The position numbers and the translations under genes are program-made. From the NCBI RefSeq assembly GCF_024506395.1, contig NZ_JANIBO010000001.1, forward strand, positions 1,178,001 through 1,242,000: 64,000 bases of DNA, in the 5' to 3' direction. Below the pieces are notes generated by a model. That model saw only the letters and a program-made list of their open reading frames with translations. It did no database searches and was not told where the DNA came from. Position 1 is the first letter of the stretch, and every line of letters begins with the position of its first letter. This document shows, piece by piece, positions 1 through 64,000 of this stretch. Origin of the DNA: Cetobacterium sp. NK01. GTDB lineage: Bacteria; Fusobacteriota; Fusobacteriia; Fusobacteriales; Fusobacteriaceae.

Positions 1-62
1 ACCCATAATGTCGTATCTATATAGTCGTTGATCAAAGTGAATAGAGGAGTGAAAATCTAGGA

Positions 63-1601
63 TTAGTTCACTTGCTGCTTCTTTAAATCTTCCTGAAAAG
101 TACTGCATTGCTCATCTCCTTTATAGAATCTGTTTTTAGTAAAGATTTTTATTCCTATTAAAATTGCAATTTGAATAGCTATTGCAAAAAGGATTAACGA
201 ACTATTTTGTGTAAATCCACCAATCAAGAATACAGATATAGCTAAAATAGCGTTTACTACAGCATATGGAGTTTGAGTTTTTACGTGATTTATATGGTCA
301 CATCCAGCTCCTGCTGATGATAGTATAGTTGTATCTGAAATTGGTGAAACATGGTCTCCAAAAAGTCCACCTGAAAGTATAGCTCCAATTGTCACATAAA
401 GTGGAGCATTAAAAGTTACAGCCATAGGTATAACTAGTGGTACCATAATACTGTATGTTCCCCAAGAACTACCAGTTGAAAAGGAGATAACAGCACCAAA
501 TATAAAAGCGATAGCTGGAATAAATCCAGAGTTAATATCTAAAGTTTTTAAAAATCCAATTAAAAACTGGTCAGCTCCTAAGTCTTTATTAATAACACCT
601 AGCGACCAAGCTAAAATCAGAATTATAACAATCTCACTCATTTTTTTCATACCACTTAAATAGATAGAAAATATCTCTTTAAATGTTTTACTTTTATAAA
701 AAAGCATAAGTCCCATTAAAACAAGGGCTGCATATAGGTATCCACTTGTTAGAGCGGCTCTAAAAGCACTTCCTGAAACTCTAGAAGTTATAAAAGAAAC
801 ACCAAGCATAGAAAATAGAGTTCCTAAAAGAACTAGTATTGGTACCCAAACAAAAGACCCTTTGGCATTTTCCACATGATACTTAGAGTTATCAATTTCA
901 AATTCACTCTCATCAATAGGGTTATTTTCAAAAGTTCTCATAGGCCCAAAATCTAGCTTAAGCAGCGTTAAAGCTGGAATAATAGTCAGTGCTAATATTG
1001 GATAAACGTTAAAAGGAATAGATTTTATGAAACTTTCATAGTCTGAAAGAGACAGATTTAAAAGCTCAAACTCCTTTTGTAAAAGTCCTATGATAAAAAC
1101 TCCCCATCCAATAAAAGGAACTAAAACAGCCACAGGAGATGATGTAGAATCCAGTATAAAAGCTAGTTTTTCCTTAGAAAGTTTTAGTCTTTTGAAAAAA
1201 GGACTAAAGATTGGCCCAACAATTAATGGCGTACCTAGGTCAGAGAAAAATATCATAATCCCTGTGGAATAAGCTAAAAGTTGAGCTTTAGTTTTAGAGT
1301 TTATAGAGTTTTTAAAACTCTCAGCAAATGCGTAAGCTCCACCAGACATCATCATAAGTTCAATAAATCCACCTATAAAAATCATAAGTACAATAACTCC
1401 AGCGTTATAACTATCTGTAAGTTGATTGATAAAGTATTTCCCCACTAGAACCTTTGTAGTCTCTAGAGGATTATAACCATTTAAAATGAAAATTCCACAA
1501 AATACACTGGAAAAAAGTGACAAAACTACATTTTTAGTTTTGATAGATAAAAAAACTGCAATTAAAATTGGAATTATAGATAATACCCCATATGAAACCA
1601 T
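63..1601 (-). CDS. NhaC-family Na+/H+ antiporter
   Basis: A 512-residue polytopic membrane protein of the NhaC superfamily, expected to exchange Na+ for H+ or to carry an organic solute coupled to Na+. The chain is hydrophobic throughout, with about 12 possible membrane segments. It has the glycine/serine-rich family stretches FSDLGTPLIVGPIF (near residue 120), FSTGSSWGTYSIMVPL (near 380) and GGLFGDHVSPISDTTILSSA (near 415). The start ATG has a strong AGGAGG about 8 bases upstream. The gene lies behind a structured leader RNA and terminator with their own promoter, so it is probably regulated by transcription attenuation. NhaC-like proteins also include amino-acid carriers such as MleN, so the exact substrate is not fixed by sequence alone. 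Confidence 0.9.
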   Translation of the reverse strand: MVSYGVLSIIPILIAVFLSIKTKNVVLSLFSSVFCGIFILNGYNPLETTKVLVGKYFINQLTDSYNAGVIVLMIFIGGFIELMMMSGGAYAFAESFKNSINSKTKAQLLAYSTGIMIFFSDLGTPLIVGPIFSPFFKRLKLSKEKLAFILDSTSSPVAVLVPFIGWGVFIIGLLQKEFELLNLSLSDYESFIKSIPFNVYPILALTIIPALTLLKLDFGPMRTFENNPIDESEFEIDNSKYHVENAKGSFVWVPILVLLGTLFSMLGVSFITSRVSGSAFRAALTSGYLYAALVLMGLMLFYKSKTFKEIFSIYLSGMKKMSEIVIILILAWSLGVINKDLGADQFLIGFLKTLDINSGFIPAIAFIFGAVISFSTGSSWGTYSIMVPLVIPMAVTFNAPLYVTIGAILSGGLFGDHVSPISDTTILSSAGAGCDHINHVKTQTPYAVVNAILAISVFLIGGFTQNSSLILFAIAIQIAILIGIKIFTKNRFYKGDEQCSTFQEDLKKQQVN

Positions 1602-1642
1602 TTAAATCCTCCTAATTTAGTAAAAAAATTACTACCCCAAAA

Positions 1643-1670
1643 TAAAAGGCATACCAAAGAATGGTATGCC
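1643..1670 (-). terminator. Leader terminator before the NhaC-type gene
   Basis: In the minus-strand RNA, a 9-bp stem GGCATACCA / TGGTATGCC with a 5-base loop (1648-1670) is followed by TTTTATTTT. It lies about 40 bases upstream of the start codon, so it must be bypassed for expression. That fits attenuation controlled by the leader. Confidence 0.85.
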
Positions 1671-1805
1671 CTAGAGAACTTAATTAAGTAATAAGCGTAT
1701 TGTTATGGCAGCGTCACAATACTTAATTCACAGGATCATAACATCATCGCCGTCGGCCTTAGGCTCCGTATATGGAAGTGAACTAACCTCTATTTGTTTT
1801 TGTTA
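1643..1805 (-). ncRNA. Structured leader RNA 1, candidate riboswitch
   Basis: This is the 5' leader of the NhaC-type gene. It shares two blocks with the leader at 3415-3566. Block A, near 1748-1770, reads GGAGCCTAAGGCCGACGGCG followed by ATGATG in the RNA sense. Block B, near 1692-1722, holds TGACGCTGCCATAACAATAC, a 7-bp hairpin (GTATTGT with ACAATAC) around a conserved loop. An outer helix can form between TTAGTTCAC and GTGAATTAA. The leader ends in an intrinsic terminator before the ribosome site, the usual layout of a transcriptional riboswitch. The two leaders match in block sequence but differ between the blocks, which argues for selection on RNA. The family is not certain. A Na+-sensing (DUF1646) RNA or an orphan Fusobacteria/Firmicutes motif is possible; it lacks lysine, T-box and c-di-GMP signatures. 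Confidence 0.75.
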
Positions 1806-1811
1806 AGAGTG

Positions 1812-1841
1812 AGTATACAACATTTTCTTTCAAAATGTCAA
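1812..1841 (-). promoter_or_regulatory. Promoter of leader RNA 1
   Basis: On the minus strand TTGACA (1836-1841) and TATACT (1812-1817) are separated by 18 bp. This is a near-consensus housekeeping promoter, predicting a start near 1805 just upstream of the conserved leader. It lies between the YfcC-type gene and the leader, so the NhaC-type gene is transcribed independently. Confidence 0.85.
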
Positions 1842-1861
1842 ACTATATTTAAAAATATTTT

Positions 1862-3361
1862 TTACTGAAGCTTTATTAAAACTCCAATAATCATGAAAAT
1901 TGATCCTAGGAAGAAAAGGATTCCTTGGAATTTAATTTGAAGTTTAGCCCAAACTCCCCACTCAATTTTAGCTATTCCTAAAATAGCCATTAAGATACCT
2001 GAAGTTGGCACAAACATATTTGTAAATCCATCTCCAAGTTGGAAAGCTAGTACTGCAACTTGTCTAGGAACACCAACTAAGTCTGAAAGTGGTGCCATAA
2101 TTGGCATTGTTAAAGCTGCTTGTCCAGAACCTGATACAACGAAGAAGTTGAATACAGACTGGAAGAAGTACATTGCAACTGCAGATATAGAAGCATGTAA
2201 ATGGCTTAAAACACCAGCTACAGAGTTTAAAACAGTATTTAAAACTGTAGGAGTTCCAGCATCTACTCCACCTAAAACTAGCACTATACCTTTAGCCATA
2301 CCAACAACCATTGCTGCTCCAATAAGGTCCTCTGCACCTTTTCTAAAAGAGATAGCAATATCATTAACAGTCATATCATTTAATTTAAAGATAACTCCAA
2401 TAATTCCAGAAACAACTCCCATAATAGTGAACTGTGCAGCTATTTCAGGTAAGTAATATCCATGGAAAACAACTCCCCAAATAATCCAAGACATTCCTAA
2501 GAATATTGTTAAAAATACAAGTTTATGTCCTAACTTAAATTCTAAATCTTCTGTTTCATCAGCTTTAAAATCATCTCTAAAGAACTTATCAGTTTCATAA
2601 GATATTGATAACTCAGGATTAGCTTTAACTTTTTTAGCATATCTCATAGTATAGATAATTCCAAAAGATGTAAAGAATATCCACATAACTATTCTAAACA
2701 TAGCTCCAGAAAGTACAGGAACCCCAGCAACTCCTTGAGCGATAGCCACACTAAAAGGGTTCATCCAAGATGTAGCAAATCCAATTTGAGTTGATATATA
2801 GCACATAAAAATACCGGTGATAGAGTCATATCCCATACCAACAACTATAGGTATAAGAATCATAGCAAAAGGAATAGCTTCCTCTCCCATACCGAATACA
2901 GCTCCACCTAAAGAGAATAGAAGGAAAACAAGAGGTATAAGCAGTGCCTCAGATCCCTTAGTTTTTTTAATCATATTAAGTATTCCAGCTTCAACAGCTT
3001 TAGTTTTTAAAATAATACCAAAAGCTCCACCAGTGATAAGGATAAATGCGATAATACCAACAGCAGTTCCCCATTTATCTCCACTAACAAGACCTTCAAA
3101 GATATAGTTAGTAACACTCATATCTCCACCAGCAGCAAATATAGGAATACCCTTAGTCAGAGGTTGTCCTAAATCGTTTAACGCATATTTAAAACTTCCT
3201 GGAACAGGAACAGTTCTCGTTTTCATACCAGCTTCAGTGGCATATTGAATCTTTTCCATGGTAAAGCTACCAACAGGAATAAGGTAAGTAAGAATTGCAG
3301 CAAAGACAACTACAAAAAAGATAATGACATAGGTATCAGGTATTCTGATTTTTTTCTTCAT
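1862..3361 (-). CDS. YfcC-family membrane transporter
   Basis: A 499-residue integral membrane protein of the YfcC/DcuC-like group of the ion-transporter superfamily. The N-terminal pattern, IRIPDTYVIIFFVVVFAAILTYLIPVGSF split here as IRIPDTYVIIFFVV and TYLIPVGSF, is characteristic. GGVDAGTPTVLNT and VVSGSGQAALTMPIMAPLSD match the family re-entrant loops. Family members are annotated as basic amino-acid or C4-dicarboxylate carriers, but few have been tested and the substrate here is open. An AGGAGG site precedes the ATG. The gene lies behind the second copy of the leader RNA, with its own promoter and terminator. This suggests it responds to the same signal as the NhaC-type gene and may act on the same ion or solute. 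Confidence 0.88.
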   Translation of the reverse strand: MKKKIRIPDTYVIIFFVVVFAAILTYLIPVGSFTMEKIQYATEAGMKTRTVPVPGSFKYALNDLGQPLTKGIPIFAAGGDMSVTNYIFEGLVSGDKWGTAVGIIAFILITGGAFGIILKTKAVEAGILNMIKKTKGSEALLIPLVFLLFSLGGAVFGMGEEAIPFAMILIPIVVGMGYDSITGIFMCYISTQIGFATSWMNPFSVAIAQGVAGVPVLSGAMFRIVMWIFFTSFGIIYTMRYAKKVKANPELSISYETDKFFRDDFKADETEDLEFKLGHKLVFLTIFLGMSWIIWGVVFHGYYLPEIAAQFTIMGVVSGIIGVIFKLNDMTVNDIAISFRKGAEDLIGAAMVVGMAKGIVLVLGGVDAGTPTVLNTVLNSVAGVLSHLHASISAVAMYFFQSVFNFFVVSGSGQAALTMPIMAPLSDLVGVPRQVAVLAFQLGDGFTNMFVPTSGILMAILGIAKIEWGVWAKLQIKFQGILFFLGSIFMIIGVLIKLQ

Positions 3362-3414
3362 TTGTTTCCTCCTAAAAAATTATGCTTCGCCTAAAGAGGT
3401 AATATGTATTGCAA

Positions 3415-3442
3415 AATAAAAGGCATACCTATAGGTATGCCT
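3415..3442 (-). terminator. Leader terminator before the YfcC-type gene
   Basis: A 9-bp stem AGGCATACC / GGTATGCCT (3421-3442) with a 4-base loop is followed by TTTTATTTTG in the minus-strand RNA. The stem sequence is nearly the same as that of the first leader terminator, although the DNA between aptamer blocks and terminator has diverged. Confidence 0.85.
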
Positions 3443-3566
3443 GAATAGCTTAAATTATCTTACTTAAAAATTTTAAATATGAATTAATAAGCGTATTGTT
3501 ATGGCAGCATCACAACACAAATATATTACAAACATCTTCGCCATCGGCCTTAGGCTCCGTTTTACT
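3415..3566 (-). ncRNA. Structured leader RNA 2, candidate riboswitch
   Basis: This is the second copy of the leader described at 1643-1805, here before the YfcC-type gene. Block A is GGAGCCTAAGGCCGATGGCG followed by AAGATG. It differs from copy 1 by C to T and T to A only. Block B is TGATGCTGCCATAACAATAC then GCTTATTA; a 5-bp hairpin with one G-U pair replaces the 7-bp hairpin of copy 1 around the same loop. The spacer between the blocks and the segment down to the terminator are unrelated in the two copies. Conserved islands in a diverged background fit an aptamer. It fills most of the long intergenic stretch before the NSS symporter gene. Confidence 0.75.
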
Positions 3567-3572
3567 AAGAAC

Positions 3573-3602
3573 AGTATACTATAAATTTAGCCAAAGTGTC
3601 AA
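3573..3602 (-). promoter_or_regulatory. Promoter of leader RNA 2
   Basis: On the minus strand TTGACA (3597-3602) and TATACT (3573-3578) have an 18-bp spacer, the same elements and spacing as the promoter of leader 1. The predicted start is near 3566, only about 10 bases before the conserved GGAGCC block. Confidence 0.85.
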
Positions 3603-3708
3603 TTCTAAAAATTTCAAATACTTGTACATAAAAATAGCACAAAAGTCTTTTATTTTATCAAAGTTCTTTTACAATAGACATTTGTACTAAAAAAATGTAA
3701 AAAAACTA

Positions 3709-3737
3709 TTGTAATTTAGTTTTGTATGTGTTATTAT
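3709..3737 (+). promoter_or_regulatory. Promoter of the NSS symporter gene
   Basis: TTGTAA (3709-3714), a 17-bp spacer and an extended -10 TG-T-TATTAT (3729-3737) lie about 45 bases before the start codon. The stretch 3603-3708 between the two divergent promoters is AT-rich and shows no other feature I can support. Confidence 0.6.
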
Positions 3738-3780
3738 TCTTAAAAATAAAAAAAAATTTTCAAAAGGACGGTGAAGAACT

Positions 3781-5202
3781 ATGAGTAACGAAAGAGGTAA
3801 TTGGGGATCAAGTGTAGGTTTTGTATTAGCGGCGGCAGGATCAGCTATAGGACTTGGAAATTTATGGAAGTTTCCTTACTTAGCAGGAAAGAATGGAGGA
3901 GGAGCATTTGTAATTGTCTATTTATCTCTAATAGTAATACTAGGTTTTTCCCTTATGTTAGGAGAGATGGCGATAGGTAGAAGAGGAAAATCTGATGCCT
4001 TTGGATCATATAATAATATTAAAAAAGGTTGGGGATTCATTGGAATCTTTGGAATTTTATGTTGTTTTATTATCTATTCATACTATGTTGTAATTGCTGG
4101 ATGGATTGTAAAATATATCGGTATGTTTATTAGAGGCGGACTTACAGAGGACCCAGTGGCAACATTTGGAAACTTTATCTCTTCTGGAACGTCACCAATA
4201 GTATATAGCTTTGTTATTGTTGTAGTAACGGCATTAATTGTTTTAAAGGGTGTATCTGGCGGAATTGAAAAAGCAAGTAAAATTATGATGCCAATTCTGT
4301 TTGTATTTATGTTAGTTATTGTTGCAAGATCAGTAACTCTTCCAAATGCAATGGAAGGAATTAAATATTTCCTAAAACCTGATTTCTCACAGATTACTCC
4401 TTCAGTTGTAATTGCAGCTTTAGGACAGGTTTTCTTCTCACTAAGTTTAGGTATGGGTGCTATGATAACTTATGGTAGTTACCTTCCAAAGGACACTAAC
4501 CTTGTAAAAAGTGCTCTTTGTATACCTGTGTTAGATACACTAATTGCTTTACTTGCAGGACTTGCTATCCTTCCAGCGGTATTCTCATTTGGACTTGAGC
4601 CAACAGCTGGACCAGGATTAATCTTTATAACTTTACCTAAAGTTTTTGCTTCAATGCCAATGGGTAACCTATTTGGAATTATCTTCTTTGTGCTAGTTTT
4701 ATTTGCTGCACTAACATCAACTATCTCATTATTAGAGGTTGTTGTATCTTTCGTTGTAGATCAAATGAAGCTAGATAGAAAGAAAGCTACAATTTTAGTA
4801 AGTGCTTTAATTGCAGTATTTGCAATTCCAAACTCACACTCTTTTGGACCATTAGCTGAGTTAAAAGTATTCTTTGGATTAAACTTCTTTGATTTCTTAG
4901 GATATTTAACAGATAATATTTTATTACCAATGGGTGGACTACTACTTTGTGTATTTGTTGGATTTATCTGGGATAAAGAGGATATTAAAAAAGAGATTAC
5001 AAATGATGGAGAGGTTTCTTTCCCATTCTTCTCAGTATGGATGATTGGAGTTAAATACCTAGGTATTCAACTTTTAGCACTAATTTTACTTCAAGCAGTT
5101 GGAGTGGTAGGAAGTGCACTTAGTTTCTCATTAGCGGTTATATTCATGTTACAAATTTTCTTCGATGTACTTGAAAATAGAAGAAAAGTAAAAACAGCGT
5201 AA
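3781..5202 (+). CDS. NSS/SNF-family Na+-dependent amino-acid symporter
   Basis: A 473-residue neurotransmitter:sodium symporter homologue, in the bacterial group that includes MhsT, LeuT and the tryptophan carrier TnaT. The family signature is in the first membrane helix: FVLAAAGSAIGLGNLWKFPY (residues 14-33), containing the unwound Na+/substrate-binding GSAIGLGN. About 11-12 membrane segments are visible. It should import a hydrophobic or aromatic amino acid with Na+ across the inner membrane. A GGACGGTG site precedes ATG. It ends in a strong terminator and is followed in the same direction by a PsiD-like decarboxylase gene, which suggests that an imported amino acid is decarboxylated, though the two have separate transcription signals. 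Confidence 0.93.
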   Translation: MSNERGNWGSSVGFVLAAAGSAIGLGNLWKFPYLAGKNGGGAFVIVYLSLIVILGFSLMLGEMAIGRRGKSDAFGSYNNIKKGWGFIGIFGILCCFIIYSYYVVIAGWIVKYIGMFIRGGLTEDPVATFGNFISSGTSPIVYSFVIVVVTALIVLKGVSGGIEKASKIMMPILFVFMLVIVARSVTLPNAMEGIKYFLKPDFSQITPSVVIAALGQVFFSLSLGMGAMITYGSYLPKDTNLVKSALCIPVLDTLIALLAGLAILPAVFSFGLEPTAGPGLIFITLPKVFASMPMGNLFGIIFFVLVLFAALTSTISLLEVVVSFVVDQMKLDRKKATILVSALIAVFAIPNSHSFGPLAELKVFFGLNFFDFLGYLTDNILLPMGGLLLCVFVGFIWDKEDIKKEITNDGEVSFPFFSVWMIGVKYLGIQLLALILLQAVGVVGSALSFSLAVIFMLQIFFDVLENRRKVKTA

Positions 5203-5241
5203 TAAATTTTCCTAAGGTATATATTAAAGTGAATTAAGTAA

Positions 5242-5275
5242 AAAAGCACAGATTAAACTCTGTGCTTTTTGCTTT
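5242..5275 (+). terminator. Terminator after the NSS symporter gene
   Basis: The stem AAAAGCACAGA / TCTGTGCTTTT encloses a 6-base loop and is followed by T-rich sequence. It separates the symporter from the decarboxylase gene downstream. Confidence 0.85.
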
Positions 5276-5366
5276 TTATAAATTACAAGGAAAATAAAAA
5301 AAAAATTGTAAGTAGATATATAAAGATTTTTTTCTTTTTATAATTTAAATTAAGGAGAGTGTTAAA

Positions 5367-6638
5367 ATGGAAAAAAATATTAAACCAATTGATAAAACAT
5401 TTATGGCAGGAAAATGGATGCCTTCAGATCAAGAAACATTAGTTGCTTGGATGAAAAAAATTATGGCAAAAGCAGATAAGCACACTGGACCATTATTACC
5501 AGCTGTTGAAAATTTAAAAAACTTCATTGAAACAGATCCAAAAGCTTATATGTTTTTTACTCAGATGTTTGATCAAGTTGCGAAAAATAAAACAAAATCA
5601 CCAGCTGATTTACCTCAAGTTCGTGATTATCAGCATATGTTATCTCTTTTTAATGTAATTATGACTCATTCTCCAGAGTTTGATGAAACTGGGCTTGTAG
5701 GTTTTCCTTTTAATGCTATCTTAGATTGGTCTATGGCTACAACTGGTGGTTGGGCAGGATTTTTAGATGAAAAAATTAATTCACATCTTAAAAATATGTT
5801 AGATGAGTGGGCTGTATATCTATCTTCAGCAGAAAGTGCTCATGTTTTAAATGATGATCCTAAAACAGGTTGGTTTGGAGAAGATGCTAAAAAAGCAATG
5901 CCAACATTTGTTGATGATTTTATTTGCGATCCAAGTTTACCTCACTACGGTTTTACATCATGGGATGACTTTTTCACACGTCGTTTCAGAGAGGGAGTTA
6001 GACCTATTGCTATGCCTGAAGATGACGCTATTGTTATAAATGCTTGTGAGTCTGCTCCATATAGATTAGTTAATAATGTTCAACTATATGATAAGTTTTG
6101 GATAAAGGCACAACCTTATGCATTAAAATTTATGCTAGATAATGATCCATTGACTGAAAACTTCGTTGGTGGAACTGTTTATCAAGCATTTCTAAGTGCT
6201 CTTAGCTACCATCGTTGGCATGCACCAATTTCTGGAAAAGTTGTAAAAACAAAAATTATAGATGGAACATATTATTCACAAGCACTTAGTGTAGGTCTTG
6301 ACCCAGCAGGACCAAATGAATCACAAGGTTATATCTGTGAAGTTGCAACTCGTGCTTTAATTTTTATTGAAGCGGACAATCCAGATATAGGTTTATTCTG
6401 TTTTATGGCTGTTGGAATGGCTGAAGTTTCAACATGTGATGTACGTGTTTTTGAAGGACAACATGTTAAAAAAGGTCAAGAGTTAGGAATGTTCCACTTT
6501 GGTGGATCAACTCATTGTCTATTCTTTGGACCTCAAGTTGAGGTAGAGTTTAATTTACACAATCAAACTCCTGGACTTGATAGTTCAAATATTCCTGTAA
6601 ATGCGCATTTGGCAACTGTAAAAAGAAAAAATAAATAA
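5367..6638 (+). CDS. Phosphatidylserine decarboxylase-like (PsiD-type) decarboxylase
   Basis: A 423-residue pyruvoyl-type decarboxylase. The N-terminal half (to about 190) resembles the PSDC domain found in the fungal tryptophan decarboxylase PsiD. The C-terminal half has phosphatidylserine decarboxylase motifs: SWDDFFTRRFREGVRP (about 195-212), YHRWHAPISGKV (about 287), and FGGSTHCLFF. In the last motif the Gly380-Ser381 bond is the expected self-cleavage site that makes the pyruvoyl group. No membrane helix is evident, unlike classical membrane-bound Psd. Substrate is inferred: an amino acid such as tryptophan rather than phosphatidylserine, because of the domain layout and the NSS symporter just upstream. 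AAGGAGAG precedes ATG. The gene seems monocistronic, with a terminator after it. Confidence 0.85.
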   Translation: MEKNIKPIDKTFMAGKWMPSDQETLVAWMKKIMAKADKHTGPLLPAVENLKNFIETDPKAYMFFTQMFDQVAKNKTKSPADLPQVRDYQHMLSLFNVIMTHSPEFDETGLVGFPFNAILDWSMATTGGWAGFLDEKINSHLKNMLDEWAVYLSSAESAHVLNDDPKTGWFGEDAKKAMPTFVDDFICDPSLPHYGFTSWDDFFTRRFREGVRPIAMPEDDAIVINACESAPYRLVNNVQLYDKFWIKAQPYALKFMLDNDPLTENFVGGTVYQAFLSALSYHRWHAPISGKVVKTKIIDGTYYSQALSVGLDPAGPNESQGYICEVATRALIFIEADNPDIGLFCFMAVGMAEVSTCDVRVFEGQHVKKGQELGMFHFGGSTHCLFFGPQVEVEFNLHNQTPGLDSSNIPVNAHLATVKRKNK

Positions 6639-6663
6639 ATTAGTAAATAAATAGATATATCAG

Positions 6664-6697
6664 AAAAACTAGGAGTGCAAATTCTCCTAGTTTTTTA
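6664..6697 (+). terminator. Terminator after the PsiD-like gene
   Basis: The stem AAAACTAGGAG / CTCCTAGTTTT (6665-6694) with an 8-base loop is followed by a T run. Confidence 0.88.
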
Positions 6698-6719
6698 TTT
6701 TATTCTTCCCCTTCAAAAA

Positions 6720-6728
6720 TGTTATAAT
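6720..6728 (+). promoter_or_regulatory. Extended -10 promoter of the giant surface-protein gene
   Basis: TGTTATAAT (6720-6728) is a perfect extended -10 element. No -35 is visible 17 bp upstream. The start codon is about 28 bases further on. The same nonamer recurs before the LPS operon at 46993-47001. Confidence 0.65.
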
Positions 6729-6756
6729 AAAGATAAAAAATGTGAAGGAGGAGAGT

Positions 6757-9700
6757 GTGAAAAAACTACTATTTTTATTTAAAATTTTTATAACTTTAAT
6801 AGTCTTATTAGAAACTCTCTATGGTAGGGAGATTAATCCGCTAAAGGCCTTTACATATGACATTATAATTTCAAACTATGAAAATAGTCCTAAAAGAGAT
6901 ATTGAGATAGTGAATGATTTAACAAAAGTTAAGGGGCAGTTAGCAAATAGTGGTGAAGGATTTTTAGATGTTGAAGGAGAGGCGTTTACCTCTTGGGAGA
7001 TATTTAAAAATGGTAAAAAAATTAGTACAGGAGATAGAGATCTTTTAGATGATAAGATTGTAGAGTTACTTCCAGAAGAGAGTATAAAATATGAGATTGT
7101 AGCTACACCAAATCCAAAACTTTTATCTCAAGAGCTAAAAAATATAGTTACAATTTATGAGGATAATCAACTTTTAGAAAAAAGAACATATAAAGGTGAA
7201 GTGTTAGGTTCAAAGGCTAAAATAAAAAGAGAGGTAGATTTAAAAACTTACTCCCCTGGAGACTACATAAACTACAAAGTTGTAGTTGAACCTGATGGTC
7301 TAGGATATCTAAATAACTTCAAGTTAGACGAGGAGATAGATAAAATTTTAGTACCAACTTTAAATGGAAAAAAAGAACTACTTCTTTCAAATATAGAGGT
7401 TAAAAGTAATAGAGAAGATGTTCGAAGTGTGATGGATATCCCTTTTGGAGAGAGCTTAATCTATGAGATAAAAGGTAAAATAAACGAGAATATTTTAGGT
7501 GATATTGAGTATAAAGGGTTAGTTACGAAAAGCGAGCCATACAGTTTAGATATAAAATTTTTAAATACTGAGAAGTACTCTCCTGGAAAAGAGTATACAT
7601 ATGAGATAGAGATAAAAAATAGTGGAAAAGGAAATGGTAGTAATATTCCTTTGGAGTTTCTAGTGGATAAAAGTGAAGTAGTGAACTGGAAGGGAGAGGT
7701 TGTTAAAGCTTTCCCTAAAAATGAGACTAGTTTAAAAGAGGTAATAGCTTTAGGAAAAGGCAAAAAAATTATAAAAAAATACAATGTATATGTAGATGAT
7801 TTTAGTGTTAGTGATATAGAATCAAAACTATTGATTGATAGTCATACGGTCAATAATAAAATTTCATCACACAGTTCAGAGCCTAAGGTAACCTACCAAG
7901 TAGAGAGCTATTTGGATAAAAGTGGAAATAAAAAACTAAAGGGATATACATCAGAAGGTTATATAGAATATCTTTTTAAAGTTGAAAATAAAGGTCTTGG
8001 AATTTTAAATAACTATAGATTTAATAGTAATATAGATAGTTTAAAAACAAAATCTGTAAGTGGAAGAGAGATTTTAGCTTTTTCATCTAGTGATAAAAAA
8101 ATATCTCGAGATAAAGGGATAATAGTGGATGAAACTTCAGAGGGAGAGGATGTTTTAAATATATTACCTGGAGGGGCTGTAGAGTATAGAGTAAAAGGAA
8201 AAGTATCTAAAGAGTCAGTGGGAGATATTGTAAAGGATAACGTAGTTGCAAAGATGGACAAAAGTGATGTAACTCATAGTTTAAAAGTATTAAAAGAGAG
8301 TTATAAAGCTGGTGAAGAGATCGATTATACTATCACTTTGAAAAATAGAGGTTATGGAACTGCATATGAACAAAAATATAGATTAGATGTAGATAAAGCT
8401 TTAGTTTCAGCTTCAGGAGTTGAAAATAAAAAAGTAAATGCTTTTAAAAATAGCTCTCCAATTGAGAAAGTTCCAGTGATATATCCAGGGCAAGAGGTAA
8501 AGTATAACTTTAAAGGTGTTACTAAAAATAGTATTTTTGATAGTATACATATGAGATCTGTTTATGGAGATGATATAAAAGAGAGTGAAGTTAAGTCTTT
8601 ACCTGGAAAGCTTGAATTTTCAAATAGTTTAAAGAGTGTTAATGGAAAGATAGTTACAAAAGGGATGAGATATAAGCCTGGAGATATGGTAACTTATGAA
8701 GTTGTTTTAAAAAATATTGGAGAGGGATTTTTAGATAACTTAAATGTAGAAAGTAATTTAGATAATGTAAAGGCTTTAGTAGCTGGTTCAGATGTTAAAG
8801 AAAAAGTTTTAGAGGGAATAAACATAGGGATAAAAAGTAGTGATCCAAGAACTGTTATAACTTCTAAAATGGGTGATACAGGTAATCAGATTAGAAAAAA
8901 TATAGATTTTGCTCCAAAGAGTAGTATAACTTTTGAAATATCAGGGATAGTTTCAGATAGGGCTATTGGAACATTATCTGGTATGAGTTTTGTGATAAAT
9001 GGAATGGGAAAAACTAGTGATGAACTAGGTAGTGTTGGCGGTTCAGTTAGTGGAGAAAAAACTCTTTTAGAACCTGAAAATGGAATTTATAAACCAGGGG
9101 ATAAACTGAAATATATGCTTACAATCAAAAATAAAGGAGATGGGTATGGTCGTTCAATACCTATAGAGGATATACTTTCTGAAGTTACAACAGAGAAAGA
9201 GGGAAAGCGTTATGGTAGAGCTTTTTCCAATTGGAAAGTAACATATTTAGGAGCTAAAGATGAATCGAGTAGATTTAAAAAACATACTCATTTGAAAAAT
9301 GAAGTTTCTGGTCGAGAGGATTTAAATACAAAAGTTGATATAGGTCCAGGAGTAACGATAGAGTTTTTAGTAGAAGCTGATATAGATAGTAACGCTATTG
9401 GAGTTATAGAGAGTAAAGCTAAAATAGCTGGCGGAACAAATGACGATCAAACAATATATTTAAAACCCATGTCTGAGTACTCAGAGGAGGAAAAAGCTGA
9501 GCAAGGAGTAAGAGTTCGTTTAAGTTCTACAAAAAGTGAGATAAAGCTTGGAGAGGTAGTTGGTTTTACTGTTAGTGTGGAAAATTTAGATAAAGAGAGC
9601 TATGAAAATCTAAGTTTAAAAAATACTACACCAAAAGGGTTTAGGTATCTAGATGAGGAGTTCCAGAAATTTAGTTTAAAACCAGGGGAAAAATATAGTA

Positions 9701-12441
9701 AAACATTTTATATGAAAGCTACTGTAGGAGCTAATATAGGTAAAAATATATTTCAAAGTTATGTGGCAAATAGAAACAGTAAGATATCAAATATTGGTGA
9801 AGCTAGTGTCAATGTAAAGGGAGATTCACTTTTAAATACAGCTACTATAATTGGTAAAGTAATAGATGAAAAAACTGATGAAGGAATACCATACGCAGTT
9901 GTTTATACACCTTCAGGAGTAGTAGTTCAAGCGGACGAGTTTGGAAGATTCCATCTTCCTGATCAATGGGTTGAAAAAGCTTTTGGAGAAAATTTCTCAT
10001 TAAAATTAGATGAAAATAGTTTGCCAAAAGGAAGTGTAATAAAAAGTGAAAATCCACTTGTAAAAAGAATAACTCCCTACTCTTTAACAAAGTTTAATTT
10101 TATAGTTCAAAAGGGAAAAGAGGATGAGTCACAAGAGGTAAAGAGTGAAAAGAACTATACATATATGGGAACAGGTCTTGTTGATGCATATGTAGGAAAA
10201 GATAGTGAAAAACCAAGAGCTACATATTTTGGTAAAGGAAGTTATGGTGACTATAAACTTACACTTCATTTTGATACTAAGGATAAAAAAAATCAGACGC
10301 TTTTAGAAAGGGTTACAGATGATGATTATGTATATTATCCAACTTATGGAGACGACTCTAAAATTAGAAAAGAGATAAGTACAAATGGAAAGCTTTATCT
10401 AAAGTTGGAGCACAAAAAATCATATATAATGTGGGGTAACTATGAAACAGGATTTGTAGGAACAAAGTTTATGGATTACAACAAGGAACTCTATGGACTA
10501 AAAGGAGAGTATAAAGAGGATGATATAAATGTAAAAGTTTTTATGAGTACTCCAAATACTATGTATGGTCATGATGAGTTTTTAGGAACTGGTGGAAGTT
10601 TATACTTTTTGAAAAATGGTGAAGTATTAAAGGGCAGCCAAAAAGTTTGGATTAAAATTGTTGATTCAGACACCTATGTTGTGGAAAAAATAATATATCT
10701 ACAAGAGGGAAGAGATTATGAAATTGATCCTTTTATAGGAAGGGTTATACTTACAACACCTTTAAGCGGTGGAAGTTCTACAGATTATTACGCATATTTA
10801 GTAGTTGACTATAGCTATCTTCCAAAAGATGGAGATGTAGTTGATTCATCTAACTATGGTGGGAAAGTAGTAAAGGATATAAATGACAATGTAACAGTTG
10901 GAATAACAGCTGTTCATGAAACTCGTGGAAAAACAGATTATGATTTAAAAGGTGTTGAAGTTAAGTTAAAAGATGAAAATGGAAACTATATAAAGGGCGA
11001 GTTTAGCAGTAGTTCAGGAGTTTCTAATGTGAGTAATTATCTATCCTTTGATGGTGGATTGACTTTCCAAGAGGTGGATAGAGATGAGAGTAAAATATCT
11101 GGAAATGCATATAGAATTACAGGAGCTCTAAAACTTTTAGAAGAAGCTGAGTTAAAAGCTTGGTATGAAAGAAAAGAGAGAGGATACTCTTTTGCTTCAG
11201 ATTTAGATGACAGATTTTTAGAGACTTTTGGAAGTGAGCTAAAATATAGCCACTCTGAAAACTTAAAAAGTTATTTGAAATTTCAATATGTAGATCAGAT
11301 GAAGTGGGGAGAGAAAAGAGAGACAGGAACAGTTACTAGTGCTAAGTTAGAGTATATTTTAAATGAGAGTACAAAACTTTATAGTGAGATAAAAGCTGGA
11401 CTTAGTAACGCTCTATCTTTAGGAGCTGAAAAGAGAATAAATGACAGATTGAAAGTTAATGGAAGAACATCTTTTGGAGATTCAGGAAACTACTTTGAAC
11501 TTGGAGGAGATTATCAACTTTTTGATAACTATAATATCTACTCAGGTTATAGTTCAGATGGAGAGATATCTAGAGATAGATACACTGTAGGTCAAAGAGC
11601 TAGAGTGGGAGAGAGAACTAGTATCTATCAAGAGAATCAGTTTATAAAAGAGAGAGGTAAAAATGCATCACTTCAAGGATATGGTATAGATTACGATTTA
11701 AGAAGAGGTGTAACTTTAGGTGGATCTATTCAGCATGGTGAGCTTATTTTACCAAATGATGAAAAGAGTCGTAGAAGAGGAGGATCTTTATATTTAAGAG
11801 CTGAATTAGAAAATTTAGCTTTAAGAAATAGAGTTGAATATAGAGAGGATAAAGGATCAGAGGCTATAGAGCAGTATCTTACAACTAACTCTTTTACCTA
11901 TAAGTACAGTAAAGAGTATACTTTTGCAGGTAAATTTAATTACTCTTTTACAGAGGATATCTATAGAAATAGTTATTTAGAAAGTAGCATGGGCTTAGCC
12001 TATAGACCTATAGACAACGATAGATTAAACTACCTTTCAAGATATACTGTAATATTAGATAGAGACACTAAAACAAATAAAGATTTTAGTGCTCATATAG
12101 GGGAGTTTGAAACAATCTATTCCTTTACAAGAGAGCTAGATATATCTATGAAAAATGGGTATAGACGTGAGAAAAATAACTATTTAAATGAGCTATATAT
12201 GTTAGGTTTTAAAGCTAACTACAGTGTTATGAATAGTTGGGAAGTTTTTGGTCAATATCAATGGTTAGTGGATAGAGCTAGCGAAGATGTTTTAAGTGGT
12301 GCTATCTTTGGAATCTATAAAAATATAGATAGAAATATGAAGCTTGGAGGGGGATATAACTTCTCTGGGTTCAAGGATTCTTTGGGAGAACAGGACTATA
12401 AGACTTCTGGATGGTTTTTAAATATAATAGGGACTATGTAG
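6757..12441 (+). CDS. Giant outer-membrane protein with DUF11-like repeats and C-terminal barrel
   Basis: A 1,894-residue exported protein. I start it at GTG 6757, because AAGGAGG (6745-6751) sits just upstream and an in-frame GTG at 6742 would precede that site. A signal peptide follows (KKLLFLFKIFITLIVLLETLYG). Residues about 30-1020 hold at least six DUF11/CARDB-like units marked by Y-x-PG-(D/E)-x-(I/V)-x-Y and a following K-N-x-G-x-G, for example YSPGDYINYKVVVEPDG, YSPGKEYTYEIEIKNSGKG and YKPGDKLKYMLTIKNKGDG. Near 1027-1070 is a carboxypeptidase-regulatory-like unit (GKVIDEKTDEGIPYAVVY). From about 1130 to the end are alternating aromatic beta-strands ending WFLNIIGTM, which look like an outer-membrane barrel. 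Inference: a barrel-anchored surface adhesin or scaffold. It is transcribed alone. Confidence 0.8.
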   Translation: MKKLLFLFKIFITLIVLLETLYGREINPLKAFTYDIIISNYENSPKRDIEIVNDLTKVKGQLANSGEGFLDVEGEAFTSWEIFKNGKKISTGDRDLLDDKIVELLPEESIKYEIVATPNPKLLSQELKNIVTIYEDNQLLEKRTYKGEVLGSKAKIKREVDLKTYSPGDYINYKVVVEPDGLGYLNNFKLDEEIDKILVPTLNGKKELLLSNIEVKSNREDVRSVMDIPFGESLIYEIKGKINENILGDIEYKGLVTKSEPYSLDIKFLNTEKYSPGKEYTYEIEIKNSGKGNGSNIPLEFLVDKSEVVNWKGEVVKAFPKNETSLKEVIALGKGKKIIKKYNVYVDDFSVSDIESKLLIDSHTVNNKISSHSSEPKVTYQVESYLDKSGNKKLKGYTSEGYIEYLFKVENKGLGILNNYRFNSNIDSLKTKSVSGREILAFSSSDKKISRDKGIIVDETSEGEDVLNILPGGAVEYRVKGKVSKESVGDIVKDNVVAKMDKSDVTHSLKVLKESYKAGEEIDYTITLKNRGYGTAYEQKYRLDVDKALVSASGVENKKVNAFKNSSPIEKVPVIYPGQEVKYNFKGVTKNSIFDSIHMRSVYGDDIKESEVKSLPGKLEFSNSLKSVNGKIVTKGMRYKPGDMVTYEVVLKNIGEGFLDNLNVESNLDNVKALVAGSDVKEKVLEGINIGIKSSDPRTVITSKMGDTGNQIRKNIDFAPKSSITFEISGIVSDRAIGTLSGMSFVINGMGKTSDELGSVGGSVSGEKTLLEPENGIYKPGDKLKYMLTIKNKGDGYGRSIPIEDILSEVTTEKEGKRYGRAFSNWKVTYLGAKDESSRFKKHTHLKNEVSGREDLNTKVDIGPGVTIEFLVEADIDSNAIGVIESKAKIAGGTNDDQTIYLKPMSEYSEEEKAEQGVRVRLSSTKSEIKLGEVVGFTVSVENLDKESYENLSLKNTTPKGFRYLDEEFQKFSLKPGEKYSKTFYMKATVGANIGKNIFQSYVANRNSKISNIGEASVNVKGDSLLNTATIIGKVIDEKTDEGIPYAVVYTPSGVVVQADEFGRFHLPDQWVEKAFGENFSLKLDENSLPKGSVIKSENPLVKRITPYSLTKFNFIVQKGKEDESQEVKSEKNYTYMGTGLVDAYVGKDSEKPRATYFGKGSYGDYKLTLHFDTKDKKNQTLLERVTDDDYVYYPTYGDDSKIRKEISTNGKLYLKLEHKKSYIMWGNYETGFVGTKFMDYNKELYGLKGEYKEDDINVKVFMSTPNTMYGHDEFLGTGGSLYFLKNGEVLKGSQKVWIKIVDSDTYVVEKIIYLQEGRDYEIDPFIGRVILTTPLSGGSSTDYYAYLVVDYSYLPKDGDVVDSSNYGGKVVKDINDNVTVGITAVHETRGKTDYDLKGVEVKLKDENGNYIKGEFSSSSGVSNVSNYLSFDGGLTFQEVDRDESKISGNAYRITGALKLLEEAELKAWYERKERGYSFASDLDDRFLETFGSELKYSHSENLKSYLKFQYVDQMKWGEKRETGTVTSAKLEYILNESTKLYSEIKAGLSNALSLGAEKRINDRLKVNGRTSFGDSGNYFELGGDYQLFDNYNIYSGYSSDGEISRDRYTVGQRARVGERTSIYQENQFIKERGKNASLQGYGIDYDLRRGVTLGGSIQHGELILPNDEKSRRRGGSLYLRAELENLALRNRVEYREDKGSEAIEQYLTTNSFTYKYSKEYTFAGKFNYSFTEDIYRNSYLESSMGLAYRPIDNDRLNYLSRYTVILDRDTKTNKDFSAHIGEFETIYSFTRELDISMKNGYRREKNNYLNELYMLGFKANYSVMNSWEVFGQYQWLVDRASEDVLSGAIFGIYKNIDRNMKLGGGYNFSGFKDSLGEQDYKTSGWFLNIIGTM

Positions 12442-12460
12442 ATTAATAATTTTAAATTAA

Positions 12461-12500
12461 AAAAAGAGAGATTTCGGGGGACGTTGAAATCTCTCTTTTT
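12461..12500. terminator. Bidirectional terminator
   Basis: A perfect 15-bp stem, AAAAAGAGAGATTTC with GAAATCTCTCTTTTT, has a 10-base loop. A-rich and T-rich flanks let it serve both the plus-strand giant gene and the minus-strand GlsB-like gene. Confidence 0.88.
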
Positions 12501-12502
12501 AT

Positions 12503-12748
12503 TTATCTGAATTTATTGAAAAGCCAAAGTACTACAATGGCTCCAAAAGCTGCAGTAAAGATACTACCAATATTTAATCCATGAACAGAACCAATACCGA
12601 TAATACTACCTATAAATCCACCAACGAAGGCTCCAACAATACCAAGTATCATAGTGGCAATTATTCCTCCACCTTGAGTACCAGGCATAATAAATTTAGC
12701 TAAGGCACCAGCTAGAATTCCAAGGATAATCCATGTTAAAATTCCCAT
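12503..12748 (-). CDS. GlsB/YeaQ/YmgE-family stress membrane protein (copy 1)
   Basis: An 81-residue, glycine-rich protein with three predicted membrane segments, of the transglycosylase-associated/GlsB family. Diagnostic stretches are LTWIILGILAGALAKFIMP and TMILGIVGAFVGGFIGSIIG. Family members are induced by envelope or acid stress in several bacteria; the molecular role is not known. RBS AGGAGG lies 8 bases before ATG. A close paralogue lies at 18063-18314. Both copies are on the minus strand, divergent from an exported outer-membrane protein gene. Confidence 0.93.
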   Translation of the reverse strand: MGILTWIILGILAGALAKFIMPGTQGGGIIATMILGIVGAFVGGFIGSIIGIGSVHGLNIGSIFTAAFGAIVVLWLFNKFR

Positions 12749-12860
12749 TTTCTAAACCTCCTAAAAAAAATTTTTTATTTTATAATCACTTATTCAGAGA
12801 TAGTTTTGACTTTCTTTTTTTTTCTTAAAAATAAATTTATTATTTAAAGAATAACATCTG

Positions 12861-12869
12861 TGATACAAT
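12861..12869 (+). promoter_or_regulatory. Probable extended -10 promoter
   Basis: TG-A-TACAAT (12861-12869) lies 47 bases before the start of the 280-residue outer-membrane protein gene. The region 17 bp upstream (TATTTA) is a poor -35. Confidence 0.5.
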
Positions 12870-12916
12870 AAAAGGGATTTTAAGGAATTTTAAGGGAAAA
12901 AATTAAGGGAGAAATA

Positions 12917-13759
12917 ATGAAAAGAACAACGGGATTATTATTTTTACTACCGCAACTGCTTTTAGCGCAGGAGTATTGGAATGGGATTCCATATCCAATG
13001 AATCGTTGGGGTATATCAGGTTTAGGAGTAAACCAAACAGAAAAAGGGAAGATAAGCAACATTGATATAAACATAAAAAAAATTCCCATTGGAAACAATG
13101 AGGTGGATTTAGAGATTATTAATCCAGAATCTATTGAAGTAAAAGCTAAGGTTAGAGGAGTAAAATTAGATTACTTTGTATTACCATTTTTGTCTATTTA
13201 CGGAATATATGGTCAATTAGAAGCAGATGTAGATATGAGAGCAGGAAGCCCTCAGATAGGAATACCAGGAACTGGAAATGGCTTTGTAGATGGAATAATA
13301 GGAGATTACGAAGATAAGATAAACAATCATTTAGAAAAAGTAAAATTAAATGGAAAGTTTAAAACAGAGGGAGACATTTACGGTATTGGTGGTATTTTAG
13401 CTGGAGAGTATAAAAATGTTTTCGGAATGCTTCAATATACATACACTGAAATTCATATGAAGGATGGTTTAGCTAAGAAAAAAGCAGAGGTTTCAAATGC
13501 AAGATTAGGTTATAGTTTTAAACCAAAAGATACATTTATAACTAATATTACTCCATATTTAGGAGCTACTTATCAGCTTATGGGAACACAAGTTAAAGCT
13601 GGAATTGGAGATTTAAATGCCACAATAGATTTAGAGTTAGATGAGATATCACCTGCAGCAGGAGTATTTGTTCAGCTTTCTAATAATATGACTCTAATGG
13701 TGGAAACAACTTGGGGAACAAAGGATTCAGTGGCTATAGATATAGGATATAGATTTTAG
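12917..13759 (+). CDS. Outer-membrane beta-barrel protein, 280 residues
   Basis: An exported protein of unknown function. A signal peptide MKRTTGLLFLLPQLLLAQ is followed by a mature chain of alternating polar/hydrophobic strands. It ends in DSVAIDIGYRF, with a terminal phenylalanine typical of outer-membrane barrels. Its middle (about 95-140) is glycine-rich (GSPQIGIPGTGNGFVDGIIG). The ATG is preceded by AAGGGAG. The downstream uvsE starts 12 bases after the stop, so the two are probably co-transcribed. I do not recognise a specific porin family. Confidence 0.8.
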   Translation: MKRTTGLLFLLPQLLLAQEYWNGIPYPMNRWGISGLGVNQTEKGKISNIDINIKKIPIGNNEVDLEIINPESIEVKAKVRGVKLDYFVLPFLSIYGIYGQLEADVDMRAGSPQIGIPGTGNGFVDGIIGDYEDKINNHLEKVKLNGKFKTEGDIYGIGGILAGEYKNVFGMLQYTYTEIHMKDGLAKKKAEVSNARLGYSFKPKDTFITNITPYLGATYQLMGTQVKAGIGDLNATIDLELDEISPAAGVFVQLSNNMTLMVETTWGTKDSVAIDIGYRF

Positions 13760-13771
13760 GATGGTGGTAAA

Positions 13772-14587
13772 ATGCTAGGGCTTGTTTGTATGTTAGATGG
13801 AAAAGGCATGAAAAAAGGTGTTAACGCACTTAAAAACTTTAATTTAGAAAAAGTTAAAGAAGCAGCACTTTTTAATTTAGATTATACTTTAGACTGTATA
13901 AAATTTTGTTTAAAAAACAACTACATCTATAGAGTTTCATCATCTGTAATTCCATATCCTGATCTTTGGAACTGGAGAGAGGATAGAGATATTTTACAAA
14001 AGTTAGAAATCATAAAGGAGTATAGCTCTAAAATAAGACTTATAATTCACCCAGATCAATTTGTAGTTTTAAATAGCGATAGTGAAAAAGTTATAGAAAA
14101 CTCCTTGAAAATATTGGAAAGCCAAGTACAGTTTGCAAAATTTGCAGGTATAAGTGAACTAGTTCTTCACATTGGAAAAAAAGATGGTATAGATAAATTT
14201 ATAAAAACATATAATACCTTAGACGATTACACTAAAAGTATATTAGTTTTAGAAAATTGTCACTATTATAGAGCCACTGAAGTTTTAGAGCTATGTGAAA
14301 AAATGGATATCTCTATGGTTTTAGATGTGCATCACGCAAGAGTTACAAAGGATGAAAACTATAATATAGAAAAAATAAAAAAAACATGGAAAAATAAGAA
14401 ACCATTAGCACATATATCAAGTGGAAAAGACTCCATAGATGATAAATCTCATAGTGATTACATATCAGATGAGGATATAAAAAAGTACATCTGGCTTTTT
14501 AAAGATTTTGATGTGGAGATAGAAGCTAAGAAAAAAGAGAAAGCATTAAAAAAAGCTGCAGATGCAATAGCTATCTACAGCTTGTAA
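13772..14587 (+). CDS. uvsE: UV DNA damage endonuclease UvsE/UvdE
   Basis: A 271-residue TIM-barrel endonuclease that nicks DNA 5' to UV photoproducts and starts an excision route independent of UvrABC. The family pattern is intact: RVSSSVIPYPDLWNW, IHPDQFVVLNS, LVLHIGKK, LVLENCHY, MVLDVHHAR, HISSGKD and a C-terminal EIEAKKKEKAL. These supply the His, Glu and Asp metal ligands. Length is near the usual 290-300. The GGTGG ribosome site lies in the 12-base gap after the outer-membrane protein gene, so translation may be coupled. A terminator (14592-14620) separates it from the convergent aspD gene. Confidence 0.93.
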   Translation: MLGLVCMLDGKGMKKGVNALKNFNLEKVKEAALFNLDYTLDCIKFCLKNNYIYRVSSSVIPYPDLWNWREDRDILQKLEIIKEYSSKIRLIIHPDQFVVLNSDSEKVIENSLKILESQVQFAKFAGISELVLHIGKKDGIDKFIKTYNTLDDYTKSILVLENCHYYRATEVLELCEKMDISMVLDVHHARVTKDENYNIEKIKKTWKNKKPLAHISSGKDSIDDKSHSDYISDEDIKKYIWLFKDFDVEIEAKKKEKALKKAADAIAIYSL

Positions 14588-14591
14588 AGTG

Positions 14592-14620
14592 AGGCTAAGG
14601 GTTAACTTTAGTCTTTTTTA
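14592..14620 (+). terminator. Terminator after uvsE
   Basis: An imperfect 8-bp stem with G-U pairs (AGGCTAAG with TTTAGTCT) is followed by TTTTTTATTT. It overlaps the 3' end of aspD on the other strand. Confidence 0.6.
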
Positions 14621-16171
14621 TTTAGAGTTTTCATATTGAGTATGGAACTCTTTTAAAATTTGCTTAGTCTTTTTACCAATAGCTTCATATTGGTATTCTT
14701 TTAAGTTTGCTAGAGAAACTCTTAAAGTAGGATGAGTATCTCCAAATCCTTTTCCAGGAAGTAGAACAACACCAGTTTCTTTAGCTAAAGCAAATAGGAA
14801 ATCATTTATTTTATTGTTATCTTTAAACCACTGTGCAAATTTCTCATCAAAAAGTTCAAGAGCAATATCAGCAACATTTATAAGAGTGTAGTAACTTACA
14901 ATATTTTCATCATCATTAAAATGACTTCCTAAAGATGAATATAAAAGTTTACATCTGTTTCTTATAAGTTGTTTACATGAGTTTTTATAATCTGAATTTA
15001 GATCAACTAGTGAGTTTAAAGCAAATAATACCATCTGTAACTGTTGAGGAGTAGATATTCCTGCAGTGTGGTTTAAACCTACAGCTCTACTATCTGCAAC
15101 TATTCTATCAATGAAAGATAGAGTTTTTGGAGTTGGTGTCATTATTGCATATCTACTGTTAACTTCATCATCAGCTGCTTTTAAAAACTTATCAAAAATA
15201 CTATCATGTGAAACAGAGATAGTACCTAATCTCCATCCTGTAGCTCCGAAATATTTTGAGAATGAGTAAACTAAAAGAGTATTTTTAGGAACTATTCCAA
15301 AACATGAAACAAAGTTATCACCAAATGTTCCATAGACATCATCAGTTATAATCATAAGATCAGGTCTGTCGTTATCTATAATTTTCTTTAAGTTTAATAG
15401 AGTTTCAGTACTTAATTTTGTTGATGGTGGGTTACTTGGATTAACAAGACATAGTAGTTTTATACTAGGGTCTTTAAGCTTTTCAAGTTCAGCTGCAGGA
15501 AGCTGCCAATCAGATTTAGGATCAAGCTGTAGTTCAACAATATCTAAATCATATTCAGATAATTTTGGAATCTCTAAATATGGTGTGAAAATTGGAGTTA
15601 CAATAGCTATTTTATCCTTTGGTTTAATAAGTTTATTTGTAGCTAAAGAGTTGAAGATGTAAAACATTGCAGCTGTTCCACCCTCTGTTGCAAAAACATC
15701 AAAATCAGTTTCAATTCTATTTTGACACATCTCTTTAGTTAGATATTTTTTTACAATAATTTCAGAGTTAACAAGCATTCTTGGAGGTGTAGGATAGTGG
15801 CTTCCTAAGTAAGCTTCTACAAACTCCATTAAAACCTCATCAGTATTTAAACCAAGTTGGTCTTCAATATAAGATAGGTATGTTAAAATTCCATTTACTT
15901 CAGCAGAACAAGGTTCTTTTCTTAAAAATATTAAGAAACGAGTGTAAATACCATCTTTTTTAGGGAATCCACCAATATGATTGTGAAGATACGAGTATGA
16001 AACTTCAGACTCTTCAATGGCAAATTTACCAATTAAGTTAAAAACTCTACGAGGAAGAGTAGCTAAAAAATTTGGATTTCCTCTACCAGCATTTAAAACT
16101 TCACCTTTAAAAGCTTCGTCAGCTAATTTAATGAGCTGATCTTTTAGCTCAAATGGGCTTAACTCTTTCAT
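14618..16171 (-). CDS. aspD: Bifunctional aspartate transaminase / aspartate 4-decarboxylase
   Basis: A 517-residue PLP enzyme of the aminotransferase class I fold in the AspD/AsdA group. It removes the beta-carboxylate of L-aspartate to give L-alanine and CO2 and has aminotransferase side activity. Visible motifs are NPSNPPS (244-250), ITDDVYGTF (275-283) and SFSKYFGATGWRLG, where Lys306 should bind PLP. The long N-terminal extension (to about 115) and total length near 530 are typical of this group and longer than ordinary aminotransferases. It follows aspT by 14 bases in the same operon. AspT-AspD pairs form a proton-motive decarboxylation cycle in Tetragenococcus. Confidence 0.93.
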   Translation of the reverse strand: MKELSPFELKDQLIKLADEAFKGEVLNAGRGNPNFLATLPRRVFNLIGKFAIEESEVSYSYLHNHIGGFPKKDGIYTRFLIFLRKEPCSAEVNGILTYLSYIEDQLGLNTDEVLMEFVEAYLGSHYPTPPRMLVNSEIIVKKYLTKEMCQNRIETDFDVFATEGGTAAMFYIFNSLATNKLIKPKDKIAIVTPIFTPYLEIPKLSEYDLDIVELQLDPKSDWQLPAAELEKLKDPSIKLLCLVNPSNPPSTKLSTETLLNLKKIIDNDRPDLMIITDDVYGTFGDNFVSCFGIVPKNTLLVYSFSKYFGATGWRLGTISVSHDSIFDKFLKAADDEVNSRYAIMTPTPKTLSFIDRIVADSRAVGLNHTAGISTPQQLQMVLFALNSLVDLNSDYKNSCKQLIRNRCKLLYSSLGSHFNDDENIVSYYTLINVADIALELFDEKFAQWFKDNNKINDFLFALAKETGVVLLPGKGFGDTHPTLRVSLANLKEYQYEAIGKKTKQILKEFHTQYENSK

Positions 16172-16185
16172 AATAATACCTCCAT

Positions 16186-17901
16186 TTAATTTTTAGTTAT
16201 AATTCCAACAATAACAGGTCCCCACATAGTTAAAAATACGTTAGCAACAGCATATCCAACTGAGAACGGTAATACTGGTGTAGAGTTTTGAGTTTTTCTA
16301 AGAACCTCAGCATAAGCGGGGTTAGCACTTCTACCTCCAGCAATGATAGCAACTGAATCAACAGGATTTTTAATTTTTAAGATAAAGTAATCAAATAGGA
16401 ATGTAATAATCTGTGGAACCATAGTTACAAAAACACCAAGCCAGAATAGAGTCATACCGTATTGTTCAATAGTAACAAGGGCACTCTTACCAGCATTTAA
16501 ACCAACAATTATAACGAAAACAACTAATCCGAAAACTTTAAGGAAAGAAACTGTACCAGTGTCCATTCCACCAACTTTAGGGAATCTACTTTTTAGCCAT
16601 CCGAAAATAAGACCAGAGAAAAGACATCCTCCACCAGTTCCTAAAGAGATAGGAATACCAGCAATAGGTAGAGTGATCTCTCCAATCATGATACCTAAAA
16701 TCATACCAATTGAGAAAGTGATATAGTCAACAACATTTTTGCTAGGTGTAGCATAACCTAAAAGTTTATAAGAGTTATCTATATTTTGCTTTCTACCAGT
16801 TAAAATAACTTCATCTCCAAATTCAAATTTAAAGTCAGGTTTTAAAGGAAGTTCCTCATTTTCTCTATAGACTTGAGCTACAACAAAACCAAGAGTAGCA
16901 GCAGGAGGTAAAAGAGCTTTTATCTCTTCAATTGTTTTCCCAGCAAATTTTTTATAGTGGAAAATAATAGATTTCTTATATTCAGTAGTAGTTGTAGAGA
17001 ACTTAGTGCAATCAAAAAGCTCATTTCCTAGAACACCATCTAGATTAAGAAGAGCCTTTGTTTTTCCACCAATAACAACCCAATCATTCTCTTGGAAAAC
17101 ATAGTTATCATAGTTATCTACTTTTATAACAGAACCATTTTGAGAAACATCTAAAAGAAATATTTTTTCTTTGAAATCCTCTTCTAACTCTCGAGCTGTT
17201 TTTCCAAGATATTTAGAGTCTTTAGTTATCTCATAGATTCTAGATGAAACTTTTTCAAGAGCTAGAAACTCATTTTCACCTAAAACAATACCTTTAGCTT
17301 GAGATTTTTCAAGTTCAATAGCTGATTTTCTAAGATCCCACTTCATAATTAATGGAAGAATAGTTCCAACCATAAGAACAGGACCAAGAGTACCAAAAAT
17401 ATATGTAACAGAGTAACCTACAGCAACATTTGTTTGAAGCTGCTTAGTTAACTCAGGACTTAAACCTAAATTTCCAATAGAGTTTCCAGCAGTACCAATA
17501 ATAGCTGATTGAGTTAAACCACCAGCAGCAAGCCCAGCGGCAAGCCCTCTATCTAAATCAAAGTAGTATGAACAAAAAAGAACACACAGCAAACCTACAA
17601 CAGTCATGAAAAATGATGAGATTACAAATTTCATCGAAGCTTTATTATTCAGTGCTCCGAAAAACTTTGGTCCCCCTTCATAACCACAAGCGTAAATAAA
17701 CAAAGCGAAGAAAGCAGTTTTCAAAATACCAGGGACATTGAATCCAAGCTGTCCTATTATAACTGCAATAATTAAGCTACCAGCAATTCCACCTAGCTGG
17801 AACTTACCGATTTTGATTTTTCCAATAGCATATCCGATACCAATAGATAGAAAAAGTGCAATTAAAACGTTAGAGCGAATATAGTCTGCAAATATCTCCA
17901 T
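16186..17901 (-). CDS. aspT: Aspartate:alanine antiporter AspT
   Basis: A 571-residue inner-membrane exchanger of the AAE family. Two related hydrophobic halves (about 1-175 and 385-571) flank a cytoplasmic region of two TrkA-C-like units (about 205-370). The halves share the motifs GGLTQSAIIGTAGNSI...GYSVTYIFGTLGPV and GGRSANPAYAEV...GYAVANVFLTMWGPV. It takes up aspartate(1-) and releases alanine(0) made by AspD. Decarboxylation consumes a cytosolic proton, so the pair produces proton-motive force. It is the first gene of the aspT-aspD operon and has AAGGAGG before ATG. Confidence 0.92.
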   Translation of the reverse strand: MEIFADYIRSNVLIALFLSIGIGYAIGKIKIGKFQLGGIAGSLIIAVIIGQLGFNVPGILKTAFFALFIYACGYEGGPKFFGALNNKASMKFVISSFFMTVVGLLCVLFCSYYFDLDRGLAAGLAAGGLTQSAIIGTAGNSIGNLGLSPELTKQLQTNVAVGYSVTYIFGTLGPVLMVGTILPLIMKWDLRKSAIELEKSQAKGIVLGENEFLALEKVSSRIYEITKDSKYLGKTARELEEDFKEKIFLLDVSQNGSVIKVDNYDNYVFQENDWVVIGGKTKALLNLDGVLGNELFDCTKFSTTTTEYKKSIIFHYKKFAGKTIEEIKALLPPAATLGFVVAQVYRENEELPLKPDFKFEFGDEVILTGRKQNIDNSYKLLGYATPSKNVVDYITFSIGMILGIMIGEITLPIAGIPISLGTGGGCLFSGLIFGWLKSRFPKVGGMDTGTVSFLKVFGLVVFVIIVGLNAGKSALVTIEQYGMTLFWLGVFVTMVPQIITFLFDYFILKIKNPVDSVAIIAGGRSANPAYAEVLRKTQNSTPVLPFSVGYAVANVFLTMWGPVIVGIITKN

Positions 17902-17989
17902 ACAATTCCTCCTTAAAATATATTATCCAATCTGGATTTAATATACAAAATTAAAAAAATCATTCCTTCATTTTGTTTCCAAAAAATAG

Positions 17990-18030
17990 AAAAGAGGTTA
18001 AAGCCTGGTCAGAAACCTTAACCCCTCCTC
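17990..18030 (-). terminator. Terminator after the second GlsB-like gene
   Basis: In minus-strand RNA, GAGGGGTTAA pairs with TTAACCTC with a 2-base bulge around a long loop, followed by TTTTCTATTTTTT. The stem is imperfect, so confidence is moderate. Confidence 0.55.
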
Positions 18031-18062
18031 CATTTATCTAAATTTTACTTAACAGGCAAATG

Positions 18063-18314
18063 TTAACGTCCTCTAAATTTTATAAAAATAAATAGAACAA
18101 CAAAAGCACCGATAACAGATAGGAAAATACTACCTAAATTAAGACCAGTAACTGATCCTATTCCAAGAAGACTACCTATAAATCCACCAACTAAAGCTCC
18201 TACAATCCCTAAAATTGTAGTTGCAAAAAGTCCAGCTGTATATACTTCTGGCATCATAAGTCTAGCTAATGCGCCAGATAAAAGTCCTAATATAATCCAT
18301 GAAAATAATCCCAT
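18063..18314 (-). CDS. GlsB/YeaQ/YmgE-family stress membrane protein (copy 2)
   Basis: An 83-residue paralogue of the protein at 12503-12748 with the same three-segment glycine-rich layout (FSWIILGLLSGALARLMMP, TTILGIVGALVGGFIGSLLG). It should be a small inner-membrane protein associated with envelope stress; biochemical function is unknown. RBS GGGAGG precedes ATG. Like copy 1, it is divergent from a short exported protein gene (18464). Confidence 0.92.
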   Translation of the reverse strand: MGLFSWIILGLLSGALARLMMPEVYTAGLFATTILGIVGALVGGFIGSLLGIGSVTGLNLGSIFLSVIGAFVVLFIFIKFRGR

Positions 18315-18463
18315 AGAGAAACCTCCCGTAAATATATCTTTGTTTTAGTTATTCGTAAAAAATTAAAAATTTCTTTTAAAAAAAATAAAATTAATGAGAA
18401 AAAAGCAAAAGGTAAATTAAAAAATCTGTTGTATAAATAAAAAAAGCTTATGGGAGGGGTTCT

Positions 18464-19231
18464 GTGACAAGGGGTATTTTTCTAGTGTTTATTCTATTTT
18501 TTCAACTGCTTTATGGTTCAGATAAAAAAGAGAATAAAATCTTTATAGGAAAAAGATATCCAGTAAATTTAAGTTTAGATTCAGGTTGGACTATGAGTTA
18601 TATTCAAATGGATACCAATTTAAAAAGTGGATTAAGAACTCCTAAATTAAAATCAGATGAGAAAGTAAATGTTGCATACTTGAGATATAGTGAGGATCTA
18701 ATAGGATTTAGTTGTGAAAATTTAAATGAATCTTTAAACTCTAACTTAAAAAACCATTTTTTTGGAGGAGTTGGAAAAGTTTCTAAAAAAATTAAAGTTG
18801 ATTCCCTTTATTTAGAACCTATGGGAAAAATTCAGTCTATGGCTGTTTTTCAAAGAAGTATAAATGAGAATTATGGAAACTACAATGTGAGTTTAGATAA
18901 TTTAAATGGAATATTAAATACTTTTTACTTGGGAATGGGAGTTGGAAAACAGTATTTTCAAGAGAGTCATATAGTGGATTTTTCTATGAGTGCAGGAGTT
19001 AGACAGGAGCTTAATAGAATAGATGAAGATGTAAAAAATAGAATGAAAAGTTTAGTAGAGGAGAGTGAAAGAGGAGACTTAAAGGATAAAAATGATTTTT
19101 CCCAAGAGTTTGGTTTAAACGGAGCTATTGGGAATCCAGCTACAGGGGTGTCCTTTTATACAGGATATAAATATTTTTTTTCAGAGGATGAGTCTTGGAA
19201 AGTGACAGCAGGAGTAAGTTATATATTTTAA
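18464..19231 (+). CDS. Exported barrel-like protein of unknown function
   Basis: A 255-residue protein starting at GTG, chosen because GGGAGGGG lies 5 bases upstream. A signal peptide (TRGIFLVFILFFQLLYGS) is followed by beta-rich sequence that ends TAGVSYIF, an outer-membrane-type terminus. The C-terminal 200 residues look like an autotransporter-type or small barrel: FYLGMGVGKQYFQESHIVDFSMSAGVRQEL and VSFYTGYKYFF are alternating strands. No passenger or enzyme domain is visible. I do not recognise a named family. Confidence 0.7.
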   Translation: MTRGIFLVFILFFQLLYGSDKKENKIFIGKRYPVNLSLDSGWTMSYIQMDTNLKSGLRTPKLKSDEKVNVAYLRYSEDLIGFSCENLNESLNSNLKNHFFGGVGKVSKKIKVDSLYLEPMGKIQSMAVFQRSINENYGNYNVSLDNLNGILNTFYLGMGVGKQYFQESHIVDFSMSAGVRQELNRIDEDVKNRMKSLVEESERGDLKDKNDFSQEFGLNGAIGNPATGVSFYTGYKYFFSEDESWKVTAGVSYIF

Positions 19232-19260
19232 AAACTGCAAGCTAATCTTGCAGTTTTTTT
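19231..19260 (+). terminator. Terminator after the 255-residue exported protein gene
   Basis: A perfect 11-bp stem AAAACTGCAAG / CTTGCAGTTTT with loop CTAAT is followed by a T run. The identical stem and loop recur at 25450-25476 at the other end of the following sugar operon. Confidence 0.92.
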
Positions 19261-19333
19261 TATTTAAAATGATATTTTGGAATTTTTTTACAAAATTTAT
19301 ACGATGAAATACAGATTTTTTACAAGTCCATAA

Positions 19334-19350
19334 AAGAACTATATGTTCTT
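19334..19350. promoter_or_regulatory. Inverted repeat upstream of the sugar operon promoter
   Basis: AAGAAC-TATAT-GTTCTT is a perfect 6-bp inverted repeat with a 5-base centre, 24 bases before the -35 box. It is a possible site for the operon-encoded RpiR regulator; this is inference only. Confidence 0.35.
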
Positions 19351-19373
19351 AAAAAGTAAAAAAAATAAAAAAG

Positions 19374-19402
19374 TTGACATTTTGACAAAAAAATAGTAAA
19401 TA
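19374..19402 (+). promoter_or_regulatory. Promoter of the PTS/MupG operon
   Basis: TTGACA (19374-19379), a 17-bp spacer and TAAATA (19397-19402). A second TTGACA begins 8 bases later (19382), so two overlapping promoters are possible. The -10 region is A/T-only and cannot be placed with certainty. Confidence 0.6.
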
Positions 19403-19462
19403 TATAAATATAAAAAATAAAAAAATGGAAAATTTTTTCAAAGAAAGTTGGAGGGTTGGAAA

Positions 19463-19768
19463 ATGAAAATATTATTAGTTTGTTCAGGTGGAATGTCAAG
19501 TGCAATGGTTGTTAAAGCTTTAGTTAATGAAGGGAAAAAAGAGGGATTAGAGATCACTTCAAAAGCTGTAGGAACGGGAGAGTTTGAAACTGAATTAAAA
19601 AATGGATGGGATGGAGCTTTAGTAGCACCACAGATCAGACATAAAATTGATGAGTTTAAAGCTATTGGGGAGGAGAATAACACTCCAGTACAAGTTATAG
19701 AAACAAAGGGTTACAGTCCATTAGGTGGAAAGTTTTTACTTGCTCAAGTTAAAGAGATGTTAAAATAA
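19463..19768 (+). CDS. PTS lactose/cellobiose-type EIIB
   Basis: A 101-residue cytosolic EIIB of the lactose/cellobiose PTS family. It passes phosphate from EIIA to the sugar entering through EIIC. The phospho-acceptor cysteine is Cys7 in KILLVCSGGMSSAMVV, the family P-loop. The ATG at 19463 is preferred over an upstream TTG because GGAGGG lies 8 bases before it. It is the first gene of a seven-gene operon. Confidence 0.93.
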   Translation: MKILLVCSGGMSSAMVVKALVNEGKKEGLEITSKAVGTGEFETELKNGWDGALVAPQIRHKIDEFKAIGEENNTPVQVIETKGYSPLGGKFLLAQVKEMLK

Positions 19769-19792
19769 AAAAAACAGGGGAGATAAAATAAA

Positions 19793-21097
19793 ATGGAAAA
19801 ATTTTATGCAATAATAGAAAATGTTTTTATGAAACCAATGACTAAATTAGCAGAACAAAGACATTTAAAAGCCATAAGAGATGGAATGGTTTCAACTATT
19901 CCTTTAACAATAGTAGGAAGTTTCTTTTTAATAATAGCTTTCCCTCCAGTGCCTGCAGCATGGAAAGAAAGCATGGGTGTATTTATGTGGATTCAAAAGA
20001 ATATTGGAGATATTCTAATACCTTTTAGAATTACAATGGGTCTTGTAGCAATATATGCTACTTATAATATTGGTTACAGTTTAGCTAAAAATTATAAACT
20101 AGATGGAGTTTCAGGAGGAACACTATCGTTAGTTGCATATTTTATGACCATAATTCCATCTATTGCCACTTCAAATACTGGAGAGGGATTAGGATTTGTT
20201 TTACCTATGGGTAAACTTGGAGGAGCTGGACTTTTTGTTGGTATAGTGACATCTATATTTGCTGTGGAAGTTTTAAGATTCTTTAAAACAAAGGGAATCA
20301 CAATAAATATGCCTGAAGGTGTACCTGATTCAGTTGCTAGATCTTTTGAAGCTCTATTTCCAACAGTTGCTGTAGTTTTAGTTACTTGGTTACTATTTGT
20401 AATGTTTAAATTAGATATTCACAATATCTTTGCAAATATATTTAACCCTTTAAAGGGAATTGTAGATACTCCAATTGGAGCTATAATAATGGTTATGTTA
20501 ATAACAATGTTATGGACAGCTGGAATTCATGGAGTTTCAGTAATAGGAGCTATGGCTAGACCTATTTGGCTTGAGATGTTAACAGCAAACGCTGATGCTA
20601 TGCAAGCTGGAGATAAAGTTTTACCATATATAACTCCAGAGCCATTCTTCCAGTGGTTTATTTGGATTGGAGGATCAGGAGGAACATTAGGACTTGTATT
20701 CTTACTTCTATTTGCAAAGTCTAAATACCTAAAAGATCTAGGAAAAGCTACAATATTACCAGCAATTTTCAATATAAATGAACCGATTATATTTGGATTA
20801 CCAATTATGTTAAATCCGTTTTTCACAATACCATTTGTACTAGGACCAGTTCTAGCAACAATAGTATCTTATACAGTAATGGCGCTAAACTTAGTTTCAA
20901 GACCAGCTATTCTAGCTCCTTGGACATTCCCAGCACCAATTGGAGCATACCTAGCAACAGGTGGAGATGTGAGAGCAGTTGCACTTTGTATATTTAATAT
21001 AGTTTTAATGGCAGCAGTTTATTATCCGTTCATGAAAGCGTATGATAAGAAAATGTCAGCACAAGAGTTAGAAGAAGAAGGATTAGAGGAGGCTTAA
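19793..21097 (+). CDS. PTS cellobiose-type EIIC permease
   Basis: A 434-residue membrane permease of the CelB/LacE EIIC family, with about ten hydrophobic segments. Family-typical stretches include LKAIRDGMVSTIPLTIVGSFFLI near the N-terminus and FNINEPIIFGLPIMLNPFFTIPF near residue 330, the substrate-binding and phospho-transfer loop region. It brings a beta-linked disaccharide in as its 6-phosphate, working with the flanking EIIB and EIIA. The exact disaccharide is not set by sequence. Downstream enzymes suggest cell-wall or chitin-derived sugars as well as beta-glucosides. Confidence 0.93.
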   Translation: MEKFYAIIENVFMKPMTKLAEQRHLKAIRDGMVSTIPLTIVGSFFLIIAFPPVPAAWKESMGVFMWIQKNIGDILIPFRITMGLVAIYATYNIGYSLAKNYKLDGVSGGTLSLVAYFMTIIPSIATSNTGEGLGFVLPMGKLGGAGLFVGIVTSIFAVEVLRFFKTKGITINMPEGVPDSVARSFEALFPTVAVVLVTWLLFVMFKLDIHNIFANIFNPLKGIVDTPIGAIIMVMLITMLWTAGIHGVSVIGAMARPIWLEMLTANADAMQAGDKVLPYITPEPFFQWFIWIGGSGGTLGLVFLLLFAKSKYLKDLGKATILPAIFNINEPIIFGLPIMLNPFFTIPFVLGPVLATIVSYTVMALNLVSRPAILAPWTFPAPIGAYLATGGDVRAVALCIFNIVLMAAVYYPFMKAYDKKMSAQELEEEGLEEA

Positions 21098-21102
21098 TAT
21101 AT

Positions 21103-21465
21103 ATGTCAGTTGTAGAGATGAGTGAAGAGTTAGAGGAGATTATATTTACTATAGTAGGACAAGCAGGAGAGTGTAGAGGACTATCTTATGAGGCTTTAGG
21201 AGAAGCTGAAAAAGGTGACTTTGAAGCAGCTGCAGCAAAATTAAAAGAGGCAGAAAGTGCTATTCATAAGGCTCACTATGTTCAAACAGACCTTATTCAA
21301 AAAGAAGCAGCAGGAGAGCCAACACCAATATCTATGGTTTTCGTTCATGCACAAGATCATTTAATGACAGCAATTGCTGAAAAAGAGTTAATCAAAAAGA
21401 TGATAAAGATGTATGAGACTATGTTTAAGATGAATGAAAGACTAGAAAAATTAGAAAATAGATAG
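21103..21465 (+). CDS. PTS lactose/cellobiose-type EIIA
   Basis: A 120-residue helical EIIA of the lactose/cellobiose PTS. The conserved phospho-His segment is MVFVHAQDHLMTAI (His near residue 79). A trimer-forming helix pattern is visible, with ESAIHKAHYVQTDLIQKEAAG upstream. AGGAGG ends 10 bases before the chosen ATG; an in-frame ATG 15 bases later is an alternative start. It lies 5 bases after the EIIC stop. Confidence 0.93.
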   Translation: MSVVEMSEELEEIIFTIVGQAGECRGLSYEALGEAEKGDFEAAAAKLKEAESAIHKAHYVQTDLIQKEAAGEPTPISMVFVHAQDHLMTAIAEKELIKKMIKMYETMFKMNERLEKLENR

Positions 21466-21473
21466 GAGAAATT

Positions 21474-22559
21474 ATGAGAGAGTTAGGAATTTCAATATAT
21501 CCAGGACATTCAGATGTTGAAAAGGATAAAGAGTATATAAAGTTAGCTTCTAAATATGGATTTACTAGAATTTTTACATGTTTATTATCTATAGAAGGGG
21601 ATAAAGAGAAGATTGTTCAAAACTTCAAAGAGACAATTGCATATGCTAACTCTCTAGGATTTAAAGTTATAGCTGATGTAAGTCCAAAAATTTTTAGTGA
21701 TCTAAATATATCGTATAGTGATTTAAGCTTCTTTAAAAATTTAGATGCTTATGGAATACGTTTAGATGTTGGATACACAGGAAATGAAGAATCACTTATG
21801 ACTTTTAATGAGTATGACTTGAAAATTGAGATCAATATGAGTAACGACACAAAATATGTTGATACTATAATGGATTATAAGCCTAATAGAGACAATCTTT
21901 TAGGGTGTCATAACTTCTATCCACATGGATATACAGGACTAACTAGAAAACACTTTAGAAAGTGTAATAAAAACTTTATGAAGTATGGTTTAGTGACATC
22001 AGCTTTTGTGAACTCACAGAATGCTACTTTTGGACCATGGCCAGTGGATGAGGGGTTATGTACATTAGAGGAGCATAGATATCTACCTGTAGATGTAGCA
22101 GCAAAAGATCTATTTAAAGAGGGAATTGATACAGTTATCATATCAAACTGCTATGCTAGTGAAGAGGAGCTTAAAAAATTAGGGGAACTGAAAAAGACTA
22201 TGTTAGATCTATCAGTTACTTTAGTAGACAATATACCTGAAGTGGAAAAAAATATCGTATTAAACTTCTTACATTTCAATAGAGGAGATGTAAATGAGAA
22301 TTTAATAAGATCAACTCAATCTAGAGTAAAGTATAAGGGTCATAATTTTGAGGTATTTAATCCTGTAGATATAAAAAGAGGGGACATTATAATAGAGAGC
22401 TCTTTATATGGACATTATGCAGGAGAGCTTCAAATAGCTAAAACAGATATGAAAAATACTGGAAAAACAAATGTAGTAGGTAGAATAAAAGAGGATGAGA
22501 TCTATCTATTAGATGATATAAAACCTTGGGAGAAATTTATATTAAAAGAGGTAAAATAA
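21474..22559 (+). CDS. mupG: MupG-like 6-phospho-N-acetylmuramidase (DUF871)
   Basis: A 361-residue DUF871/MupG-family protein: an N-terminal TIM barrel (to about 245) followed by a small beta-rich domain. Recognisable sequence includes LGISIYPGHSDVEKDKEYI, GFTRIFTCLLS, GIRLDVGY, IEINMSND, GCHNFYPHGYTGL and ATFGPWPVDEGLCTLEEHR. In Staphylococcus aureus MupG hydrolyses MurNAc-6-phosphate-GlcNAc produced by PTS import. Here it follows a cellobiose-type PTS rather than MurP, and no murQ etherase gene is in the operon, so the true substrate could be another 6-phospho-disaccharide. Its stop overlaps the next start by one base. Confidence 0.87.
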   Translation: MRELGISIYPGHSDVEKDKEYIKLASKYGFTRIFTCLLSIEGDKEKIVQNFKETIAYANSLGFKVIADVSPKIFSDLNISYSDLSFFKNLDAYGIRLDVGYTGNEESLMTFNEYDLKIEINMSNDTKYVDTIMDYKPNRDNLLGCHNFYPHGYTGLTRKHFRKCNKNFMKYGLVTSAFVNSQNATFGPWPVDEGLCTLEEHRYLPVDVAAKDLFKEGIDTVIISNCYASEEELKKLGELKKTMLDLSVTLVDNIPEVEKNIVLNFLHFNRGDVNENLIRSTQSRVKYKGHNFEVFNPVDIKRGDIIIESSLYGHYAGELQIAKTDMKNTGKTNVVGRIKEDEIYLLDDIKPWEKFILKEVK

Positions 22560-23422
22560 TGGAGTATATTTTAGGTGTTGATGGTGGGGGAACAAAAACA
22601 ACAGCTACTTTATACAACGACAAGATGGAGGTTCTAGGACACTTTTTAGGTGGTCCTATGAACCTCCAAGTTGTTAGTGGAGATAAAGTAAAAGAGGTTT
22701 TTGAAAATATGTTAAGCCACTTTAATTTAGAAGCAAAGAGTGTAAAAATAGGAGTAGGAGCAGCAGGAGCAGGAAGACCTGAAGATGTAGAGAAGCTAAA
22801 CTCAATATTAAAAGAGATTGGTTTTAAAAAATACTCTGCAAGCAGCGATGCACACATAGGTCTTTTAGCTATTCATGGAAAAAATGATGGTATGATGATA
22901 ATAAGCGGAACTGGAAGTATAGGCTTTGCAGTAAAAGACTCTACTCTATATAGAAAAGGTGGATGGGGTCATCTACTAGGAGATGAGGGAAGTGGTTACT
23001 CTATCGGTCTATCCCTTGGAAAAAGATTATTTCACTCTTTTGATAAAGATGAGAGTTTTCCAAAGGAAGTTCTAGAGGATATTTTAAAATTAACAGACAC
23101 TAAAAATAGTGGAGAGTTTTTAAAATGGATCTATAAAAATGATAAGGGAGAGATAGCGAAGCTATCCTCTATAGTTCTAAAAAATAGTAATCACAAAATA
23201 TGTGAAGAGATTATAGATCAGACAGTGGAAGATTTAAAAAATCTAATACTTGATTTAAAAAGAGTTACAGATTTAAACTCTGTTGGTTTTGTAGGTGGAA
23301 TCATAGAAAATGAAACTATAATTAGAGAGAAGTTACTCTTAGAGCTAAATAGCTTAGGAATAGATTTTGTAAAAAGAAAATACAGCAATGAATACGGTGC
23401 AACGTTACTTTTAAAAGATTAA
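22559..23422 (+). CDS. BadF/BadG-type sugar kinase (N-acetylglucosamine kinase-like)
   Basis: A 287-residue ASKHA-fold kinase. The phosphate-1 loop is GVDGGGTKTTATLY (residues 5-18), phosphate 2 is IISGTGSIG and a GDEGSGYSIG segment follows. Family members phosphorylate GlcNAc or related sugars; in this context it could phosphorylate the free GlcNAc or glucose released by MupG or the GH4 enzyme. The ATG at 22559 shares one base with the mupG stop (TAATG). An upstream in-frame start would overlap mupG by 33 bases and lacks better support. Confidence 0.87.
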   Translation: MEYILGVDGGGTKTTATLYNDKMEVLGHFLGGPMNLQVVSGDKVKEVFENMLSHFNLEAKSVKIGVGAAGAGRPEDVEKLNSILKEIGFKKYSASSDAHIGLLAIHGKNDGMMIISGTGSIGFAVKDSTLYRKGGWGHLLGDEGSGYSIGLSLGKRLFHSFDKDESFPKEVLEDILKLTDTKNSGEFLKWIYKNDKGEIAKLSSIVLKNSNHKICEEIIDQTVEDLKNLILDLKRVTDLNSVGFVGGIIENETIIREKLLLELNSLGIDFVKRKYSNEYGATLLLKD

Positions 23423-23441
23423 GCTAGGTGGAGGTTTTAAT

Positions 23442-24740
23442 ATGAAAAAAAGATTGAAAATAGCTACAATTGGAGGGGGATCATCGTATACTCCTGAGAT
23501 TATAGAGGGATTTATAAAAAGAGCACAGGAACTTCCAATTGAAGAGATAGCCCTTGTGGATATAGAGGATGGAAAAGAGAAGCTAGAGATAGTTGGAAAT
23601 TTAGCTAGAAGAATGGTAGCAGCAGCAGGATTAGATTGGAAAATAACACTAACTTTAGATAGAAGAGAGGCTTTAAAAGGTGCTGACTTTGTAACAACTC
23701 AGCTTCGTGTAGGACTTTTAGATGCTAGAATAAAAGATGAAAGAATTCCACTATCACTTGGGATGATGGGACAAGAAACAAATGGTGTTGGAGGTATGGC
23801 AAAAGCTCTTAGAACAATACCTGTAATTTTAGATATATGTAAAGATATAGAGGAGCTATGCCCAGAGGCTTGGCTTATAAACTTTACAAACCCTAGTGGA
23901 ATGGTAACAGAGGCAGTTTTAAACAACACAAAGGTAAAGTGTATAGGTCTTTGTAATGTTCCTGTGGGAATGATGAAAGCTGTTGAAGAGGTTTTAGGAA
24001 GCGATGACTTTATATTCCACGCTGTGGGATTAAATCACTATGTATGGGGAAAACATATATATTTTAAAGGTCGTGATGTAGTAAAAGAGATACTGCCTAA
24101 GCTTATGCTTTCAGAGAAGTTCAATCCTAAAAACATTGATGCAACTCCATGGATACCAGAGCAGATAGAGGAGATTGGAATGATGCCATGTCCATATCAT
24201 AAATACTACTATATGAGAGGGGATATGCTAAAAAAACAGCTAAAGGATTATGAGGGACATAAAACTAGAGCTGAATTTGTAAAAGAGGTAGAGGATAAAC
24301 TTTTCCAAATATATAAAGATGAAAACTTAAGTGAAAAACCTAAAGAGTTAGAGAGTAGAGGTGGAGCTTACTACTCAGAAGCTGCATGTGAACTGATCTC
24401 ATCAATATACAACAATAAAAAAAGTTTAATGGTTGTAAACGTTTTAAATAATGGTATAATAAAATCACTATCAGATGACAGTGTTATTGAAACAACAGCA
24501 TATATAACAAGTTCAGGAGCTATTCCACTATCTAGTTCGCAGTTATCGCTGTCAGCTCAGGGAGAGGTAGCTTTACTTAAAACTTTTGAAAAGTTAGTTA
24601 TAGATGCAGCTATAAATTGTGATTATGGAAAAGCACTGCAAGCTCTTACTATAAATCCACTAGTTAACAGCGGAACTTTAGCAAAGCAAGCACTAGATAT
24701 GGTGATAGAGCAGAATAAAAAATATTTAAAAGGTTGGTAA
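23442..24740 (+). CDS. GH4 6-phospho-beta-glucosidase
   Basis: A 432-residue family-4 glycosidase that needs NAD+ and a divalent metal and hydrolyses 6-phospho-beta-glucosides by an oxidation-elimination mechanism. The N-terminal nucleotide site is IATIGGGSSYTPEIIEGF. The metal-binding Cys and His lie in CIGLCNVPVGMM (about 165-180) and GLNHYVWG (about 197-204). NFTNPSGMVTEA precedes them. It should cleave the phosphorylated disaccharide imported by the PTS. With mupG it gives the operon two different phospho-disaccharide hydrolases. GGTGGAGG precedes ATG. Confidence 0.93.
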   Translation: MKKRLKIATIGGGSSYTPEIIEGFIKRAQELPIEEIALVDIEDGKEKLEIVGNLARRMVAAAGLDWKITLTLDRREALKGADFVTTQLRVGLLDARIKDERIPLSLGMMGQETNGVGGMAKALRTIPVILDICKDIEELCPEAWLINFTNPSGMVTEAVLNNTKVKCIGLCNVPVGMMKAVEEVLGSDDFIFHAVGLNHYVWGKHIYFKGRDVVKEILPKLMLSEKFNPKNIDATPWIPEQIEEIGMMPCPYHKYYYMRGDMLKKQLKDYEGHKTRAEFVKEVEDKLFQIYKDENLSEKPKELESRGGAYYSEAACELISSIYNNKKSLMVVNVLNNGIIKSLSDDSVIETTAYITSSGAIPLSSSQLSLSAQGEVALLKTFEKLVIDAAINCDYGKALQALTINPLVNSGTLAKQALDMVIEQNKKYLKGW

Positions 24741-24741
24741 T

Positions 24742-25449
24742 ATGTTTTTTTTAAAAGTTGAAGGAATAGAGGATGAGTTAACTAAAAGTGAAAAAAAGCT
24801 AGTGGAGTATATAAAAGAAAATCTAGTGTTAGTAAAAAAATACAATGTTATGGACTTAGCAGATAAATCTGGAGTCAGTGCTCCATCTATAATAAGATTG
24901 GCTAAAAAACTTGGATACAGTGGATTTTTAGATATGAAAATAGATTTGAATAAAAGTCGAGACTACTTAGCTGAAGATAACACATTTTTAGAGAAACTTT
25001 TAGATAGTTTCAAAGATAAAATCTTTGCTCTACCTCCAACAGTAACTTTAGAAAACATCTTAGTAATTGCTAAATACATAAAAAATAGTGATAGAGTTAT
25101 GCTTATTTGTGAAGGAGAGTTTCTCAATTTAGAGAGATTTGTGTACTCAAAACTTTTAACAACAGGAAAAAATATATTTTTAAACTTAGGTGAAGAGAGC
25201 AGTTTAAAAGTTATTGAAACCTTTAAAAAAGATGATGTTGTTTTAGTTTTAAGTGGAACTATATCTAAATCAGTTAGAAATATATTTGAAAGTAATAAAG
25301 ATAAGGGATTAAACACTATATTTATAGGAGAGAGATTAAAAAATGATGATCGAGCTCTTTTAGATGTAGATTTAGATCTACAGCTATCAATAGAGGATAG
25401 TTACTTTATCTATGCTTTAATATTAGAGAATATATTAAATTTAATATAA
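24742..25449 (+). CDS. MurR/RpiR-family transcriptional regulator
   Basis: A 235-residue regulator with an N-terminal RpiR helix-turn-helix (LTKSEKKLVEYIKENL, VMDLADKSGVSAPSIIRLAKKLGY). A C-terminal SIS-like domain (about 90-235) probably senses a phosphosugar. It is shorter than the usual 280 residues, and its SIS sugar loop is not well conserved. As last gene of the PTS/MupG operon, one base after the GH4 stop, it likely controls this operon by binding the intracellular 6-phospho-sugar. Confidence 0.88.
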   Translation: MFFLKVEGIEDELTKSEKKLVEYIKENLVLVKKYNVMDLADKSGVSAPSIIRLAKKLGYSGFLDMKIDLNKSRDYLAEDNTFLEKLLDSFKDKIFALPPTVTLENILVIAKYIKNSDRVMLICEGEFLNLERFVYSKLLTTGKNIFLNLGEESSLKVIETFKKDDVVLVLSGTISKSVRNIFESNKDKGLNTIFIGERLKNDDRALLDVDLDLQLSIEDSYFIYALILENILNLI

Positions 25450-25480
25450 AAAACTGCAAGCTAATCTTGCAGTTTTTTTA
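25450..25480. terminator. Terminator of the PTS/MupG operon
   Basis: Stem AAAACTGCAAG / CTTGCAGTTTT with loop CTAAT, identical to 19231-19257. It can also act for the convergent GGDEF gene on the minus strand, which ends at 25484. Confidence 0.92.
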
Positions 25481-25483
25481 TTT

Positions 25484-26899
25484 TTAATAGATAATTTTAT
25501 CTCTCCCGCTATTTTTAGCAGTATATAATTTTTCATCAGCTTTAGATACTGATGAATAAAAAGATGTTCTATCCTTAATATCGGCGTGGAAAACTCCAAA
25601 AGAAGCTGTAATTTTATGATTTTCAATAAGGTCTAAATCTCTAATTAACTTTTGAAGAAAATAAACTTGATTTAATAACTCATCTTGGCCAATATCTCTA
25701 AAAATAATTAGAAACTCTTCACCACCCCATCTAAAAGGATAGATATTTTTATTGGCAATTAATTTTATACAGTTACTAACACCCTTTAAAACAAAATCTC
25801 CTTTATCATGTCCAAATTTATCGTTTATATTTTTAAAATGATCTATATCAAGAAGTACAACACCACAATTATTTATAGGAAACTTCATCTCTTCTTGTAA
25901 GTAATATCTATTGTAAAGAGCTGTCAAAGGTTCTCTTAAAAGTAGTTTGCTTTTAATCTTATTTAGCATTTTTAAAGAGTTTAACTCTTTATTTAACTTT
26001 TCTTTTTTATTGATATAAAAAACAGAGAAAAGAATAAATATAAGTAGAAAAATCTCCTTTAAATTTACTAAATGAAATAGATTCTCCTTTTCAATTAGGA
26101 TTTTATAGTTGGTTTTTTCCAAAGGAAAAACATAGTAATCTTTAATGTTTTCAACAACTTTAGCTGCATCTTTTTCAGTTGAGTAAATAACTTGAAATTC
26201 AGAGTCAATTATAGTGGTGTTTAAATTTAGAGTTCTTTTTAAACGCCTACTATTTTTAGCAAAAAAATCTCTGTTAAAATCAAAATACCAAAGAGATCTT
26301 AGCTTTTGGGCATTGTTAAAGTATTCATAGTTGGGAAATATAATTGTAAACATCTCTTTGTTATGAACTTTATCAACATATAGATTGTGAAGAGCAAACT
26401 CAGTGTTGTTTCTAGAGATAGTTCTTTTATCTTTGAAAACAGCTAAACTTAAAGCACTAGTTTTTAAAACATTGACCCAAGTTTGACTAAAGTCATCTGT
26501 ATATATAACTTTTCTATCGTGGGCAAAGGATCTAATGTTGTTGTGAACAATATATAAAAGAGAGTTATCAAGCTTAGAGTTAAGATTATCCTTGGCCTCT
26601 TTTAAGTTGTAAAAACTAAACTGATTAGGGTAAGAAACTATATTTTTAAAATATACTCCAGTTCCGTCAATATTAAAGTATGTCATATTCTCGTCAATTT
26701 TATATCCAGAAAAAGGTAACTCCTTTTTAGTTGCGTGTAGGAAATCAATTTCATTTCGTAACATTTGAATATCTCTATTAAAATGTATATTAAAAGCCTC
26801 AACTGCTGAATTAATCTCATTAAATAGATGACTTTTATTAATTGAAGTTGAAAGAAAAAATAGACCAACTAAAAAGATGTAAAATATTTTAAAAATCAT
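25484..26899 (-). CDS. Membrane-bound diguanylate cyclase (GGEEF)
   Basis: A 471-residue protein: an N-terminal membrane segment, an extracytoplasmic sensor of about 250 residues with no recognised domain, a second membrane helix near 280-297 and a C-terminal GGDEF domain. The active-site loop is intact: RWGGEEFLIIF (GGEEF at 392-396). LLDIDHFKNINDKFGHDKGD provides metal and substrate residues. It should make c-di-GMP from two GTP. The RxxD inhibitory site upstream is replaced by NKNI, so product inhibition at that site is unlikely. The start overlaps the preceding EAL gene stop by 4 bases, so it is translationally coupled as the last of three c-di-GMP genes. Confidence 0.93.
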   Translation of the reverse strand: MIFKIFYIFLVGLFFLSTSINKSHLFNEINSAVEAFNIHFNRDIQMLRNEIDFLHATKKELPFSGYKIDENMTYFNIDGTGVYFKNIVSYPNQFSFYNLKEAKDNLNSKLDNSLLYIVHNNIRSFAHDRKVIYTDDFSQTWVNVLKTSALSLAVFKDKRTISRNNTEFALHNLYVDKVHNKEMFTIIFPNYEYFNNAQKLRSLWYFDFNRDFFAKNSRRLKRTLNLNTTIIDSEFQVIYSTEKDAAKVVENIKDYYVFPLEKTNYKILIEKENLFHLVNLKEIFLLIFILFSVFYINKKEKLNKELNSLKMLNKIKSKLLLREPLTALYNRYYLQEEMKFPINNCGVVLLDIDHFKNINDKFGHDKGDFVLKGVSNCIKLIANKNIYPFRWGGEEFLIIFRDIGQDELLNQVYFLQKLIRDLDLIENHKITASFGVFHADIKDRTSFYSSVSKADEKLYTAKNSGRDKIIY

Positions 26900-29670
26900 A
26901 TTTTTTTGACCTCCATAGTAAATTCCTCTTTAGAGATTGGTTTACTAAAGTAGTAGCCCTGAACACAATCAACATTTAAAGATTTTAAGAAATCTAGTTG
27001 CTTTTTAGTTTCAATTCCTTCAGATACAATTTTAAAATTTAAATCTTTAATAAGGGTAGTTAGATTTTTATAGACAATCTCTCCCTTAGTGTTATTTATA
27101 TCTATTGAATCTAGAAGAGATTTATCAAATTTAACAATATCTATAGGTAAAAGAGGTAGTAGACCAGCGGTAGAGTGTCCAGCAGTAAAATCATCTAAAG
27201 ATATTTGAACTCCAAGGGTTTTCAAAGCTTTAAGCTTAGTTACTAAATCTTTCATATCTAAAACAAAAATTGATTCTGTAATCTCAACCTCTATATATTT
27301 TCCAGGAACTTTAAAATAACTAAGTAAACCGGCAATAATAGTTATAAGATCATCTCTTTTAAAAGTCTTCATAGATATATTAAAAGAGATTCTAAAATTA
27401 TCTGATGGAATGCTATTGCTTTCTATTAAAGATTTAATAAAAACAATACAGTCCTTTGCAATTTTATAATCAACTTTATGGATAAAGTTATATTTCTCAG
27501 CTATGGGAATAAACTCAAAAGGACCAATAAATCCAAGCTCAGGAGAGTTATATCTAGCAAGAGCTTCAGCTCCTATGAGTTTTTCATTTTTTAAGCAGAA
27601 TTTAGGTTGATACATAGGATAGATTCCTCTAATATCCTCTTTTAAAAGAGAGAGAATAGAAGATTCTCTATTCATTCTTTCAATAAATTTTTCATCAGCT
27701 ACTTTATAAAAACTAGTTTTATTTTTCTTAGTTTCAAGCATAGCTAAATCTGAATATTTAAAGCTAGTGGCTAAAGAACTTTTAGAATCCTTATAACTTA
27801 GCCCTAAATTAAATGTAATATTGTATTTTAATAGAGTAGGACAGTAATCTCTAAATCTCTTTAATTTATTTATTATGCTTTCAGAGTTCTCAAAAGAGAA
27901 ACCATAAAATTCATCTCCAGAGATTCTAAATATATATGAATCAATAAAGCTATTTTTTAAAAAGTTAGCAAACTCTTTTAAAATAACATCTCCAAACTCA
28001 TGTCCAAGGGAGTCGTTTATATTTTTAAAGTTATTTAAATCTATAACAAAAGTACATCCTGATAAGGTGTTTTGTTCACTGCAAAATTTATCGAATATAA
28101 ATCTATTAGGAAGCTCTGTTAAAGAGTCTTTAAGGAGGGTTTTTTTATTTAAACGCTCTCTATATAGATATGTTGAGACAGCTAAAATTATAAATATAAA
28201 TAAAACAGAGAAAAATACAAGAAGGTTTTGAATCTCTTTATTTTTTAAATATATAGCTTTATCTTCAAACTCTTTTTCTAAGCTAGAGATATCCTCTAAT
28301 TTTTGTAGATCAATAAAGTATTTAAAAGCTTTATCAATAACACCTCTTAAAATCTTATCCTCTTTATTAAACATTAAGTTTATAGGGATTGTTTCAAAGG
28401 GAATAATATTATATTTGTTAGAATCGAAATCCTCTTTATTTGTTACTAAAAGATTTCCAATTTTCCTAGAATCAAGAGCTTTAACCATATCGTTAAAATC
28501 ATCAAAAACAGTTATATTATCATCAACATCATATCTTCTTGCAATATGCTCCTCTACGCTATCTTTTAAAACTCCAATACTTCCAGAAGATGATGGGGAG
28601 TTATCTAAATTAATTACATAGACACCAATCTCATAGATTTTTTTAGAGAATATAAAGTCTTTGCTACGCTCTTTTGTTTTAGAAAGTAGCATAGTGTCAA
28701 ACTGTTTACTTCTTAAATTATCAGGAGTTTGACAAGTGTTAGTGGTAACATCAATAAATTGTATATTAAGTTTTTTTAAAACTTTAAAAATATTTGGCGC
28801 TATTCCTTTATAAAGCCCATCAATTTTAGATTTGTAAGAAACTAAAGAGTGAGTTCTATTCTCATAAGCCACCTTAATAGGAGGAAGAGTCTCTAAATAC
28901 TTTTTCTCCTCAGAGGTTAAAGATGTATAGAAGTTATTATAGGCTAAAGTTTTATTTAAAGAGTCTACCTCCTCTAAAAACACAGCTCTAAAATGTTTAT
29001 TTAAAGCCTCATTTACCAGAGGGATAAGAGCCTTATATCTATGAGAAAAAGCCATTGTAACTCCAGAGGAGTGACTTATTCTAACTCCATAATTAGGTTT
29101 ATAAAGAGCTGGGTTAGTTGTCAATATAAGCTTATTTTTATAGTTATTTAAATTATCAACAGGTATGGGATAACTGTATAGATCGTTGTTATCTAAAATA
29201 GCTTTTAAAATATTATTGTATGACCTCATATGTGGTGTGTATATAACCTTATTTTCTAGATCTCCCAAAGAGTTTATTTTTTCTTCTTGAGAAACAACAT
29301 AAAGCTCTTCAGAGAAAATACTATCACTAAAATCAAGGTGAGCATCATATATACTATTTTTAGGGATAAGAGCAACTCCATCAACCTCTTTATCTTCTAA
29401 AGTTTTTTCTAAATTTTTATAAGAGATTGTTTTAAAAGTAACATTTAGTTGCATGTAATCTTTAAAAAATCTTTTAACAGTTTCATTTAAAGATGGGACA
29501 TTTGGATAACTTAAATTATAAAAAGGTTCATCAAGTAAAGCAATGGTGATCTTTTCTTTTTTTAAGGTGTCAAGAATCTCTCTTTCTTTTAAGGTCTTAG
29601 GGATATAGACTTGGCTAAAGGCCGCATTAAAAAGCACAAAAAAAACAATGACAAACAATCGGTAAATCAT
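26896..29670 (-). CDS. Dual periplasmic-binding-domain GGDEF-EAL protein
   Basis: A 924-residue c-di-GMP enzyme. It has a signal peptide (1-19), two tandem amino-acid-binding-protein-like (SBP_bac_3) sensor units (about 35-250 and 262-470), a membrane helix (482-503), a GGDEF domain and an EAL domain. The GGDEF loop is SGDEF (584-588), so cyclase activity is doubtful. The EAL domain looks complete: EALARYN (702), FNISMKTF, EVEITES, LDDFTAGHS, VKFDKSL, VSEGIETKKQL and QGYYFSKP. The likely activity is therefore c-di-GMP hydrolysis gated by a periplasmic ligand. It overlaps the genes on both sides by 4 bases. Confidence 0.92.
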   Translation of the reverse strand: MIYRLFVIVFFVLFNAAFSQVYIPKTLKEREILDTLKKEKITIALLDEPFYNLSYPNVPSLNETVKRFFKDYMQLNVTFKTISYKNLEKTLEDKEVDGVALIPKNSIYDAHLDFSDSIFSEELYVVSQEEKINSLGDLENKVIYTPHMRSYNNILKAILDNNDLYSYPIPVDNLNNYKNKLILTTNPALYKPNYGVRISHSSGVTMAFSHRYKALIPLVNEALNKHFRAVFLEEVDSLNKTLAYNNFYTSLTSEEKKYLETLPPIKVAYENRTHSLVSYKSKIDGLYKGIAPNIFKVLKKLNIQFIDVTTNTCQTPDNLRSKQFDTMLLSKTKERSKDFIFSKKIYEIGVYVINLDNSPSSSGSIGVLKDSVEEHIARRYDVDDNITVFDDFNDMVKALDSRKIGNLLVTNKEDFDSNKYNIIPFETIPINLMFNKEDKILRGVIDKAFKYFIDLQKLEDISSLEKEFEDKAIYLKNKEIQNLLVFFSVLFIFIILAVSTYLYRERLNKKTLLKDSLTELPNRFIFDKFCSEQNTLSGCTFVIDLNNFKNINDSLGHEFGDVILKEFANFLKNSFIDSYIFRISGDEFYGFSFENSESIINKLKRFRDYCPTLLKYNITFNLGLSYKDSKSSLATSFKYSDLAMLETKKNKTSFYKVADEKFIERMNRESSILSLLKEDIRGIYPMYQPKFCLKNEKLIGAEALARYNSPELGFIGPFEFIPIAEKYNFIHKVDYKIAKDCIVFIKSLIESNSIPSDNFRISFNISMKTFKRDDLITIIAGLLSYFKVPGKYIEVEITESIFVLDMKDLVTKLKALKTLGVQISLDDFTAGHSTAGLLPLLPIDIVKFDKSLLDSIDINNTKGEIVYKNLTTLIKDLNFKIVSEGIETKKQLDFLKSLNVDCVQGYYFSKPISKEEFTMEVKKI

Positions 29671-31370
29671 TTTAAATCTCCTTCATTAATATCTTGATAT
29701 ATAATCATGTTTTTTCCAGAGCTTTTAGCTTTGTAAAGTCTTTTATCACATTCAACATATGTATTTTTGGTAGCCTTGGAAAAACCTCCACTTATAGTAA
29801 CGGTAATATGATGTTTCCAGTGGATATTCTCCACACTTTTACGAATATATTCACAGCTTTCCATGGCGAAAGCTTCGTTTAAATGAGTAAAGATAATGGC
29901 AAACTCCTCTCCTCCAACTCTATATATAGTTATCTCTTTATTCTCTATGGTTTTAAGAATTTTACCAATTGTAATTAAAACCTCATCACCAAAGTCATGT
30001 CCAAACTTATCATTTATTCTTTTAAAGTTATCAATATCAAAGAGTAACATAGAGTATTTCTCATTTTTAAGAGAGTTTATATCATTGTTAAAAGCCAATC
30101 TATTTCCAATATCAGTTAAAGCATCAATTTTAGCTTTTTTACTTAAATATTGAGATCTTTTATATGAAACTCCTAAAATAACAAATATAGCTAAAAACAA
30201 AAGAGCTATGTTTCTATAAAGTCTCTCATTTTCCCGAGCAAAACGCTCATGTTCTATATTTTCAATGAGATATAAACTAAAAACTTTGTTGTTAGTGAAG
30301 TTAATTTTATCAAGATAAGTTTCATAATCAATAGACAATTTTCTATATCTATCAAAATCTTTTATTTCAAAATAGTAATTAAAAAGTTGTTTAAAAGCTA
30401 GTTTTAAAAATACTATATCTCCATTGAGCTTTGCTTTTTCAATAAAATCTTCAAGAACAGTTGGTGAAAAATGTTGTGTATCATATCTTAAGTAGTAACC
30501 TTGTAAAGCAATCATATGAAAAGTTTTTAAATCTGTAAAATAAATTTTGGTTAAGTTATTTAATTCAAAATTAGCCTTATCAATAGAGGCTTTTACTATT
30601 TTAGGATTATTTAACTCAGTATATATTCGAGCATTAATAAGCTCTTTAAGGACAACTACATTTTTTTGATAATCAATAGGTTCACTATTTAAATTAGGAA
30701 TACTATCTAAAGCATCTAATGCGTTGTCATATTCTTTTAAAAAATAATAGTTTTCAGCTAAGTAAAGATAAAGGGATGTCTTTAATCTTAATATTTCAGG
30801 AAATTCTTTATCTTCTAAGTTAATTTCAGTTAAAATTTTAATAGAGGTTTCATATCCTCCAAGACTGCTGAAAATAGCTCCAAGGGCGATTTTAGCTCTA
30901 GCAATATCATACTGTGAATTCAATTCTTCAGCTAAATTGTAGTAATCCATAGTAATTTTAATGGCATTAGCAATATTTCCACTAGAAGCATCTAAGACTC
31001 TAAGTTTATTTAAGAGATATAATCTTGCCTCTGGGGATAAATTATCGCTATTTAAAAGTTGTTTTAAGATAAATGCCCCTAAATTACGTTCAGAGATTGA
31101 GTTTAAAAGAACTCGATTATTCTCTGCAATCTCTTTATATCTATGTGGATATTCACTCTTTGGAATCTTATTAAACTCATCTAGAACTTTTTTTTCTAAA
31201 GGAGTAAGATTATTAAAATCAACATAGTTAGTATATAGCGTAATTTTATTTAAAAAAGAGGCTTCTCTCTCTTTTTCTTTTTTATTTCTAATTACTAAGA
31301 AAAAAATTAAAGAAAAAGTCAGAAACGTCATAGATAAAATAACGAAAATATTGTAAGATTTTTTTTTCAT
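29667..31370 (-). CDS. Diguanylate cyclase with TPR-like extracytoplasmic region
   Basis: A 567-residue protein with a membrane helix at 7-27, a long helical segment that looks like tetratricopeptide repeats (about 100-350, e.g. LYLAENYYFLKEYDNALDALDS), a second membrane helix (385-402) and a GGDEF domain. The catalytic loop is YRVGGEEFAIIF (GGEEF at 486-490). LLFDIDNFKRINDKFGHDFGD is intact. The RxxD site is replaced by NKEI. It should synthesise c-di-GMP in response to an extracytoplasmic protein contact or ligand. It is the first of the three overlapping c-di-GMP genes. AAAAGGAG lies 12 bases upstream, a somewhat long spacing. Confidence 0.92.
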   Translation of the reverse strand: MKKKSYNIFVILSMTFLTFSLIFFLVIRNKKEKEREASFLNKITLYTNYVDFNNLTPLEKKVLDEFNKIPKSEYPHRYKEIAENNRVLLNSISERNLGAFILKQLLNSDNLSPEARLYLLNKLRVLDASSGNIANAIKITMDYYNLAEELNSQYDIARAKIALGAIFSSLGGYETSIKILTEINLEDKEFPEILRLKTSLYLYLAENYYFLKEYDNALDALDSIPNLNSEPIDYQKNVVVLKELINARIYTELNNPKIVKASIDKANFELNNLTKIYFTDLKTFHMIALQGYYLRYDTQHFSPTVLEDFIEKAKLNGDIVFLKLAFKQLFNYYFEIKDFDRYRKLSIDYETYLDKINFTNNKVFSLYLIENIEHERFARENERLYRNIALLFLAIFVILGVSYKRSQYLSKKAKIDALTDIGNRLAFNNDINSLKNEKYSMLLFDIDNFKRINDKFGHDFGDEVLITIGKILKTIENKEITIYRVGGEEFAIIFTHLNEAFAMESCEYIRKSVENIHWKHHITVTISGGFSKATKNTYVECDKRLYKAKSSGKNMIIYQDINEGDLK

Positions 31371-31414
31371 ATACAGCTAAAACTCCTTTTAGATTTAAGA
31401 TAATAGATTAGATT

Positions 31415-31423
31415 AGTATAACA
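31415..31423 (-). promoter_or_regulatory. Extended -10 promoter of the c-di-GMP operon
   Basis: On the minus strand TG-T-TATACT occupies 31423-31415, about 45 bases before the first start codon. No clear -35 is visible. Confidence 0.6.
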
Positions 31424-31440
31424 TAAATTCTTAAAATAAA

Positions 31441-31471
31441 AAAGCCCTCTAAACCTTTTAGAGAGCTTTAT
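31441..31471 (-). terminator. Terminator after the small secreted protein gene
   Basis: A 13-position stem with one mismatch, AAAGCCCTCTAAA with TTTAGAGAGCTTT, and a 3-base loop are followed in minus-strand RNA by TTTTTTATTTT. It insulates the c-di-GMP operon from genes upstream. Confidence 0.85.
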
Positions 31472-31477
31472 AAAACA

Positions 31478-31822
31478 CTACTTTTTAAAGTATTGAGAGT
31501 AAAGAATTTTATCCTCTCCCACTGTGCTATCATGTTTTATAACGATATATATATCATCAATTGAACCATCAGTATTTATATTATTTAAAATCTCCTGAGC
31601 AACTTTATCAAAGTTTAACTTTGGAGTTGAAAATCCTTCAAGTTCAACTTCTATATTCATATTGTTGTTAACAATTGTAACATCATAATCAGCATTTTTT
31701 AAAGTAGAAGACATTCTAACTTTTAAGTGATCCTCTAAACGGTCCTCTAAAATATCAGAAGGTGAATCCTTAGCAAAAGATAGTGCAGAAATTAAAGTCA
31801 TTAAAAGTAAAAATTTTTTCAT
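31478..31822 (-). CDS. Small secreted protein of unknown function
   Basis: A 114-residue protein with a clear signal peptide (MKKFLLLMTLISALSFA, cleavage before KDSP). The mature part is about 97 residues, acidic, with no cysteine and a mixed helix/strand pattern (VKMSS-type helix, then NIEVELEGF, IDDIYIVIKHD). I recognise no family. GGAGA precedes ATG. It has its own terminator and lies just downstream of the histidine kinase gene, 62 bases away, so it could be part of that system or separate. Confidence 0.75.
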   Translation of the reverse strand: MKKFLLLMTLISALSFAKDSPSDILEDRLEDHLKVRMSSTLKNADYDVTIVNNNMNIEVELEGFSTPKLNFDKVAQEILNNINTDGSIDDIYIVIKHDSTVGEDKILYSQYFKK

Positions 31823-31884
31823 GTTGATAATCTCCTTTAAATAAATTTTATTTTATGGCTTATAATAACGTACAAATATCTCTT

Positions 31885-33486
31885 TTATATCTCTTTTTTT
31901 AAAACAATGAAAAAACTTACTCCAAAGTTGGTATTTCTAACGCCATATTGAAATCCATGGGCATCTAAAATTTCAGAGGAGATATAAAGTCCAAGTCCTC
32001 GTCCCTCACTATTAGAAGAGAAAAATTTGTTCCAAATTTTATTTAAATCATTTTCATCAATATGGATGCCATCATTTTCTAAAAATAGTGTAACAGTATT
32101 TTCTTGCTCTTCCACATAGATTCGTATCTCTTTTTTAGCATATTCTAGTGCATTTTTTAAGATATTTAAAATAACCTGTTCTAGTTTTTCTCGATCTCCT
32201 AAAATATAGATATCTTTCCACAAAAATGAGATTATATTTTTATTTAATAGCTTTTGCTCATTTTCAAATATTTTTAAAGAAAGTTCGATTAAAGAGGTAA
32301 GATTAAATCTTGTTATATCTAAACTAATACCCTCCTGATAAAAAGCGTTGTCCTCTAAAAGAGTGTTTGCCATTTTTAAAATTCTTTTACTCTCTTCGTT
32401 TATAATTTTAATCTCATCGTTAGGTTCATCCTCTAAAAGAAGATCACTAAAGCCAATTATAGCTGAAAGAGGGGTTTTAACCTCGTGCATAAATAACTTT
32501 ATGCTCTCCTCTAAACGTATTTGAGCTTCCTTGTTTTTAGAGATTTTCCCCTTATAGAGATCAATAATATTTTCTAATTTTTCACTCATTTTAAAAATGT
32601 CTTTGTATAGAGTTCCAATTTCATCCTTTCCTTTGTAATCAATCTCTTTAATAAAATTAAGATTTGCTATCTTTTCACTTATTTCAGAGATATTAACAAT
32701 GGGTTTAACAATTATTCTCTCTAATATAATTCCTATAAAGATAGTGAAAAGAACAATTAAAATACCCTTTAAATAGAAATAAAGTCTTAAAGATGGAAAG
32801 ATATCATTGATATTTTCATAGGAGTAAAAAATAACAACTTTGTATCCACACTTTTCAAGTGTGATAAGTTGAAACTCATCATCTCCATCAACATCTTTAT
32901 AAACCTCTTTTTGGGGCTTTAAAACATCTATAGTTAAAAGTGATTCTAAAAAATCATCTCCTAAATTTGATTGAGTATAGGGGGTATTTACCTTTTGTAC
33001 TCTTCCATTTATATTGTAGATTTTTTCAGATGTATAACTAAACTTATAGTCCTCAAAAGTTTGGTTGTTTTTTATTAAAACAGTTGGGAGATAGTAGTTA
33101 TCTAAAACTTTAATAGCTGTTATCTCCACTAAATCTTTATTCTCAATTTTTAAAGGTGTGTTAGAATATAAGTTATCTAAAAAGGCATCTAATAAAACAT
33201 AAGCTTCTCCGTCTTTTGTGTCCACTTTAACAAAATAGAAGTTTTCTAAGTTTTCAATTTTATCATCTTTATAGATCATAACTAAAGCATTTTGATTTTT
33301 TTCATAGTCTTTAAGTTTATCAAAATCAATTTTATTATTAGAGATGAAATCTATCTTTTCAAGTTGTAAAACTTTACTGTATCTAAAATATTTTTCAAAG
33401 TAGATATCTCCTAAAAGATCCTCTAGAAAAAGTGAAACTAAAAGTGCCACAGATAAAATTATAATAAGTTTATTTCGTAGTCTCAT
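31885..33486 (-). CDS. Membrane sensor histidine kinase
   Basis: A 533-residue two-component kinase: an N-terminal membrane helix, an extracytoplasmic sensor of about 220 residues (about 30-245), a second membrane helix (about 247-265), HAMP (to about 315), HisKA and HATPase. The H-box is LFMHEVKTPLSAIIGFSDLL (phospho-His near 334), the N-box is ILNILKNALEYA and the G-box GRGLGLYISSEIL. I start it at ATG 33486 rather than the longer reading at 33510, because 33486 follows the response-regulator stop by one base and has GAGG upstream. It should phosphorylate the regulator encoded just before it. Confidence 0.92.
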   Translation of the reverse strand: MRLRNKLIIILSVALLVSLFLEDLLGDIYFEKYFRYSKVLQLEKIDFISNNKIDFDKLKDYEKNQNALVMIYKDDKIENLENFYFVKVDTKDGEAYVLLDAFLDNLYSNTPLKIENKDLVEITAIKVLDNYYLPTVLIKNNQTFEDYKFSYTSEKIYNINGRVQKVNTPYTQSNLGDDFLESLLTIDVLKPQKEVYKDVDGDDEFQLITLEKCGYKVVIFYSYENINDIFPSLRLYFYLKGILIVLFTIFIGIILERIIVKPIVNISEISEKIANLNFIKEIDYKGKDEIGTLYKDIFKMSEKLENIIDLYKGKISKNKEAQIRLEESIKLFMHEVKTPLSAIIGFSDLLLEDEPNDEIKIINEESKRILKMANTLLEDNAFYQEGISLDITRFNLTSLIELSLKIFENEQKLLNKNIISFLWKDIYILGDREKLEQVILNILKNALEYAKKEIRIYVEEQENTVTLFLENDGIHIDENDLNKIWNKFFSSNSEGRGLGLYISSEILDAHGFQYGVRNTNFGVSFFIVLKKEI

Positions 33487-33487
33487 A

Positions 33488-34135
33488 TTAAACCTCAAAT
33501 TTATAGCCAAGAGCTTTAACAGTTTTTATAAACCTATTACAATCTCCTAGTCTATCACGAAGTTTAGCTATATGTTTATCAACAACTCTATCATTTCCAT
33601 AAAAATCATAACCCCAAATAGCATCTAAAATCTGCTCTCTAGTTTTTATAGTACCTCTATTTTCCTCTAGATAAAATAGCAGTTCACGCTCTTTAGTAGG
33701 AAGATGTATCTCTTTATTATTGATGAAAACACCTCTACTAGATTTAATTAAAGTTAGATTTTCATATACAGTTGGCTTGCATGACTTTTGTTCAAATCTT
33801 TTCACCATAGATAGAAGAAGTGCTTTAGAAAAAGGTTTTGTAAGATAGCCATCAGCTCCATTTTCATAAGCTAAAACTTGGCTTCTTTCATCAGAAAGAG
33901 CAGTTATAAATACCACTGGAGTTTCAGAAAATTTACGTAAATTTTTAATAAACTCCATGCCATCCATCTTAGGCATCATAATATCTAAAAGTATGACAGT
34001 GTACTTAGTACTTCCACTAACTTTTTCTAAAGCTACCTCTCCATTTTCAGCTTCCTCTACAGAGAAGCCCTCTTTTTCTAAAATTTTTCTTGTAAGTTTT
34101 CGCAAACTCTCAGTATCTTCAACTATTAATATCAT
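33488..34135 (-). CDS. OmpR-family response regulator
   Basis: A 215-residue regulator with a receiver domain and a winged-helix DNA-binding domain. Receiver residues are intact: acidic pair Glu6/Asp7, phospho-acceptor Asp51 in LLDIMMPKMDG, and Lys100 in LTKPF. The C-terminal domain has LPTKERELLFYLEENRG and VVDKHIAKLRDRLGD. Its start lies 17 bases inside the end of the glycosyltransferase gene, which ties its translation to envelope-sugar synthesis genes. The partner kinase follows at once. Confidence 0.94.
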   Translation of the reverse strand: MILIVEDTESLRKLTRKILEKEGFSVEEAENGEVALEKVSGSTKYTVILLDIMMPKMDGMEFIKNLRKFSETPVVFITALSDERSQVLAYENGADGYLTKPFSKALLLSMVKRFEQKSCKPTVYENLTLIKSSRGVFINNKEIHLPTKERELLFYLEENRGTIKTREQILDAIWGYDFYGNDRVVDKHIAKLRDRLGDCNRFIKTVKALGYKFEV

Positions 34136-34877
34136 AATTTCTTTTTTTCATCTCCCGAAGTTTTAAGTACTTAACACTTGTATAAAGAGCACTAAAAATT
34201 GAAAGAGCAAGCCCTTCAACACCATCTAAAAATCCCAATCTAAAAACATACATTCTAAGGAACTTAAAAATAGGATTTAAAACGATATTGAAAAATCCAG
34301 CACTTTTATTTTTTTTAAAAGCAACAGCAGCCCCTTCAGTTGTATATCTATTAAATTTATGAAGATAATCTTGATAATCCTCATAGGTATAGTGATCAAT
34401 TCTATTTTTTAATTCACCGATCTCATCACCTGTTAAAAACTGTTCATGAACCTCATCTAAGGAGTAGTGTCCACTAGTTTTTTTAAAAAGTCTAACTCTA
34501 GAGCTACCGCTCCATCCACCAAAATGTATTCGTTTTCCAAAACAAACAGAGTTAAAAGGTATCTTATAAACATAAAAGTCACCATGTTCCATAACATCTT
34601 TAATCTCTTTTACAAGTTCCGGTATAACCACTTCATCAGCATCTATAAGTAGTATCCAATCCTTTGTACATCTTTCAATAACATTGTTTTTTTGTTTTCC
34701 GTATCCTGGCCAAGGTATCTGATACACCTTAGCTCCAAAAGACTCTGCTATTTCCACAGTTTTATCAGAACTAAAACTATCAATAACGACAATCTCATCT
34801 GCCAGTCCCTCAATAGCTTTTAAAGTTCTTCCTAATCTTAACTCTTCGTTAAACGTTATTAGCCCCACTGACAACAT
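34119..34877 (-). CDS. GT2 glycosyltransferase, WaaE/KdtX-like
   Basis: A 252-residue family-2 glycosyltransferase similar to WaaE, which adds glucose to the LPS inner core. Features are GLITFNEELRLGRTLKAIE, ADEIVVIDSFSSDKTVEIA, the YGKQKN element and the metal-binding DXD as LLIDADEVV (about 91-99). The C-terminus has a hydrophobic stretch that may touch the membrane. GGAGGG precedes ATG. It lies 33 bases after the deacetylase gene and overlaps the response regulator start by 17 bases. Confidence 0.88.
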   Translation of the reverse strand: MLSVGLITFNEELRLGRTLKAIEGLADEIVVIDSFSSDKTVEIAESFGAKVYQIPWPGYGKQKNNVIERCTKDWILLIDADEVVIPELVKEIKDVMEHGDFYVYKIPFNSVCFGKRIHFGGWSGSSRVRLFKKTSGHYSLDEVHEQFLTGDEIGELKNRIDHYTYEDYQDYLHKFNRYTTEGAAVAFKKNKSAGFFNIVLNPIFKFLRMYVFRLGFLDGVEGLALSIFSALYTSVKYLKLREMKKRNYDINS

Positions 34878-34910
34878 CTAAAAATCCCTCCTGTCTTACC
34901 TTGTAAATCA

Positions 34911-35927
34911 TTATGAAAGTAGTTGATAGATTCTCCCTAATAGGTAGTTTCTACAAATTAATAAGTTTAATTTAAACTTTAGTGGAGAGAATACTCTAAG
35001 CTCAACTCTTCTAATATTTTCTAAATCTAATTTTAAACTGTTAGTTCCCTTACGAGTAGTTACAAACCCCTTTATTCCAGCTCCTTTTAAAATAGCTATA
35101 AACTCTGGAGATCTATGTCCCCAAGGCCAACAGAAAAAGTTTGGTCTGTGTCCTGTATGCTCATCAATAAGGGAGATATTAGTATTTAAATCGTTTAAAA
35201 CTCTAGCTTTAGCATCATCTAAAGTTTCAAAAATAAGATCTTTATGTAGCTCATTATTTATAAACTCTTGAATAGCCTTTATATTGTTTTTACTCTCTTG
35301 AGATAGATTTTCATAGTAATTTTTAAATTTTTTAGCAGCTTCTATAGGAACAATAACTCCTGCGCTAGAAAACTCTCCTCTTTTACCAAAAATAGGAAAT
35401 CCAATTTCAGCTTTTCCTTGGTAAAGGTGCTGAATATCTCTATCTAAAAGATCATCACTAGTTACAACTCTATCAAAGGATGTATTTACAAAAATAGGCA
35501 TATGTCTATGAGAGTGCAGTTCAATATCAAAAACTCCAGATTCACTCATCTCCTCAATCTCTTTCCAGCTAAGGTATTTAAACTCTCTACTATTCTCATC
35601 TTCAATATAAGCTGTATTAAGATATAAAGTAGCTTTCATCTTGTACTTTTTTAATAGTGGAAAAGCGTTTTTATAGTTATCATAGTAACCATCATCAAAA
35701 GTTAGTGCCACACTATTTTTAGGTAACTTACCATTTTTTTCCATAGCTTCTAATATCTCTTTATTGGTCATTGTTCTCATATTTAAAAACCAGATATTTT
35801 TAAGATGTTCCTCAAACCAATGAGTGGGAACTCCAGCTTCTCCAATGTGATGATATAAAAACCATGGGTTTCCTTTTTTGTTGTAATACACACATGCAAT
35901 TAAAAAAACATATATTAAAAACTCCAT
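34911..35927 (-). CDS. Polysaccharide deacetylase (CE4/NodB-like)
   Basis: A 338-residue protein with a short N-terminal membrane anchor (EFLIYVFLIACVYY). Its NodB-like catalytic domain begins near residue 70. The metal and base motifs are ALTFDDGYYDNYKNAFPLL (Asp-Asp) and ELHSHRHMPI (His, His). CWPWGHRSPEF supplies the later active-site residue. It probably removes N-acetyl groups from an envelope polysaccharide or LPS sugar, on the periplasmic side if the anchor is right. AGGAGG precedes the ATG. It is first gene of a deacetylase, glycosyltransferase, response regulator, kinase operon. Confidence 0.88.
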   Translation of the reverse strand: MEFLIYVFLIACVYYNKKGNPWFLYHHIGEAGVPTHWFEEHLKNIWFLNMRTMTNKEILEAMEKNGKLPKNSVALTFDDGYYDNYKNAFPLLKKYKMKATLYLNTAYIEDENSREFKYLSWKEIEEMSESGVFDIELHSHRHMPIFVNTSFDRVVTSDDLLDRDIQHLYQGKAEIGFPIFGKRGEFSSAGVIVPIEAAKKFKNYYENLSQESKNNIKAIQEFINNELHKDLIFETLDDAKARVLNDLNTNISLIDEHTGHRPNFFCWPWGHRSPEFIAILKGAGIKGFVTTRKGTNSLKLDLENIRRVELRVFSPLKFKLNLLICRNYLLGRIYQLLS

Positions 35928-36059
35928 AAAAACCTCCTAAATACTAGAATCTAACTATTATACATTAAAAAAGTATATCATATTTTTTACAATTCTGCAT
36001 CTCTTTAGGTTCAAATAAGGGAGAAAGGTAGATAATTCTTTTTTTATTGAAAAAATATT

Positions 36060-36088
36060 TTGACAAATAATTTTTTTAATGTTATATT
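36060..36088 (+). promoter_or_regulatory. Consensus promoter of the MFS/SnoaL/SSS operon
   Basis: TTGACA (36060-36065), exactly 17 bp, then TATATT (36083-36088). The predicted start is near 36095, just before a perfect LacI-type operator. Confidence 0.88.
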
Positions 36089-36102
36089 ACTTTTGAAATT
36101 AA

Positions 36103-36120
36103 TTTGCAAGCGCTTGCAAA
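36103..36120. promoter_or_regulatory. LacI-family operator
   Basis: TTTGCAAGCGCTTGCAAA is a perfect 18-bp palindrome with the central CG typical of LacI/GalR-family operators. It lies at about +8 to +25 relative to the predicted start, where a bound repressor would block early transcription. The matching regulator is probably encoded at 40138. Confidence 0.9.
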
Positions 36121-36179
36121 AATATAAAATGTTTTAAAACAAAATATAAGTTACGGAAATAAACAAAAAAGGGGAGAAT

Positions 36180-37433
36180 ATGGAAAATATAAAGCATATG
36201 AGTGAACTATCATTACCAAAGCGTCTTTTGGCATATTTAGTAATTTTAGTAGGGTATTTCTTTTACTGTTATAACTTTGTAGTTATTGATTATGTAAGAC
36301 CATTTTTAGTTCAATATTATGGAATAACTTTAGGACAAACAGCACTATTTTACACTGCACAATCTATAGGAGCACTAATTGGAGCTTTAAGTTGTGCATG
36401 GTTCGCAGAAAATTTTGGAAGAAAGAAAGTTTTAATTTTAATAACTTTACTTAATGGAGGAGCTACTTTAGTAAATCTTTCAAGTAGATCATTTGAAACT
36501 TGGATGATTATGAGATTTATAATTGGAATCTCTTTAGGTGGATATTTTACAGTTGCAGTAACGGTTATGGTAGGACTATTTACAGCAAAAGTAAGAGCAA
36601 AAGTTACTGCATTTGCATCTAGTTTATTTTCAATAGCTTTAATAATTATGGGAGCTTACGGAGCTTTATTAGGGGAAAGCAATTGGGAGATGCTTATGGT
36701 AATTGGAGGACTTCCACCAGTAATTGCAGCTATAGCTATGATCTTTTTGGTACCAAGTGAAAAGAAATATATTCCTTTTGGTAGTGAAAAAGAGGGAGAT
36801 AATGAGACTAAAGCTGAAGAGGAAAAGAAAGGTAGCTGGAAAGAGATGTTCTCTGGAAAGTTAGCAAAGATATCTATAACGTGTATCTTATTATCTGGTT
36901 TAAATTTTATAGGTTACCAGTTCTTTAGTGGATTTGTTACAGTTTATTTAAGAGAAGTTAGAAACTTTGATGCAAAAACAATGGGAATATTATTCTCAGC
37001 AGCTTCTTCAGGATCTTTAGTAGGAGCTTATGTATGGGGATTTGTAGCAGATAAATTTGGAAGAAAAGTAAATGCCTTTGGATTTATACTGTCATCAATA
37101 ATGATAGGTCTGTATTTTGTGGCACCAAGTAATGTAACAATACTTTCAATTTGTGGATTTGTTTACGGAATTGGATTAGCTTCAAGTGCAATTTGGGGAG
37201 GATACTTTACAGAGCTATTCCCAAGACATTTAAAAACAATGGGAGCGTCACTATTCCACGGTGGAAGAATAATAGCGTTATTTGCACCAAGTATTGTTGT
37301 AGCAGTTAGAAATGCTACATCACTACAAACAGCAATGTGGGGAGCACCTATATTATTTACAATAGCAGCAATACTTTGGTTAACACTACCTGAAACTCTT
37401 GAAACAGGAGTTTTATATAAAAAAGAAAACTAA
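36180..37433 (+). CDS. MFS transporter
   Basis: A 417-residue, 12-segment major facilitator carrier. Motif A copies lie between helices 2-3 (WFAENFGRKKVLIL, near residue 80) and 8-9 (GFVADKFGRKVNAFG, near 300). A charged cytoplasmic loop (about 200-222) separates the halves. It resembles the aromatic-acid/sugar-acid carriers, but the substrate cannot be assigned. AAAGGGGAG precedes ATG. It is the first gene behind the LacI operator, with the SnoaL-like and SSS genes in the same direction. Confidence 0.9.
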   Translation: MENIKHMSELSLPKRLLAYLVILVGYFFYCYNFVVIDYVRPFLVQYYGITLGQTALFYTAQSIGALIGALSCAWFAENFGRKKVLILITLLNGGATLVNLSSRSFETWMIMRFIIGISLGGYFTVAVTVMVGLFTAKVRAKVTAFASSLFSIALIIMGAYGALLGESNWEMLMVIGGLPPVIAAIAMIFLVPSEKKYIPFGSEKEGDNETKAEEEKKGSWKEMFSGKLAKISITCILLSGLNFIGYQFFSGFVTVYLREVRNFDAKTMGILFSAASSGSLVGAYVWGFVADKFGRKVNAFGFILSSIMIGLYFVAPSNVTILSICGFVYGIGLASSAIWGGYFTELFPRHLKTMGASLFHGGRIIALFAPSIVVAVRNATSLQTAMWGAPILFTIAAILWLTLPETLETGVLYKKEN

Positions 37434-37465
37434 AAACTAAGAGATAAAAAGGAAAGGTAACGATT

Positions 37466-38482
37466 ATGTCTAAATATCAAGAAATAAAGAAATTAGTAAG
37501 AGAATATTTTGATGCAATGGAAAATGCAACACCAGAAACAGTTGAAGAGGTTATAAAGCAATACACAGGTGAAAACTACCAGTGGAGAGGAGTTTATCCT
37601 TTTAGAGAGCAAGATGGAGCAACTGCAACTGCAGAAGTTTTCTGGAAACCATTAATGACTTCAATAAAGCACCTTCAAAGAAGACAAGACGTTTTCATTG
37701 CTGGAACAAATGAAGTTGAAAGTGATGAGCAGTGGGTTATGTCAATGGGACACTTCATGGGATTATTTGATGAAGAGTATTTAGGAATTAGACCTACAGG
37801 AAAGATGATAAATTTAAGATATGCTGAGTTTTCATGCGTAGAAAATGGTAAAATAGTAAAAACTGGATTATTCGTTGATTTATTAGGATTAATGGATCAA
37901 GCTGGAGTTTATCCATTACCACCATCAACTGGAAAATATTTTGTATATCCAGGACCAAGAAATCACGATGGATTACTGTTTGAAGATGCTGCACCAGAAG
38001 AGGGGGTAAAAACTTTAGCTCTTGTTAATAAAATGGTTGAAGATCTATCAGCATTAAATAGAAGTGGAGCTATGGGAATAACTCCAGATGTATTAGAGCC
38101 ATCATGGTCTAAGAATATGATATGGTATGGACCTGCAGGAGTAGGAGCAAGCTATACTATACCAAGATATATAGCTCAGCATTCACTTCCATTTAGAAGT
38201 AGTCTAACAGATAAGGTGTTTAATGGACATGTATGTAGATTTGCTGAAGGAAACTTCTCTTGTTTCTTTGGATGGCCAAACTTATCTAACACACCAATTG
38301 GTGGATGGTTAGGATTGCCAGGCGGAAAAGTAAAAGCAGACATGCAAGTTGTAGATGTTTACTATAGAGATGGAGATAAACTATCTGAAAACTGGGTATT
38401 AATTGATATTCCATTCTGGTTAAAGCAACAAGGGTTAGATGTATTTGAAAGAACAGCAAATATTTTAAATCCGAAGTTTTAA
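37466..38482 (+). CDS. Double SnoaL/NTF2-like protein
   Basis: A 338-residue soluble protein made of two NTF2/SnoaL-like units. Unit 1 (about 5-145) starts VREYFDAMENATPETVEEVI and ends LRYAEFSCVENGKIVKTGLFVD. Unit 2 (about 190-325) starts LVNKMVEDLSALN and includes FNGHVCRFAEGNFSCFFGW and VVDVYYRDGDKLSENWVLIDI. The two units show the same helix-then-curved-sheet order. SnoaL-like folds act as small-molecule isomerases, dehydratases or cyclases, or only as binders. Function here is unknown; its place between two transporters suggests it modifies or binds the imported compound. RBS AAAGGAAAGG lies before ATG. Confidence 0.75.
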   Translation: MSKYQEIKKLVREYFDAMENATPETVEEVIKQYTGENYQWRGVYPFREQDGATATAEVFWKPLMTSIKHLQRRQDVFIAGTNEVESDEQWVMSMGHFMGLFDEEYLGIRPTGKMINLRYAEFSCVENGKIVKTGLFVDLLGLMDQAGVYPLPPSTGKYFVYPGPRNHDGLLFEDAAPEEGVKTLALVNKMVEDLSALNRSGAMGITPDVLEPSWSKNMIWYGPAGVGASYTIPRYIAQHSLPFRSSLTDKVFNGHVCRFAEGNFSCFFGWPNLSNTPIGGWLGLPGGKVKADMQVVDVYYRDGDKLSENWVLIDIPFWLKQQGLDVFERTANILNPKF

Positions 38483-38519
38483 TTAAAAATTTAAAAAATC
38501 ATATTTTAGATAATTTCAT

Positions 38520-38545
38520 TTAGCGCAGTTTTTTAACTGCGCTAA
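38520..38545 (+). other. Intergenic hairpin between the SnoaL-like and SSS genes
   Basis: TTAGCGCAGTT / AACTGCGCTAA is a perfect 11-bp stem with a TTTT loop. It is followed by CCCTATTTT rather than a T run, so it may be a weak terminator or an mRNA-stabilising element that sets different levels of the flanking genes. Confidence 0.6.
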
Positions 38546-38567
38546 CCCTATTTTAGAAGGAGGTTAG

Positions 38568-40097
38568 ATGACAAATTTAGATTGGGGAGTTTTAATATTT
38601 TATTTTATGTTTACAATAGGTTTAGGAGTTATTATAGGTAAAAAAACTACAGATATTTCAGAGTTTTTTTCAGGGGGAAGAGAGTTTAAATGGTGGGCTA
38701 TAGGGCTTTCTGTAATGGCTACTCAAATTAGTGCAATAACATTTATTGGTGCTCCAGGGTGGGCTTATGAACAAGGTTTAAAGCCACTTGTTTTAAATTT
38801 AAATATCCCAATAGTTATGTGGATATTAAGTGCAACATTTATCCCATTTTTTTATAATTTAGAGATAATCTCTGTTTATGAATATATTGAAAAAAGATTT
38901 GGAAAGAAAATGAGACTGTTATTAGTCTTTACATATATTATAAAAATGTTAGTTGTAGTTGGATCAATAGTTTATGTACCCTCTTTAATCCTTTCAAAGA
39001 TTACAGGGTTATCTATAAATATGACAATAGCTTTAATTGTTATAGTTTCAATATTTTATACAGTACTTGGAGGAATTCAAACTGTTATTTGGACAGATGT
39101 ATTTCAAATGTTAGCTCTTTGGATTGGAATTGTAATTTCAATTATAACGGTATTTAAAGTTACACCTTATAGTTTAAGTGAAATATTTCAAATGTCAAAA
39201 GAGAGTGGAAAGTTAATGTCTTTGGATTTTAATACTAACTTAAAAGCTGCAAATACTTTTTGGGCTGGACTTTTTGGAGGGGGAATACTACACATAGCTT
39301 ATTTTGGAGTAGATCAAACTCAGGTTCAAAGGGTATTAACAGCAAAATCTTTAGATAATACAAAATATTCACTTTGGTTTAGTGGAGTATTTTCAGTTAT
39401 ACAGATGTTTCTATTTTTAATAATAGGAGTTGTTCTTTTTGTTTTTTATAAAGGTCAAACATTTAATAATGCCAATGAGGTTTATATAAAATTTGCACTT
39501 GAAGAGATTCCAAAAGGGTACTTAGGAGTCATAATAGCGGCAGTTTTCGCAGCAACAATGAGTAGTATAGATTCGTCACTAAACTCAATGACAACAGTTT
39601 TCATGAAAGATATATATGAAGTTCATTTTCAAGAAAAAATAAAAACTTTATCAGAGATAAATGTAACTAGAATAATTACAGGTATTTTTGGGATAGTAAT
39701 AGCTTATTTTGCTTTTAACGTATCAGCATCAAATAGCTCTGTTTTAGAGATAATAAGTAAGTATGGATCATATCTATTAGGTGCCATGTTAGGAGTGTTT
39801 TCTCTTGGTATGTTCACAACAAAAGCAGATGAAAGAGGAGTTCTTATAGGATTTATACTTGGAATTTTAGGAACAGCTTTTATATCATATAGATTTAATA
39901 TTTTTTGGATGTGGAATAACTTAGTTGGATTTTTAATAACAATTGTAATAGGATATATTTTAAGTTTTAGTGATGATAACTACCAAGAAGAAAAAAGAAG
40001 ATATATAATGAAAAAGATGTATTTTGAAAAGAGTTCATCTATATTATTAATTTACTTTATTTTTTTAGTTCTAGTTCTTTACTTTTTAAATATATAG
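38568..40097 (+). CDS. Sodium:solute symporter (SSS family)
   Basis: A 509-residue SSS-family carrier, expected to import a sugar, sugar acid or similar solute with Na+. The family signature is present: SEFFSGGREFKWWAIGLSVMATQISAITFIGAPGWAYEQG, seen here as FFSGGREFKWWAIGLSVMA and TQISAITFIGAPGWAYEQG near residues 30-70. Further on AAVFAATMSSIDSSLNSM (near 320) matches the second Na+-site helix. About 13 membrane segments are visible. The strong AGAAGGAGG site is 6 bases before ATG. It forms one operon with the MFS and SnoaL-like genes upstream and the LacI gene downstream. Confidence 0.92.
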   Translation: MTNLDWGVLIFYFMFTIGLGVIIGKKTTDISEFFSGGREFKWWAIGLSVMATQISAITFIGAPGWAYEQGLKPLVLNLNIPIVMWILSATFIPFFYNLEIISVYEYIEKRFGKKMRLLLVFTYIIKMLVVVGSIVYVPSLILSKITGLSINMTIALIVIVSIFYTVLGGIQTVIWTDVFQMLALWIGIVISIITVFKVTPYSLSEIFQMSKESGKLMSLDFNTNLKAANTFWAGLFGGGILHIAYFGVDQTQVQRVLTAKSLDNTKYSLWFSGVFSVIQMFLFLIIGVVLFVFYKGQTFNNANEVYIKFALEEIPKGYLGVIIAAVFAATMSSIDSSLNSMTTVFMKDIYEVHFQEKIKTLSEINVTRIITGIFGIVIAYFAFNVSASNSSVLEIISKYGSYLLGAMLGVFSLGMFTTKADERGVLIGFILGILGTAFISYRFNIFWMWNNLVGFLITIVIGYILSFSDDNYQEEKRRYIMKKMYFEKSSSILLIYFIFLVLVLYFLNI

Positions 40098-40137
40098 AAC
40101 TATAATTTAAAGAAAAATAAGAGTAAGGTGTGTAAGT

Positions 40138-41127
40138 ATGACATTAAAAGATATAGCGAAAATTGTAGATTTAAGTGAATCTACAGTTTCAAGAGCATTA
40201 AATAATAATCCAAATATAGCAAAAAAAACAAGAGAACTTGTTATGAAAGTTGCAAAAGAGCATAACTTTGTAATAAATCCACATGCTAGAAGTTTAGCTA
40301 CTAAAAGAAGTCATCGTATTGGGATAATATTTCCAAATGATTTCTATGAATTTAATAAAAGAGATTTCTTTTCTCAACTTGAAAAGCATTTTTTACTAAA
40401 TTCAGAAAAATTTCAATATGAGATACTTATTATAAGAGCTAAATCTTTAGAAAAAACAATAAAAAGTGGAAATGTAGATGGTCTTATAATAGTTAATAGA
40501 GATATTAGTAAAAGTGATTTAGAGGTTTTAAAAAAATATAAAGTACCTCATACTTTTGTGGCTTATAAACCAACTGTTTTAGAGGAAAATACCTGTGTTT
40601 TTAAAAGTGATAACTTAGATTGTGGTTATAGTGTGGCTAAATTATTGCATGATCAAGGGTGTTATAATTTGCTGACAATAACATCTAATAATGAAAATTT
40701 AACAGATTACAAGGATAGAACTACAGGTTTTTATAATTATTTAGAAGAAAATGATTTGTTGAGATATGAAGTCCACGTTCATAAATGTGGTATGACTTTT
40801 GAAGATGGAAGAGATTTACTTTTAAATAATCTAGATTTTTTAAAAACATACGATGGTATTTATTGCCAACAAGATAAAGTTGCTTTAGGGATATTAAGTT
40901 TAATTGAAAAATATGATATTAAGATACCACAAGATTTGAAAATAGTAGGACATGATAATTTAGAGTTAATTGATTATTTTTACCCTAAGCTAACAACTAT
41001 TAAGGAAAATTTTGAGGTAATAACTTTAGAGGCTTTAAAATACCTAATTGATATTATAGAGGAAAAAGAGGAAAAAAAGGTACAATCAGTATTTGAAAGT
41101 ATAATAATTAAAAGAGAAACAACGTAA
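40138..41127 (+). CDS. LacI-family transcriptional regulator
   Basis: A 329-residue LacI/GalR repressor: the N-terminal helix-turn-helix and hinge (MTLKDIAKIVDLSESTVSRALNN ... NPHARSLATKRSHRIGII) are followed by a periplasmic-binding-protein-like sensor (about 60-325). It ends the MFS/SnoaL/SSS operon and probably binds the palindrome at 36103-36120, giving autoregulation. The inducer is presumably the transported compound or its product. AAGGTGTG precedes ATG. Confidence 0.93.
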   Translation: MTLKDIAKIVDLSESTVSRALNNNPNIAKKTRELVMKVAKEHNFVINPHARSLATKRSHRIGIIFPNDFYEFNKRDFFSQLEKHFLLNSEKFQYEILIIRAKSLEKTIKSGNVDGLIIVNRDISKSDLEVLKKYKVPHTFVAYKPTVLEENTCVFKSDNLDCGYSVAKLLHDQGCYNLLTITSNNENLTDYKDRTTGFYNYLEENDLLRYEVHVHKCGMTFEDGRDLLLNNLDFLKTYDGIYCQQDKVALGILSLIEKYDIKIPQDLKIVGHDNLELIDYFYPKLTTIKENFEVITLEALKYLIDIIEEKEEKKVQSVFESIIIKRETT

Positions 41128-41176
41128 TTTTTTATATTTTTATTTAAAAAATGTATTCATAACGCACTTTTTAATG

Positions 41177-41182
41177 TATAAT
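41177..41182 (+). promoter_or_regulatory. -10 box of the AAA-ATPase gene
   Basis: TATAAT, preceded by TG, lies 38 bases before the start codon. No good -35 is seen at the expected distance. It sits among repeated AATGTAT elements. Confidence 0.5.
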
Positions 41183-41201
41183 AATGTATTGTAAATACAT
41201 T
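41183..41201. repeat. Inverted repeat at the AAA-ATPase promoter
   Basis: AATGTATT-GTA-AATACATT is a perfect 8-bp inverted repeat directly after the -10 box. Further AATGTAT copies begin at about 41150 and 41173 in the same orientation. It is a plausible operator; no dedicated regulator gene is adjacent. Confidence 0.6.
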
Positions 41202-41220
41202 TTTTAATAGGAGTGAAGAT

Positions 41221-42513
41221 ATGGAAAGAAAAATGAAAACCAATCTTATAAATTGGAAGAATAGTAATAATCGTAAACCTTTAATTATAGATGGAGCTAG
41301 ACAAGTTGGGAAAACATATATAGCTTTATCTTTTGGAAAAGAGTTTTATAAAAATAGTGTTTACTTTAATTTTGAAAATTCCACTGAACTTCAAAAAATT
41401 TTTGATAAAGATTTAGAACCTGAAAGAATAATAAAAGAGCTTGCAATATTTGTAGGACAAACAATTTTAAAAGAGGATACCCTAATAATTTTTGATGAAA
41501 TTCAAGCTTGTGAAAGAGCTTTAACATCACTAAAATACTTCTGTGAAAATGAACCTAATTATCATATAATAGCAGCAGGAAGTTTATTAGGAGTTGCTTT
41601 AAATAGAGAAAAATATTCATTTCCAGTGGGAAAAGTAGATATGATAAAAATGTTTCCATTAGACTTTGAAGAATTTTTATGGGCTTTAGATAGAAAGGAT
41701 TTATCTGAAGCTATAAAAGATCACTATGAAAGCAATGAGATGTTTAATCTTCATGAAATAGCAATGGATTATTATAAAAAATATTTGGTTATTGGAGGAA
41801 TGCCTAGAGTTATCTTAGATTACTTAGAAACAGATGACTTTAACTTTGTTTTGGCATCTCAAAAAACAATAAATGATTCCTATATAGCTGATATGGCAAA
41901 ATATGCTACTCCAATGGAGACAATAAAAATTTTAAACGCATTTAATACAATTCCCAGTCAATTAGCTAAGGAAAATAAAAAATTTCAATATAAACTTATA
42001 AAAACAGGAGCTAGAGCTCATGAATATGAAGTGCCTATAGAATGGTTAATTTCATCTGGTATAGTTAATAGATGTACTAAGATTAATGAAGGGAAACTTC
42101 CATTAAAAGCTTACTCTGAACCATCGTCGTTTAAATTATATTTAGGAGATACAGGACTGTTATGTTCAAAGTTAGAGATTCCAGCTAATCTTATAATAAG
42201 TGGAAATAGTAAGTTCAATGAATTTAAAGGAGCTTTAACAGAAAACTATGTTTGTGTTGCTTTATCATCAAGTAACTATAGCTTATACTATTTAGAAAGA
42301 AATCAAAATATGGAGATAGATTTTGTAATTCAAGATAAAGAAGGAAATATTATTCCTATTGAAGTTAAAGCTAGTGAAAATGTAAGAGCAAACAGTTTAA
42401 ATAGTTTTATAAAAAAATATAATCCAGTATATTCTATAAGAGTTTCTGGTAAAAATTTTGGATTTGAAAATAATATAAAAAGTGTTCCTTTATACGCAGC
42501 ATTTTGTATATAA
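41221..42513 (+). CDS. AAA-family ATPase with DUF4143
   Basis: A 430-residue protein of the AAA_14/DUF4143 type common in anaerobes. Walker A is GARQVGKT (25-32) and Walker B is LIIFDEIQ (88-95). The DUF4143 half (about 190-400) ends with an Archaeal-Holliday-junction-resolvase-like patch (YLERNQNMEIDFVIQD ... IPIEVKAS), i.e. E-x(n)-D-x(n)-ExK, typical of these proteins. Cellular function in this family is unknown; defence, plasmid or toxin-related roles have been suggested only from context. AGGAG precedes ATG. It is transcribed alone with a strong terminator. Confidence 0.88.
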   Translation: MERKMKTNLINWKNSNNRKPLIIDGARQVGKTYIALSFGKEFYKNSVYFNFENSTELQKIFDKDLEPERIIKELAIFVGQTILKEDTLIIFDEIQACERALTSLKYFCENEPNYHIIAAGSLLGVALNREKYSFPVGKVDMIKMFPLDFEEFLWALDRKDLSEAIKDHYESNEMFNLHEIAMDYYKKYLVIGGMPRVILDYLETDDFNFVLASQKTINDSYIADMAKYATPMETIKILNAFNTIPSQLAKENKKFQYKLIKTGARAHEYEVPIEWLISSGIVNRCTKINEGKLPLKAYSEPSSFKLYLGDTGLLCSKLEIPANLIISGNSKFNEFKGALTENYVCVALSSSNYSLYYLERNQNMEIDFVIQDKEGNIIPIEVKASENVRANSLNSFIKKYNPVYSIRVSGKNFGFENNIKSVPLYAAFCI

Positions 42514-42532
42514 TTGATAAAAATGTCCAAGC

Positions 42533-42563
42533 AAAAAGCCCACAGATATTCTGTGGGCTTTTT
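42533..42563. terminator. Bidirectional terminator
   Basis: A perfect 14-bp stem AAAAAGCCCACAGA / TCTGTGGGCTTTTT with a 3-base loop. It serves both the ATPase gene (plus) and the autotransporter gene (minus). Confidence 0.92.
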
Positions 42564-42580
42564 ACTATTTAAGGGGGGAC

Positions 42581-45298
42581 TTAAAATTTATATCCAACAC
42601 CTAATGCTAGGTAGTTGTTATCTCTTTTTCCAAACTCTTTTCCAATTTCAAAAGTAACTTTAAAGTCTTTAATCTCTGTAGAGATTCCAGTATTTATAAC
42701 TAGACTTTCATTTTCTAAATTGTCACTATCTAAACTGTATTTAACTTTATCTCTTAAAAGAGACATGTTTTGTTTTTTGTTCAAATCTCCTAATTCATAA
42801 GAGTAGATTACATTTGAATATAGATTTACAAATTCAAAGTTTTTACCAACTTTAAATCCAACACTTGGTAAAATAGAGAAATAGCTTTCATCCTGAACTG
42901 TTACCCCTAACTCTCCAGCATTTTTCTCACTAAACTTTTCATATTTTCCATAACCTAAATTTAACCCAAGAGTAGGTTTGATATATAACGATTCTCCATA
43001 AACTTTACTAATCTCTCCGTTAGCTCCTAAAGTATATGAGTTATACTTAGCTTTGGCTTTTTTATCAAAGTTATCAATCTCCCTATTAGTTTCATGGAAA
43101 TTATACTCTCCATTTAGTCCAAGTTTTATATCAAAACTATCAGTTGTTAATTTTTTATAAACTCCTGTGTGAATAGATTGAATAGATCCTTTTGATCCTT
43201 CGTTATATTTTAAGTTACTATTTTCATATCCAATAGTAGCATAGATATCATTTTCGAACTTTTTAGTTCCTACAAATCCCTCTGATGTAGCTTTATATCC
43301 AGAGATCTCCCCTTTATCTTTAACTGATGATTTATCACCAAAGAAGTTAAAATTATAACTAAAATCATTTAGATTTTCTATTAACTTTCCATCCTCTTTA
43401 ATAAATCTATCTTGAATATCAAATATCTGTCTAGGAAGGTTAGCATAAAGATCTCCTGATAGATCTTTTACAACTTTTTTAACCTCATTAACATCATTAG
43501 ATTTAGATATTTTATCAACAACTAACTTTTCATCATTAGATAAAATTTTATCATCCTCATCTAAATACTCATCAAAAGATTCATTTAATGATTCAAACTC
43601 TTTAACTTCATATATTTCTTTAATAGTAGTTTCATTTCTAGAAACTATCATATCAACATTTCCAGATCTATTAAATCTAAGATTAGAGTTATAAAAAAGT
43701 GATACTGGTTTAGAATTTTCAGCTTTAGTTACTTCAATTTTTGGAGCAGAGAAAACATCTTTATAAGTGATCTCTTTCTTAGTGCTATCAATAAGATCCT
43801 TAGATGCAACTACATCTCCATCTATTCTTAAACTTCTTTTAGCTCTAACTCTAGAGATGTCTCCAGAAGCTTCTTTTCCAACAACAAATTTACCTTTATC
43901 CTCTGTTTTTATCTCAATTTTATCTTCTCCAAGTATTTTACCTTTGTTAACATATGTACCATTGTTAGAAGCCCAAATAGCTATTTTATGTGGGTTTGAA
44001 TCTCCAAATATAATCTCTCCTTCGTTGACAATAGTACTAATTTCATATTTGTCAGAGTTTGCTCCAACGTTTCCAGCGTACATACCAATAGATTCTCCAT
44101 TTAGTATAATTTTACCTTTGTTTATAACTTTGCTTCCATTTGTAGCACTCATAGCAAAAGCATTTTGTCCGTTGATTTTAATAGTACCAGTTGTTTCGTT
44201 TATTCCAACAGCACCTTCAGTTACGCTGATTCCGTGAGAATATGGTCCAGTAACGTCAATTGTACCTTCATTTATAACTTTAATATTTTCACCGTCACCT
44301 CTCATACCATTGCTGTCTTCACCTTCAGTTTTAATAGTTCCCTTATTAGTAAGAGTTATATTTTTACCATTGGCAACCATACCAGCACTGTGTCTTCCGC
44401 TTACATTGATATTTTTATTATTTAATAACTCATCTGTCACTGTAGAATCTTTTGGAGTAGTTATACTCATACCTTGAATATACATAGATGAAACAGCTGT
44501 TGGATTTAAACGGTGGAAGTCATTATAATGAATATCTATATATCCATCGTTAACTAAAGTAGCTTTTTCTTCAACGTCATCCTTTTCCATATATTTGATA
44601 GCTTCCATACCAATAAGGCTAGCAAAGTATAAGCCCTCTTTATTTTCAATACCATTTAATACAATTTCACCAGTATTTATAGCATTAATCTCTTCTCCAT
44701 GATATGAACGATTAGACATTGCACTAATAGCAGAACCAGTTCCATTTAAACTACCGATGTTATGTATTTTTCCACCATAGATTCCTTTCATTAAACTCAT
44801 ATCTGTATTGGGATCTATTTGAGTACCATTTATAGTTCCGTGGTTAACTCCAAGGGAGTTTTTTCCCACTGATAATACTCCAGTGGCATACTTAGCATTG
44901 ATGTTAATAACTCCATTAAGCTCATTTGTAGCTATTTTACCATCAAGAGCTACAACTCCGACTTCTCCCTCGCTATCAAGAGAGATATTTTTATCATTTT
45001 TAGTTGGAGGCTCAGGCATTGGAGGAAAGTCTTCAATTTGTGAGTTGTCTTCACTTTCTAAGATGTTATCTTGTTCAGAACTATCAACATGCTCTACATT
45101 TTCTTTTGAAGTGGGTACAATTATAGGTAAAATAGGAGCAGCAATGTCAGTTGTAGGTTTAGAGACATTTATAGTTGGCTTTGATGGCGTAGCTGTCGGG
45201 GAGTAGCTACTACCACCTCCACCTCCTCCACTGCCGCATGCTGTGACAAGTGAAGCTAATATTCCCAAAAATAGATATTTTTTATTATAAATTTTCAT
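42581..45298 (-). CDS. Lipoprotein-type autotransporter
   Basis: A 905-residue surface protein. The signal peptide ends with a lipobox (LASLVTAC, lipidated Cys21), followed by a glycine run and a Pro/Thr/Ser-rich linker (to about 105). Residues about 110-560 form a beta-helix-type passenger with repeated turns such as TNKGTIKTEGEDS, INEGTIDVTG-like and NKGKIILNGES. A helical linker near 590-650 leads to a C-terminal autotransporter barrel (last 260 or so residues) ending YLALGVGYKF. The passenger should be displayed outside the cell. No protease triad is visible, so adhesion is more likely. It follows the omptin gene by 20 bases in one operon. Confidence 0.9.
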   Translation of the reverse strand: MKIYNKKYLFLGILASLVTACGSGGGGGGSSYSPTATPSKPTINVSKPTTDIAAPILPIIVPTSKENVEHVDSSEQDNILESEDNSQIEDFPPMPEPPTKNDKNISLDSEGEVGVVALDGKIATNELNGVININAKYATGVLSVGKNSLGVNHGTINGTQIDPNTDMSLMKGIYGGKIHNIGSLNGTGSAISAMSNRSYHGEEINAINTGEIVLNGIENKEGLYFASLIGMEAIKYMEKDDVEEKATLVNDGYIDIHYNDFHRLNPTAVSSMYIQGMSITTPKDSTVTDELLNNKNINVSGRHSAGMVANGKNITLTNKGTIKTEGEDSNGMRGDGENIKVINEGTIDVTGPYSHGISVTEGAVGINETTGTIKINGQNAFAMSATNGSKVINKGKIILNGESIGMYAGNVGANSDKYEISTIVNEGEIIFGDSNPHKIAIWASNNGTYVNKGKILGEDKIEIKTEDKGKFVVGKEASGDISRVRAKRSLRIDGDVVASKDLIDSTKKEITYKDVFSAPKIEVTKAENSKPVSLFYNSNLRFNRSGNVDMIVSRNETTIKEIYEVKEFESLNESFDEYLDEDDKILSNDEKLVVDKISKSNDVNEVKKVVKDLSGDLYANLPRQIFDIQDRFIKEDGKLIENLNDFSYNFNFFGDKSSVKDKGEISGYKATSEGFVGTKKFENDIYATIGYENSNLKYNEGSKGSIQSIHTGVYKKLTTDSFDIKLGLNGEYNFHETNREIDNFDKKAKAKYNSYTLGANGEISKVYGESLYIKPTLGLNLGYGKYEKFSEKNAGELGVTVQDESYFSILPSVGFKVGKNFEFVNLYSNVIYSYELGDLNKKQNMSLLRDKVKYSLDSDNLENESLVINTGISTEIKDFKVTFEIGKEFGKRDNNYLALGVGYKF

Positions 45299-45318
45299 TA
45301 AAATAATCCTCCTAAATT

Positions 45319-46248
45319 TTAAAGCTTATACGTAGCACCAAAAGATACTATATAGTTGCTATTTTTTATACCTGCTAAATTTTTAATTCCACTGATTTTT
45401 TCTCCATCTTCAGTTATGAAATCAGTAGTAGATTTTTTATTTTGAAATTGTTTTGAATATTCAAAACTTCCATTTATATCAATAGATTCTGTAATAGTAT
45501 ATGTAGCAGCAAGTTTAAAGGCTAAGTTTTTAACATCCTTATAATTCTCTTTAGCTTCCATAGGACCTCTTTCAAGGTGTTTATCCTTAGCTTTAGCTTT
45601 TCCATAGAAACTGCCTTTAATTTCTAAATCTAAAACTAGCTTTTCATACTTGTATGAAGCTGCATAACCTATATACGGTGTGAAAAACTTCTGTGAATAT
45701 TCAATACTTTTTTTAGAAAAGTTACCTTTATATATAGAAGTTGTTCCATCTAACTTATAGTTATATTGATCTCCACCTTTGGCGTAAAACTTAAAGTAAT
45801 CATATTTAAATCCTAAGATAGGTCCAGATTTAAAGTTTTCATTGTGATAAAACCAGTATTTAACCTTTGTATCAAACATTAAAAGATCATCTAGATAGTT
45901 TTTGTTATCGCTAAAGTTTGAAAGTTTTCCAGCACTATCTTCACTGTCCTCTGATGAATACCAGTCGTAATCCTTCATATGTCCACTAGATGTAGAGTTA
46001 AAGTTTTTCTTAAGATTCATTCCAAGCTCTATATTATTAAATGTGTGTGTGTAATTAAGTATAAAAACAGGAATATTTTTAATCTTCCAATCTAAGGAAC
46101 TAACCTTTTCTCCTGTTTCAGGGACATAGACATACTCTTTAGCACTACCATTAACAGTTCCTAAAGAGAAGTTAAAGGTCTCGTTAGATTGTGCAAAGAT
46201 TCCAGTAGAGGCAAAAGTAAGCAGAAATAAGAGTTCTTTTTTAATCAT
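45319..46248 (-). CDS. Omptin-family outer-membrane protease
   Basis: A 309-residue homologue of OmpT/Pla. A signal peptide (MIKKELLFLLTFASTGIFA) precedes a ten-strand barrel pattern. Family marks are LGTVNGSAKEYVYVPETGEK, VSSLDWKIKN, and the catalytic DYDW (Asp93, Asp95) and DKH (Asp222, His224). These correspond in spacing to OmpT Asp83/Asp85 and Asp210/His212. It ends SFGATYKL. Omptins cut surface or host peptides, usually at basic residues, and need LPS for activity. It precedes a lipoprotein autotransporter gene by 20 bases. Its ribosome site runs into a G7 tract. Substrate preference is not predictable here. Confidence 0.9.
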   Translation of the reverse strand: MIKKELLFLLTFASTGIFAQSNETFNFSLGTVNGSAKEYVYVPETGEKVSSLDWKIKNIPVFILNYTHTFNNIELGMNLKKNFNSTSSGHMKDYDWYSSEDSEDSAGKLSNFSDNKNYLDDLLMFDTKVKYWFYHNENFKSGPILGFKYDYFKFYAKGGDQYNYKLDGTTSIYKGNFSKKSIEYSQKFFTPYIGYAASYKYEKLVLDLEIKGSFYGKAKAKDKHLERGPMEAKENYKDVKNLAFKLAATYTITESIDINGSFEYSKQFQNKKSTTDFITEDGEKISGIKNLAGIKNSNYIVSFGATYKL

Positions 46249-46250
46249 AA

Positions 46251-46257
46251 CCCCCCC
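46251..46257 (-). repeat. G7 homopolymer in the omptin ribosome-binding region
   Basis: Seven G residues in the mRNA sense lie between AA and the TT-ATG start, forming the Shine-Dalgarno stretch itself. Such a run in a very AT-rich genome can change length by slippage. Confidence 0.7.
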
Positions 46258-46293
46258 TTAAATTTTATAGTTATTTTCTTTCAAGTATATTTT

Positions 46294-46299
46294 AGTATA
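46294..46299 (-). promoter_or_regulatory. -10 box of the omptin-autotransporter operon
   Basis: TATACT on the minus strand about 45 bases before the start codon. No convincing -35 lies 16-18 bp upstream. Confidence 0.45.
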
Positions 46300-46379
46300 C
46301 AGAATACAAAAATTATTTTTTCTAACACGAACTACTAAAAATAACACATCAAAATTTAAAAAATATGGATAAAATAAAA

Positions 46380-46407
46380 AAACCACTTAAAATTAATTAA
46401 GTGGTTT
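46380..46407 (-). terminator. Terminator overlapping the stop of the small LPS kinase gene
   Basis: AAACCACTTAA / TTAAGTGGTTT is an 11-bp stem with a 6-base loop, followed by a T run in the minus-strand RNA. The stem begins within the last codon region of the kinase gene. Confidence 0.85.
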
Positions 46408-46915
46408 ATAGCTTCTCTATAATATTTTCAAAAATCTCTCTAGGGACTTTTCCTTTTAGTCTTCTTAAAAATTCATCTTTGTTATGTTTAAAAAACTTTA
46501 CATGACGATAATCCTCTAGGTCAAGAACATAGATCTCGTTGTCTTTAACCATAAAATTATCTAAACTTAAATCTCCACAGTAAATACTGTTATCTATTAG
46601 AGTTATTACCAATGTTGTAAATTTATTTATGATATCTTTATCAGTGGGATTGTTTTTTATAAACTCCTCTAAAGAGATTCCCTTTATATTCTTAGTTTCT
46701 ACAGAATAGTTTAAATGCTTAACTACTGTGGGAGTCTTTATATTTAAAGAGTTTAAAAAAGTTGAAATGTAATAAAAATTTTCACCGGGATATTTTCTTA
46801 ATCTAAAAAAATATTTAATTCTGCTACTTATCTTAGGAGTAAATTTTTTTATAAATATATCACGATTTTTATCATAAAAAACTGAACTTCTAGGGTGGGT
46901 GACTATTGTTTCCAT
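46406..46915 (-). CDS. Small LPS core kinase-like protein (RfaY/WaaY-type)
   Basis: A 169-residue protein-kinase-fold enzyme of the RfaY/KdkA group, which phosphorylates LPS inner-core sugars. The catalytic loop is YCGDLSLDNFMV (Asp near 119, with Cys in place of the usual His before Gly-Asp) and the metal site is VLDLEDYR. The N-lobe is short, making it smaller than the usual 230 residues, but no frameshift is seen. GGAGG precedes ATG. It is divergent from the LPS operon, across 118 bases that hold two extended -10 promoters. Confidence 0.8.
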   Translation of the reverse strand: METIVTHPRSSVFYDKNRDIFIKKFTPKISSRIKYFFRLRKYPGENFYYISTFLNSLNIKTPTVVKHLNYSVETKNIKGISLEEFIKNNPTDKDIINKFTTLVITLIDNSIYCGDLSLDNFMVKDNEIYVLDLEDYRHVKFFKHNKDEFLRRLKGKVPREIFENIIEKL

Positions 46916-46947
46916 ACAACCTCCAATAAATAATAAAAAGTACGTTT

Positions 46948-46956
46948 ATTATAGCA
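46948..46956 (-). promoter_or_regulatory. Extended -10 promoter of the small LPS kinase gene
   Basis: TG-C-TATAAT on the minus strand (46956-46948), 33 bases before the start codon. No -35 at the standard distance. Confidence 0.6.
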
Positions 46957-46992
46957 TAAATTTCTTAAAATATAAAAAAAATAGTCAAAATG

Positions 46993-47001
46993 TGTTATAA
47001 T
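46993..47001 (+). promoter_or_regulatory. Extended -10 promoter of the LPS/O-antigen operon
   Basis: TGTTATAAT, identical to 6720-6728, lies 33 bases before the first gene. No -35 box is seen. All genes from 47034 to 62396 overlap or are closely spaced, so this may drive the whole 15-kb operon. Confidence 0.65.
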
Positions 47002-47033
47002 TAAAATAAAATAGATAGTTTAGTGAGGGGAAT

Positions 47034-48125
47034 ATGATTCGAAAATTAAATAGAGTTATCCAAGATTTTCTGCGGCCAATAAGATTGAATTTAGGTAGAA
47101 AACTTTGGGACAGAAAAACTGAGAAGCATCTAGAACTAATAAAAGATAATAGAGTTGACATGAGTAGAGTAAAGTCTATTCTTTTTTTACGTTATGATGG
47201 GAAAATAGGGGATATGGTTATAAACACTCTTATGTTTAGGGAGATACAAAAGAGATATCCAGAGGTTAAAATAGGGGTTGTAAGTAGAGGAGCAGCTACA
47301 GATATAATAAAGTTTAATCCCCATGTGAAAGTTATCTACAACTATAAAAAAGGCAAGGAAAGTGAGTTAGCAAATGAGATTGCTAAAGAAAACTATGATG
47401 TCCTTGTAGATTTTTCTGAGATGTTAAGAGTTAATCAAATGAAGTTTATAAATCTTTGTAAAGCTAAGATAAATATAGGGTTAGATAAAGATGGATGGAA
47501 TCTATTTGATTTAAGTTATAGAAAAGATAGTAGAAAGCATATAACAGATATGTATAAAAATGTATTAGGAGTTCTAGGAATAGAAAATCCAGATTTAAGT
47601 TATGAAATATATACAGGAATAGTTGTAAAAGATGAGATAAAAAGACGTCTTCGTGAACTTGGAAATCCAGAGAGTTTTACAATACTTAACCCTTATGCAG
47701 CTAGTAAACATAGAAGTTTTAATGTGGAGAAAATTTTAGAGATAAGTAGCAAGATCTTAAAAGATACAAAAGGTATGCTTCTTTTTATAGGTGAACCTAG
47801 TAAAAAGCAGGAGATAGAGGAGATTATAGATGCTTTAGGAGATACAGGAAGGGTAAAATATCCAACTCTTTCTGGAATTTTAGAAGTTGTAGAGTTAATA
47901 AAACACGCTGATTATGTGATAACACCAGATACATCAATTGTCCATATAGCAGCGGCGTTTAAAAAACCAATGACAGCAGTTTATAGAGCAGATAGTGAAG
48001 AGGATACAAACTCGGAGTTATGGGCTCCTAATTATAAAGAGGCTAAACAAATTTTTTCTATGGATTTAAATAAAAAGATAGGAGAAGAAACTGATATTAA
48101 TCTATTTAATATAGATGAGATTTAG
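47034..48125 (+). CDS. GT9 glycosyltransferase (heptosyltransferase-like) 1
   Basis: A 363-residue GT-B enzyme of family 9, related to ADP-heptose:LPS heptosyltransferases WaaC/WaaF. N-terminal ILFLRYDGKIGDMVINTLMF matches the heptosyltransferase start (R-x-D-x-x-GD). The C-terminal donor site is ADYVITPDTSIVHIAAAFKKPMTAVY. It should add a heptose or similar sugar to the LPS inner core at the inner membrane. GAGGGG precedes ATG. It is the first gene of the LPS operon. Confidence 0.9.
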   Translation: MIRKLNRVIQDFLRPIRLNLGRKLWDRKTEKHLELIKDNRVDMSRVKSILFLRYDGKIGDMVINTLMFREIQKRYPEVKIGVVSRGAATDIIKFNPHVKVIYNYKKGKESELANEIAKENYDVLVDFSEMLRVNQMKFINLCKAKINIGLDKDGWNLFDLSYRKDSRKHITDMYKNVLGVLGIENPDLSYEIYTGIVVKDEIKRRLRELGNPESFTILNPYAASKHRSFNVEKILEISSKILKDTKGMLLFIGEPSKKQEIEEIIDALGDTGRVKYPTLSGILEVVELIKHADYVITPDTSIVHIAAAFKKPMTAVYRADSEEDTNSELWAPNYKEAKQIFSMDLNKKIGEETDINLFNIDEI

Positions 48126-48140
48126 AAAGAGGGATGAAGT

Positions 48141-49286
48141 TTGAAGAAAAAAATAGGGATTTGTACAGGAAATATCTCTGTAGGGGGTCAGGAGAAAATG
48201 CTTATTGAGTTTTTAAAAGTATTGTCTCCAGAAAAATATGATTTAGAACTTTTTATTGAAGAAAATAAGGGAGAAAAGAATTTTTTTCAAAAAGATATTC
48301 CAAATTATGTAAATTATAGATTTTTAACATCTAAAAGTATTATGAATAGAATTGAAAAAAATAAGAGTAGTAAAAATCCTCTTAGAAAGTTGTTATACTC
48401 AATAGATCTTATAAGAAAAAAAGAGATAGCCATTAGAAAACTCTCTAGATTAGTAGAGGATAAAGAGATAATAATAGACTATAATTTGGGACTATTAAGA
48501 AAAATTGATCGATTGGATCTAGAAAATAAGAAAGTAGTAGGATGGTCTCACGCTGGAGAGGGCGGAGTTTTAAAAAATAAGAGAAAACATAGAAATATGG
48601 CTAAATACAATAGTATAGTTTCAGTTAATAATGAGATGAAAAAAGGCTATGAAAAAAATTATTCACATTTAAATATTAAAATGAAAACTATAGAAAACTT
48701 TATAGATGAAAAAAATATTTTAAAACTAAGCGAAGAGAGTATTGAAGAAAAAAATCTAGGACAGTATATTCTATCAGTGGGATCTCTAACAGAGAATAAG
48801 AATTTTTTAGCTTTAATAAAGGGCTATAAAAAGTTTTTAGATAAAAGTGAAAGTACATTAAATCTTGTTATAATTGGAGATGGAAAAGAGAAAGATAACC
48901 TAGAGAGAACTATCAAGAGATTAAATCTAGAGGATAGAGTTTTTTTATTAGGAAGTAAAGGAAATCCATATCCATATATAAAAAGTTGTGAGTACTATGT
49001 TCAAAGCTCAAAAGCAGAATCTTTTTCTTTAGTTTTAGCTGAAGCTATGGTTTTTGGAAAAGTTGTTATATCTAAAGAGAATATTGGTTCAAAAAGAGTT
49101 TTAAATAATGGAGAGAATGGTATTTTAATAAAAAGTGTAGAAAGAGATTTAGAAAAGATACTTTTAAAGCTTATAAGAGATAGAGGATTTAAAAGTATGT
49201 ATGAAAAAAAATCTAAAGAGGGTGGAAAAGAGTTTTTTAGAGGCCCAGCAAAAGAGAGAATAGAGGAGTTTATAGATAGCTTATGA
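48141..49286 (+). CDS. GT4 glycosyltransferase 1
   Basis: A 381-residue GT-B glycosyltransferase of family 4. The N-terminal acceptor side has GNISVGGQEKMLIEFL. The donor side has YILSVGSLTENKNFLALIKGY, LVIIGDGKEKDNLERTI, and the E-x7-E-like SSKAESFSLVLAEAMVFGKVVIS. The start is TTG (48141), with GAGGG upstream; a nearby ATG is out of frame. It acts in LPS core or O-antigen assembly; donor and linkage are unknown. It overlaps the following deacetylase start by 4 bases. Confidence 0.9.
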   Translation: MKKKIGICTGNISVGGQEKMLIEFLKVLSPEKYDLELFIEENKGEKNFFQKDIPNYVNYRFLTSKSIMNRIEKNKSSKNPLRKLLYSIDLIRKKEIAIRKLSRLVEDKEIIIDYNLGLLRKIDRLDLENKKVVGWSHAGEGGVLKNKRKHRNMAKYNSIVSVNNEMKKGYEKNYSHLNIKMKTIENFIDEKNILKLSEESIEEKNLGQYILSVGSLTENKNFLALIKGYKKFLDKSESTLNLVIIGDGKEKDNLERTIKRLNLEDRVFLLGSKGNPYPYIKSCEYYVQSSKAESFSLVLAEAMVFGKVVISKENIGSKRVLNNGENGILIKSVERDLEKILLKLIRDRGFKSMYEKKSKEGGKEFFRGPAKERIEEFIDSL

Positions 49287-50059
49287 TGAAAATAGGAAAA
49301 CATGGAGATATCCCAATTTTAATGTATCATCAATTTGTTGAAAAGGCAGAGGATGGAGGAAAAATAAAGCTTTTTGTAACCAGAAAAGTTTTTGAACTAC
49401 ATCTTATGATTTTAAAATTTTTAGGATATGAAACAATAACTTTTAGAGATTTAGAAAAAATAGGTTTAGAGAAGAGAAGAGAAAAAAAGTATATAATAAT
49501 AACAGTTGATGATGGATATAAGGATAACTATACAATTCTTTACCCAGTACTTAAAAAGTTTAATATGAAAGCTGTAATATATTATGTGACAGGAGTTAAT
49601 TATAATACTTGGACAGCTGATGATATGGGAGAGAAAAGATTTGATCTAATGTCAGAAAAAGAGGTGCAAGAGCTTCACAAAAGTGGCCTAATAGAGTTTG
49701 GAGGACATACTTTAACTCACCCTAGTATGGTAAAATTATCAGATGAGGATTTGAAAAAAGAGATTGAAAATAATAAAAGAGATATTGAAAAAATAATAGG
49801 GGAGAGGTTAGTAAGTTTTGCATATCCCTATGGGCATAACTCTAAAAGAATACAAAAAGCTGTGGAACTTGCAGGATATAAATATGCAGTTTCAACAGAT
49901 AGTGGAACAGGATTTATAGATGAAAACTTATATGATATTAGAAGAACGGCAATAGATAAAACTTCATTAGTTGACTTTTTAAGAAAAATATCACCAAAGT
50001 ATCTACCATATAAGTATAAAAAAAGAGGAAATAAGGAGTTTGTAGATACTTATTTATAA
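49283..50059 (+). CDS. Polysaccharide deacetylase 2 (CE4/NodB-like)
   Basis: A 258-residue NodB-fold deacetylase. Motif 1 is IITVDDGYKDNYTILYPVL (Asp-Asp, about 73-92), motif 2 is GGHTLTHPSM (His, His), and SFAYPYGHNSKRI is motif 3. No signal peptide is evident, so it probably acts in the cytosol on a lipid-linked or nucleotide sugar. ATGA overlaps the GT4 stop. It is the second deacetylase in the window (first at 34911-35927), and the two are only distantly alike. Confidence 0.88.
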   Translation: MMKIGKHGDIPILMYHQFVEKAEDGGKIKLFVTRKVFELHLMILKFLGYETITFRDLEKIGLEKRREKKYIIITVDDGYKDNYTILYPVLKKFNMKAVIYYVTGVNYNTWTADDMGEKRFDLMSEKEVQELHKSGLIEFGGHTLTHPSMVKLSDEDLKKEIENNKRDIEKIIGERLVSFAYPYGHNSKRIQKAVELAGYKYAVSTDSGTGFIDENLYDIRRTAIDKTSLVDFLRKISPKYLPYKYKKRGNKEFVDTYL

Positions 50060-50074
50060 ACTCAGGGAGTGATA

Positions 50075-50755
50075 ATGAAGTTTTTTAACAATATTAAGAA
50101 AAAAATAAGATACGTGCTACAAGTGAAAAAGCTTCAGAAAAAAGAGGTTTTTTTAGATAAAGATGTTAAAATTAGAAAAACTGAATTTGAAGGTAAAAAC
50201 ACAATAGGTGACAACACAAATATAGATAGATCATATATTGGTTTAGGAAGTTATATAGGTAGTGATTGTAAACTGCCAAGTTGCAAGATAGGAAGATTTT
50301 GCTCTATTGGAGTAAGAGTTCTTGCTGTTATAGGAGATCATCCCATAGAGTATGTTTCAACTCACCCTTTTAGTCATAGTAGAGCTAAAAAAAACATTGG
50401 ATTTAACTATGAAAATATAGTTGAAAAAGAGGGGTTAAAAAGAGTTGATGAGGAGTATATAATTGAAATTGGAAATGATGTTTGGATAGGAGATGGGGTT
50501 CAAATATTAAATGGAGTAAGAATAGGAGATGGAGCAGTTATAGGTGCAGGAGCATTGGTGACTAAAGATGTTGAACCTTACTCTATTATAGGAGGAGTTC
50601 CAGGAAAGGTATTGAAAAAAAGATTTTCAGAAGAGAATATAAAAAAATTGTTGGATTTTAAATGGTGGAATAAAGATATATCTTGGATAGAAAAAAATGC
50701 TTATTATTTCCATGATATAAAGAAATTTATGGAGATAATAGAAAATGAAAAATAA
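50075..50755 (+). CDS. Hexapeptide-repeat O-acetyltransferase (CatB/XAT-like)
   Basis: A 226-residue left-handed beta-helix acyltransferase. Hexapeptide repeats run through the middle: IGDNTNIDRSYIGLGSYIGS, IEIGNDVWIGDGVQILNGVR and IGDGAVIGAGALVTKDV. The catalytic His is in VIGDHPIEYVSTHPF. YSIIGGVPGKVLKKRF is a typical end motif. It likely acetylates an O-antigen or core sugar using acetyl-CoA. I start it at ATG 50075; the longer reading begins at GTG inside the GGGAG ribosome site. It overlaps the next gene by 11 bases. Confidence 0.9.
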   Translation: MKFFNNIKKKIRYVLQVKKLQKKEVFLDKDVKIRKTEFEGKNTIGDNTNIDRSYIGLGSYIGSDCKLPSCKIGRFCSIGVRVLAVIGDHPIEYVSTHPFSHSRAKKNIGFNYENIVEKEGLKRVDEEYIIEIGNDVWIGDGVQILNGVRIGDGAVIGAGALVTKDVEPYSIIGGVPGKVLKKRFSEENIKKLLDFKWWNKDISWIEKNAYYFHDIKKFMEIIENEK

Positions 50756-51707
50756 AAAGTTAATAATAGCTATAGATAGGATATTTTCAGAGTACTATAT
50801 GGCTATAGAAAAAAGATTGTTAAAGGATTTTAAAGAGGTTTTAATTGTAAATAGAAATGGAGTTCCTGTAAAAAAAAACCTAACTAATACTGTGATAAAA
50901 AATCTTGAAAAAATAGGTTTTTTAGGAAAAAACATATCTAACTTTCTAATAAAAAAAGAACTGAATAAAATAAAAAATTATGATTATTTGTTATCTATTG
51001 GTGGAGAGTGTCTTTCAAAAAATATTTTAAATGGAATAAGAGAAAACTCACCCTCTATAAAATGTGTAAAGTACATTTTTGATAAAACAGGAGAGGAGTA
51101 TCTAAAAGGTGCTCGAGAAAGATATGATGAGATATATACTTTTGAAAAAGATGATTCTAAAGAGTTTAATCTGAAATTTAGACCAAGTTTTTTTGTAGAT
51201 GATACAAAGGAAGAGAAAAAAGAGCTAGACTGTTATTACTTAGGAGCTTTGAGAGAGAAGAAAAGATATGATTTTATAGAGAGCTTTAAAAAATATTGTT
51301 TAAAAAATAAATTGAGTTATGATTTTAATCTTTTTATAAAGAAAAAGTATTTAAATGATAACTACAATGATCAAGAGATACTAACTTTTGAAAAGATGAC
51401 CTATAGGGAGAATATAGAGAAAGTTAGAAAGTCTAAAGTTGTAATAGAGCTTAATTACTATACACAAAGGGGGTTAACTCTTAGAACTTTTGAGTGTTTA
51501 GCTAGTGACACAAAGTTAATCACAGAAAATAAAGATATTATAAATTATGACTTTTATAATCCGAAAAATATATTTATAATAGATTCTATAGAGGATGTAG
51601 ATTCTATTCCTAAAGAGTTTTTCCAGTGTGATTATGAGGAAGTGGATAAGAGTATAGTAGATAGATATTCTATAGAGGGTTTTGTAAGAGAAGTTTTAAC
51701 AAGTTAA
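50745..51707 (+). CDS. Putative glycosyltransferase, LPS cluster (group A, member 1)
   Basis: A 320-residue protein without a clear Pfam match by eye. It shares a layout with the two proteins at 55753 and 56727: YDEIYTFEKDDSKEFNLKFRPSFFVDD corresponds to their FDYISSFDKEEVKRYNMEFIPNFYLKD, and the C-terminal RGLTLRTFECLASDTKLIT to their GGLSFRAIDALGNRKKLIT. The latter half resembles the donor domain of CgeB-like GT-B transferases. It probably adds a sugar in O-antigen or core synthesis. It overlaps the acetyltransferase gene by 11 bases. Confidence 0.65.
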   Translation: MKNKKLIIAIDRIFSEYYMAIEKRLLKDFKEVLIVNRNGVPVKKNLTNTVIKNLEKIGFLGKNISNFLIKKELNKIKNYDYLLSIGGECLSKNILNGIRENSPSIKCVKYIFDKTGEEYLKGARERYDEIYTFEKDDSKEFNLKFRPSFFVDDTKEEKKELDCYYLGALREKKRYDFIESFKKYCLKNKLSYDFNLFIKKKYLNDNYNDQEILTFEKMTYRENIEKVRKSKVVIELNYYTQRGLTLRTFECLASDTKLITENKDIINYDFYNPKNIFIIDSIEDVDSIPKEFFQCDYEEVDKSIVDRYSIEGFVREVLTS

Positions 51708-51726
51708 ATTTTAAATGGAGGGGAAC

Positions 51727-52740
51727 ATGGCGTTTAAATGGTCACACTTTAGAAGAGATCTATCAGATATGCTTATAAAAAAGGCGTGTGAAAAAGTTGT
51801 TGCAGAAAAAGATGACAGGAATAAAGTTTTGATAGTAACAATGGATGCTTTAGGAGATAATCTTTTAAAAGTAAAAAGTATAGAGAAGATAGCTGAGTTT
51901 TATGGAAAAAATAACACACATATTCTATGCAAAGATAAGTGGCAAGATATATATTTAAAGCAAGGATATAACGTATTTGTAGATAGATATAAAAATACTA
52001 TAGAGAGAATGAGATTATATAGAGAGTTAAATAGATTTAAATATAAAAAAGTTATATATTTTATACATGACCAAAAAAATGTATCTGAAGAGTTTATAAA
52101 CTCATATGATAAAATAGAATATAGAATAAAAAACGCTGAGGATAAATATATATTAGAGTATCATAAAGATTTTTTAAAAGAGATTTTAAATAAAGATATA
52201 CAGGTAGAGGAGTTAGTTCCAGATTTAAGATATATCTTTGATAATTTAAAAAAAGAGAATATAATAACTGTTGGAATAGGATCAGCTGCAAGAATTAAGA
52301 CTATGCCAGCTGTGAAAATGGCAGAGATAATAAACTATTTAGGAGAGAGATATCCAGAGTCAAAGTTAATCCTATTAGGAAGTGGAAAAACTCAAGTTCT
52401 TTATCAAAAAGAGTTATCTAAATATATAAAAGTTAAAAATACAGTGGATTTAGTTGATAAAATATCTCTTTTAGAAAGTTTAGAGTATATAGCTAAATCT
52501 AAGTTTTTCATAGGATATGATTCAGGATTGACCAATGCAGCATTTACTTTAAAAACTAAATATATATGTCTGCACTGGACTAAATTTAAAACATGGAAAC
52601 ATGATTTTATAGGGTGTGTGACTCTTTTAGGAGAGGGAGAGAATCCATATAAAGAGAGCAAATATGGATGTGATTTGCTAAATAGTATAACTTTATCTCA
52701 AATACAGGAAGGGTTAGAGGTATTAAATATAGATGAATGA
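51727..52740 (+). CDS. GT9 glycosyltransferase 2
   Basis: A 337-residue family-9 GT-B enzyme. The start of the fold is VLIVTMDALGDNLLKVKSIEKI, the donor half has LILLGSGKTQVLYQKELS and SKFFIGYDSGLTNAAFTLKTKYICLHW. It is a paralogue of the GT9 at 53482, sharing the segment LNKDIxxEELxPDLxxIF. The start ATG 51727 follows GGAGGGG; an upstream in-frame ATG lies before that site. Sugar donor is unknown. It overlaps the kinase gene start by 8 bases. Confidence 0.85.
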   Translation: MAFKWSHFRRDLSDMLIKKACEKVVAEKDDRNKVLIVTMDALGDNLLKVKSIEKIAEFYGKNNTHILCKDKWQDIYLKQGYNVFVDRYKNTIERMRLYRELNRFKYKKVIYFIHDQKNVSEEFINSYDKIEYRIKNAEDKYILEYHKDFLKEILNKDIQVEELVPDLRYIFDNLKKENIITVGIGSAARIKTMPAVKMAEIINYLGERYPESKLILLGSGKTQVLYQKELSKYIKVKNTVDLVDKISLLESLEYIAKSKFFIGYDSGLTNAAFTLKTKYICLHWTKFKTWKHDFIGCVTLLGEGENPYKESKYGCDLLNSITLSQIQEGLEVLNIDE

Positions 52741-53482
52741 AAAAATAAAGAAAATTAAATATAAAGAGTTTTCAATCTATTTTAAAAAGGATGAGAATAG
52801 GGCGTTAGCTGAAAAAGTTTTAAATGAGGAGTACTCTGTTATAGATGAATATAAAAACACAGAGAGAAACTATGTTGCTAAAATAGAGATAGATGGGAGA
52901 AGTTTTGTTTTAAAATCTCCTAAAGCTGAAACAGTGATACCCCAAAGAAAAGTTCAAACACTTTTTAAAAAAGGAGAGGGACTTACGAGTTTTATAAATA
53001 TAGATAGAGCTAAAAAAATGGAGTTGGATTTTTTTATAGAGCCACTAGCTATAATGGTTAAAAGAGGCCTTTTTTTACAAGAGAGTTTTATACTTATGGA
53101 TTATATAGAGGGAGAGGCTATAGAAACAACAGAGGATATAGATGTTATTATGGATATAGTTGAAAAAATTCATAAAAGTGGTATATACCATGGTGATCTA
53201 AATACATCGAATTTTATAAAAACAAAAGATGGAATAAAAATTATAGATACTCAAGCTAAAAGTGAGAAAATTTGGCATTTTAAAAGAGCTTATGATATTT
53301 TAACTTTAAAAAATGATCTTCTAGTTTTAGGAAAAGGTTATGATGTAGAGGAAAAATATAAAGTGAAAAGAGATTTTGGGTATGGATTAGCTTATATAAT
53401 AAAAAATTTTAAAAAACTTTCAGTGGTAAAAAAAATAAGAGGTTTAAAAGTTAAATTACGAAATAAGGGGTGGAAAATTTAA
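52733..53482 (+). CDS. LPS core heptose kinase-like protein (RfaY/WaaY)
   Basis: A 249-residue kinase of the WaaY/RfaY family that would phosphorylate a core heptose. The beta-3 region is YVAKIEIDGRSFVLKSPKAE, the catalytic loop IYHGDLNTSNFIKT (His-Gly-Asp ... Asn), and the metal motif IKIIDTQAKSEK (Asp, here DTQ). Length matches the family. It lies between two GT9 genes, overlapping both, which fits core-sugar modification during assembly. Core phosphates commonly stabilise the outer membrane through divalent cations. Confidence 0.88.
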   Translation: MNEKIKKIKYKEFSIYFKKDENRALAEKVLNEEYSVIDEYKNTERNYVAKIEIDGRSFVLKSPKAETVIPQRKVQTLFKKGEGLTSFINIDRAKKMELDFFIEPLAIMVKRGLFLQESFILMDYIEGEAIETTEDIDVIMDIVEKIHKSGIYHGDLNTSNFIKTKDGIKIIDTQAKSEKIWHFKRAYDILTLKNDLLVLGKGYDVEEKYKVKRDFGYGLAYIIKNFKKLSVVKKIRGLKVKLRNKGWKI

Positions 53483-54564
53483 TGGATAAAAAGTATCTTA
53501 AAAAATCATATGTGAAAGAGGGGATAAATCTTTATTTTATTAGATTTATACTAAGTTTTTTTAAGAGCAGTTTTAAGCCTCAAGGAAAGATTTTAATAAA
53601 AAGTTGTGATGGGATTGGAGATATTTTAGTTAGAACGAAATTGATGAGCTTATTAGAGAAAGAGTATGGAAAAGAGAATATATCTGTTTTAATGAAAAGT
53701 GAATATACAAAACTTGGTGAGATGCTAGGATATAAAACTATAGGATACTCTAGAGATGAAAGAAAAAAGTTTTTTCCAAGATTAAAAAAGATGTATGAGT
53801 TAAATAGCATGGGATTTTCAAAATATATAAATTTAGAATTTACCAATGATATAACAGTGGGAAATCTATTTATTCCAGAGAGAGTTGGAAGAGCTGATTT
53901 AAGTTGGCAAGTGGAGAGAAATAATAAATACTACACAAAAAGCTATGTAATAGAAGATGACTACGTTATGAGACAAGTTAGTAAAATGGCAAAAGAGATA
54001 TTGAATAAAGATATAAAAGCAGAGGAGCTAATTCCAGATTTAAAAAATATTTTTGGAAGTGGAGAGGAGAACATAGTTGTAGCTGTGGGATCTACAGAAA
54101 AAGAGAGAGTGTGTTCACCGTTACTAATGGCAGAATACTTAAAAGAGATACAGCTTAAGTATCCTAATAAAAAGATAGTATTAGTAGGAAATGGAGAGAG
54201 ACAAAGTAATTACGCTAAAAAAATCTTAAGTATATTAAAAGATGGAAATATAGAAAACTTAGTGGATAAAACATCATTAAAAGAGGTTTTTGAGTTAGTT
54301 TCAAAAAGCTATCTATTTATTGGATTTGAATCGGGATTATATAATTTTTCATTTGTTACAAGAAAAGATGCCATTGTTTTATTTAGAGAAAAAGGTGGAT
54401 TATTTGTTCACAACGTACCTTGGATAAAGATCTTAACTCCAGAGAGAGTTAATCCACAAGTTGAGGATAGTGATTATCCAAATGAAATTATAAATAGTAT
54501 AACAGTTGAAGAGTTTAAAAAAGCTCTAGAAGAGGTAAAACATGAAAAAGAACTTAGTTGTTAG
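53482..54564 (+). CDS. GT9 glycosyltransferase 3
   Basis: A 360-residue family-9 enzyme. The N-terminal motif is ILIKSCDGIGDILVRTKLMSLL. The donor half shows KIVLVGNGERQSNYAKKIL, VDKTSLKEVFELVSKSYLFIGFESGLYNFSF. It is a paralogue of the preceding GT9 (51727). The start ATG 53482 shares one base with the kinase stop; a longer reading starts 12 bases earlier but lacks a site. It probably acts in LPS core assembly. It overlaps the next gene by 23 bases. Confidence 0.85.
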   Translation: MDKKYLKKSYVKEGINLYFIRFILSFFKSSFKPQGKILIKSCDGIGDILVRTKLMSLLEKEYGKENISVLMKSEYTKLGEMLGYKTIGYSRDERKKFFPRLKKMYELNSMGFSKYINLEFTNDITVGNLFIPERVGRADLSWQVERNNKYYTKSYVIEDDYVMRQVSKMAKEILNKDIKAEELIPDLKNIFGSGEENIVVAVGSTEKERVCSPLLMAEYLKEIQLKYPNKKIVLVGNGERQSNYAKKILSILKDGNIENLVDKTSLKEVFELVSKSYLFIGFESGLYNFSFVTRKDAIVLFREKGGLFVHNVPWIKILTPERVNPQVEDSDYPNEIINSITVEEFKKALEEVKHEKELSC

Positions 54565-55738
54565 AAGTGGAAGCCTTCGAATGGGGGGCTTAGAGAGAGT
54601 GTTAATAGAGATGTTACAAAACTTAAATAAAGAGTTATATAATATCTCATTAATTATAGAGGATGACTCAGGAAATGAAAATGTATTTTTAAATCAAGTT
54701 CCAAAAGGGATAGATGTATATTTTTTAAAACCTGAAAGTTTAATTGAAAAGACTCACTATCATAGAGAAAGAAAGAAAAATATCTACCATAAATTGATGT
54801 ATAATCTTTTAATGAGTAAAGAGCATAGTTTTGTAATATCTAAAACTCAAGAGGTACTAAGAGAGATTGAGAAAAAATATGGAGAGATAGATGTTTTTGT
54901 AGATTATGATTGGGGAGCTAGAAGATATGTTGAGAAATTAAAAGCTAAGAAAAAAATAGTTTGGATACATAACTCTATTCCAAAACTTTTAAAAAAGGAG
55001 TCAAAGATTGTTAGATTTGGAAAAAATCTATCAAAGTATGATGCAGTTGTAGCTATATGTGAGGATATGAAAAAAGAGATGGAGGAGATCTATCCACATT
55101 TAAAAAATCGTATAAAAAGAGCATATAATCCATTTAACTTTAAAAGAATTATAGATCTATCAACTGATGATAGCTGTTTATCAGAAGAGCAAAAAGGACT
55201 TTTAAAGGATAACTATATTATAGCAGTTTCTAGATTGGATACAGTTCAAAAAGACTATGATACTTTAATAAAAGGTCATAAAATAGCTATGGAAAATGGC
55301 GTGTCTGAAAAACTATATATAGTGGGAGATGGACCTAATAGAAAAGAGATAGAGGAGATAATTATAAAAAATGGTTTAAAAGATAGAGTTATACTTATTG
55401 GAAAAACTACTAATCCATATATATGGATGAAAAACAGCAAACTTTTTGTACACAGTTCTAAGTATGAGGGGTTTGGATTAGTTATAGTAGAAGCTGCTAT
55501 TTTAGGAAAAGCTATTATATCATCTGATTGTAAAGTTGGGCCAAAGGAGATATTGGGGAATGGTAGATATGGAAAGATATTTTCTGTAGGAGACTATAAA
55601 AAGTTAGGCGAAGAGTTAACAGAACTTTTAAAAGAAAAAGATATTAGAGAGAAGTATGAAGTTGTTGCAAAGGAAAGATCAAAGGATTTTGAAGCTAGTA
55701 AAATTATGAAAGAGTATGACGCAATAATAAATAGCTAA
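54542..55738 (+). CDS. GT4 glycosyltransferase 2
   Basis: A 398-residue family-4 GT-B enzyme. The N-terminal loop is RSGSLRMGGLERVLIEMLQ, and the donor site has IIAVSRLDTVQKDYDTLIKGH, LYIVGDGPNRKEIEEII and the conserved SSKYEGFGLVIVEAAILGKAIISSD (E-x7-E). It resembles the first GT4 (48141) in length and layout and should transfer one sugar in core or O-antigen synthesis. The start lies 23 bases inside the upstream gene with AGAGGT ahead. Confidence 0.92.
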   Translation: MKKNLVVRSGSLRMGGLERVLIEMLQNLNKELYNISLIIEDDSGNENVFLNQVPKGIDVYFLKPESLIEKTHYHRERKKNIYHKLMYNLLMSKEHSFVISKTQEVLREIEKKYGEIDVFVDYDWGARRYVEKLKAKKKIVWIHNSIPKLLKKESKIVRFGKNLSKYDAVVAICEDMKKEMEEIYPHLKNRIKRAYNPFNFKRIIDLSTDDSCLSEEQKGLLKDNYIIAVSRLDTVQKDYDTLIKGHKIAMENGVSEKLYIVGDGPNRKEIEEIIIKNGLKDRVILIGKTTNPYIWMKNSKLFVHSSKYEGFGLVIVEAAILGKAIISSDCKVGPKEILGNGRYGKIFSVGDYKKLGEELTELLKEKDIREKYEVVAKERSKDFEASKIMKEYDAIINS

Positions 55739-55752
55739 GTTAGGGGAAATTT

Positions 55753-56730
55753 ATGAAAAAGAAGATAGTCTACTTATCCTATGAGTTTATGGGGTACGAG
55801 AAAGAGGTTATAAAACTATTAGAGAATGTTATGGGATTTGAAGTTTATTTTATAGATGGTTTAAAATATGAATACAAATATAAAAATGTATTTGAGAAAC
55901 TTTTAAATAATCTATATTATAAGCCATTTAAAAAGAATCTAAAGGATATAATGTTTAATAAAACAGTTATAAAAGAGTTGGAAAAAATAGGAGAGGTAGA
56001 TTGCTATTTTTCCATTAGAGCTGATAAGTTTTCCCATAAAATATTTCAATATATAAAGGGAAAGAATAAACCGATGTATCTTCACCACTGGGATAGTTTT
56101 TCTTTTATTAGTAAGCAGATAGAGTTTTTAAAGTATTTTGACTATATCTCTAGTTTTGATAAAGAGGAAGTTAAGAGATACAATATGGAGTTTATTCCTA
56201 ATTTTTATTTAAAGGATAAGATATGTAAAAACAGAGTTTACGAATATGAGTTTTTTACAATAATGAAATATGATAAAAGGTTTGATCTATTGGAAAAATT
56301 AGGAAAATGTTTAAAAGAAAAAAATATAAATTATAAGTTTATAGTTATAACTGATAGAGATATAAAAAGTGACTATGTAGATATACAAAAAGATTATGTT
56401 CCTTTGAGTAAAACATATGAATTTTTAAGTAAAAGTAGTGGAATAGTTGAAATAGGTCATACAAAAGAGATGGATGAGAGATATCAAGGGGGAGCATCTT
56501 TTAGAATAGCAGATGCAATAGGAAATAAACAGAAGATTATAACAAATTACTCTTTTATAAAAGAGTATGATATTTATAATGAAAATAATGTTTTTATATT
56601 AGAGGAAAACTTTAAGGACGCACTGGATATTTTTTTGAAAAACAACTATAAAGAGTATTCAGATGATATATATGAAAATTATTCAGGAGAGAGCTGGATA
56701 AAGAAGATATTCAGGGTGAAGAAGAAATGA
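55753..56730 (+). CDS. Putative glycosyltransferase, LPS cluster (group A, member 2)
   Basis: A 325-residue protein that I cannot place in a named family. Notable segments are KPMYLHHWDSFSFISKQ, YISSFDKEEVKRYNMEFIPNFYLKD and a C-terminal GGASFRIADAIGNKQKIIT, comparable to the donor half of CgeB-like GT-B transferases. It is a tandem paralogue of the next gene (56727), with matching segments across its length, and a more distant relative of 50745. AGGGGA precedes ATG. It overlaps the next start by 4 bases. Confidence 0.65.
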   Translation: MKKKIVYLSYEFMGYEKEVIKLLENVMGFEVYFIDGLKYEYKYKNVFEKLLNNLYYKPFKKNLKDIMFNKTVIKELEKIGEVDCYFSIRADKFSHKIFQYIKGKNKPMYLHHWDSFSFISKQIEFLKYFDYISSFDKEEVKRYNMEFIPNFYLKDKICKNRVYEYEFFTIMKYDKRFDLLEKLGKCLKEKNINYKFIVITDRDIKSDYVDIQKDYVPLSKTYEFLSKSSGIVEIGHTKEMDERYQGGASFRIADAIGNKQKIITNYSFIKEYDIYNENNVFILEENFKDALDIFLKNNYKEYSDDIYENYSGESWIKKIFRVKKK

Positions 56731-57689
56731 AGAAAATTATTTTAATGTGTCCCGCTTATAGTGGTTATGGAGAAAAGATAAAAGATGTAATGGAGAAAAT
56801 ACATAGTTGTAAAGTACTATATATTCCCCATGAAAAGTTTAAATATCAATATAAAAATGTTTTTGAAAAATTATATAATAATCTTTTTAGTAAGGTCTTT
56901 TTAAAAAGAAATATAAAAAAGATAAAAGAGAAAGAGATTTTATATAAAAAGGTTCAAGATTTTGGAGATTTTAATGGTGTTGTAGTTATTAGGCCAGATT
57001 TTTATGAAACTGAATTTATAGAGTTTTTAAAAGAGAAGAAAAAGCCCATGGTTTTACATTTTTGGGATAGTATATCATATAAGCCAAATCAGGAAAAATA
57101 TATTAAATATTTTGATTTTTTATATAGTTTTGATAAAAAAGAGGCTGAAGAGTATAGTATGGAGTTTTTGCCAAATTTTTATATGAAGGATAAGCTACAA
57201 AAAGAGTCAGAGATTGAGTATGACGCTTTTACAGTTATGAGTTATGATGAAAGGTTTCAAGAGTTAGAGAGTTTGGCAAAAAAACTAAAAGAAAAAAATA
57301 TTAGCTATAAATTTATAGTGGTAACTAAAGCAGATATAAAAAGCGAGTATGTAGAGATTAGAAAGGATGTAATCTCTTTGGAAAAAATGTATGAGTATTA
57401 CTCTAAAAGCAGGGCTGTTGTAGAGATAGGTCATAATACAACTGAAAAACAGGGTGGATTATCTTTTAGAGCTATAGATGCACTGGGAAATAGAAAAAAA
57501 TTAATAACAACATATGATTTAATAAAGGATTATGATTTTTATAACTCTAATAATATCTTAGTTTTAGAAAAAGATTACACTATAGATAGAGAGTTTTTTA
57601 AAAATAAATATGAAGATATATCAGAGGATATATATATAAAATACAGCGATGAAGAGTGGGTGAAGAGATTAATTGAAAATATTAGATAG
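56727..57689 (+). CDS. Putative glycosyltransferase, LPS cluster (group A, member 3)
   Basis: A 320-residue tandem paralogue of 55753: YQYKNVFEKLYNNLF, KPMVLHFWDSISYKPNQ, FLYSFDKKEAEEYSMEFLPN and GGLSFRAIDALGNRKKLIT match segment for segment. The pair suggests duplication followed by divergence of sugar specificity. The start overlaps the upstream stop by 4 bases and the end overlaps the O-antigen ligase start by 17 bases. Confidence 0.65.
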   Translation: MKKIILMCPAYSGYGEKIKDVMEKIHSCKVLYIPHEKFKYQYKNVFEKLYNNLFSKVFLKRNIKKIKEKEILYKKVQDFGDFNGVVVIRPDFYETEFIEFLKEKKKPMVLHFWDSISYKPNQEKYIKYFDFLYSFDKKEAEEYSMEFLPNFYMKDKLQKESEIEYDAFTVMSYDERFQELESLAKKLKEKNISYKFIVVTKADIKSEYVEIRKDVISLEKMYEYYSKSRAVVEIGHNTTEKQGGLSFRAIDALGNRKKLITTYDLIKDYDFYNSNNILVLEKDYTIDREFFKNKYEDISEDIYIKYSDEEWVKRLIENIR

Positions 57690-58902
57690 TTTAAAAAAAT
57701 ACAATCTGCAGGAGAATATATTTAATTTAGTTATATTTTTAATGCCTTTTGGCATTGCATTTGAAAGAAAGATGTACTCAAATGTTTTGTTTCCAATGTT
57801 AGTTATTTTAACAGGGATACAGATATATAAAAATGGATTTAAGATCTCTTTTTATGAGAAATTTTTAGGAGTGTTTTTAGGTAGTATTGTAATAAGTTTG
57901 ATTTTTACAAACTATCCAATAAAAGATTTAAGTGATAAATTTATGCCGTATATAAAGTGGCTATTTTTTCCAACTATATTTGGACAGTTTAATATAGATA
58001 GGAAAAGAGAGAAGATAGTTTTTCTATCTGTTATTATAACAACTCTTTATATGTATAAGCTTGGTCTTCTTGACATTATAAAGCATATTAAAATGTATTC
58101 AGGAAAAGAGATAGGGTATTTAGAGATATTTAAAATGGAAAATTTAAAACTTATGCAAAGTTATGGAAGTGGTTTTAGACTGAGAGAGATTTTTCCAACA
58201 TTGACAGAGACAGCCTTAATTTTAGGTGGAACTATTATTGCTTTTATAATGGTTCTAATAGATAAAAGTACTGATATAAAAGTAAAAATAGTCTTAATTC
58301 CAATGATATTAATGGGACTATTTCAAATGATTTTAACTCAATCGAGAGGGATGTATTTAGCATTTTTAATAGTAATCTCTTTATTAGTTATGATAAAAGT
58401 TAGTAAAAGGATTTTAGGAGTTTTAATTATAATTTTATTGGGAGTTTTAGCTATATTTAGAAATACACCATATGTGAAGAGATTTGAAAGTATCTCTAAT
58501 GGGGATGGAGCTAGAATGGAAATATATACCTCAGCATTCAAAATCTTTAAAGCTAATGTATTGACAGGGATTGGATTTGATAATTTTATTCAAGCTACAG
58601 ATTACTATGAAAAGGCTTCGCATTATCAACATCCACATAATATGGCACTTAAGATGTTAACAGAGATGGGAGTAATAGGGTTTTTATCATATTTTTCTAT
58701 GATGGGAGCTATAGTTTATAAGTTGTGGAAAACTCGTTCGAAACTGATTTGTGAGATTATGTTAGCAGTTATAGTTTTAATGCTAATATATGAAAATTTT
58801 GAAACAGTTATTGTTTGGAAAAGAGCAAGTGAGTATATATTTTTTATGCTTGGATTAGCTTTAAGCGGTAACTACTATTTATTAAAAGGAGCGAAAAAAT
58901 GA
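57673..58902 (+). CDS. O-antigen ligase/polymerase (Wzy_C family)
   Basis: A 409-residue membrane protein with about 11-12 hydrophobic segments and the Wzy_C/O-antigen-ligase pattern. A conserved Arg-Gly lies in [15 protein letters not shown] periplasmic loop then ends with [30 protein letters not shown] (His-Pro-His-Asn). It either joins O-antigen to lipid A-core (WaaL) or polymerises repeat units (Wzy); sequence alone does not decide. The start TTG lies 17 bases inside the previous gene and is the least certain start in this operon. No flippase gene is in the window. Confidence 0.87.
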
Positions 58903-59765
58903 AGGGAATAATATTAGCTGGAGGATCAGGAACTAGACTATATCCTGTTACAAAAGCAATAAGTAAACAAATAACACCAATTTATGATAAGCCACTTATC
59001 TATTATCCTCTTTCTGTTTTAATGTTAGCAGGAATTAAAGATATTTTAGTAATATCTACTCCTAGAGATATTGGAACTTTTGAGGAACTATTAGGTAATG
59101 GAAGTGATTTAGGACTTAAAATAGAATATGCTATTCAAGAACATCCAAATGGTCTTGCAGAAGCATTTATAATAGGGGAAAACTTTATAGGAAATGATGC
59201 ATGTGCATTAGTTCTTGGAGATAATATGTTTTATGGACATGGACTTACAGGAATAGTAAAAGAAGCAGCTAAAAGAGAAACTGGAGCTACAATATTTGGT
59301 TACTATGTAAATAATCCTACAGCTTTTGGAGTAGTAGAGTTTGATGAGAATGGTAAAGCTATATCTTTAGAAGAGAAGCCAGAGAAGCCAAAATCTAATT
59401 TTGCAATTCCAGGACTATATTTCTATGATAACACTGTTGTAGAAAAAGCGAAAAAAGTGAAGCCCTCTCATAGAGGAGAGTTAGAGATAACAACGCTAAA
59501 TGAGATGTATCTAAATGAAGGAACACTAAATGTACTAAGTCTTGGAAGAGGAATGGCGTGGCTTGATACAGGAACTCATGATGGACTTTTAGAAGCATCT
59601 AACTTTGTAAAAACAATTCAAAGTAGACAAGGTGTAATGGTTGCCTGTCTAGAAGAGATTGCTTATAGAAATGGATGGATATCTAAAGAGAAAGTAAAAG
59701 AGTTAGCAAAACCACTACTAAAATCACATTATGGTGAATATTTAATGAATCTAATAAAGGAGTAG
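58899..59765 (+). CDS. rmlA: Glucose-1-phosphate thymidylyltransferase
   Basis: A 288-residue RmlA/RfbA, which makes dTDP-glucose from dTTP and glucose-1-phosphate, the first step to dTDP-L-rhamnose. The nucleotide site is [21 protein letters not shown] (residues 4-24), followed by [32 protein letters not shown] and [18 protein letters not shown] complete the signature. Length is standard. ATGA overlaps the ligase stop. Confidence 0.97.
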
Positions 59766-59767
59766 TT

Positions 59768-60349
59768 ATGAGTAAGTTTAAAAGAGTTGAAACAGGAATA
59801 AAAGATTTAATAGTAATAGAGCCAACTGTATTTGGAGATAACAGAGGGTTTTTCATGGAGAGCTACTCTAAAAAAGATTTCTTGGCAATAGATATAGATG
59901 TTGAATTTGTTCAAGATAATCACTCTAAATCTAAAAAAGGTGTATTAAGAGGGTTACATTTTCAAACAAAACATGTTCAAGGGAAATTAGTTAGAGTTAC
60001 AGCTGGAGCTGTTTTAGATGTTGCAGTGGATCTTAGAAAAGATAGCCCAACTTTTGGAAAACACTACTTAGTAGAATTAAGCGCTGATAATAAAAAGATG
60101 TTTTATATTCCACCAGGGTTCGCTCATGGATTTTTAACTTTAGAAGATAATACTGAGTTTCAATATAAATGTACAGACTATTATGCGCCAGAGTTTGATT
60201 CAGGAGTGTTATGGAATGACTCTGATATAGCTATAGATTGGAACTTTGAAAAATATGGATTATCAGCAGATGAAATCCTGTTATCAGATAAAGATAAACA
60301 GCAACAAACTCTGCAAGAGTTTTTAGAGAGTGGTGTGGTAATAGGATGA
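59768..60349 (+). CDS. rmlC: dTDP-4-dehydrorhamnose 3,5-epimerase
   Basis: A 193-residue cupin-fold RmlC. The family signature includes FGDNRGFFMESYSKKDF, FVQDNHSKSKKGVLRGLHFQ with the catalytic His in RGLHFQ, and FYIPPGFAHGFLTLED. It acts between RmlB and RmlD. AAGGAG lies before ATG, 2 bases after the rmlA stop. It overlaps rmlD by 4 bases. Confidence 0.97.
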   Translation: MSKFKRVETGIKDLIVIEPTVFGDNRGFFMESYSKKDFLAIDIDVEFVQDNHSKSKKGVLRGLHFQTKHVQGKLVRVTAGAVLDVAVDLRKDSPTFGKHYLVELSADNKKMFYIPPGFAHGFLTLEDNTEFQYKCTDYYAPEFDSGVLWNDSDIAIDWNFEKYGLSADEILLSDKDKQQQTLQEFLESGVVIG

Positions 60350-61200
60350 TACTAATTACTGGAGCCAATGGACAGTTAGGGCATGATTTTCAAAGAATAT
60401 TTAAAGATAAAAATTTAGATTTTATAGCAACAGACTATAAAGAGTTAGATATAACAGATATAGATACAGTGAGAGCGTTTGTAAAAGATAAAAACATAGA
60501 TCTTATTATAAACTGTGCAGCTTACAATAATGTGGATAAAGCAGAAGAGGAGATAGAGATGTGTTATAAGCTAAACGCTGCAGCACCAAGAGATTTAGCA
60601 TTAGTTGCTAAAGAGTTAGGAGCAGATTATATAACATACTCTACAGACTTTGTTTTTGATGGAAGTAAAAAAACTCCTTATACAGAAGAAGATTCGCCAA
60701 ATCCACTTTCTGTTTATTCACAGGCTAAAGCTGAGGGAGAAAAATTAGTATTAGAAACTTATACTAGAAGTTTTGTAATAAGAACATCATGGGTATTTGG
60801 AATAGCTAACAACAACTTTAATAGACAAGTTATAAACTGGAGCAGATCTAGAGATGTTCTAGGAATAGTTGATGATCAAATCTCTGTTCCTACATACTCG
60901 TATGATTTAGCACTATACTCTTTAAAACTGTTAGAAACTAAAAAATATGGATTGTATCATCTAAGCAACAATGGAATAGCTTCAAAATATGACCAAGCAA
61001 AGTATGTTTTAGATTCTATTGGGTGGAAGGGAACTCTAAATCGTGCTAAAAGTAGTGATTTTATACTTCCAGCTAAAAGAGCGGAATATTCAAAGCTTGA
61101 TAGTAGCAAGTTAGAAGAAGTTGTAGGAGAAAAACTTCCAACTTGGGAAAGTGGAATAGATAGATTCCTAAACGAGATGAGAGAGAAGGGGGAACTGTAG
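60346..61200 (+). CDS. rmlD: dTDP-4-dehydrorhamnose reductase
   Basis: A 284-residue short-chain dehydrogenase-fold reductase giving dTDP-L-rhamnose. The nucleotide motif is ILITGANGQLGHDF. The catalytic region is YITYSTDFVFDGSKKTPYTE, with SVYSQAKAEGEKLVLE supplying Tyr-x3-Lys. It overlaps rmlC by 4 bases and rmlB by 1 base. Confidence 0.96.
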   Translation: MILITGANGQLGHDFQRIFKDKNLDFIATDYKELDITDIDTVRAFVKDKNIDLIINCAAYNNVDKAEEEIEMCYKLNAAAPRDLALVAKELGADYITYSTDFVFDGSKKTPYTEEDSPNPLSVYSQAKAEGEKLVLETYTRSFVIRTSWVFGIANNNFNRQVINWSRSRDVLGIVDDQISVPTYSYDLALYSLKLLETKKYGLYHLSNNGIASKYDQAKYVLDSIGWKGTLNRAKSSDFILPAKRAEYSKLDSSKLEEVVGEKLPTWESGIDRFLNEMREKGEL

Positions 61201-62396
61201 TGAAAACTTACTTAGTAACAGGTGGAGCAGGATTTATTGGTGCAAATTTTGTTAAATATATGTTAGAAAAACACGAAGATATAAAATTAGTTGTACTAGA
61301 TAAACTAACTTATGCAGGAAATCTTGGAACAATAAGAGAGGAGTTAAAAGACTCTAGAGTTTCTTTTGTTAAAGGAGATATTTGTAACCGTGAACTAGTT
61401 GAAAATATATTTATGCAGCACGACATAGATTATGTTGTAAACTTTGCAGCAGAAAGTCATGTGGATAGAAGTATTGAAAATCCTCAGATATTCTTAGAGA
61501 CAAATATACTTGGAACTCAAAATCTAATGGAAGTTGCTAAAACTTTTTGGACAGCAGGAAAAGACTCTAATGGATACCCGATCTATAAAGAGGGAAAGAA
61601 ATTCCACCATGTTTCAACAGATGAAGTATATGGAAGTTTAAGCAAGGACTGGGATATTCCAAGAGAGTTAATTTTAGATGAGGCAGTTGCAAAAATTGCA
61701 ACTGGAAGAACTAATCTTCAAACTTATGGGAAGAAGATGTTTACAGAAAGTACTCCACTAGATCCAAGAAGTCCATATTCAGCATCTAAAACAGCATCTG
61801 ATATGATAGTGCTTGCTTATGGAGAAACATATAAGTTTCCATTTAATATAACAAGATGTTCAAATAACTATGGAGCATATCACTTCCCAGAAAAGTTAAT
61901 TCCACTAATTATTAAAAATATCTTAGCTGGAAAGAAACTTCCTGTGTATGGAAAGGGAGATAATGTTAGAGACTGGTTATATGTAATGGATCATTGTAAA
62001 GGTATAGATATGGTAATATCTAATGCTAAGGCGCATGAAATATATAACATTGGTGGATTTAACGAGGAGCAAAACATAAACATAGTGAAACTTACTATAG
62101 ATACAATAGCTAGAATCATGAAAGAGGAACCTGAGTATCAAAAAGTATTGAGCACAGATTTAGCTAACATCAATTATGATTTGATAACTTACGTTCAAGA
62201 TAGATTAGGCCATGATGCTCGTTATGCAATTGATCCAACTAAGATAGTAACAGAACTTGGATGGTATCCTGAAACACCATTTACAGAAGGGATAGAAAAG
62301 ACTATTAGATGGTATTTAGATAATCAAGGATGGGTAGAGGAAGTAGCATCTGGAGACTATCAAAAATATTATGAAGAGATGTATAATAATAGATAG
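61200..62396 (+). CDS. rmlB: dTDP-glucose 4,6-dehydratase
   Basis: A 398-residue RmlB of the extended short-chain dehydrogenase type. NAD site is YLVTGGAGFIGANFVKYML, then NFAAESHVDRSIENP, catalytic HVSTDEVYGSL and RSPYSASKTASDMIV (Tyr-x3-Lys). It is about 40 residues longer than E. coli RmlB because of an insert near 120-190. The start is GTG 61200, sharing one base with the rmlD stop (TAGTG). It is the last gene of the LPS operon, before a terminator. Confidence 0.96.
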   Translation: MKTYLVTGGAGFIGANFVKYMLEKHEDIKLVVLDKLTYAGNLGTIREELKDSRVSFVKGDICNRELVENIFMQHDIDYVVNFAAESHVDRSIENPQIFLETNILGTQNLMEVAKTFWTAGKDSNGYPIYKEGKKFHHVSTDEVYGSLSKDWDIPRELILDEAVAKIATGRTNLQTYGKKMFTESTPLDPRSPYSASKTASDMIVLAYGETYKFPFNITRCSNNYGAYHFPEKLIPLIIKNILAGKKLPVYGKGDNVRDWLYVMDHCKGIDMVISNAKAHEIYNIGGFNEEQNINIVKLTIDTIARIMKEEPEYQKVLSTDLANINYDLITYVQDRLGHDARYAIDPTKIVTELGWYPETPFTEGIEKTIRWYLDNQGWVEEVASGDYQKYYEEMYNNR

Positions 62397-62402
62397 TGTA
62401 TG

Positions 62403-62430
62403 AAGCTAGAGTCAATTAAGACTCTAGCTT
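62403..62430. terminator. Bidirectional terminator after rmlB
   Basis: AAGCTAGAGTC / GACTCTAGCTT is a perfect 11-bp stem with a 6-base loop and T-rich flank. It includes the stop codon of the convergent rep-like gene. Confidence 0.9.
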
Positions 62431-63321
62431 TTCTTTTAAATTTTTATAATAAATAGCCACTAATTTTTCATCATATTTTTGAGAATCAATTAAAAATTTT
62501 GAGAAAATCTCATCTTTTGAAAAGCTACTATTTTTAAAAAGGTCTTGGAAATATATGACCTTACTATGTAAAATACGATGAATTTTATCATCCTCTTTAG
62601 ATTCAGAAATAGATATTGGAAGAAAATTCCACTCACCTTTAATAGCTTTTACAAGGCATGCATTTACATTGTTACATCGTCCATTTTTAAACTCTAAATT
62701 AGCTAAGTTATAGACTCTATTAAACTCATCTATTGTAAGATCTGGTTTAGCTGAAAGAAGATTAACAATTGTAAAGTCATCTAAGATATCTTTTAAATAT
62801 GTTCTTATAGAAACACTAGAAGTTAGTAGAGTATTTTTTTTGTTATTATCATTTGTATCATTAGTATTATTATATGGCGGGTTTTCCGTATGCGGAAGTT
62901 CCGTCGTAGGGGTTTCCGTCACTGCAATTTGCAGTGGCGGAATTTCAGATAAGGGGAGATGAAAAGTAGTCTCATCACTTCTAAAAATTTCTGTAGTCTT
63001 ATTCAGAAGTTCCTTATCGTCACAAAAATAATACACATTTTTTAACTCTCCTTTAGCTGTAAAAGTTATATCCTTTTTTTGGCGATACATATAGCCAAGG
63101 TCAATAAAGGTATTTATTAATCTCGCAATTTTATCTTTTCCAATATTTAGATCGCTTCGTATTTGGTGAGGATTAATAATCCAATTACTAGGCTTAGAAA
63201 GAAGATAGATACCAAATCCAATTAACTCTAGATTTAAGTTTTTATCTTGAATAAATTTATTATAAATTACTGTATAGTTTGTTTTGTGGTGATTTTTTAT
63301 TATAAAATTATTTTTAGTCAT
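62416..63321 (-). CDS. Winged-helix replication-initiator-like protein
   Basis: A 301-residue protein with an N-terminal DNA-binding domain (about 15-85: LNLELIGFGIYLLSKPSNW, then PHQIRSDLNIGKDKIARLINTFIDLGYMYR). This resembles the helix-turn-helix of phage replisome organisers and small-plasmid Rep proteins. A Pro/Thr/Asn-rich linker (about 115-165) follows, then a helical C-terminal domain of unknown type. The linker DNA contains strong palindromes (62884-62942). GGAG precedes ATG. With two small genes upstream it forms a likely replication or mobile-element module; the assignment rests on fold similarity only. Confidence 0.6.
   Translation of the reverse strand: MTKNNFIIKNHHKTNYTVIYNKFIQDKNLNLELIGFGIYLLSKPSNWIINPHQIRSDLNIGKDKIARLINTFIDLGYMYRQKKDITFTAKGELKNVYYFCDDKELLNKTTEIFRSDETTFHLPLSEIPPLQIAVTETPTTELPHTENPPYNNTNDTNDNNKKNTLLTSSVSIRTYLKDILDDFTIVNLLSAKPDLTIDEFNRVYNLANLEFKNGRCNNVNACLVKAIKGEWNFLPISISESKEDDKIHRILHSKVIYFQDLFKNSSFSKDEIFSKFLIDSQKYDEKLVAIYYKNLKEKLES
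62884..62942. repeat. Nested palindromes inside the rep-like gene
   Basis: TTCCG-TATG-CGGAA (62884-62897), CGGAA-G-TTCCG (62893-62903), and a near-perfect 29-base hairpin at 62914-62942 built on CACTGCAA-T-TTGCAGTG with TTCCG/CGGAA outer arms. The TTCCG element occurs four times in this 59-base stretch, which is more GC-rich than its surroundings. Confidence 0.8.
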
Positions 63322-63340
63322 AATTAATCTCCTTTAACAA

Positions 63341-63766
63341 CTATTGAATTTTTGTAGAGGTTTTTAAAATCTTATAGTAGTTTTTTAGTTTTTTATTTAA
63401 TTCTTCCAATGAGTAGTAATAGTTTGAACCGATCTTGTGTATTTTTAGTTGTTTTATAACACACCAAGGTAAATTGATTGTTTTATTAACACGATTAACT
63501 CCGCAGTATAACTCTAAATGTCTTAAAGACTCATCTAAATCTGGTATTTGAGGTGGTATATACTTTTTGTTGATCAAGCTCTCAACATGGATTATATGAG
63601 TGTTTGATGAAAAGGTAGAAAAAATTGTTTTATCAATGATGTATCGAAGAATGCTTTTCTCACAGGTACGACAAATATAAGCTAAATCTTTAACAGAGAT
63701 AATTTCGCCGTAAATTTCTTTAACATAGGGATAGTTTTCAATAAGAGCGTATTTTTTAGTTTTCAT
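63341..63766 (-). CDS. Hypothetical protein, 141 residues
   Basis: No family recognised. The chain is rich in Ile, Lys and Tyr. It includes LAYICRTCEKSILRYIIDK, with a C-x-x-C pair (CRTC), and a likely helix-turn-helix-like segment SVKDLAYICRTCEKSILRYI. The C-terminal SYYYSLEELNKKLKNYYK resembles the end of excisionase or MerR-like DNA-binding proteins (here NYYYSLEEL). GAGGTG precedes ATG. It overlaps the upstream 75-residue gene by 11 bases and lies 19 bases from the rep-like gene, so the three form one unit. Confidence 0.6.
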   Translation of the reverse strand: MKTKKYALIENYPYVKEIYGEIISVKDLAYICRTCEKSILRYIIDKTIFSTFSSNTHIIHVESLINKKYIPPQIPDLDESLRHLELYCGVNRVNKTINLPWCVIKQLKIHKIGSNYYYSLEELNKKLKNYYKILKTSTKIQ

Positions 63767-63983
63767 ATTTCACCTCAATTAAATTTTTGTAGTTATCGAA
63801 TATTAAAGTTGTAAGATCGGAAGTTTTAATGAAAACCTTTAAACCTGCTTTTAAAGTAGTTATACTTTTAGAGTCAATATGATATCTTAAAGTATGTGGT
63901 TTAATATTAAAAATTTCAGGGATATATGAAATTGGAATAAATTTCCCATAGCTTTTTGTCAAAAGTAAAGTCAATTTTTTCAT
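63756..63983 (-). CDS. Small helix-turn-helix-like protein, 75 residues
   Basis: A basic 75-residue protein with FIPISYIPEIFNIKPHTLRYHIDSK, which looks like a helix-turn-helix of the excisionase/MerR-like type (Y-I-P-E-x-F-N-I-x-P-x-T-L-R-Y). The region upstream within the window is only A-rich, with no Shine-Dalgarno, and the gene is close to the window edge, so its start is not certain. It may be a regulator of the rep-like module downstream. Confidence 0.55.
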   Translation of the reverse strand: MKKLTLLLTKSYGKFIPISYIPEIFNIKPHTLRYHIDSKSITTLKAGLKVFIKTSDLTTLIFDNYKNLIEVKYEN

Positions 63984-64000
63984 TTTTTCATTTTTTGTTT

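Follow-up and report, generated by a model that had tools for sequence, protein, structure and literature searches.

An operon of four genes in Cetobacterium sp. NK01, contained in a 64,000-nucleotide stretch of the genome (the window), is by its sequence a self-contained and autoregulated unit, in which the action of the repressor would follow from its family and its operator. The double-SnoaL protein that it encodes is likely the operon's enzyme. Judged by the neighbors of homologous genes, the best supported substrate class would be an amino-acid-bearing, O- or N-methylated compound with a CH2OH group, derived from algae or cyanobacteria. An overall frame of inducible import, with the SnoaL protein as the enzyme and an amino-acid-bearing methylated substrate, has in our estimate an even chance of being correct. 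The best single candidate for the substrate, which we put forward tentatively, would be the mycosporine-like amino acids (MAAs), a group of algal sunscreens.

Operon layout and control region

Four open reading frames are arranged head to tail on the + strand, coding in turn for an MFS carrier, the double-SnoaL protein, an SSS carrier and a LacI-family repressor. The MFS carrier (36180-37433; 417 aa) matches MFS_1 of Pfam with an E-value of 4.5e-41; its closest NCBIfam subfamily, below the cut-off, is of the aromatic acid/H+ symport type, and weak matches to drug exporters were obtained as well. MFS proteins of the homologous loci fall into two clades, and that of the window groups with those of Epulopiscium and Vibrionaceae. 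The double-SnoaL gene (37466-38482; 338 aa; SnoaL, 1.3e-12) is followed by that of the SSS/SSF sodium:solute symporter family carrier (38568-40097; 509 aa; SSF, 3e-48), which has SMVT, NIS, SiaT-type proteins and SGLT among its relatives. The repressor (40138-41127; 329 aa; LacI, 7.5e-14, and Peripla_BP_3, 4.6e-19) is encoded by the last of the four genes, as the initial annotation had stated; its description of two unrelated carriers and a two-domain NTF2-like protein is likewise borne out by Pfam and by an AF2 model. NCBIfam yielded no match for the SnoaL protein and none above the cut-off for the MFS and LacI proteins.

Upstream of the first gene lies the promoter TTGACA-17-TATATT with a TG before the -10 element (36060-36088, + strand). 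With a score of 11 out of 12 it outranks every other promoter-like match in the region, although such sites taken together are no commoner here than in shuffled sequence. Just past the start site we found a predicted LacI-type operator, TTTGCAAGCGCTTGCAAA, which forms a perfect 18-bp palindrome (36103-36120). Its 16-bp core is the sole match in the window at ≤3 mismatches (0.13 expected) and has one perfect copy in the 3.1-Mb genome. In two other Cetobacterium species this operator recurs at the same position, together with a nearly identical promoter, and each of the three genomes contains a single perfect operator copy. This single occurrence and the position kept in three species argue for more than chance, and the textbook control region described earlier thus stands. 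The unit encodes its own repressor and carries a palindromic operator at its promoter, which is the makeup of a LacI-regulated catabolic operon. The operator sequence itself is specific to Cetobacterium, since no window-like operator was present in the examined upstream regions of Propionigenium, genome G040 and Vibrio; those of Caloramator, genome L053 and Epulopiscium contain different palindromes.

Two further elements had been missed by the initial annotation. A hairpin of 11 pairs with no adjoining U-run is located between the SnoaL and SSS genes (38520-38545, + strand); it is kept in the three Cetobacterium species and is unique within each genome. After lacI, an AT-rich stem followed by a T-run (41183-41205, + strand) resembles a terminator; it was read from the sequence, being too AT-rich for the scan that gave the hairpin. 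Rfam gave no match within 35900-41300.

The double-SnoaL protein

The AF2 model of this protein (pLDDT of 91.5) consists of two NTF2 domains, the first of which alone has a SnoaL Pfam match above the cut-off. Fold and family profile together place the protein in the SnoaL/NTF2-like superfamily. Its top Foldseek matches are Lsd19/MonB, accompanied by SnoaL proteins, and a phmmer search of the PDB returned only weak single-domain matches. SnoaL orthologues are 67-80% identical across Fusobacteria, Vibrio, Bacillota, Spirochaetota and Chloroflexota, whereas identity across loci is 34-64% for the MFS, 32-43% for the SSS and 22-45% for the LacI proteins, where these are not replaced by ABC or TRAP importers. 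The SnoaL protein is thus the conserved core, while the carriers and the repressor around it have diverged or been exchanged, and this argues for its role as the enzyme. Residues R118, D138, Y221, H239, N309, W310 and D314 are invariant even in paralogues of about 30% identity, and in alignments D138 and D314 fall on an Asp of related SnoaL-type chains with solved structures.

The earlier statement that the operon has no obvious catabolic enzyme misplaces the emphasis and finds no support in that wording: its most conserved part is likely an enzyme, and homologous clusters encode L-serine ammonia-lyase, an HpsN-like dehydrogenase, aldolases and O-demethylase-type proteins. A SnoaL polyketide cyclase proper was rejected on genomic setting; all observed loci adjoin importers and catabolic genes, and none showed a polyketide-biosynthesis setting.

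These features suggest the following scheme. When substrate is lacking, a LacI-type repressor on the single operator past the start site would block transcription, and the imported ligand would release it, as its family and the operator lead one to expect. Substrate, and perhaps the product too, would be moved across the membrane by the MFS and SSS carriers, in directions that we infer; the exchange suggested earlier, with one carrier serving import and the other export, may or may not operate. The fold and the invariant residues point to the double-SnoaL protein as a possible acid/base catalyst acting on a cyclic, enolisable small molecule. An amino acid would probably be freed for the general metabolism of the fermentative host, the remainder being used further or exported; in relatives that combine the same enzyme with larger clusters, the remainder would be degraded.

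Homologous loci and candidate substrates

The operon genes were found together in other genera and phyla, the co-occurrence for which the initial annotation had proposed a search. Beside importers, tight SnoaL orthologues are scattered in Fusobacteria, Vibrionaceae, Bacillota, Spirochaetota and Chloroflexota; at paralogue-level scores, the family is present in 151 genomes of a sample of 342 taken within the order to which the Roseicyclus locus belongs. Sampling Bacillota, Chloroflexota and Spirochaetota by phylum added few new loci, and viral contigs contained no relatives. As to the uncharacterised uptake/modification system suggested earlier, the inducible operon, the two unrelated carriers and the co-occurrence are supported, and the absence of a catabolic enzyme is not. 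The suggestion was to fall if homologous operons paired a known catabolic enzyme with a known substrate; of these two, we found the enzymes and not the substrate.

L-serine ammonia-lyase is encoded immediately 3' of the SSS gene in 19 of 23 Vibrionaceae/Psychromonas loci. A SnoaL paralogue shares an operon with two M19 dipeptidases in two phyla. In one relative, lipA and the genes for SHMT and glycine cleavage diverge from the operon, the Vibrio pelagius locus has a sarcosine oxidase neighbor, and one Bacillota island encodes a corrinoid protein together with RACo and MtaA-type proteins. The links to M19 dipeptidases, glycine cleavage, sarcosine oxidase and the corrinoid protein were each seen at one or two loci and may be chance neighbors. 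The larger clusters, found in Rhodobacterales, Marinomonas, Chloroflexota and Halobellus, encode in addition an HpsN-like dehydrogenase, aldolases, an SDR, a cupin (no relative in the PDB), a hydrolase and methyltransferase/O-demethylase-type genes; Met-synthase-II-like proteins occur in those of Rhodobacterales, Chloroflexota and Halobellus. The HisD-family protein of the large clusters scores 385 bits against HpsN versus 237 against histidinol dehydrogenase.

From these neighbors the parts of the proposed substrate can be read: an amino acid from the serine lyase, M19 dipeptidases, SHMT/glycine cleavage and sarcosine oxidase; methyl groups from the corrinoid/RACo/MtaA-type, Met-synthase-II-like and DesA-like proteins; and a CH2OH group from the HisD-family protein closest to HpsN. 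All these links of amino-acid, methoxy- and CH2OH-handling genes to the core enzyme come from relatives in other taxa; judged by its ORFs and Pfam matches, the window operon lacks any amino-acid, methyl-handling or dehydrogenase gene of its own.

An amino-acid-free substrate, such as a polyol, a sugar acid or a sulfonate-like compound, which the SnoaL protein would isomerise or dehydrate and housekeeping enzymes would finish, is unlikely but deserves serious weight. LacI control, the kinship of the SSS carrier to SGLT, the HpsN-like dehydrogenase of the large clusters, and HpcH/HpaI aldolases, L-fuconolactonase-like and SMP-30 genes in homologous loci all fit it, as do the binding proteins of the ABC importers in the larger clusters, which are kin to sugar and sulfoquinovosyl-glycerol binders; their likeness to sugar binders, also compatible with a polyol or sugar acid, weighs against our main reading. 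This reading, however, leaves the recurrent serine lyase, the M19 dipeptidases, glycine cleavage, sarcosine oxidase and the methyl-handling genes unexplained, and no desulfonating enzyme was seen in the loci. Catabolism of the sulfonate DHPS by way of HpsN was dropped, no sulfo-lyase being found among annotated or scanned neighbors.

We regard it as quite improbable that the substrate is a syringate/gallate-type aromatic acid with methoxy groups and the SnoaL protein a tautomerase on ring-cleavage products. A precedent is MgaD, a SnoaL-domain protein proposed to act as the tautomerase when Pseudomonas sp. NGC7 degrades syringate (PMC12314914), although it belongs to a different SnoaL-like family, pfam13577. 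The MFS protein lies nearest to aromatic acid symporters, the Halobellus cluster encodes a DesA-like O-demethylase homologue and an extradiol-dioxygenase-like protein, and Rhodobacterales have a RraA/LigK-like aldolase. The operon in the window host and its relatives nevertheless lacks ring-cleaving genes; a ring-cleaving dioxygenase and an O-demethylase are absent from the window operon, such genes being seen in the Halobellus cluster only, and the HpsN-like enzyme and the serine lyase would stay unexplained. Least probable is a detoxification unit whose SnoaL protein modifies a toxic compound for export by the MFS carrier: the weak drug-exporter matches of the latter would suit it, but SSS proteins generally act as importers coupled to Na+, and in homologous clusters the carriers are importers of the ABC binding-protein or TRAP kind, accompanied by degradative enzymes.

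MAAs would bring the amino-acid, methoxy and CH2OH features together in one substrate. Vibrio harveyi is reported to remove serine and threonine from the MAAs shinorine and porphyra-334 (Dunlap and Shick, as summarized in the review PMC3083659). In a joint reading, to which we give clearly less than even credence, the SnoaL protein would free amino acids from MAAs, the window operon would be a minimal cassette for scavenging MAAs that horizontal transfer has carried between lineages of fish guts and of the sea, and the Rhodobacterales clusters would degrade the ring. In the latter, the HpsN-like enzyme would oxidize CH2OH to COOH, demethylation would follow, and ring opening would then lead to 4-carboxy-4-hydroxy-2-oxoadipate, cleaved by the RraA-type aldolase.

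Our literature search, conducted mostly without subscription journals, returned no account of the operon, of the SnoaL/HisD cluster or of MAA-degrading genes, nor any function for the SnoaL family despite its wide occurrence beside importers. Identification of the substrate would put a name to a catabolic trait that is widespread in the sea. Should MAAs prove correct, it would supply the genes for a biotransformation long reported in marine and gut bacteria, with a bearing on marine nitrogen cycling and on making the antioxidant 4-deoxygadusol.

Comparison with known systems

Lsd19/MonB, double-SnoaL epoxide hydrolases of polyether biosynthesis, share with the window protein two tandem SnoaL/NTF2 domains. 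They differ from it, however, in sequence (about 11% identity), in domain arrangement and in their low full-length TM-scores, and, unlike the window protein, they are biosynthetic and lie outside any importer operon. Among proteins of solved structure, HpsN, the (R)-DHPS (sulfopropanediol) 3-dehydrogenase, is nearest to the HisD-family enzyme of the large clusters; sulfonate-specific genes are missing from these clusters, and the HpsN-like enzyme occurs only there and not in the window operon. The MgaD cluster likewise has a SnoaL-like protein in a catabolic setting, there for a methoxylated ring compound whose degradation ends in 4-carboxy-4-hydroxy-2-oxoadipate (PMC12314914), but it has a SnoaL-like protein of another Pfam family, another regulator, no MFS/SSS cassette and an aromatic substrate. 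For the MAA conversion by V. harveyi (PMC3083659) no genes are reported, and the link is ours to the genes described here, which the strain concerned may or may not carry; the removal of serine and threonine would fit the serine-lyase-linked operon of Vibrio.

Layout and control of the operon

The ORF positions confirmed the head-to-tail arrangement of four plus-strand genes described in the initial annotation, namely those of an MFS carrier (36180-37433), a 338-residue double SnoaL protein (37466-38482), an SSS carrier (38568-40097) and a LacI-type repressor (40138-41127), and a Pfam family search returned the families assigned there. The promoter claimed at 36060-36088 is the best promoter match of the region, and the proposed LacI-type operator at 36103-36120 is a palindrome that is perfect over all 18 bp. 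With up to three mismatches allowed, the 16-bp core of this operator still matches nowhere else in the window, and a whole-genome scan revealed a single perfect copy in the 3.1-Mb genome. Promoter and operator occupy the same place in two further Cetobacterium species, each with one perfect operator copy in its genome. This conservation, together with the single perfect copy per genome, supports a predicted autoregulated operon whose repressor has no other strong target. In the window's genome, the operator-like site that ranks second (L149, G000:C1:1429484-1429499) carries two mismatches, both of which recur at a site in genome G010.

A hairpin of 11 pairs (38520-38545) lies inside the operon, in the gap between the SnoaL and SSS genes. 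It is kept in three Cetobacterium species with one loop base differing, is unique in each genome and has no Rfam match. Because no U-run immediately follows the stem on its 3′ side, we infer that the hairpin may be an mRNA-processing or differential-expression element. An AT-rich, terminator-like stem was read from the sequence 3′ of lacI. Elsewhere in the window, three consecutive minus-strand genes (25484-31370) resemble c-di-GMP signalling genes (GGDEF, EAL and sensor parts), and a putative 905-residue autotransporter-like protein with an N-terminal lipoprotein signal is encoded on the minus strand at 42581-45298.

The SnoaL protein and the spread of the cassette

Related loci were collected with the SnoaL protein (41 fetched) and by genome searches, which added more; orthologues were sought with exact peptide seeds in one scan, so that absence from a species is weak evidence. 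Identity of the SnoaL protein to that of the window is 67-80% in Vibrionaceae, Psychromonas, Epulopiscium, Caloramator, Propionigenium, Spirochaetota, Anaerolineae, Marinomonas and Leucothrix, 46% in Ruegeria conchae and 38% in Halobellus. The corresponding values are 34-64% for MFS, 32-43% for SSS and 22-45% for LacI, and some loci lack these three genes and have ABC or TRAP importers instead. Tight conservation while the accompanying carriers change marks the SnoaL protein as the predicted functional core.

The AF2 model of this protein (mean pLDDT 91.5) comprises two NTF2 domains. Among PDB structures it lies closest to Lsd19 and MonB, which are epoxide hydrolases of the double-SnoaL type, and to SnoaL proteins with a single domain. 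Asp138 and Asp314 sit at equivalent points late in their respective domains, and solved relatives have an Asp aligned with them. Both residues, like Arg118, Tyr221, His239, Asp297, Asn309, Trp310 and Gln321, are unchanged even in paralogues of ∼30% identity. Conservation, fold neighbours and invariant residues make it most likely that the protein is an enzyme.

Conserved co-occurrence of the four genes, proposed initially as a check, was found in other Cetobacterium species, where MFS-SnoaL-SSS-LacI stand in the window's order; within the genus, 12 genomes were searched and 3 of them carry the cassette. In Propionigenium and another Fusobacteriaceae genome the same four genes follow one for another SnoaL-type protein (f19). 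Variants occur in Caloramator and in two genomes from a sampling of the phylum to which the Spirochaetia locus belongs; the order is MFS-SSS-SnoaL in Epulopiscium, and the Vibrionaceae version is divergent, with SSS-serine lyase against MFS-SnoaL-(porin)-LacI. In trees, the window MFS groups with Epulopiscium and Vibrionaceae, apart from other Fusobacteria (support 100/100), which indicates that the cassette moved horizontally. On a Vibrio pelagius plasmid (L142), an ABC-type cluster and sarcosine oxidase replace the MFS/SSS cassette, and the SnoaL protein still falls among Vibrionaceae in the tree. In the order that includes the Roseicyclus locus, 342 genomes were sampled, and paralogue-level scores place the SnoaL family in 151 of them.

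Neighbouring genes and the candidate substrate

The lack of an obvious catabolic enzyme, initially taken as suggestive, did not survive as a trait of the system: homologous clusters hold a dehydrogenase, aldolases and a serine lyase. Among neighbours called from mechanical ORFs, L-serine ammonia-lyase (TIGR00720, 652 bits) lies immediately 3′ of SSS on the same strand in 19 of 23 Vibrionaceae/Psychromonas loci and is the strongest amino-acid link. The others comprise one or two loci each: a SnoaL paralogue in one operon with two M19 membrane dipeptidases (one Bacillota and one Spirochaetia genome, both also with the orthologue); SHMT, glycine-cleavage genes and lipA as divergent neighbours ∼320 bp away in one Fusobacteriaceae relative; and sarcosine oxidase and purU adjoining the Vibrio pelagius cluster.

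Clusters with several SnoaL proteins, on Ruegeria and Paracoccus plasmids and in Rhodobacterales genomes, add an HpsN-like dehydrogenase (385 bits versus HpsN, 237 versus histidinol dehydrogenase), SDR, cupin, alpha/beta hydrolase, Met-synthase-II-like protein, RraA-type aldolase, and a PF04909 or SMP-30 gene. HpcH/HpaI aldolases occur in Chloroflexota and Bacillota relatives, and Met-synthase-II-like proteins also in one Chloroflexota genome and Halobellus. The large Bacillota MES16 island (L079, L080) combines the double-SnoaL orthologue and paralogue with SSS carriers, two M19 dipeptidases, an aldolase, beta-oxidation-like genes and a corrinoid protein with RACo and MtaA-type proteins. The haloarchaeal cluster on a Halobellus limi plasmid (L144) encodes four double-SnoaL proteins and one short one, a DesA-like O-demethylase homologue (470 bits, under the model's cut-off of 800), a catechol-2,3-dioxygenase-like protein and an ABC importer. 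The corrinoid protein with its RACo and MtaA-type partners, the Met-synthase-II-like proteins and the DesA-like homologue are methyl-handling proteins from unrelated families, and their recurrence suggests that the substrate may carry an O- or N-methyl group.

The ring of mycosporine-like amino acids (MAAs) bears a hydroxymethyl and a C-2 methoxy group (PMC9789016). From gene content, we give about one chance in three to MAAs, which match the profile of an amino acid plus methoxy and CH2OH groups on a ring, about a fifth to a quarter to some other amino-acid conjugate, and the rest to unrelated substrates. The source organisms, mostly marine, algal, fish-gut or saline, fit MAAs, yet many other compounds occur there. 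By our own reasoning on paper, an MAA would yield 4-carboxy-4-hydroxy-2-oxoadipate if its CH2OH were oxidised to COOH, its methyl group removed and its enediol ring opened oxidatively. LigK-type aldolases act on this compound, and the RraA-type protein found in the clusters gives a weak match, below cut-off, to the LigK-type model. In the fermentative host, this operon is devoid of ring-degrading genes; a scavenger would keep the amino acid and discard or export the ring, which would explain two carriers with one enzyme.

Relation to known systems

In the literature searched we found no description of an operon whose only soluble enzyme is a SnoaL protein placed between two carriers, nor of the wide distribution of this SnoaL family; either may have been published elsewhere. 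The parts of the operon, LacI control, MFS, SSS and the SnoaL fold, are of known kinds. The nearest published functional parallel that we found is a SnoaL-domain protein proposed to act as a tautomerase of syringate catabolism (PMC12314914).
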